From a virus: a DNA stretch of 26,312 bases. The stretch is taken from IMG/VR virus record IMGVR_UViG_3300032050_000703, positions 1-26,312 of that record; one strand, written 5' to 3'. Below, piece after piece: positions 1 through 26,312 of the stretch. The notes under the pieces are model-generated. The model worked only from the letters and a program-made list of their open reading frames with translations. It was not told where the DNA came from and ran no database searches. Position numbers and translations under genes: made by a program. Numbering within the stretch: position 1 is the stretch's first letter; every line of letters starts with the position of its first letter.

Positions 1-243
1 TGCAAGAAACAAACTACTGTCCTTGAAACACGCTACAACGAAAACACGAACAGTGCCTACCGACGCCGTCAATGCGAGAGCGGGCACAGACACACGACGC
101 TGGAGTCAGTCGCAGCAATCGGACCTAGACGCGCTCCGAAGCGGCCAGTGGTGGCCGTTCAAGCAGGCCGACATCGAGTTGTTAGCGTATTTACACAGGT
201 GCCACCAGAGGAGCCAAAGAAATCAAGGAAGAAACCCAAGTGA
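1..243 (+). CDS. NrdR-like zinc-ribbon protein, 3' part only
   Basis: The gene enters from the left edge; 80 codons and the TGA at 241-243 are visible in frame 1. The first visible residue is a Cys, followed by VLETR, then SAYRRRQC and GHRHTTLE. This spacing matches the N-terminal zinc ribbon of NrdR-type repressors and related phage zinc fingers (Cys pair, VxxTR, RRRRxC, GxRFTTxE). The rest is basic and Pro/Lys-rich and ends in a run of Lys and Arg. NrdR represses ribonucleotide reductase genes, but this protein lacks room for the ATP-cone domain, so the role may simply be nucleic acid binding. An overlapping frame (open from base 2 to 265) has an ATGA junction with the next gene but no recognisable motif, so I prefer this one. 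The next gene starts 18 bases after the stop. Confidence 0.7.
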   Translation, partial: CKKQTTVLETRYNENTNSAYRRRQCESGHRHTTLESVAAIGPRRAPKRPVVAVQAGRHRVVSVFTQVPPEEPKKSRKKPK

Positions 244-261
244 CTACGAGGACGCACTACT

Positions 262-546
262 ATGACACCCGAAGCTAAAGTAAAGCTGTCAGTCAAGAAG
301 ATTCTTGACGGTCTGGGCATCTACCACTTCTCGCCTTTCATGGCGGGTATGGGACGCGCTGGTGTCCCGGACATCATTGCCTGCCACAAGGGGCGCTTCA
401 TCGCCATCGAGTGCAAGGCCGGCAAGGGCAAGACCACTGCGCTGCAAGACCGTGAGCTAAACGCAATCACTGACGCTGGTGGGTACGCCTTCGTGGCGCG
501 AGAGACCAACATAAAAGAACTGAGAGAAGCACTGGAATGTTTATAA
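262..546 (+). CDS. VRR-NUC domain nuclease
   Basis: This 94-aa protein is a stand-alone VRR-NUC domain of the PD-(D/E)XK superfamily. The core is visible: GVPD at residues 34-37 supplies the metal-binding Asp37, and IECK at 49-52 supplies Glu50 and Lys52, followed by Gln62 (the conserved Q of the LQDRE helix). Stand-alone VRR-NUCs are common in phages, and the family includes Holliday junction and flap nucleases such as eukaryotic FAN1. In phage replication modules they are often found near SNF2 helicases, as here (helicase at 4810). The product probably trims branched replication or recombination intermediates. The ATG lies just after GAGG at 249-252. The 3' end overlaps the next gene by 10 bases, which suggests coupled translation. 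Confidence 0.88.
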   Translation: MTPEAKVKLSVKKILDGLGIYHFSPFMAGMGRAGVPDIIACHKGRFIAIECKAGKGKTTALQDRELNAITDAGGYAFVARETNIKELREALECL

Positions 547-815
547 CCACCCCTGAAGAGATCGAGACGGCAGTCAACAAGATGACGGAGGACCAGCGCA
601 GACATCTGCGCATCGTCATCTCCGAACTCATCCAGTGCTACCTGAACGACGACATACACGGCATGGTGCTGGTGGGTAGGCCGCCCTACGAACCGTTCAA
701 GATCATGGCGGTGAACACCAACGAGATGGACGCTGCAGAGCTGCTGTCGGCAGCGCGAGAGTACATCAACGGCGCTGTGATGGAGGACGCACCACCCAAG
801 GAGAAGTTCAATTGA
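537..815 (+). CDS. small conserved-looking protein of unknown function
   Basis: A 92-aa acidic protein that I do not recognise. It begins inside the end of the VRR-NUC gene (ATG at 537, 10-base overlap) and its TGA stop overlaps the TTG start of the DNA polymerase gene, so it is part of a translationally coupled block. There are no Cys pairs, signal peptide or membrane segment. The N-terminal half looks helical (residues 5-38), and a short hydrophobic strand follows around residues 42-60. The position directly ahead of polymerase suggests an accessory role in replication, but nothing in the sequence shows it. Confidence 0.75.
   Translation: MFITTPEEIETAVNKMTEDQRRHLRIVISELIQCYLNDDIHGMVLVGRPPYEPFKIMAVNTNEMDAAELLSAAREYINGAVMEDAPPKEKFN
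798..806 (+). promoter_or_regulatory. ribosome-binding site that fixes the TTG start of the polymerase
   Basis: AAGGAGAAG ends five bases before the TTG at 812. It matches the GGAGAAG leader found before several other genes in this module and supports a non-ATG start here. Confidence 0.7.
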
Positions 816-2779
816 GTGCGCCCTTCGACCGCATCATCACCATCGACTTCGAGACACGCTGGGACAAGCGTGACTACACCCTTTCCAAGATGACAACCGA
901 GGAGTACATCCGTGACCCAAGATTCATTGCATTCGGAGCTTGCCTCCGCGAGTTTGGTACTGATGCGCCTATTGTTTGGGTGCGCGGTGATGAGCTTGGT
1001 GATGTTCTTGGCGGCGTGGACTGGAGCCGAACTGCAGTGCTCGCCCACAACGCTCAGTTCGATGTGTCCATTCTGGAGTGGCGCTATGGTGTGCAGCCTT
1101 GTTTTATTTTCGATAGCCTGTCTATGGCTCGTGCCCTGCGCGGTGTGGAGGTGGGTAACAGCCTCGCCAAACTTGCAGAAGACTTCGGACTCCCAGCCAA
1201 GGGTAAGGCGGTCCACTCCACCGACGGTCTGGAGACGCTGACTCCGGAGATTGAAAAGGAGCTGGCCGACTACTGCAAGCACGATGTCTTCCTCTGCGAA
1301 GAGGTGTTCAAGCGACTGAGCAAGGGCTACCCAGCCAAGGAGCTGCGCCTCATCGACATGACGCTCAAGATGTACACCCGCCCGGTGTTGCAGCTCGACC
1401 AGAACATGCTGATGGATGCCATCGAGGAAGAAAGGGAAAAGCGTGAAGGACTACTACAGAGGCTCGGCGTGGACGAAGCTGTTCTGGCGTCGAACCCGCA
1501 GTTTGCACAAGCGCTCAAAGCGCTTGGAGTCGAGCCGCCTACGAAGGTTAGTAAGACAACTGGCAAGCGCACGCTTGCGCTTGCGAAAAATGATGCGCTC
1601 TTCCAAGCCCTTCTTAACGGCAGCAATGAGGAAGTTGCAGCGCTCTGTGAAGCGCGTCTCAAGGTCAAGTCCACGACGGAGCGTACGCGTGCGCAGCGCT
1701 TCCTAGAAATCTCTAAGCGAGGGGCGCTGCCTGTGCCCCTGTCCTACTACGGCGCATCCACGGGAAGGTGGACGGCGAGCAAAGGCTCGGCCATCAACAT
1801 GCAGAACCTCAAACGTGGGAGCTTCCTGCGCAAGGCAATCATGGCCCCTATCAACATGCAGCTTGCGGTGGGTGACCTTTCCCAAATTGAGCCGCGTGTG
1901 CTGGCGTGGCTGGCTGACTACGAGGAGCTATTGAACATCTTCCGCTCAGGCGGTGATCCGTACGCACAGTTCGGTGCGCAGATGTTTGGCATCCCGGGCA
2001 TGACCAAGGACAGCCACCCCATCGAGCGACAGTCTGCCAAGTCCGCCCTGCTGGGCGCTGGCTACGGGCTAGGGTGGGCATCGTTCGCACAGCAGCTTCT
2101 GGTGGGGTTCCTCGGGGCACCACCGCTGCGCTACACAAAGGCCGACGCCAAGAAGCTGGGGGTCACGGGCGACGCTATCCAAGCGTTCGTTGCCAACGAG
2201 GACTATGTCAAGCGGATGGAGGAGATACCCCACATCTGTACGACGGAGGAGCTTCTTGTGCACTGCATCACAGCCAAGGCCATCATCGACAAATACCGCG
2301 CTGCAGCATGGCCTGTGAAGACCTTCTGGGGGATGATGGAGGAGATGCTGGTGCGCTGCCTTGCCGGGGGCGAGGAGATGGTGTATAAATGTCTCACCTT
2401 CAGGAAGGAGGAGATCGTACTGCCCAACGGCATGCGAATCCTGTATCCCAATCTGCGTCAAGAGAAGGATGAGAAGGGTGCGAAGCGGTGGGTGTATGGG
2501 CCGGAGGCCACGCCCCTGTATGGTGGGAAGATAACGAACAACGTGGTGCAGGGCACTGCGCGTATCGTGATGACAGATGGCATGCTGCGAGTATCAAAAA
2601 GGTACTTCGTGGCCGGCACTGTTCACGACGAGCAGATTGCTGTGGTGCCTGAGGATGGGGCGAAGGAGGCGTTTGCTTGGATGCTGGAGCAGATGACCGC
2701 TGAGCCGAGCTACATGCCGGGGATACCTCTGGCCGCTGACGGTGGCGTTCACCGCCGATATGGACTAGCGAAGAACTGA
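812..2779 (+). CDS. DNA polymerase, family A (PolA-like) with 3'-5' exonuclease
   Basis: This 655-aa protein should be the replicative polymerase of the phage. The N-terminal DnaQ-like proofreading domain has Exo I (DFET, Asp12 and Glu14), Exo II (HNAQFD, Asp84) and Exo III (YCKHD, Tyr154 and Asp158). The polymerase domain has STGRW at 316-320, motif A (DLSQIEPR, Asp355), motif B (Arg406, Lys410, Tyr418-Gly419) and motif C (VHDEQ, His605-Asp606-Glu607). There is no 5'-3' exonuclease domain, as in T7-type polymerases (T7 gp5 is about 704 aa). The residue aligning with E. coli Pol I Phe762 is Leu414. In viral polymerase surveys that position is Phe, Tyr or Leu, and Leu has been linked to slower or temperate replication. 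The TTG start overlaps the previous stop and has a strong ribosome-binding site. Confidence 0.97.
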   Translation: MSAPFDRIITIDFETRWDKRDYTLSKMTTEEYIRDPRFIAFGACLREFGTDAPIVWVRGDELGDVLGGVDWSRTAVLAHNAQFDVSILEWRYGVQPCFIFDSLSMARALRGVEVGNSLAKLAEDFGLPAKGKAVHSTDGLETLTPEIEKELADYCKHDVFLCEEVFKRLSKGYPAKELRLIDMTLKMYTRPVLQLDQNMLMDAIEEEREKREGLLQRLGVDEAVLASNPQFAQALKALGVEPPTKVSKTTGKRTLALAKNDALFQALLNGSNEEVAALCEARLKVKSTTERTRAQRFLEISKRGALPVPLSYYGASTGRWTASKGSAINMQNLKRGSFLRKAIMAPINMQLAVGDLSQIEPRVLAWLADYEELLNIFRSGGDPYAQFGAQMFGIPGMTKDSHPIERQSAKSALLGAGYGLGWASFAQQLLVGFLGAPPLRYTKADAKKLGVTGDAIQAFVANEDYVKRMEEIPHICTTEELLVHCITAKAIIDKYRAAAWPVKTFWGMMEEMLVRCLAGGEEMVYKCLTFRKEEIVLPNGMRILYPNLRQEKDEKGAKRWVYGPEATPLYGGKITNNVVQGTARIVMTDGMLRVSKRYFVAGTVHDEQIAVVPEDGAKEAFAWMLEQMTAEPSYMPGIPLAADGGVHRRYGLAKN

Positions 2780-2958
2780 TGAAAGAAACAGAACTGATTG
2801 ACTACGCCACGCCGCTCATGAACATCGAGCGCTTGGCCAAAGAGGCGCATGACATGTGCCTGCACGCAACGCTAGCAGAGGCAGAGGAGAAAGCGCTAGA
2901 GCTGGTCGCCGAGGCCCGGATACTAGTGCAGACCCTCCGCCTCATGCAGAACAAATAA
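2779..2958 (+). CDS. 59-aa helical protein of unknown function
   Basis: A short reading frame opens with ATG at 2779, overlapping the polymerase stop in an ATGA arrangement, and ends with TAA at 2956. The protein has no recognisable domain. Residues 16-57 look like one or two amphipathic helices rich in Glu, Ala and Leu, and the last residues are MQNK. There is no clear Shine-Dalgarno sequence, so translation probably depends on coupling to the polymerase. The tight fit between two genes and the lack of other coding in this 190-base interval support it as real. Confidence 0.65.
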   Translation: MKETELIDYATPLMNIERLAKEAHDMCLHATLAEAEEKALELVAEARILVQTLRLMQNK

Positions 2959-2973
2959 ACACAGGAGAAGTAG

Positions 2974-3330
2974 ATGGACGACAGGATTGCGTTGCAGTTT
3001 GAGCAGTTTCACAACGAGCACCCTTGGGTGTATCGTCGGCTCAAGGACTTGGCGCTTGCCATCAGGCAGACAGGGCGCGACCACTACGGGATGAAGGCGC
3101 TCTTCGAGGTGCTGCGCTTTGAGCACGCACTGGAGAGCAACAAGGCCGATGGCCTGAAGCTGAACAACAACTACACAGCGCTGTACGCACGCAAGCTCGG
3201 GCAAGAGGTTCCGCAGCTTGAACACTTCTTCCAATACCGTGAGCGCAAGGCTCGGCGTGTAGCGGGACAAGTGATCTATGCTGGAGACTCGTTTGCTCCG
3301 CGTGTGGATGCGTGGGACAACCGTATTTAA
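2974..3330 (+). CDS. conserved phage-type protein of unknown function
   Basis: A 118-aa protein. AGGAGAAG at 2963-2970 ends three bases before the ATG. The sequence is rich in aromatic and charged residues, with NEHPWVYRRL near residues 14-23 and LKLNNNYTALYARK near 66-79. I have the impression of having seen such NNNYT-containing proteins in other phage replication modules, but I cannot name a family. There are no Cys residues, membrane segment or nuclease motif. Its place between polymerase and nuclease genes suggests an accessory role. Confidence 0.8.
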   Translation: MDDRIALQFEQFHNEHPWVYRRLKDLALAIRQTGRDHYGMKALFEVLRFEHALESNKADGLKLNNNYTALYARKLGQEVPQLEHFFQYRERKARRVAGQVIYAGDSFAPRVDAWDNRI

Positions 3331-3337
3331 GGAGAAG
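3331..3337 (+). promoter_or_regulatory. ribosome-binding site that fixes the start at 3341
   Basis: GGAGAAG lies directly after the TAA of the previous gene and three bases before ATG 3341. It favours this start over an in-frame ATG at 3278, which lies inside the previous gene and has no such site. Confidence 0.75.
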
Positions 3338-3340
3338 CAA

Positions 3341-3643
3341 ATGGAACTGCCTAAGAAAGTAAAAGTCGGCGACCGCTGGTATTCAGTGGAGATCGTCGAG
3401 ACCATGCAGCGCAAGGCGCAGATGGGCTATGTGTACTACGGAGTCGGAACGATTGCGGTTGCTACCAAGAGCAACGTGACCAACAAGCCGTACTCCGACG
3501 AGGAGGTAAGCGACACCTTCTGGCACGAGCTGACGCACGCAATCCTCTACGACATGGGCAGCTCGTTGCACAGCAACGAGAAGTTCGTGACCCGTTTCGC
3601 CAACCGCCTAGCCAAGGCAATCAACACGGCAAAATTCAAATGA
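3341..3643 (+). CDS. small HExxH zincin-like metallopeptidase
   Basis: With the start at 3341 the protein is 100 aa. It has a single clear motif, WHELTH at residues 61-66, giving the His-Glu-x-x-His zinc site. A candidate third ligand is Glu80 in the SNEKFVTRFA segment about 14 residues further on. The N-terminal part (1-45) looks like beta strands, then one helix carries the motif and a final helix ends the chain, as in a minimal gluzincin-like fold. Small zincins of this kind occur in phage early regions, and the substrate is usually unknown. The longer start at 3278 would add 21 residues encoded inside the upstream gene and lacks a ribosome-binding site. The stop overlaps the next ATG. Confidence 0.82.
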   Translation: MELPKKVKVGDRWYSVEIVETMQRKAQMGYVYYGVGTIAVATKSNVTNKPYSDEEVSDTFWHELTHAILYDMGSSLHSNEKFVTRFANRLAKAINTAKFK

Positions 3644-3876
3644 TGAAGATCGATGGCCACGACAACGCTGTCGTCGGTGTCTCCTTTACTTGGCACAACC
3701 AACGCCAAGTCCAACTGCTTGTGTATGACGCGGAGATCATCCGTGAGAACCTAGTGCAGCAAGGCATGACTCCCGAGGAAGCGCGGGAGTACATTGAGTA
3801 CAACATTGAAGGCGCGTATGTAGGCGAGGGCACTCCCATCATCGTTTGGCCTGATGACGAATGGATGGACGCATGA
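3640..3876 (+). CDS. small acidic protein of unknown function
   Basis: A 78-aa protein whose ATG at 3640 overlaps the previous TGA; a second ATG follows at 3643. It has a strand-rich first half (VVGVSFTWHNQRQVQLLVYD at residues 11-30), then a helix with MTPEEAREYIEYNIEG, and an acidic tail ending WPDDEWMDA. No catalytic motif is visible. The stop overlaps the start of the Cas4-like nuclease, so the two are probably made together. No function is assigned. Confidence 0.75.
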   Translation: MMKIDGHDNAVVGVSFTWHNQRQVQLLVYDAEIIRENLVQQGMTPEEAREYIEYNIEGAYVGEGTPIIVWPDDEWMDA

Positions 3877-4538
3877 AGAAGCCAGCATGGTCACACAGCT
3901 CCCTCAAAGACTACGAGGGCTGCGCCCGCAGATACCACGAGGTCAAGGTCTTGAAGAAGTACCCCTTCCAAGAGACAGAGGCGACGCGCTACGGCAATCA
4001 GGTACACGAGTCATTGGAACTCTACATAAAAGAAAACAAACCAATCCCGCCTGAGCATGCGCAGTTCAAGGATGTTGCTGATGCCATGCTGGCCAAGCCC
4101 GGGCGCAAGCTTGCTGAGTTCGAGATGGCGCTGACGGTTGACCTCAAGCCTACCGAGTGGAAGTCCCCCGACGTGTGGGTGCGCGGCATCGCCGACATCT
4201 TGATCGTGGACGACGACAACCTGACCGCATGGGTGGGCGACTGGAAGACGGGCAACAACAAGTATCCCGACCGCGACCAGCTAGTGCTGATGTCCCTCAT
4301 GGTGTTCGAGCACTTCCCTCATATCCGCAAAGTGCACAGCGCTCTCCTCTTCATCGTGAAGAACGACATGGTCAAGCTGTCGATGACGCGTGATCAGAAG
4401 GACGCCTTCTGGTGGAAGTACCGTGAGCGCACTGCGCGACTCGAAGCATCTTTTTCCAACGACGTGTGGAACCCCACACAAACCCCGCTGTGCGGCTGGT
4501 GCCAAGTCACTGGCTGCGAGTTCAACCCGAAACACTGA
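3873..4538 (+). CDS. PD-(D/E)XK nuclease with Cas4/AddB-type cysteines
   Basis: A 221-aa RecB-family nuclease. His45 (GNQVHE), acidic residues near 83-84, Asp108 (GIADI) and the DWK triad at 123-125, followed by Gln136, form the RecB/Cas4 active site. One Cys (Cys17, in the YEGCARRYH segment) and three near the C-terminus (Cys207, Cys210, Cys215) reproduce the one-plus-three arrangement that binds a 4Fe-4S cluster in Cas4, AddB and Dna2. The predicted activity is ssDNA or end-processing exonuclease in phage recombination, paired with the SNF2 helicase downstream. No Cas1 or Cas2 gene is nearby, so a CRISPR role is not supported. I chose ATG 3873, which overlaps the previous stop; an in-frame ATG at 3861 is possible. 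Confidence 0.88.
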   Translation: MKKPAWSHSSLKDYEGCARRYHEVKVLKKYPFQETEATRYGNQVHESLELYIKENKPIPPEHAQFKDVADAMLAKPGRKLAEFEMALTVDLKPTEWKSPDVWVRGIADILIVDDDNLTAWVGDWKTGNNKYPDRDQLVLMSLMVFEHFPHIRKVHSALLFIVKNDMVKLSMTRDQKDAFWWKYRERTARLEASFSNDVWNPTQTPLCGWCQVTGCEFNPKH

Positions 4539-4548
4539 GGAGTTAGTC

Positions 4549-4794
4549 ATGTCCCAACTCGCTAGCAAACGCAACTACAAACAAGAGTACGCCGACTTTC
4601 ACGGCAAGCCTGAGCAGATCAAGAAGCGCGCTGAACGCGTAAAGGCCCGCCGCATCATGGAGAAAGAAGGTGCCGCGCACAAAGGCGATGGTAAAGATGT
4701 CGATCACATCAAGCCCCTCAAGACGGGCGGCACATCGGCTCGGAGCAACCTGCGAATGCGCAGTGTGGCCAAGAACCGAGACAGCTCAAAATAA
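4549..4794 (+). CDS. small HNH-like protein
   Basis: An 81-aa basic protein starting at ATG 4549, preceded by GAGGAG at 4537-4542. The C-terminal half has DVDHIKPL at residues 50-57 (Asp52, His53), then GGTSARSNLRMRS with Asn67, and a final Asn76 in AKNRD. This is the DH...N...N pattern of compact HNH nucleases. The N-terminal part (YKQEYADFHGKPEQIKKRAE) is a basic helical segment seen in many small phage HNH-like proteins, which also often have GDGKDVDH. It could be a nicking or packaging-type nuclease, or a DNA-binding remnant. The short length and missing zinc Cys pairs mean activity is uncertain. A longer in-frame start inside the previous gene is unlikely. Confidence 0.78.
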   Translation: MSQLASKRNYKQEYADFHGKPEQIKKRAERVKARRIMEKEGAAHKGDGKDVDHIKPLKTGGTSARSNLRMRSVAKNRDSSK

Positions 4795-4809
4795 AAACAG
4801 GAGAAGCAG

Positions 4810-6366
4810 GTGCAGATCATTGAGAACAAGGCGCTGCTGTTCAAGACGCGCAACCCACACAAGTACAGCATCATCCCCAAGCACAAGGTGATGCCCGTCG
4901 ATGGTGGCTACCAAGTCGCCGTCTACTGGGGGCTGGACGAGGTGCGGGTGCTGCGCAATCTGGGCGTGAAGAATGTGCCCTCGCCCATCACCCAACGCTA
5001 CGACTGGCCCGGGCGCTACAAGCCGATGCAGCACCAGATCGACACGGCTGCATTCCTCACCATGCACCGCAGGGCGTTTGTGTTCTCGGAGCCCGGTACC
5101 GGCAAGACGCTCTCGGCTCTGTGGGCAGCCGACTACCTGATGAAGCTTGGCAAGGTGCGGCGTGTGCTCATCCTGTGCCCCCTGTCGATCATGCACAGCG
5201 CGTGGATGGGGGATATCAACAACAGCGTGATCCACCGCAGCGCCATCATCGCCCACCATCCGAAAGCAGCGCGGCGCATCGAGATGATCCAGCAGGACTA
5301 CGAGATCGTCATCACCAACTACGAGGGGCTGGGCCTGATTGCGCAAGAGGTGATCAACGATGGCAGGTTCGATCTAGTCATTGTCGATGAGGCCAACGCG
5401 TACAAGACCAACACTACCCGCCGATGGAAGGCGCTCAACTCCATCCTGACCCCCAACACCTACCTGTGGATGATGACCGGCACCCCGGCATCGCAGTCTC
5501 CCACGGATGCGTACGGCCTCGCCAAGCTGGTCAATCCGGAGGGCGTGCCCAAGTTCTTCACGGCGTGGCGCGACAAGGTGATGAACAAACTCACCATGTA
5601 CAAGTGGGTGCCCAAGCCCACCGCCAAGGACGACGTGTTCGATGCGCTGCAGCCTGCGATTCGCTTCACCAAGGCTGAGTGTCTGGACTTGCCACCCGTG
5701 GTCACCATGACCCGGGAGGTGGAGATGACGCCCCAACAGACCAAGTACTACAACACGCTCAAGACCCAGATGCTGGTGCAGGCGGCAGGGGAGACCATCT
5801 CGGCGGTCAATGCCGCCGCTGCGATGAACAAGCTCCTCCAAATTTCTTGCGGTGCAGCATACACAGACGACCGAGAGGTGGTGGAATTCGATTCCGCGCC
5901 CCGCCTGTCGGTACTGGAGGAAGTGCTGGAGGAGACCGACCGCAAGGTCATCATCTTCGCCCTGTTCCTGAGCACCATCGACACCATCAGCAGCTACCTC
6001 ACCAAGAAGGGCATCGCCAACGAGCAGATTCACGGCGGGGTGTCAGCGTCCAAGCGAGCGCAGATCATCCACAGGTTCCAGAACGAGCCGACGCCGCGTG
6101 TGCTGGTGATGCAGCCTGCGGCTTCTGCCCACGGGATTACCCTGACTGCTGCCGACACGGTGGTGTTCTACGGCCCGCTGATGAGCGTCGAGCAATACAT
6201 CCAGTGCTGCGCCCGCGCCGACCGCAAGGGACAGAACAGCGACAAGGTGACCGTGGTGCATATCCAGTCGAGCCCTGTTGAGAAACGAATGTTCAAAGCC
6301 CTCAGCCAAAAGGTTGATGACAACGGCCTGCTGACCGAGATGTTCAACAACGTGATCAGTGAATAA
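4810..6366 (+). CDS. SNF2-type DEAD/DEAH-like helicase
   Basis: A 518-aa superfamily 2 ATPase. GTG at 4810 follows AGGAGAAG at 4799-4806. Motif Q-like KPMQHQ is at 71-76, Walker A SEPGTGKT at 93-100 (Lys99), motif Ia around LILCPLS, motif II DEAN at 193-196 in place of DEAH/DEGH, and motif III MTGTP. The second RecA lobe carries VIIFALF, then HGITLTAAD and motif VI QCCARADRKGQ with its arginine finger. This matches phage SNF2-like helicases that remodel DNA forks or strip proteins. The VRR-NUC gene at 262 and the Cas4-like nuclease at 3873 are likely partners, as helicase-nuclease teams of this type are known in phages. No accessory zinc or chromatin-binding domain is present. Confidence 0.95.
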   Translation: MQIIENKALLFKTRNPHKYSIIPKHKVMPVDGGYQVAVYWGLDEVRVLRNLGVKNVPSPITQRYDWPGRYKPMQHQIDTAAFLTMHRRAFVFSEPGTGKTLSALWAADYLMKLGKVRRVLILCPLSIMHSAWMGDINNSVIHRSAIIAHHPKAARRIEMIQQDYEIVITNYEGLGLIAQEVINDGRFDLVIVDEANAYKTNTTRRWKALNSILTPNTYLWMMTGTPASQSPTDAYGLAKLVNPEGVPKFFTAWRDKVMNKLTMYKWVPKPTAKDDVFDALQPAIRFTKAECLDLPPVVTMTREVEMTPQQTKYYNTLKTQMLVQAAGETISAVNAAAAMNKLLQISCGAAYTDDREVVEFDSAPRLSVLEEVLEETDRKVIIFALFLSTIDTISSYLTKKGIANEQIHGGVSASKRAQIIHRFQNEPTPRVLVMQPAASAHGITLTAADTVVFYGPLMSVEQYIQCCARADRKGQNSDKVTVVHIQSSPVEKRMFKALSQKVDDNGLLTEMFNNVISE

Positions 6367-6371
6367 AGGAG

Positions 6372-6399
6372 TTGCACGACGATTGAAACCATGTACACT
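6372..6399 (+). promoter_or_regulatory. candidate sigma70-type promoter
   Basis: TTGCAC at 6372-6377 and TACACT at 6394-6399 are separated by 16 bases, resembling -35 and -10 boxes. They lie in the 66-base gap between the helicase gene and the next ATG at 6433, the longest untranslated gap so far in the module. It could give extra transcription of the ssDNA-binding candidate and the primase-helicase. This is a match to consensus only. Confidence 0.45.
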
Positions 6400-6432
6400 G
6401 TCCAACCCTAGACAAACAACACGGAGAAGCAA

Positions 6433-6846
6433 ATGACCGAGACAGAGAGCGAAACGATCCCACTGGATCGGCTCGCAAAGATTTACCGCAAGATTCGCGC
6501 AGAGATCACGACGCTCACCCAAGAGTACGACAGCAAGATCGAGACTCTGAAGGCGCAGCAGGACGAGATCAAGAACGCCATGAAGGACATGATGAAGGCG
6601 ATGGGCGTCACATCAGTCCGCACGGAGCAGGGCACTGTGGTGCTCTCCGTCAGCACCCGCTACAGCACGCAAGACTGGGACTCCTTCAAGAAGTTCGTGG
6701 TCGAGCATGACGCGGTTGACCTGCTGGAGAAGCGCATCGCGCAGGGCAACATGAACCAATTTCTCGAAGAGAATCCGGGGCTCGTGCCGCCCGGGCTGAA
6801 CTCCTCCTCGGAGTACAGCATTTCGGTACGCAAACCAACCAAGTAA
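6433..6846 (+). CDS. coiled-coil phage protein of unknown function (Gp157/Gam-like layout)
   Basis: A 137-aa protein starting three bases after GGAGAAG at 6423-6429. Residues 12-57 form a probable coiled coil rich in Lys, Glu and Gln. The second part has a hairpin-like strand pair (TSVRTEQGTVVLSV), an RYSTQDWDSF segment, a helix (VDLLEKRIAQGNMNQFLEEN) and a conserved-looking tail ending SISVRKPTK. The coiled coil followed by a small domain recalls siphovirus Gp157-like and Gam-like nuclease-inhibitor families, but I see no diagnostic residue. It sits directly before the ssDNA-binding candidate, with a 7-base gap, so a link to DNA protection or recombination is plausible. Confidence 0.8.
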   Translation: MTETESETIPLDRLAKIYRKIRAEITTLTQEYDSKIETLKAQQDEIKNAMKDMMKAMGVTSVRTEQGTVVLSVSTRYSTQDWDSFKKFVVEHDAVDLLEKRIAQGNMNQFLEENPGLVPPGLNSSSEYSISVRKPTK

Positions 6847-6853
6847 AGCAACC

Positions 6854-7804
6854 ATGAGCAATATCACTCTTTTCAATTCCGCAAAAGCACCCGCGTTCGT
6901 AGCCAACGCTGAACTGTCTGAAACCACGCTGGCTCTGGCTGGCGGTCAAGCCTCTGGCCCCGGCGTCAAGCGCGTCTCCATCAAAGGTGGCGTGTTCCGT
7001 CTGGTCTCTGGCGGCAAGGAGATCGCTAACATCGAAGACCGTCACCTCGATGTGATCGTCGTCAAGGCTGCCCCCAAGGTCAGCCGCATCTTCTACGCAG
7101 GTAAGTACGACAAGGACGCAGCCGCTGTGGCCCCGGATTGCTGGAGCAACGACGGTGAGACTCCCGACAAGTCCATCAAGAGCCCGCAGGCATCGACCTG
7201 CGCCAAGTGCCCCCAGAACATCGCAGGCTCTGGCAACGGTAACTCCCGCGCTTGCCGCTACCAACAGCGTCTGGCTTTGGTGCTGGCCAACAATCCCAGC
7301 GGTGATGTGCTGCAGCTCACGCTGCCTGCTACGTCCATCTTCGGCAAGGGTGAGGGCGACAAGCTGCCGCTGCAAGCATACGCACGGTGGGCGGGTTCGC
7401 AGACTCCTCCGGTCAACCTCGACATGGTGGTGACCCGCATGAAGTTCGACACGACTGCTGAGTCCCCCAAGCTGACCTTCGCTCCCCAGCGCTGGCTGAC
7501 GGAAGACGAGTACGAGACCGTGCAGGACAAGTCGCAGAGCGTTGAGGCTCAGCGCGCCGTGATGATGACCCCTGCTGGCGCAGATGGCGTGACCAAAACC
7601 GCGCCGATGCTGCTGGAGGGCAAGCGCCCGGATGCGAAGGCTGAGGCGGAAGAAGAGGAAGCGCCCAAGCCCAAGAAGAAGGCTGCCCCTGCGGTGAGCG
7701 AGGACGAGGAGCCCGAGGTTCGCAAGGCCGCACCCAAAGCCGAGGCTGTGCCTGCCAAGAAGGGCAAGCTGGCTGACATCGTCGCTGACTGGGACGACGA
7801 GTAA
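6854..7804 (+). CDS. probable ssDNA-binding protein with zinc knuckle and acidic tail
   Basis: A 316-aa protein. Residues 1-95 look strand-rich (RVSIKGGVFRLVSGGKEI), then four cysteines at 96, 116, 119 and 134 could bind one zinc, and more strand-rich sequence follows to about 230. Residues 250-305 are a Lys/Glu/Ala/Pro-rich linker, and the chain ends in ADWDDE. An acidic C-terminal tip after a flexible linker is typical of ssDNA-binding proteins (bacterial SSB, T7 gp2.5, T4 gp32), where it contacts polymerase and helicase. T4 gp32 also has a zinc site. The location between helicase and primase-helicase genes fits. There is no strong Shine-Dalgarno before the ATG. The assignment rests on layout and context; no OB-fold signature can be proven by eye. 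Confidence 0.72.
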   Translation: MSNITLFNSAKAPAFVANAELSETTLALAGGQASGPGVKRVSIKGGVFRLVSGGKEIANIEDRHLDVIVVKAAPKVSRIFYAGKYDKDAAAVAPDCWSNDGETPDKSIKSPQASTCAKCPQNIAGSGNGNSRACRYQQRLALVLANNPSGDVLQLTLPATSIFGKGEGDKLPLQAYARWAGSQTPPVNLDMVVTRMKFDTTAESPKLTFAPQRWLTEDEYETVQDKSQSVEAQRAVMMTPAGADGVTKTAPMLLEGKRPDAKAEAEEEEAPKPKKKAAPAVSEDEEPEVRKAAPKAEAVPAKKGKLADIVADWDDE

Positions 7805-7811
7805 GAAGTTT

Positions 7812-7929
7812 CGGGAGGTAGCAAGAGCGGTCGCTATGCGTGTGCCGGGGTTCGGATAACGCCTCGTTAGACATAAACACACATGCATACGATAGCGTTT
7901 CCTCTGGTCTGTCACCACGCTACCTCCCG
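7812..7929. repeat. nested inverted repeats, possible structured RNA, operator or origin
   Basis: An 11-base perfect inverted repeat (CGGGAGGTAGC at 7812-7822 and its complement at 7919-7929) flanks further complementary pieces: AGAG 7824-7827 with CTCT 7902-7905, CGC 7832-7834 with GCG 7895-7897, TATGC 7835-7839 with GCATA 7885-7889, GTGTG 7840-7844 with CACAC 7878-7882, and an apical hairpin TAACG-CCT-CGTTA at 7857-7869. All are nested in order, so one long imperfect stem-loop is possible. The segment fills the largest noncoding gap in the window, between the ssDNA-binding candidate and the HTH gene. It could be a regulatory leader, a regulator binding region or a replication origin. The arms are seen directly; the role is inference. 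Confidence 0.55.
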
Positions 7930-7939
7930 CCCTAACACC

Positions 7940-8218
7940 ATGCCCTACTCACAAAAAATTATTGATGCGGTTGCGAAGACGCCTAAGTCGCTGGGTAACC
8001 AGCTCGGGCGCTGGGCGGTCTATCACGACTTCCCCGTCACCAAAATCGCCAAAGCTCTGGGAGTGACACGGCAGACGGTCTACAACTGGTTCACGGGCAC
8101 TGAGGTGTTCGTGGGCTACCGAGACCGCGCCGAGTTCCTCTTGGAAATCCTCAGAACATCAAGCAACGCCGACGAGGCGTGGAGAAGAATATGCCGGGAA
8201 TACAACCTCACAACCTGA
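7940..8218 (+). CDS. small helix-turn-helix DNA-binding protein
   Basis: A 92-aa protein from ATG 7940. Residues 32-52 (PVTKIAKALGVTRQTVYNWF) form a clear helix-turn-helix of the Cro/XRE or transposase-like type, with the recognition helix around TRQTVYNW. The flanking helices (GNQLGRWAVYHD before; AEFLLEILRTS after) complete a small helical domain, and the C-terminus has DEAWRRICREYNL. A further in-frame ATG at 7883 would put 19 residues inside the inverted-repeat element, so I prefer 7940, although neither start has a good ribosome-binding site. It is probably a phage regulator that may act on the adjacent noncoding region. The next small gene overlaps its end by 28 bases. Confidence 0.82.
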   Translation: MPYSQKIIDAVAKTPKSLGNQLGRWAVYHDFPVTKIAKALGVTRQTVYNWFTGTEVFVGYRDRAEFLLEILRTSSNADEAWRRICREYNLTT

Positions 8219-8331
8219 GCGATGAAGAACTCCTGCAGCACATCTACATGATGGGCTACGACAAGGTTCCCGAAAACTGGGTGCGTGAACTGGCCGAACG
8301 CCTCATGCACATGCTGGACGAACACAAGTAA
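8191..8331 (+). CDS. 46-aa protein of unknown function
   Basis: A short gene starting at ATG 8191, five bases after GGAGAA at 8181-8186, and ending at TAA 8329-8331. The protein has a Glu-Glu-Leu-Leu helix, then YMMGYDKVPENWV, and a final amphipathic helix (ELAERLMHMLDEH). The good ribosome-binding site, the 28-base overlap with the HTH gene and the 17-base gap to the primase gene support it as real. No family is recognised. Confidence 0.65.
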   Translation: MPGIQPHNLSDEELLQHIYMMGYDKVPENWVRELAERLMHMLDEHK

Positions 8332-8348
8332 CCTCACCGGGAATCTGA

Positions 8349-11282
8349 ATGACACCGCAGGAGTTCTTCGCGGTGGTTTTGCCGCCTCCCGGTCACGGGG
8401 TTTACTGCGCAGCAGAACTGACCACAAAACGAAAAGAGCACAAGTTCGAGGAGACGCACGATGCATTACAAACGAAGGTAGACGAGTGGGTCGAGGCCAA
8501 GTACAACACCTACTTCGCGCTGGCGACGTTCGAGGAAGCGGGCAGCCGCGAGGCTACCAACGCACGGCACATCAAGTCGCTGTTCGTGGACATCGACTGC
8601 AACGAGGATGGCCCCAAGACCTACGGCACCAAGGAAGCCGGCATGGAGGCGTTCGACGCTTTCATGCAAAAGACGGGGCTGCACGAGCTAGGCCAGCCCT
8701 ACATCATCGACTCGGGCGGCGGGTACCACATCTACTGGCCCCTGACCGAGACGCAGGACATCACCTCGTGGAAGCCGGTGGCCGAGAACTTCAAGCGCCT
8801 GTGCAAGCAGGAAGGGCTGAAGATCGACATGACCGTGACGGCAGATGCTGCCCGGGTTCTGCGCTGGCCTGACACGCTTAACTTCAAGGCTGCATACCCT
8901 GAGCCGCGCCCCGTGCGGATACTGCAAGAAGGCGTGCTGTTCGACTTCGACATCCTTGCCTCGGCCATCATCGGCCAGCTTGGGCTGGGCGGCACTCCCC
9001 CAGTCACAGCGCCCAGCAACGTGGTGTCCCTGCCCGGCACCCGCCCCTCCCTTGCCCCGTCCGCGACCAGTGTCAAGCTCTTTGAGAACAGCATCACGCG
9101 GTTCAAAAACATCGTCAAGGCTACGCAGGCTGGCTCTGGCTGCGGCCAGCTTGAGCACTTCATCGAGAACGCAGAAGACGACGGCATGGAGCCGCTGTGG
9201 CGTGGCTGGCTGAGCATCGCGCAGAAGTGCGAGGACAACGAGAAGGCCACCGTGTGGCTGAGCAAGCTGCACCCGTACGACACCGAGCGCATGAACCAGA
9301 AGCTGCGCGAGATCAAGGGCCCCTACCCCTGCATCAAGTTCGACTCTGAGAACCCCGGCATCTGCGCCAAGTGCCCGAATTGGGGCAAGATCACCAACCC
9401 TCTGGCCTTGGGGCGCGAGGCGAGCATCAACACGGAAGAGAAAGAGATTCTGGCGAAGTTCGAGGATGTCAGCGAAGTGGCTGAGCCAGTACCGGTTAAG
9501 CGCCCGGTACCGCCCAAAGGCTATGCCTACGGAGAAAAGGGCGGCGTGTTCCAAGAACGCGAGATTGAAATGGCCGACGGCACCAAGGCCAAGAAGCACG
9601 TCATGCTGCTGGCCTACGACCTGTTCGTGGTGGACATCCTCAACGCCCATGGCGACCACACTGTGCATATGCTGGCGCTGCGTCCCGAGGGCCCGGTGGA
9701 TGTGATGGTGCCGAGCAAGGCGATGGTGTCCAAGGATGAGACGACCAAAGCGCTGGCCCAGCAGAACGTCATGGCAAGCTTCGGCGCAGGCAACGACAAG
9801 AACCTGTTCGACTACGTCCGCGCCTGCGTCGAGCAGGCTGGCCTTGAGAAGCGTGCGCTGACAGTCCCCGACCACTACGGCTGGCAGCAGGACAAGAACT
9901 ACGTGTTTGCTGGCCGCATCTTCAGTAAGGGTAAACCCCCAGTCAAGGTGCCGATGCCCGGGCTGGAGAACATCGTGTCCTTCACGGAACCCAAGGGGAC
10001 GCTGGAGGGCTGGCGTGCTGTGGTCAGCATGCTGATCGAGAAGAAGATGTACAAGCACCTATCCATCATGCTGCTGGGCGCTGGCGCTCCCCTCATGCGC
10101 TACACAGGGCTGGCAGGCATGACGGTTCACTGTGCCTCTACTGAGTCCGGCACAGGCAAGTCGCTGGCGCTGGAGTTGGCGGCCTCGGTCTGGGGTCACC
10201 CGGTGCGCTACCGCACGGGCAAGTCCACGTCTCCTGTTGCGATGCAGCAGCGGCTGGGTATGCTGCACTGCCATCCCCTGATCTCTGATGAGATCACCAA
10301 CAACAACCGGAAGGACTTTGAGTGGTTCCCCGGCTTCCTGCTGGACATGTCGGAAGGTAAGGGCAAGGAGCGCATGGAGTCCGGCGCTAACAAGGAGCGT
10401 CTGAACCTTTCGACGTGGTTCACCATCGCGATGCTGTCTTCCAACACGCACGGCGTGGACTGGCTGACTGGCGTGCGCAAGCACTCATCCGAGGGTGAGC
10501 TGCGCCGGTTGCTGGAGTACATCATCGAGGACCAGCTCTCTTGGACCCCGGCTGAGGTGGAGATCATCAAGAGCTTGCACCAGAACTACGGCGTGGTCGG
10601 CTTCAAGATGGCTGAGTACATGGTGGACAACGAGCACACGTTGTCGGAACTGACCAACGATTCCGTGCAGCGGATGTATCAGGTGTGTAACGCCACCAAC
10701 GACGAGCGCTTCTGGATGGCTGGTATCGGCTGCGCTGTGGCTGCGGGCGCTCTGTGGAGCCAGAAGTATCTGGGCATCATCGATCTGCCGCTCAAGCAGA
10801 TCATCGGGGCGTACAAGGATGTGGTTAACTTCATGCGCAAGTCCATGCGCAGCAACGTCCGGACAGCGGAGAACGTGCTCAACTCGTTCATCAGCGAGAA
10901 CTTCGGCAAGCTGCTGGTGATCCGTCGCCACTCCCAGAGCAACGCGCTGATGGCAGAGTTCGGTATGGGTCGGGAGGCCGACGAGAGTATCACCCGGTCA
11001 TCTATCTCTGGGCGAGTGGAGCACAACCTCACGCCGGGCTACTGCGACTTCTTTATCGAGGAGCAGATGATGAAGGCCCACTGCGCCGCGCACAGTTTCG
11101 GCTATGCCGCGTTTTGCAAGAAGCTGGCAGAGACCAACAACATCATGGTCGAGTTCCTCAAGAAGGATATGACGGCCAAGACCAAGGCCCCGCCCATGCG
11201 TGTGCAAGCGATCAAGGTGCGGCGTCGGTTGGAGGACGTGGGTGAAATACTCCAGAATCCGCCTGCCTTGGAAGCGGCTTGA
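8349..11282 (+). CDS. primase-helicase: archaeo-eukaryotic primase domain fused to a DUF927-like ATPase
   Basis: A 977-aa replication protein. The N-terminal primase (AEP/primpol) domain has VDID at 80-83 (catalytic Asp81 and Asp83), SGGGYHIYW at 122-130 (His127) and Asp160 followed by ARVLRWPDTLNFK. Residues 255-330 resemble a PriCT-type linker, and Cys328, Cys339 and Cys342 suggest a zinc knuckle. The C-terminal half is a DUF927-like ATPase with Walker A ESGTGKS at 599-605 and a Walker B-like LISDE ending at Asp647-Glu648. Such fusions make primers and unwind DNA at phage forks, working with the family A polymerase here. There is no clear Shine-Dalgarno, but the MTPQEFF start looks right. 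The end overlaps the next gene by 41 bases. Confidence 0.92.
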   Translation: MTPQEFFAVVLPPPGHGVYCAAELTTKRKEHKFEETHDALQTKVDEWVEAKYNTYFALATFEEAGSREATNARHIKSLFVDIDCNEDGPKTYGTKEAGMEAFDAFMQKTGLHELGQPYIIDSGGGYHIYWPLTETQDITSWKPVAENFKRLCKQEGLKIDMTVTADAARVLRWPDTLNFKAAYPEPRPVRILQEGVLFDFDILASAIIGQLGLGGTPPVTAPSNVVSLPGTRPSLAPSATSVKLFENSITRFKNIVKATQAGSGCGQLEHFIENAEDDGMEPLWRGWLSIAQKCEDNEKATVWLSKLHPYDTERMNQKLREIKGPYPCIKFDSENPGICAKCPNWGKITNPLALGREASINTEEKEILAKFEDVSEVAEPVPVKRPVPPKGYAYGEKGGVFQEREIEMADGTKAKKHVMLLAYDLFVVDILNAHGDHTVHMLALRPEGPVDVMVPSKAMVSKDETTKALAQQNVMASFGAGNDKNLFDYVRACVEQAGLEKRALTVPDHYGWQQDKNYVFAGRIFSKGKPPVKVPMPGLENIVSFTEPKGTLEGWRAVVSMLIEKKMYKHLSIMLLGAGAPLMRYTGLAGMTVHCASTESGTGKSLALELAASVWGHPVRYRTGKSTSPVAMQQRLGMLHCHPLISDEITNNNRKDFEWFPGFLLDMSEGKGKERMESGANKERLNLSTWFTIAMLSSNTHGVDWLTGVRKHSSEGELRRLLEYIIEDQLSWTPAEVEIIKSLHQNYGVVGFKMAEYMVDNEHTLSELTNDSVQRMYQVCNATNDERFWMAGIGCAVAAGALWSQKYLGIIDLPLKQIIGAYKDVVNFMRKSMRSNVRTAENVLNSFISENFGKLLVIRRHSQSNALMAEFGMGREADESITRSSISGRVEHNLTPGYCDFFIEEQMMKAHCAAHSFGYAAFCKKLAETNNIMVEFLKKDMTAKTKAPPMRVQAIKVRRRLEDVGEILQNPPALEAA
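11231..11235 (+). promoter_or_regulatory. ribosome-binding site that fixes the GTG start at 11242
   Basis: GGAGG lies six bases before GTG 11242, inside the end of the primase-helicase gene. It favours this start over an in-frame GTG at 11200, which would add 14 residues with no family-like sequence. Confidence 0.65.
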
Positions 11283-11466
11283 GAAGGGGCAGGGGTTCTT
11301 CGTCCCCTGCCTCGACTTTGAAAAGATGCGCGAGTATGGGCTGACCAAGGCGGTCAGCGAACGCATACTCGACGCTCAAGCCATACCCGGCATCAAGGAC
11401 GGGGCTGCTGGCGTATGGTTCTTCAGGAAGCCTGTCGTTCCTCGACCTTCCGCACCGCCGCATTGA
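11242..11466 (+). CDS. 74-aa conserved phage protein, last gene of the rightward module
   Basis: From GTG 11242 the product begins MKYSRIRLPWKRLEKGQGFF, a pattern I have seen in small phage proteins of unknown role (KYSRI.LPW..L..GQGFFVP, then KTR..G...AV..RI, then GVWF). It is probably a small beta-alpha protein. The start is inside the end of the primase-helicase gene, so the two are coupled. The last 14 codons (PVVPRPSAPPH end) lie over the 3' end of the giant virion gene on the other strand, a 44-base convergent overlap, and read like an extension beyond the conserved part. No catalytic residues are recognised. Confidence 0.75.
   Translation: MKYSRIRLPWKRLEKGQGFFVPCLDFEKMREYGLTKAVSERILDAQAIPGIKDGAAGVWFFRKPVVPRPSAPPH
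11288..11311. other. strong 8-bp hairpin, possible barrier for leftward transcripts
   Basis: GGCAGGGG at 11288-11295 pairs perfectly with CCCCTGCC at 11304-11311 around an 8-base loop. It sits six bases after the primase-helicase stop and within the 74-aa gene. Neither strand has a following T-run, so it is not a standard intrinsic terminator. For leftward transcripts it would form about 110 bases past the giant gene's stop and could protect 3' ends or slow polymerase. Confidence 0.4.
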
Positions 11467-14400
11467 ACTTGTTGGCCAAGTCCTGTCGCACCTTATCGAG
11501 CTGATCAAGGCGAGCGCGTTTCTCTTCTGCGTTCAAGTCCTTGCGGTTGCGCACGACATCCTCCTGCGTGCGCAGGCGTCCCAGCAGCATCTCAAAGTTG
11601 CGCGCCATGGGTGCCAGCATGATCTCGGTGCGGTGGTTGGCCAAGTACTCTTTGGCGTCTTGCGGCGTACCGTTCTTCTGGATGTCCTTCAGAGACGCGG
11701 CGCGTTGCGTGGCTTCCTTGGCAAACGCGTACATGGTGTCCGCATCTGCCCCACCGTACTTCTTCTGGAACACCGTACCAAGTATGGGAGTCTCTGACAG
11801 TCGGCGCGCAGGCGCTTCACCCTTGGTCTCCTCACGCATGAAGCTAGAAGCCACGGACATGAGCGCCAGCGGTGCGGTACCGAAGTAGCCACGGGCAATG
11901 TGCTCGATTTGCACCGGAGACAGCGGCAACACCTTTGCCAGCATCTTGGCAGCTTCCGTAGTGGAGGCGTTGAAGCGCTCCTCCGGGCTGCGGTTCTGCA
12001 TGGAGATCGACTCGATGTTTTGACCAGAGAAGAAGTTCTTGTTCGTCCACACCTCGAACAGCGGCTTGACCGCTTGCGGCACAACCGAGCTATACCCCGG
12101 AATAGACGAGAGAAAAATGTCTCGCAGCGCTTTGAGCTGCTGCTTGCTGTTTGTCTCCGCCTTCATAGCATCGGCAAGCGCCACGGCGGCGGTAAAGAAC
12201 CAGCCAGATTCGTACGGCAAGGGAATCTTCACAGGCTCGCTGACGCCCGGCAGATGTACAAAGAAGTTCGTGTACTTGTCCCGGGGCTTGGCGTTCTTGA
12301 ACGTCTCGTCGTCCTCCATAGCCATGGCGTACACCAGACCGACGCCAAACAACATGACCGCGTTGTTCCAGAACTTGCGCTGGATACGCTGACGCTCCTC
12401 GAAAGGCATCTTCCCACGCATCGCTTTGGCCAAGACGTTCAGGCCCTGAATCTGCGCGTTCATGAACGGGTACAAGCGGTTGGCGTACTGCACCGTAGGC
12501 GACAGACCGCGCTTGTAGAAGTTCATGGACTCCATGGTCATCAGGTCGGCTTCTACTTCCGACAGACCATTCTTGCGTGCGTTCTCGTACACCAAACCTC
12601 GTGTGGCAGCATCGGCACGAATCGCCGCACGGTCCAACAAACCCATCAAACGGTCAATAGCAGAACCGTCTTTGCCGCTGGCAAGCTGCGTAGCAAACGC
12701 CGACATGTCATCGGGATCGCCAGTGAAGATGCCGCTTTGGATCAGACCCTTCTCAATCAGGTTCTTAGTCGCCGCGCTACGCCCGGCGCTGCTGCGCAGG
12801 AATTCAGCACCCGCCATAACCACGGCACGGAACGGCCCGTAATTCAAACCGCCAGTGAACGACGCTGCCATCGGGTCACGAATAAGCTGGCGGAAGATGT
12901 ACGGAGGCATCCGGGTCACGCCCTTGCGCAGCCAGTCGCCGGCAATACCGCCAATTTTCAAGAACGCAGGCAATGTCAGGTGTGCGCCTTCAAGGCTCTT
13001 GACCACCATCTCGGCAGGAATGCCTTCCATCGTGGTGTTTTTGGTGCTGATGCGCAGCCAACGCTGACCGTCGTCCTTCGGGTCTTTCGGATCAGGCTCT
13101 TGCTTAAACCGAATGATGTCTGTCCCTGCCGGCCCGTGCCCACGCTTGATCGGCATAGCGTTCTTGCCGTCTGCACCCTTACCTTCACCAAACTCCTGCA
13201 TGGCGTAGGCAATTTCTTTGGTGGCGTTGTTGGTCAGCGCCGCCCGGGTGATCAGCATGGTGTTGCGGATCAGCGATTCGTTGAGCGGCAAAATCTTGCT
13301 CTCACCGCCTTTGAGTTCAGCCAGATACGGCTGGGTGCGAATGTCACCAATCGTCAGCGTCTTCTCACCACCGAACACCAGCTCCGCCGTGCCATCCGGA
13401 CGCACACGGTAGTAAGGAACGTAGTCACCATCCTTGAGCCACTGCTTTGCTTCGGCCTTGGAGATCACGCCAGCGTCGGCAAGAAGCTTGATCTGTCCTT
13501 CGTTGTAGGCGTTGTACTGGCGGCGCACTTCTTCCAGAGAACTCTTGAGTTCAGGGTCTGCGTTAACCGCTGCCATTGCCGCTGCTAGGTCAGACTCTTT
13601 CAGGCCCAGCTCGCCGATGTCCAGCTTGCTCAGCCCTTTGTTGGCCGCCCGCTGAGCGATCATGTAGGTGGACGCCAACGCAAACTTAGCTTGCGTGTTC
13701 TTGCCGGGCACGGCCTTGACGGCGTTAAAAATATCTTGTGCGGGGTTCTGGTTGCTAGACCTCAGCCCACGCAAACCTTTGTCATCGGTGTAGAACTCCA
13801 GCGGACCGTTGGAGAGCGCCGTGTACACCAGCGGCATGTACTGATCGGCTTTGCGCACGTTATACATGGCCTGCGTGAACAGGTCGTCTTTGCCCAGCTC
13901 CTTGGCACCGCGCTTGAGAGCTTCTTGCAAACCCGCACGCATATCCACAGCGTTCATCTCAGCCTTCAGCGCGAGATTGGATTTGTTTCTCTCGATGAAG
14001 CCCTCGGGCTGCGCAATGATTCGGTCGGCCAAGTCAGTCAGCGCATTCTCGGACTCGTACTTGGGTTTAGCAACGCGGTACAGCGGGGCGGCCTTGCCAG
14101 TCTCGGCAACACGATTGACGCCACCTTGAACCACATGACGGCGAGCATTGGCAACGAGCTGCTGAACTTGCTTGTCCGACACGGACTGCCCGAACACACG
14201 GCGAATGAAACTGCGCAGCGCGTCGTAGACCGCACGCAAAACACCCGGACCCTTGGCGTTGGGGTCGCGCTCAGCCATATCGGCCAGCACTTCTTCCGTT
14301 GCCGTGTTCTGGTTCAGCGAGGGAGTCTCGCGCATCTTGGCGTCGGCCTTGGCTTTAACGTCGCGGTTGCCGTTGTAGATGCGGTTCATCTCGGCGGCAT

Positions 14401-17400
14401 AGCCAGCGCCAAGCAAGCTGCGAAGGCCAAAGTGTCCGGTCACCTCGTGTGCGATGGTCGTGAAAACATCGGCAGGGTCGAACAGGTTGGAGGCAACGAG
14501 ATACACCTTGTTGCTGTTGGGATCAAACACGCCGGGGATGCTGCCTTCGACTTTGTCAGCCTTAGCCTGCGCACGGATGTTGTCGGGCAGTTGGCGCTCG
14601 TTCTCAACGATCTCAATCTCCGGCACGTTGGCAAAGCTGCCAACAACGGAGTCAACCAGCCCACGGATGGTCTGCGGCTTGAGCGCCGTGCCGGTACGCT
14701 TAGAGGTTCGATACAGCGACTTCAATGAATCGACGTTGAGCTTTTCTTCCTTGCCAAGCAACAAGCGCGTCGAGGTCCCTGTCTTTGCCGTCTTCTCTAC
14801 GCCTTCAAAAGTCTTGGTGACTGTCTGCACCTGCTTCGGGAACATTTCAGCCGTCTTCTCCGTGGCGTCGGGAAGAACCAGTAGCATTCCACCGTTTAAC
14901 TCCGAGGAGTTGGGCATCAGTTTGTTGACGAACATTTCGTTCGTCGTGTTGATACAACCGTAGCTGATGCGGTTGTCTGTGCCGGTGGGGGACAGGAGCC
15001 GACCCAGTCTGTTTTCTTTCGGGTCGCCCACATACACCGCGTGGATGGCAATAACACCTTCGCCGGGCCTGAATGTTTCTGCCAGATCAAAACGATAGCC
15101 GCCGGTGTACGAAGAATCACGCGTGTATGCCAACGTGAATTTCCCGGCGGGGGTAATTTTTGCACCGCCTGTCAGCGAGTTGCCGCGCTCTACGTCGCCG
15201 ACATCCTTGCCCGTAAGCGTAGCGCCCTGAACAATCAGACTGCCATCAGCCTTAAAGTAATGGGATGTGCCGTTGGGCTTGTCCACAATACCAAAGCCTT
15301 TGCCGGAAGCCTTAGCGGCAGGAGCCATGTTCTCGTAGACCATCTGCGCCAACGGGCTCATCTGTTCCCGAGCTTCCGCAGGGACTTCCGCCCTGATATC
15401 CACTTGCTGCGTGATGGTCTGCTTGTACGTTTGCGGAAGATCAAACGACAGATGTGTGGCAGAGAACTGCGGGTTGAAGATCATCGCCGTGGCGAGGACA
15501 CCCGAAGCAATCTTGTTGACGATGGCCCTGATGCCTTTGGCAACGGCCCTACCGCCGTTGTTGACCATGTCAACGATGTCAGCACTAAGCTGAGCAAGGA
15601 ACTTCTTGCTGTTCTTCTTGGCTCCGTACGCCTCTTCCAGCTTGGCCGTCTCTTCAGGCGCTAGCTTGGCGACCTCTGCCTTAACAACCGTAGCGGCTTC
15701 AGGGCCGACCACCGTCTCAATAGTGGGCTCGGTGTTGACTTCCTCTTCGAGAGGAACCTCCTCTTCAGCCGTAGCTTCCTCAGCCACAGTTTCTTCCTCA
15801 GCCGTAGCTTCTTCAGCCGTAGCTTCTTCAGCCGTAGCTTCCTCAGTCTTTGCCTTAGCGTCTGCTTGCGCAAGGATGCTCTTCTCAAGGTCAGTCAGCT
15901 CTTCGCCTCTGGCTAGCTTAGCTCTGGCTTCGATGACCGTCCGCTCTGCTACTGCACGTGCTTGGATTGCGGTTGCTTCTGCGGCAGTCGCCTCGGCAGC
16001 GCTGCCTGTGGCCGTACCAAAGACCGTCTTCTTTGCCTTGCGTGCTTTAGCAACTTGCGTACGAGTGAGCGCTTCGCCAGTAGTGGTGGGCGCATCAGCG
16101 CGGCTGGCAGCTTCCTTAGCTTCAGCTGCCTCAGCAGCTTTCTTTTTAGCCGCAGCTTCTTTGGCTTTGTTCTCTCGCGCCTCTTTATTAAGCAGCGCCC
16201 GGAAGTTATCTCGCTCTTCTTGGATGCTTGCAGCGTACTCGCCGTTGGGACCGATCTTGGCTTCCAAGAATTCCATTTTGTTGTACAAAATAGAAAGCTG
16301 CTTAATCTGCGCAGCCATGCCCTTCCACGTTAGCGGCAGCGCATTAAGCTTCTCTGCCATTGCAGCGTAGTCATCCGTCGCGGCTTCAATTTTTGGGGTC
16401 AGCGCTTCACGCTCATCGGCAGACTTTGTGTTTCTATACTGCTCTTCAAGTTTGATAACACGCGCCTTGAGCGCATTCAGTCGTTGCAGCCGAGCTTGCT
16501 TGGACTTCTCTTGCGCTTTGCGAACCGCCTTTTCCAAGTTGGTAATTGCGCTGCGATACCCACCAAGCGTTTTTGCAGGACTAGTGTCCAGATTGGCAAG
16601 TTCAACGGCGTTAAAGCTGGGCGGCCCCATCTCTCGCGAATCCCGTTGCGCCATGTCCAATGCCGGCACTACCTGACTGTTTGCAACTTCAGAAAACTTG
16701 GCTTCCAACCGACGCTGCTCTTCTTTGCGAGCATCGGTACGCGCTTGTTCCGCCTTCGCCTTCTCCACAGCCGCTTGCTCGCGGCGTTTGTTGCCGGCCT
16801 CAACGATTGCGTCTAGACGTTGCTTGGCTTCTGCCTTTTGAACCGGTGCCAGTTCTGCGATAGCTGCAGCTAAATCTTTCTGGGCGTTCTCAATGACCGA
16901 GTCAGGGAACATCAGCACCGTCGCTGCCTCACCGCGAGAGGCAAGCATTTCGGCCAACCGGTTCTGTGCAGCTAGCGCTCGTAGCATGGTCTCGGCACGC
17001 TCAGCGCCGGACATCATCTTAGTCATGCTGGCCTGCGCAGCTTCAAGCTGCTGCAGAACCTGCGACAACTCTTTGCGCAGCTTTTCGGTTGCCGCCACGG
17101 CAGGTGCAACTTTGTTCTTTGCACGCATGCCGGGCATCATCTTGCTGCCCAGAATTTCTTCCAAGCGCTGCTTGTGCTCGGTGAGGGCCTGAATCTGACC
17201 CAACAACTCCATACGCCCCACCACCGCCTTGGTGATTGCGGCATTGAGACTGCTCTGCTTCTTTTGCGCAGCCAAGATCGCGTCGCGGTTTTTGGTCAGT
17301 TCTTTAAGTGTGTTGCGCTCAAGGCGCAGTTTGGTAAGTCTTTCAATTTGCGCGGCAAGTTCTGCAACACGCGCTTGCAGTCCGGGAAGTGCGTCCAGCT

Positions 17401-20365
17401 TGTCAAGCGCCCCTTTAGCTTGAATGACCGCCCCACGCATGGCGTTGGCTTCGCTGCTGCGCAAGAACGCTGCAAACTCTTCGGGGGTACTAAACGCGGT
17501 ACCGAGCTTGGCTTCTTCCTCTTCAAACAGAGGACGCTGTGCGGCATCGATGGGGCCAGTACCGGCAGCCTCCTCGGCAGCGCGAAGCAAAGGCTCCAAC
17601 TCACCTCGAAGCGACAGTGGGGTAGCGGGTTCAGCACTGCCAAGCGTTAGCGTACGACCTGTGTCGGCTTTGCCGCGCTTGGTACGAGGGACTTCTCCGG
17701 TTGCAGTAGCAACACGCTCACCTTCAGGCTGGGCAACAACGTCACGATAAGCGTAGCCAGCAGCTTGCGCAGGGGTCTTACCCTCATCGATGTACCGGTT
17801 GTACGCTTTGACACGCTTGCGTTGCAGATCAGTCAGCGTCTTGGGGTCTGCGGACGCGTTGTTCTGAATGTCACGCAGGTCCGCCATAGTAGGCGCTGCT
17901 ACCTCAGCCCGGGTTCCCTGCACGGGGAAGCCTTGATACCTAGCCGGGCGTTCGCCCTTGACCTCAGGTCCAACAATACCTTCTTCTCCACGCTCAATAC
18001 GCTCAAGCTGACGGTCTAGTAGTGAGAGAACCTCAGGGCTAGCGGTGGGGGCGATGTCTTCTGCGCGGCGCAGGAAGTCATACGCGTCTTGATCCAAGTC
18101 TGCTTCCGCCAAAACACGCGCAAGGCGCTCTTGGATGTTCTTGGTATCTGATGCCCGTGCGGGTTCGCCGCGTTGATTGAACAGACGGAACTCGCCCTTG
18201 ACGCGAGTTGCGGGAGCCCGTTCGGATTCAGCCTCCGGGGCTTTCTCTTCTTCAGCCGTATAGATGGGCTGACCTTCAGCGCCAATTGGCAAACCCTGCA
18301 GGTCTTGCGCAGTACGACCCATGACGGACGATCCTGCTCGCGTAGTAGCCTGTGCAGGGGTTTCTATCGGCAGTCGGTTAATCAGGTTCGCAACACCAAC
18401 GGCAGGCCGCCCAGCAATCCGTTGCAGGGCTTCAACTTCGGGCGTAACCTTTTTCAGCCGAGCAGCTTCAGCAGCGGCAGCGGCAGCGGCCTCGGCACGA
18501 CTCTGGGCCTCAGCTTGTTCTCGCTGCGCTTGCTCAGCTCGGGCCGCAACAACACCGGGCTGCGTCTGCATAGCAGCCAAAAGATTTTCACCGGGCTTCT
18601 GACCCAGCAGCATCTGCTGCATGCGCGCCGGCGCAGTCTCACTTTCACGAGCAGCATCGGCTTCAAGAATGGCTCGCTGTCGCTGAGCTTCTTCTAAAGC
18701 AGCTTGTTCTTCCGCCTCGACCGTACCCAAGCGCTGCTGGGCGGCACTTCTAGCAGCGGTGCCCAACCTCGTGTTCTGTTTTTCTAGGGCCTTAAGCTGC
18801 AATGCCAGTGCGCCTAAGAAAGCGTTGGCTTGTTTGCGCGTCATGCCCGGCAACGCGGTGCCCGTCCGGACCATCTGATACGCCATGGCCGGGTCCGTCA
18901 TTACATACGCGACGTAGTCCTGAATTTCAGGCGTAGCGATAGACTGCGCGTCGGCCAACGCTTTAATTCTTTGAGCAAACGCAACAACAGGCGATGTGGG
19001 AGTTGCTGTAGCAAACGGATCACCCTCGACAGGCTTAGCTTCTGCCGGAGTAATACCCGGAGCAGCCGCCGCTCGCTCTGCAAAAAATTCTTCCGGCGAT
19101 AACCCTGCAAGCCGCGCTTCTTCAGCGACAACCCGCGCATTCGCATCCAGCTGGGCTAGCAGCGGCTTGACTCGGTTACTCTCCTTGGCAGCTTCCGTCA
19201 GCTTGGGCGCAAGTTCCTTGAGCTGCGCGTTGATGACGACGTTGGCTTGCTTCTGCTCTTCCGTCAGTGTCTCCCCTTTGGGGGCCCTGACGATCTGCGC
19301 TTGAAGATCGCGCTTTTGTTTCTCCAGCGCAGCGCTCTCCGCAACAACTTGACGCATGTACTCCGGCGTTTGTTTGCGCGCTTCCTCTTCGGCGTCCGCT
19401 GCTGCTTTGGCTTGGGCTGCCGCAGCCTTAGCTGCTGCCTTGTCTTGGGCGTCAGCTTCTTCTGCCTGTTTGCGCGCACCGCTACGTTCAAGATACCGAC
19501 CAGCAGGAGCCAGTGTGCCGCCCAACACCGCACCGCCAATGAAGCTCTCAATGTATTCTTTGCGGGCCTCAGGGTCGGTAATACTCAGACCCGCTTGCAG
19601 GCGTTCAAGCGACTGCTGCACAACCTCAGTAAAACCTTCACGGCCCATGGCCATTCCAGTCTTGGCGGTGTAGTCGGCAATCGTTTTGCTTAGTGTCTGG
19701 CTAGCGATGGCCTTGGCTTGTTCAGTTGTTAGCTTGGAGCCAACAGAGCTGAATAGCTTGCCGACACCGGGAAGCAACGCCATAGCGGCGGTGTCAACCA
19801 AAGCTTGAGGAACGGCTGCAGCGACGGCTTTGCCAAGGCTGGCTTCTTCCAAAGACTTGCCCGTGCCCATTTGAGCGGCAAGGTTGGAGCCCGTAAACTG
19901 CCCAGCAGACACAGCGCCCGCGCCCAACAAACCTAAGCCTGCAGCAACTGGAGCGGATACCGGAGCAGTTAGAGCCGCAAGACCTGCCGTTGCAGGCAAG
20001 GCCATGTATGGAAGAGAGCCGCCAAGGGTTTCTCTAAACTTCAGAAGGGGGTCTTCAGTCCAACCCTTTTCAGTAGGCGTGAAACGCGCCGCAGCTTTGG
20101 CTTGTGCGGCTTCGTATTCTTTCTGAGCCTCAGCTTCGCTCTTGATGCCCGTCTTGCCCTTGAGCAGCTCAAACTCTCCGCCAAGCCGGGTAAAACCAGC
20201 AGAAGCAGCCGCCTTGAGACCTGTAGTGTCCTGCCTAGGCTTTTCTTCCTGCAGCTTGAAAGCTTCGGGGTAGAAGCGAGCTGCCACCCTCAGCGCCTGT
20301 TCGGGGGTTTCCCCCTCTTTCATGGGGAACAACGAACCGTTCGGCAGCCTGATATTTTGAGCCAT
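11423..20365 (-). CDS. giant polyvalent virion protein with L,D-transpeptidase-like, zincin and LPD38-like domains
   Basis: From ATG 20365 the product is 2980 aa. Residues 114-158 and 179-205 are Gly/Ala-rich hydrophobic segments; about 300-1545 is Ala/Glu/Lys/Arg-rich coiled coil, with an acidic TAEEA repeat near 1508-1544. A hydrophobic stretch is followed by a YkuD-like domain (about 1690-1835) with TPAGKF, His1775 and SYGCIN containing Cys1804. A zincin has HEVTGH at 1973-1978 and a possible Glu ligand in ATEEVLAD. About 2480-2760 resembles LPD38, a large polyvalent protein-associated domain. Such proteins are ejected with phage DNA; this one probably modifies peptidoglycan during entry, like T7 gp16 in role but with a different enzyme. 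An in-frame TTG at 20407 is possible, but the intergenic hairpin there favours 20365. Confidence 0.88.
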   Translation of the reverse strand: MAQNIRLPNGSLFPMKEGETPEQALRVAARFYPEAFKLQEEKPRQDTTGLKAAASAGFTRLGGEFELLKGKTGIKSEAEAQKEYEAAQAKAAARFTPTEKGWTEDPLLKFRETLGGSLPYMALPATAGLAALTAPVSAPVAAGLGLLGAGAVSAGQFTGSNLAAQMGTGKSLEEASLGKAVAAAVPQALVDTAAMALLPGVGKLFSSVGSKLTTEQAKAIASQTLSKTIADYTAKTGMAMGREGFTEVVQQSLERLQAGLSITDPEARKEYIESFIGGAVLGGTLAPAGRYLERSGARKQAEEADAQDKAAAKAAAAQAKAAADAEEEARKQTPEYMRQVVAESAALEKQKRDLQAQIVRAPKGETLTEEQKQANVVINAQLKELAPKLTEAAKESNRVKPLLAQLDANARVVAEEARLAGLSPEEFFAERAAAAPGITPAEAKPVEGDPFATATPTSPVVAFAQRIKALADAQSIATPEIQDYVAYVMTDPAMAYQMVRTGTALPGMTRKQANAFLGALALQLKALEKQNTRLGTAARSAAQQRLGTVEAEEQAALEEAQRQRAILEADAARESETAPARMQQMLLGQKPGENLLAAMQTQPGVVAARAEQAQREQAEAQSRAEAAAAAAAEAARLKKVTPEVEALQRIAGRPAVGVANLINRLPIETPAQATTRAGSSVMGRTAQDLQGLPIGAEGQPIYTAEEEKAPEAESERAPATRVKGEFRLFNQRGEPARASDTKNIQERLARVLAEADLDQDAYDFLRRAEDIAPTASPEVLSLLDRQLERIERGEEGIVGPEVKGERPARYQGFPVQGTRAEVAAPTMADLRDIQNNASADPKTLTDLQRKRVKAYNRYIDEGKTPAQAAGYAYRDVVAQPEGERVATATGEVPRTKRGKADTGRTLTLGSAEPATPLSLRGELEPLLRAAEEAAGTGPIDAAQRPLFEEEEAKLGTAFSTPEEFAAFLRSSEANAMRGAVIQAKGALDKLDALPGLQARVAELAAQIERLTKLRLERNTLKELTKNRDAILAAQKKQSSLNAAITKAVVGRMELLGQIQALTEHKQRLEEILGSKMMPGMRAKNKVAPAVAATEKLRKELSQVLQQLEAAQASMTKMMSGAERAETMLRALAAQNRLAEMLASRGEAATVLMFPDSVIENAQKDLAAAIAELAPVQKAEAKQRLDAIVEAGNKRREQAAVEKAKAEQARTDARKEEQRRLEAKFSEVANSQVVPALDMAQRDSREMGPPSFNAVELANLDTSPAKTLGGYRSAITNLEKAVRKAQEKSKQARLQRLNALKARVIKLEEQYRNTKSADEREALTPKIEAATDDYAAMAEKLNALPLTWKGMAAQIKQLSILYNKMEFLEAKIGPNGEYAASIQEERDNFRALLNKEARENKAKEAAAKKKAAEAAEAKEAASRADAPTTTGEALTRTQVAKARKAKKTVFGTATGSAAEATAAEATAIQARAVAERTVIEARAKLARGEELTDLEKSILAQADAKAKTEEATAEEATAEEATAEEETVAEEATAEEEVPLEEEVNTEPTIETVVGPEAATVVKAEVAKLAPEETAKLEEAYGAKKNSKKFLAQLSADIVDMVNNGGRAVAKGIRAIVNKIASGVLATAMIFNPQFSATHLSFDLPQTYKQTITQQVDIRAEVPAEAREQMSPLAQMVYENMAPAAKASGKGFGIVDKPNGTSHYFKADGSLIVQGATLTGKDVGDVERGNSLTGGAKITPAGKFTLAYTRDSSYTGGYRFDLAETFRPGEGVIAIHAVYVGDPKENRLGRLLSPTGTDNRISYGCINTTNEMFVNKLMPNSSELNGGMLLVLPDATEKTAEMFPKQVQTVTKTFEGVEKTAKTGTSTRLLLGKEEKLNVDSLKSLYRTSKRTGTALKPQTIRGLVDSVVGSFANVPEIEIVENERQLPDNIRAQAKADKVEGSIPGVFDPNSNKVYLVASNLFDPADVFTTIAHEVTGHFGLRSLLGAGYAAEMNRIYNGNRDVKAKADAKMRETPSLNQNTATEEVLADMAERDPNAKGPGVLRAVYDALRSFIRRVFGQSVSDKQVQQLVANARRHVVQGGVNRVAETGKAAPLYRVAKPKYESENALTDLADRIIAQPEGFIERNKSNLALKAEMNAVDMRAGLQEALKRGAKELGKDDLFTQAMYNVRKADQYMPLVYTALSNGPLEFYTDDKGLRGLRSSNQNPAQDIFNAVKAVPGKNTQAKFALASTYMIAQRAANKGLSKLDIGELGLKESDLAAAMAAVNADPELKSSLEEVRRQYNAYNEGQIKLLADAGVISKAEAKQWLKDGDYVPYYRVRPDGTAELVFGGEKTLTIGDIRTQPYLAELKGGESKILPLNESLIRNTMLITRAALTNNATKEIAYAMQEFGEGKGADGKNAMPIKRGHGPAGTDIIRFKQEPDPKDPKDDGQRWLRISTKNTTMEGIPAEMVVKSLEGAHLTLPAFLKIGGIAGDWLRKGVTRMPPYIFRQLIRDPMAASFTGGLNYGPFRAVVMAGAEFLRSSAGRSAATKNLIEKGLIQSGIFTGDPDDMSAFATQLASGKDGSAIDRLMGLLDRAAIRADAATRGLVYENARKNGLSEVEADLMTMESMNFYKRGLSPTVQYANRLYPFMNAQIQGLNVLAKAMRGKMPFEERQRIQRKFWNNAVMLFGVGLVYAMAMEDDETFKNAKPRDKYTNFFVHLPGVSEPVKIPLPYESGWFFTAAVALADAMKAETNSKQQLKALRDIFLSSIPGYSSVVPQAVKPLFEVWTNKNFFSGQNIESISMQNRSPEERFNASTTEAAKMLAKVLPLSPVQIEHIARGYFGTAPLALMSVASSFMREETKGEAPARRLSETPILGTVFQKKYGGADADTMYAFAKEATQRAASLKDIQKNGTPQDAKEYLANHRTEIMLAPMARNFEMLLGRLRTQEDVVRNRKDLNAEEKRARLDQLDKVRQDLANKFNAAVRKVEERQAS
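15765..15842 (-). repeat. 15-bp tandem repeat encoding an acidic TAEEA tract
   Basis: The unit TCAGCCGTAGCTT plus two bases starts at 15765, 15780 (diverged), 15798, 15813 and 15828; the last three are exact 15-base periods. On the coding strand it gives repeated Thr-Ala-Glu-Glu-Ala within the giant virion protein. The tract is a flexible acidic linker just before the hydrophobic segment and the L,D-transpeptidase domain. Repeat number may vary between relatives through slippage. Confidence 0.75.
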
Positions 20366-20385
20366 ACGCCACACCAAATTTTTAA

Positions 20386-20405
20386 GCCGGGGCGCTACTC
20401 CCGGC
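20386..20405. other. intergenic GC hairpin before the giant virion gene
   Basis: GCCGGG at 20386-20391 pairs with CCCGGC at 20400-20405 around an 8-base loop, in the gap between the 582-aa gene and ATG 20365. On the leftward transcript it is followed by TTAAAAATTT rather than a U-run, so it is a weak terminator candidate at best. It may be an mRNA processing or stability element that sets the level of the giant protein. Confidence 0.4.
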
Positions 20406-20419
20406 AAAGCGCATTGAAA

Positions 20420-22168
20420 TTACGTACCCGGCGGTCGGGCAAGTTGCGTTCCCGGTGCCGCTGGTGCAGCAGGATTATTGCGCGGTTCAACAGGAATTTC
20501 AAACTGTCCCACAAACTGCTGATAGGACAGGATGTCCACCCCCGGGTTTCTCTGCGCACCGGACAGATAGGTTGCATATAGCGTCCGCATATCCGTCTTA
20601 CCAGTCTCGGCTTCTTTTATTTTCCGCAAACCGTCAAGAAGCTGTTCGGGCGTATTGCCGCCGCCCAGCGCGGCGGCCATTTGCAAAGTGGCGTTGGGAG
20701 CGCCGGCAGCAGTACGAGCTGCTGCAAGCCGGCCTGCAATATCCGCCGTGTTGCGTTTGGTTGCTTCGCCTTCCCTGAATTGAGTAAGCCCAACTTCCGC
20801 CAACGTGGTGAACATGGTGTCTGCACGCTTGTTGCTGACCTCAAACATCTTGGACAGCGCTTCAACGCCACGGCTCTTACCAGCCACCTTGGCAGCACTA
20901 ATCTCAGCCTCAACTTCGCGAATTTCTTTAGCGCTCATCTCCGCCCGGTTAAGCTTCAGCTCTTCCAAACGATCCCGAGCTTCATCCAGCTTATCCTGAG
21001 CAGAACGCAGCTTATCCAGACCGGCAGCATACTGTTCTGTGCCAACACGCGCACCTTTACCAAGCGCTGTGGCGAGGCTGCCCGGCGTGGACATCATGGC
21101 CAGACCAGCGTTAAGAAATGCCAACCCCGTGTTCTCTTCACGTTGCTTACCGAGGTCCGCTTCCCGCTTGGTAAAGCGCTCTTCGCGACCTTTGAATGCA
21201 TCTGCAAACTTGGCTTGATCACGTTCAATGGCAGCCTTCTTAGCAACTTTGGCGGCAACTTCTTCCTTAGTCAACGCTTCTCGCGCCTTGCGGAGGTCCT
21301 CCGGCTCTTCAACATTGATTTCTTTGCCAAGCTTGTCCCGCAAAGCCTGCAAACCTTTGGGCGTCATATCAAAGCCAGCAGCCGTTGGAGCACTAGGGGC
21401 GGCAGCGGGAGCAGGGGCAGGCGCAGCACGAGGGGCCGCAGCACGAGGGGCTGGAGCGGCGGTAGTAGCGGCAGCAGGTGCGGTGGGAGGGGGAGCAGCA
21501 GGCGCAGGAGCAGGGGCGGGCGCAGAGGCGGCGGGAGCAGGAGCAGGAGCCCGCTGACCAACTTCTGTTCGAGGTGCCGCAGGGTTTGCCAGCGCAGCCG
21601 CTTGACGGACAGCTTCATGGTCAGACGGTGTTCCAGCACCTCTAAGAATACGCAGCTGCGCTTCTGCCGCACGACGTTGTATAACAGCACGCTCCGTACT
21701 TTGCACCAATGCATCAAACTGCCGTCGCAACCATGGAGATTGGTTTTCGGGCGCGCCTGTCTGCGGCATAAACGGCCTAGGCGATTGAGTCATGCCGGGA
21801 ATTGCAAACTCCGTGCCCGCACTGGGCGGCGCGCCACCAACCTGATACCGCTCAACTTCCCCACCATCGCCAAACGCAATGATGCCGCCATCGGCGAAGT
21901 TCATGTCGCCGGCAGGCAAACGTGCAATACCCTGATCTTCAGGCAGCTCTTGGGGTGCCATCTCGGCCACGGCTTGATCAGCCACCTTGGGCGGTTCGGG
22001 CATACCCTGCGGTGCCTGCGCAGCACCACGCATTTGCTTGCGGCGGTTGGACTCGGACACAGCCAGCGCCATGATGTACGGGTCGTCCTTGTGCAACGAA
22101 GCGTACTTCTGCAACGCCGCATCTGGCATCTTTGCCAGCGTGGAAGTGATTGCGTTGACGTTCAGCAT
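20420..22168 (-). CDS. virion-associated protein with Pro/Ala linker and coiled coil (internal protein candidate)
   Basis: A 582-aa protein. TGAGGA ends five bases before its ATG. Residues 1-60 are helical with KYASLHKDDPYIMALAVSES, a pattern I associate with phage internal proteins. FADGG at 91-95 and FGDGG at 99-103 match motifs in neighbouring virion proteins. Residues 207-264 are a Pro/Ala tract, 285-345 and 375-430 are charged coiled coil, and 349-373 is a short Gly/Ala hydrophobic stretch between them. The C-terminal part ends in a Pro/Ala-rich tail. It has no enzyme motif. Position between the 307-aa gene and the giant ejection-type protein suggests an internal core or ejection protein. 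The function is inferred from layout only. Confidence 0.75.
   Translation of the reverse strand: MLNVNAITSTLAKMPDAALQKYASLHKDDPYIMALAVSESNRRKQMRGAAQAPQGMPEPPKVADQAVAEMAPQELPEDQGIARLPAGDMNFADGGIIAFGDGGEVERYQVGGAPPSAGTEFAIPGMTQSPRPFMPQTGAPENQSPWLRRQFDALVQSTERAVIQRRAAEAQLRILRGAGTPSDHEAVRQAAALANPAAPRTEVGQRAPAPAPAASAPAPAPAPAAPPPTAPAAATTAAPAPRAAAPRAAPAPAPAAAPSAPTAAGFDMTPKGLQALRDKLGKEINVEEPEDLRKAREALTKEEVAAKVAKKAAIERDQAKFADAFKGREERFTKREADLGKQREENTGLAFLNAGLAMMSTPGSLATALGKGARVGTEQYAAGLDKLRSAQDKLDEARDRLEELKLNRAEMSAKEIREVEAEISAAKVAGKSRGVEALSKMFEVSNKRADTMFTTLAEVGLTQFREGEATKRNTADIAGRLAAARTAAGAPNATLQMAAALGGGNTPEQLLDGLRKIKEAETGKTDMRTLYATYLSGAQRNPGVDILSYQQFVGQFEIPVEPRNNPAAPAAPGTQLARPPGT
21377..21550 (-). repeat. 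low-complexity Pro/Ala codon tract
   Basis: A run of mostly GCN and CCN codons encodes alternating Ala and Pro over residues 207-264 of the 582-aa protein. It is GC-rich and probably forms an extended linker between the N-terminal part and the coiled coil. The length may vary among relatives. Confidence 0.7.
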
Positions 22169-22175
22169 GGCGTCC

Positions 22176-23099
22176 TCAAATTTTGGTCATAGCCAACTCG
22201 GCAAGGCCGGCGGCTTTCTTCTTGCTTTTGGGTTTAGCGGTTACCTCGCCGCCTTCGGCAAACATGCCCAGCCTACTTGCTCCGTACGCAGCAGTGCCAA
22301 GGCCAGCGAGCTGCGATCCGATAGAGGGGTTAGCGCCGTAGAGCGAGTTGGTCATGCCCATCGGGGTACCGCGCAGGATGTTCGACAGAAATTCAACTTG
22401 CTGGTATGGGTACTGCCGCTCTGCCAAAAAGTTCTGGTAGTTTGTGTCCAGCGCTTTTTGAATTTGCCCTTGTTGCTGCGTACCAAACTGCGCCTGCTGC
22501 TGACCCACAGCCATCTGCTGGTTGATACCCTGACGGAACTGATCCGCAGCGCGGTCATACGCTGCCTGAGAGCCACGGGCCTGAATGTCCTGCATCTGAG
22601 AGCGGAGGCCCCGCTCACGCTCCGCACGCTGAATACCTTCACGATAGCCGCCAAACGCACCTGCTTGGGTAGCCTGCGCTTGTTGTTGCTGACCTAGCAT
22701 CTGGGAGGTGCGAGCAGCCTCCATTTTCTCCCGGTCAATGACGTTCTGCTGGTACGGCGACATGTACTGGCCGATGTCCTGCGCAAATCCTTGGGGGCCA
22801 GCATCCATGTTGTACGCGGCACCGTACGCTTGCTGTTGCAAGGGGGTGAACTGCGCCGTGCGCTCTCCAGCATAACGCTGATACGGCTGAAACCCGGAAA
22901 TCTTGCCGCTGGTGGGGTCTGTTCGGAAAACCGTACTCTCTGCGGCACCAAGCACGTTCTTTGCCGTACCTTTTGCCCAGTCGGGAAGATCAGCAATCTG
23001 CGTTGAAGTCTGAGAACCGCCGCCGCTGTCATAGACGCGCCGGGTGCTGGTGAGGCGACCGCCTTCGCCATAGCCGCAATGTTTGCTCGGAATAATCAT
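22176..23099 (-). CDS. Gln/Ala-rich virion protein (internal or tail protein candidate)
   Basis: A 307-aa protein. Its ATG overlaps the stop of the GNAT-like gene (ATGA), with GAGG about eight bases upstream. Residues 80-235 are Gln/Ala-rich, helix-forming and almost free of Cys, with YMSPYQQNVIDREKME at 112-127 and GAFGGYREG at 147-155. This YxSPYQQ...D pattern is one I have met in internal or connector-region proteins of podovirus-like phages. The C-terminus has a hydrophobic patch (LAGLGTAAYGASRLG), FAEGG at 280-284 and a Lys-rich tail. It is probably structural. It could be an ejected protein or a head-tail component; nothing decides between them. Confidence 0.75.
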   Translation of the reverse strand: MIIPSKHCGYGEGGRLTSTRRVYDSGGGSQTSTQIADLPDWAKGTAKNVLGAAESTVFRTDPTSGKISGFQPYQRYAGERTAQFTPLQQQAYGAAYNMDAGPQGFAQDIGQYMSPYQQNVIDREKMEAARTSQMLGQQQQAQATQAGAFGGYREGIQRAERERGLRSQMQDIQARGSQAAYDRAADQFRQGINQQMAVGQQQAQFGTQQQGQIQKALDTNYQNFLAERQYPYQQVEFLSNILRGTPMGMTNSLYGANPSIGSQLAGLGTAAYGASRLGMFAEGGEVTAKPKSKKKAAGLAELAMTKI

Positions 23100-23524
23100 T
23101 TGGTCACCTCAAAAAACTTTTGGTAGGTCACGCTTTGCACTTCGTAGCCATGGCTCTGCGCAGACTTTTTCCAGCCGGGACGGCCCACAAACTCAATACC
23201 AGCAGCCCCGGCTTGCGTTGCCAGATTGTCCAGCAACGCGTACATCTCGTCTTCCACAAACTCCATGTGGTGCGGCTCCCCTGCACAGTACTGAACAGTC
23301 AGCATCTTGCACTGAGGATACGCCTTGACCTCACAGATCACATGCCCGTACACCGAGTCATCATTGTGCACCGCAAGCAAGAGCATCTGGCCGTTGATCA
23401 GGAACCGGACGATGTCCTCAGGAGTAGCGCGCCCGCGAGACCATTTTGCCGACTCTTCAAGATATGGCCTGAGCGCCGACACGACGCCCAGTAATTGGCT
23501 CATCGGGACGACGCTGATTTTCAT
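23096..23524 (-). CDS. GNAT-like acetyltransferase-fold protein in the virion block
   Basis: A 142-aa protein overlapping both neighbours by four bases (ATGA), so it is translated with them. The layout is alpha helix (3-25), strand pair (MLLLAVHNDD, then YGHVICEVKAYPQCKMLTVQ at residues 60-79), a helix (DEMYALLDNLATQAG), then strand and GRPGWKKSAQSHGYE. A helix, beta sheet, helix and a final GWxxxxxxxGYE segment matches the GNAT fold. The acetyl-CoA loop (Q/RxxGxG/A) is not visible, so it may not be an active acetyltransferase. Phages often carry such GNAT-like proteins among virion genes. A function in virion assembly or protein modification is uncertain. Confidence 0.65.
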   Translation of the reverse strand: MKISVVPMSQLLGVVSALRPYLEESAKWSRGRATPEDIVRFLINGQMLLLAVHNDDSVYGHVICEVKAYPQCKMLTVQYCAGEPHHMEFVEDEMYALLDNLATQAGAAGIEFVGRPGWKKSAQSHGYEVQSVTYQKFFEVTK

Positions 23525-25368
23525 GCCGGCAGTAGCTTGCTAGCGCGAGAGTTAACGGCGACCTTACCTTTACCGACAGACTTCTTACGGGCACGCTGAA
23601 TACGATCCATCATGGCGTAGAGTTGCCGAGCGCCAGCTTCTGTAGAGCCGTTACCCAACTCAGACACGATGCGGGCCGGCACTACGAACTCACCATCAGC
23701 CAACCGGGCGGGGCGCTTGTTGGCAATAGACGCAGGGATGGAGTCACTCACACCATCACCGGGGCCACGCAGAAGCCTGCCGCCGTCGGAGTAGTCGCCA
23801 AGGTTGTAGCCGCCTTGGGCAAAGGCGAGGGAGGAGAGACCGCCGCGAGCTAGACCGTCGCCTTCGGCGGCGGCGGCAGCGTCAGCAGCGGCGCTAACAT
23901 CAGCATCAGTAATGCCAGCAACAGCGTCGCCAATTGAAGGGCCTATAGAACCAATGTCCACGCCGGGCTGGCCTGCCGCTGCAATTGCAGCGCCCATGGC
24001 TGCATCATCGTTGTCCGCGCCATTGTATTGCGCCTCAATGGCGTTAGCCATCGCGGCTTCAATATCTGGGATTGTCAGTGGGTTACCAAAGTGGTCGTAC
24101 TGCTGCATGTAATCATTTAGCATTTTCCCACTAACAATATCTTTTTGCTGCTGAACATACCCCGGAACAAAATAATTTTGAATAGCTCCAAGGGCGGTGC
24201 GGCCAAAAGCATCTTGCAAAAAGCCTGAAGCCTTTTGCAGTCCCGAATTCATGGAATAGAACTGAGCTTGCTCCAGAGGCGTTAGGTTCCCCCAAGCGTT
24301 TGGATTCTGCGGGTTGTTGGGATCGTCAAACGCCATGCTTCCGGGGTCAGAGTAATTGACATCACGGCGTGCAGCCAAAGGATTGGTGACGGTCAGAGGG
24401 GCAGTATCAGCTTGAGTCGCAGCGGGGGCAGCAACAGGTGCGGCATAGGCTGCGGAAGGAGATGGGGCAAGGCCCATCAAGTAACGGTAGTACTCATCCG
24501 ACTGGCCCGTCATGCCGGTGCTGCCACCTTCAGCCATTTGCCGCAGGCGCGGGTTGAAATAGCTGACCGGGCCGGCCCCCGGACGTTGAATAGCGCCCGT
24601 AGCACCAGCGTCAAACTCAAACCGGTGTGGGTACTCTGTCGGACGCTGAGCAGCTTGCTCAGATTGCGACATCATCAACGGGCTGAGCGCTGCCAGACCA
24701 TACTTGCCCAAACCCTTGAGGCCGCCCATCTGTTCCATCACTGCGCTGCGGCCAGCCTCAGTACCAAGACCTTTGAAGCCCGACACCATGTTGTCGAAGT
24801 TAGACGTAGCAGATGGCGGGACGAGCGCAGCACGCGCAGCAGGGGTAAATTGGTTTGAACCAAACTCACGAGCACTTTGAGCAACTTGCTCCGGGCTAAT
24901 ACCTGCCGCTTGGTACTTTGCCATCATGTTGGCGTCAGCCAACTGTTTTGCGGCTTCAGCTTGACCTGCTGCAGCAGCCTCAGCACTGGCTGCGTTCAGA
25001 CCTTGAACTGCGCCAGCACCCGACAAAGCCCCGCCAATACCCGCGCCACCATAGGCACCGAGGCCGGCCATGAGACCCTTTTGCAAACTGCCGGTAGCCA
25101 GCGCAGTGCCACCACCAACGAGGCCAGCCGCCATGACGGGACCTACACCGGGGATCATCGACAGACCCGCGCCAGCAATCATCGGCAGCAAAGACTTTAG
25201 ACTGAACGCTTCAGGAAGGCCAGTCTCGGGATTGATGGTTAGCGTTTGACCATGAGCGCGTGCCAAAGCTTGGAGCCCAGCAACCTCGCCGGGAGTCATG
25301 TGCACAAGCGTGGAGTCGCCGTGGCGACCTTTGGCTGCAAGGTGTTGAGCGGCAAGGGCTAGGCTCAT
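23521..25368 (-). CDS. glycine-zipper virion protein (ejection or internal protein candidate)
   Basis: A 615-aa protein; GTGAGG ends five bases before the ATG. Residues 1-45 begin MSLALAAQHLAAKGRHGDST and have MTPGEVAGLQALA, an N-terminal block common in phage structural proteins. Residues 58-122 are a long Gly/Ala/Leu hydrophobic stretch with GxxxG spacing that could insert into a membrane. MAEGG (278-282), FAQGG (516-520) and YSDGG (526-530) precede a C-terminal block, LLRGPGDGVSDSIPA at 532-546, then ARLADGEFVVPA and LGNGSTEAGARQL, which recurs in many phage virion proteins. The tail is basic. It is a likely internal virion or ejection protein, possibly helping form a channel with the giant protein downstream. 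No enzyme motif is visible. Confidence 0.8.
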   Translation of the reverse strand: MSLALAAQHLAAKGRHGDSTLVHMTPGEVAGLQALARAHGQTLTINPETGLPEAFSLKSLLPMIAGAGLSMIPGVGPVMAAGLVGGGTALATGSLQKGLMAGLGAYGGAGIGGALSGAGAVQGLNAASAEAAAAGQAEAAKQLADANMMAKYQAAGISPEQVAQSAREFGSNQFTPAARAALVPPSATSNFDNMVSGFKGLGTEAGRSAVMEQMGGLKGLGKYGLAALSPLMMSQSEQAAQRPTEYPHRFEFDAGATGAIQRPGAGPVSYFNPRLRQMAEGGSTGMTGQSDEYYRYLMGLAPSPSAAYAAPVAAPAATQADTAPLTVTNPLAARRDVNYSDPGSMAFDDPNNPQNPNAWGNLTPLEQAQFYSMNSGLQKASGFLQDAFGRTALGAIQNYFVPGYVQQQKDIVSGKMLNDYMQQYDHFGNPLTIPDIEAAMANAIEAQYNGADNDDAAMGAAIAAAGQPGVDIGSIGPSIGDAVAGITDADVSAAADAAAAAEGDGLARGGLSSLAFAQGGYNLGDYSDGGRLLRGPGDGVSDSIPASIANKRPARLADGEFVVPARIVSELGNGSTEAGARQLYAMMDRIQRARKKSVGKGKVAVNSRASKLLPA

Positions 25369-25396
25369 TGTGGCCTCACGGAAGAAGGGTTAGTGG

Positions 25397-25425
25397 ATAG
25401 TATCATGGGGTAACTTCAGAGGCAA
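25397..25425 (-). promoter_or_regulatory. candidate promoter for the leftward virion genes
   Basis: On the minus strand TTGCCT (25420-25425) and TACTAT (25397-25402) are 17 bases apart, and TGA directly before the latter gives an extended -10 (TGnTACTAT). It lies in the 57-base gap between the partial structural gene and the 615-aa gene, so it could drive the 615-aa, GNAT-like, 307-aa, 582-aa and giant genes. This is a consensus match only. Confidence 0.4.
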
Positions 25426-26312
25426 TTAGCGGCTGATCTCTTCCCAATCCAGAGAGCCAAGCACCTGATCCCCGTTGGATGCCGCTGTACAGGCCAGCGT
25501 GATCTCATAAGCAGTCGGGGTGAAAGGGTTGCGTTCTAACTGGGTGGTAAACAGCGCGGCTTTCAAAATGTCAACGCTGGTAGCCCCTTGGTTGGAGCCT
25601 TGGAAATAGCCCGTCGCCAAGATGCGCCCCCCAGTAGAGGAAAACGCCGTGCCGGTGATGTTGTATTCAACCGAAGAGTTTGTCCCCGCGCTTACCCAAG
25701 TGCCGCCGGTCGTGGTGCCGTTTACAACTACAGACCATTGATAGTTTGCGTTGTTGGTAACACCTAAGATTGATATGGCCGTCAGGATGGCGATACCGTC
25801 CAGCCGCGTTGATTTTAGGCGGAACGAAACAACTGGGTAAACCGTCCCGGCAGTGGTCAGCGTTTTCGGGGTTGTGATGGGAGTTCCGGCGGATAGCTGC
25901 GCCCCACGCAGTTCATACCCGCCCTCAGAGATTACCGTCGAGCAGACCTGTTTGAGCGTGCTGGTCCCGGTGGTGGCCGCCGTGTTGGTCATCTCATACC
26001 GAAGGGGCAGGGAGGCGGTCGTGATGTATGTGGTGGTGACGAGGTTGGCGTGGTCGAAGTTATGCACCGGGACAAAAGCCCCGTTGATGATGAAGCCCGT
26101 GCGGACCGTGCCAAGGCCCAGCCACTCAACGTCCATGTACAGAATCTGCGCCTTGGAGGAATCCAGCGTCAGCCCTGACGGGCCGGTGCCATCCATCGGG
26201 TCTTGGTTCCAGTCAGCCTGAGCCACCCGGGTGTTGACCACGGACCCCGTCACACTGCTGCGCTCGACCATATAGTTGGTCGTCCCGTCACGCTCGAAGT
26301 AGATGCCGTTGG
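25426..26312 (-). CDS. virion structural protein, tail or surface type, 5' end beyond the right edge
   Basis: The frame is open to the right edge: 294 codons and the TAA are visible, and the first internal Met is at 26271, with NGIYFERDGTTNY before it. The visible N-terminal part has VERSSVTGSVVNTRVAQADW, then MDGTGPSGLTLD, VEWLGLGTVRTGF and PVHNFDHAN. This combination (RSS.TG...VAQADWN.D..DG.G.SG..LD, then EWLG.G.V..GF, H.F.HAN) recurs in phage virion proteins that carry surface or decoration-like beta domains. The remainder is Thr/Ser/Gly-rich beta sequence with no enzyme motif. It is probably a tail, baseplate or head-surface component. The true start lies outside the window, so length and domain count are unknown. 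Confidence 0.78.
   Translation of the reverse strand, partial: NGIYFERDGTTNYMVERSSVTGSVVNTRVAQADWNQDPMDGTGPSGLTLDSSKAQILYMDVEWLGLGTVRTGFIINGAFVPVHNFDHANLVTTTYITTASLPLRYEMTNTAATTGTSTLKQVCSTVISEGGYELRGAQLSAGTPITTPKTLTTAGTVYPVVSFRLKSTRLDGIAILTAISILGVTNNANYQWSVVVNGTTTGGTWVSAGTNSSVEYNITGTAFSSTGGRILATGYFQGSNQGATSVDILKAALFTTQLERNPFTPTAYEITLACTAASNGDQVLGSLDWEEISR

Follow-up and report, generated by a model that had tools for sequence, protein, structure and literature searches.

A YkuD-fold domain in a giant phage polyvalent protein forms an exchangeable cassette and has secreted bacterial relatives beside proteins with a common C-terminal tail

We describe a YkuD-fold, L,D-transpeptidase-like (LDT) domain located within a giant polyvalent protein of a phage where, together with the hydrophobic segment that precedes it, it forms an accessory and exchangeable cassette. 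The DNA analysed, referred to here as the window, comprises 26,312 bases of virus record IMGVR_UViG_3300032050_000703.

An LDT-fold domain within a giant phage protein

The window encodes a protein of 2,994 aa that combines unrelated enzyme domains in one chain (an LDT fold, plus a zincin recognized by motif) and that has an LPD38 domain; on both grounds we class it as polyvalent. Matches to phrog_18222/9854 cover its C-terminal 500 aa. The LPD38 domain found in the same region has been reported from phage-type polyvalent proteins only, and the HEXXXH variant of the zincin has likewise been described for polyvalent proteins (PMC5512222). The features concerned, together with late-type genes of the same run, are as follows.

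11423–20407, minus strand: giant polyvalent protein; ORF of 2,994 aa with a TTG start (alternative ATG 14 codons later)
11780–12310, minus strand: LPD38 domain, aa 2700–2876 (Pfam PF18857, E 1.6e-28, 100.6 bits, cut-off 27)
14228–14725, minus strand: zincin-like metallopeptidase module, HEVTGH (HEXXXH) at aa 1987–1992 plus TEEVLAD, assigned by motif only
14858–15301, minus strand: YkuD-fold (L,D-transpeptidase-like) domain, aa 1703–1850, from motifs, alignment, AlphaFold2 and Foldseek/VIA
14954–14956, minus strand: predicted nucleophile Cys1818, invariant in 60/60 aligned sequences and the sole Cys of the whole protein
15041–15043, minus strand: predicted catalytic His1789, invariant in 60/60 aligned sequences
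22176–23099, minus strand: late-type gene, upstream, weakly similar to a DNA ejection protein family (phrog_4287, E 0.001)
25426–26310, minus strand: virion structural protein, partial at the window end (phrog_1645, E 9e-104; 67 % to HMO-2011 gp65)

The gene for the giant is the last of a late-type, same-strand run with structural and weak ejection-protein matches, and it is plausible that its product is a virion protein packaged in the particle. A 142-aa ORF within the structural run (23096–23524, minus strand) matches phrog_7642, a family of unknown function. HMO-2011 was considered as a parent lineage: one virion structural protein is common to both (67 %), and in the stretch read none of the annotated genes is a giant of such architecture.

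The sequence-only reading had placed an L,D-transpeptidase domain at 14866–15300 on the strength of TPAGKF, a His and SYGCIN. All three were indeed found in ORF 11423–20407 (minus strand), with TPAGKF at aa 1752–1757; the two catalytic residues are the same ones, although numbering from the TTG start turns His1775 and Cys1804 into His1789 and Cys1818, and the domain is delimited here at 14858–15301. An alignment of 60 phage and bacterial sequences contains 23 invariant columns, including TPAG, His, RxxRL, DNRxSYGCxN and LP. In every one of the 60 the gap between His and Cys is exactly 28 residues, and the residue after the His is R, P, A, S or T. As none of 20,000 composition shuffles gave rise to the motif combination, its occurrence is beyond chance. 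Furthermore, viral relatives at 29–66 % identity retain the His, Cys, TPAG, DNR and SxGCxN, and an invariant Arg/Asp/Asn insert between the His and Cys is specific to this SYGC family.

Modelling and fold comparison bore out the proposed YkuD-like domain, and the predicted LDT/YkuD fold can be assigned securely on account of both. AlphaFold2, run on the 60-sequence alignment, returned a pLDDT of 93.9 and a pTM of 0.88 for the domain. The best solved matches by Foldseek were Pgp2, Csd6, Ldtfm and mycobacterial LDTs, and VIA-align gave Z scores of 14.5 for Csd6, 14.1 for the M. smegmatis LDT and 13.5 for B. subtilis YkuD, all of these being LDT-fold enzymes. A second model, extended to include upstream sequence, again showed the LDT fold, with low confidence in the hydrophobic region. 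Profile evidence was borderline: the isolated domain scored 22.3 bits against Pfam PF03734, just under the gathering cut-off of 23.4, and 28 of the 60 family members match this profile (best E 4e-6). Neither the whole-protein Pfam scan, which returned LPD38 alone, nor a PF03734 search of the window found it. The hhalign comparison with canonical LDTs was limited to the N-terminal hairpin (probability 92.6), and NCBIfam and PADLOC scans gave nothing useful. Beta-propeller repeats, the sole matches in PDB sequence searches with the domain or its profile, are spurious in view of the fold result.

The SYGC subfamily is nevertheless not canonical YkuD, since 28 residues lie between its His and Cys as against the published catalytic motif H(S/G/D)X14-19C (PMC4599014); the gap was 12–18 in nine of the ten canonical sequences used, and the value of 45 in the tenth arose from picking an earlier His. 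The subfamily shares with the YkuD/LDT superfamily (PF03734; LdtMt1/2, Ldtfm, B. subtilis YkuD) the fold, the TPxG strand, a conserved His followed by an SxGC nucleophile, and secreted bacterial relatives, but differs in having SYGCIN where the canonical motif is SHGC[IV]R, a conserved RxxRL...DNR insert, and a Pfam score at or below the cut-off. The LD-carboxypeptidases Csd6 and Pgp2 are its best structural matches, and Csd6 also has a single catalytic Cys; however, identity is 14–17 %, triad spacing differs, and the window domain has neither the NTF2 domain nor the cell-shape role. LdtGo, a 1,3-cross-linking enzyme, is similarly a divergent YkuD-like protein of alpha/betaproteobacteria that mostly escapes Pfam, but it has 18 residues between H245 and C264 (PMC10864386), compared with 28 in the window family. 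The LdtGo structure was absent from the Foldseek/VIA fold lists shown, which carries no weight either way.

Among phages, standalone LDTs (Xanthomonas phage XacN1; Stenotrophomonas DLP_5/Summit) belong to the same fold family and are weakly similar in sequence, but are small separate genes rather than part of a giant protein. The wall enzymes named for polyvalent proteins are lysozyme, SpoIID-like and DD-peptidase domains, and the words 'YkuD' and 'transpeptidase' do not occur in the main text of that survey (PMC5512222), which agrees with the earlier suggestion that it is unusual to find a transpeptidase fold in proteins of this kind.

Presence and absence of the cassette among phage giants

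The LDT domain lies in a segment of ~1 kb that is bounded by a tandem repeat on one side and the zincin on the other.

14750–15761, minus strand: accessory cassette of ~1 kb (hydrophobic segment plus LDT), between the 15-bp repeat and the zincin; missing at the corresponding site of contig L124
15464–15517, minus strand: hydrophobic signal-anchor-like segment, aa 1631–1648, ~55 aa before the LDT; conserved
15765–15846, minus strand: 15-bp tandem repeat coding EEATA, the upstream boundary of the cassette (TRF); also in L124

Contig L124, found by a search with the window's zincin, has 94 % DNA identity to the window over 6.8 kb downstream, and in it the EEATA repeat joins the zincin directly, with ~1 kb missing. 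By blastn, the repeat aligns to rc 10551 of the window, and the 94 % match picks up again at rc 11564. Because L124 is cut off within the repeat, absence of the cassette applies to the corresponding site only and an LDT may lie elsewhere in its gene. The repeat is longer in L124 and is a possible recombination site for cassette exchange. An HMM search found no LDT in two complete giants that have the same zincin (L127 and L128).

Gp25 of PTXU04 resembles the window giant in its LPD38 C-terminus, zincin module and position as the last gene of the late run, but differs in having no LDT cassette, and it aligns to window aa 1951–2982, only downstream of the cassette. PTXU04_00025 is needed for plaques to form: its knockdown strongly reduced plaquing, and its expression was among those found to be toxic or interfering (PMC11879866). 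Only four PTXU04 virion proteins, all other than gp25, have been identified from gel bands (PMC6563267), which counts against packaging of the giant. As knockdown of this LDT-less giant reduces plaquing, the backbone is important even where it has no LDT, which makes the LDT accessory.

A scan of viral contigs with the LDT domain returned 19 loci, which are at 29–66 % identity except for one identical copy. Seventeen of the 19 are phage giants, and the other two (L018 and L019) resemble bacterial standalone genes. L001 is almost the same protein as that of the window, and L012 is identical to L011 in the domain. The cassette is carried by at least 16 phage giants. Across these homologs the LDT is constant and the next module varies (HEVTGH, HEGVHA, HEVGHG, HELVHG, HELFHL). 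In the stretch read of L016 no zincin follows the LDT, and a JAB/RadC-like stretch (HNHPSG) is found there instead; the L009 giant reaches 4424 aa. The same LDT, as an SLGC variant behind an internal, textbook signal-peptide-like stretch, is present in a 2318-aa protein (L120:1683–8639) of pSTEC648_2 (CP061838.1), a 60.5-kb E. coli 'plasmid' that carries ParB, holin, lysozyme and a GH104 enzyme and resembles a phage-plasmid. No close copy of this giant was found among 5,426 E. coli genomes.

Each of the 16 distinct phage homologs has the hydrophobic segment, located ~55–75 aa ahead of the LDT. In L015 and the pSTEC648_2 homolog it looks like a cleavable signal peptide with an AxA site; in the window's clade, no clear AxA/signal-peptidase site follows it and its hydrophobicity is moderate (KD ~1.1–1.8). 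In a tree, a 100/97 branch sets the phage LDT domains apart (with a long-branch warning for L015, L016 and pSTEC648_2), and for this reason the phage copies appear to be an old phage lineage. Recent host-to-phage transfer was rejected on the same topology.

Bacterial relatives and a common C-terminal tail

The phage LDT is akin to a secreted proteobacterial family. From the 374 bacterial relatives that a genome scan reported, the best 80 were taken (L020–L099). These homologs are standalone proteins, and most of them carry, at the position that corresponds to the phage segment, a signal peptide or a lipobox; a helix just before the domain is also common to phage proteins and bacterial homologs. 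Two neighbouring genes checked with Pfam encode two-partner-secretion exoproteins, and by phmmer scan 31 of 82 loci contain exoprotein genes of this kind, in most cases immediately upstream of the LDT. The C-termini of the exoproteins are near-identical, reading PRKQDRN, PPKQDRN or similar. An ORF ending in [KR]xDRN-COOH lies within 1 kb in 54 of the 82 loci, as against 3 of 5,151 more distant ORFs (Fisher p 1.4e-24), figures for a tail that was both found and counted on these same, phylogenetically non-independent loci. Moreover, the tail-bearing partners are of unrelated types, namely exoproteins, short Ser/Thr-rich secreted proteins and Pro-rich lipoproteins (L063, L028, L025); examples of such loci are L094:2713–5685, L072, L063 and L028. 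In a small sample drawn independently from alphaproteobacterial genomes (L133–L136), the ends were KQDRN, KQARN or KQDRY. Neither the tail nor the SYGC-LDT enzyme has a name in NCBIfam models, and a literature search found no description of either.

That tail-bearing neighbours adjoin the LDT in 54 of 82 loci suggests that, in bacteria, the SYGC-LDT family is a dedicated protein-to-peptidoglycan anchoring enzyme, and the simplest reading is that it would link [KR]xDRN tails to peptidoglycan. LDTs are known to link Braun's lipoprotein to peptidoglycan, Lpp being attached via a lysine; as position −5 of the tail can be Arg, the chemistry here may differ from that attachment. In genomes of Pseudorhodoferax (L023, G001) and Limnohabitans (L061, G008) the SYGC-LDT is present and a PF03734 match is absent, so the SYGC-LDT may be the sole LDT-like enzyme there.

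Extending this to the phages, we tentatively propose, at rather less than even confidence, that the SYGC subfamily is a Gram-negative anchoring enzyme that would recognize exported proteins (two-partner-secretion exoproteins, lipoproteins and Ser-rich proteins) by the [KR]xDRN tail and link them to peptidoglycan, and that LPD38-giant phages have taken it, together with its signal segment, as an injected cassette that can be swapped and that would rewire the host's wall-attached proteins.

Possible roles of the cassette in infection

For the phage module itself we favour, with moderate confidence, a role as an exchangeable cargo cassette that modifies periplasmic stem peptides or protein–wall links. 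The giant would be packaged and then ejected with the DNA, and the hydrophobic segment would place or hold the LDT domain on the periplasmic side. There, Cys1818 and His1789 would react with a stem peptide of peptidoglycan, or with the link between a protein and a stem peptide, to give an acyl-enzyme, and would then transfer or hydrolyse it. The neighbouring zincin may process the giant into its functional parts. The result would be a host wall, or wall-anchored proteins, altered around or after entry. As the [KR]xDRN tail is absent from every ORF of at least 40 aa in the phage loci, the phage substrate is probably host peptidoglycan or host wall-anchored proteins. The term 'transpeptidase' is putative with regard to chemistry, because the closest folds include LD-carboxypeptidases and the motif spacing is non-canonical; carboxypeptidase, exchange and attachment activities are inseparable by sequence.

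An LD-carboxypeptidase or protein-detaching hydrolase (Csd6/Pgp2/DpaA-like), which would trim stem peptides or cut outer-membrane protein tethers and form no bond, is possible, if on the unlikely side. Csd6 and Pgp2 head the fold comparisons and the Arg/Asp/Asn insert is invariant and family-specific; however, the Z differences among LDT-fold matches are small, and the bacterial neighbours point to attachment. It is doubtful that the role is one of covalent attachment to peptidoglycan, be it of the phage protein itself or of a host exoprotein (for tethering or competitor lock-out). This would mirror the apparent role of the bacterial family, whose members adjoin exported proteins, including lipoproteins, with the common C-terminus and have catalytic invariants in common with the phage enzymes, but the phage loci contain no such tail.

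Equally improbable is that the LDT is the phage's peptidoglycan-penetrating enzyme at DNA entry, where it would open, trim or reseal the wall. Enzymes of the LDT type act on peptide bonds, which they form or trim, and do not open glycan strands by themselves. Its fold is that of peptidoglycan-peptide-active enzymes, the giant has a late-gene context, and lysozyme-domain polyvalent proteins are thought to act in this way (PMC5512222), but the cassette is missing at its site in the 94 %-identical L124 and altogether from homologous giants. A general need for the LDT in DNA entry is therefore unlikely, which weakens the entry role put forward in the sequence-only reading; in the favoured reading, the role of the LDT would be accessory and host-adapted, outside the basic entry machine. 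Finally, a non-catalytic, peptidoglycan-binding relic would fit the non-canonical motif and the SLGC of the pSTEC648_2 homolog, but is very improbable given that the His, Cys, TPAG, DNR and SxGCxN persist across viral relatives and that Cys1818 is the only Cys of the protein.

The favoured reading, that of a cargo cassette acting on stem peptides or protein–wall links, extends the known cargo of phage polyvalent proteins by a wall enzyme that makes or trims peptide bonds, and natural pairs with and without the cassette make the contribution of the LDT testable. It also brings to light an LDT-like family that is without a name in Pfam, NCBIfam or the literature found, and whose genomic partners have a C-terminal tail in common. 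This association is the most surprising thread of the work and merits separate study: the [KR]xDRN tail is a candidate Gram-negative counterpart of sortase signals, and the partner tails hint at a protein-to-wall anchoring chemistry that phages may have borrowed.
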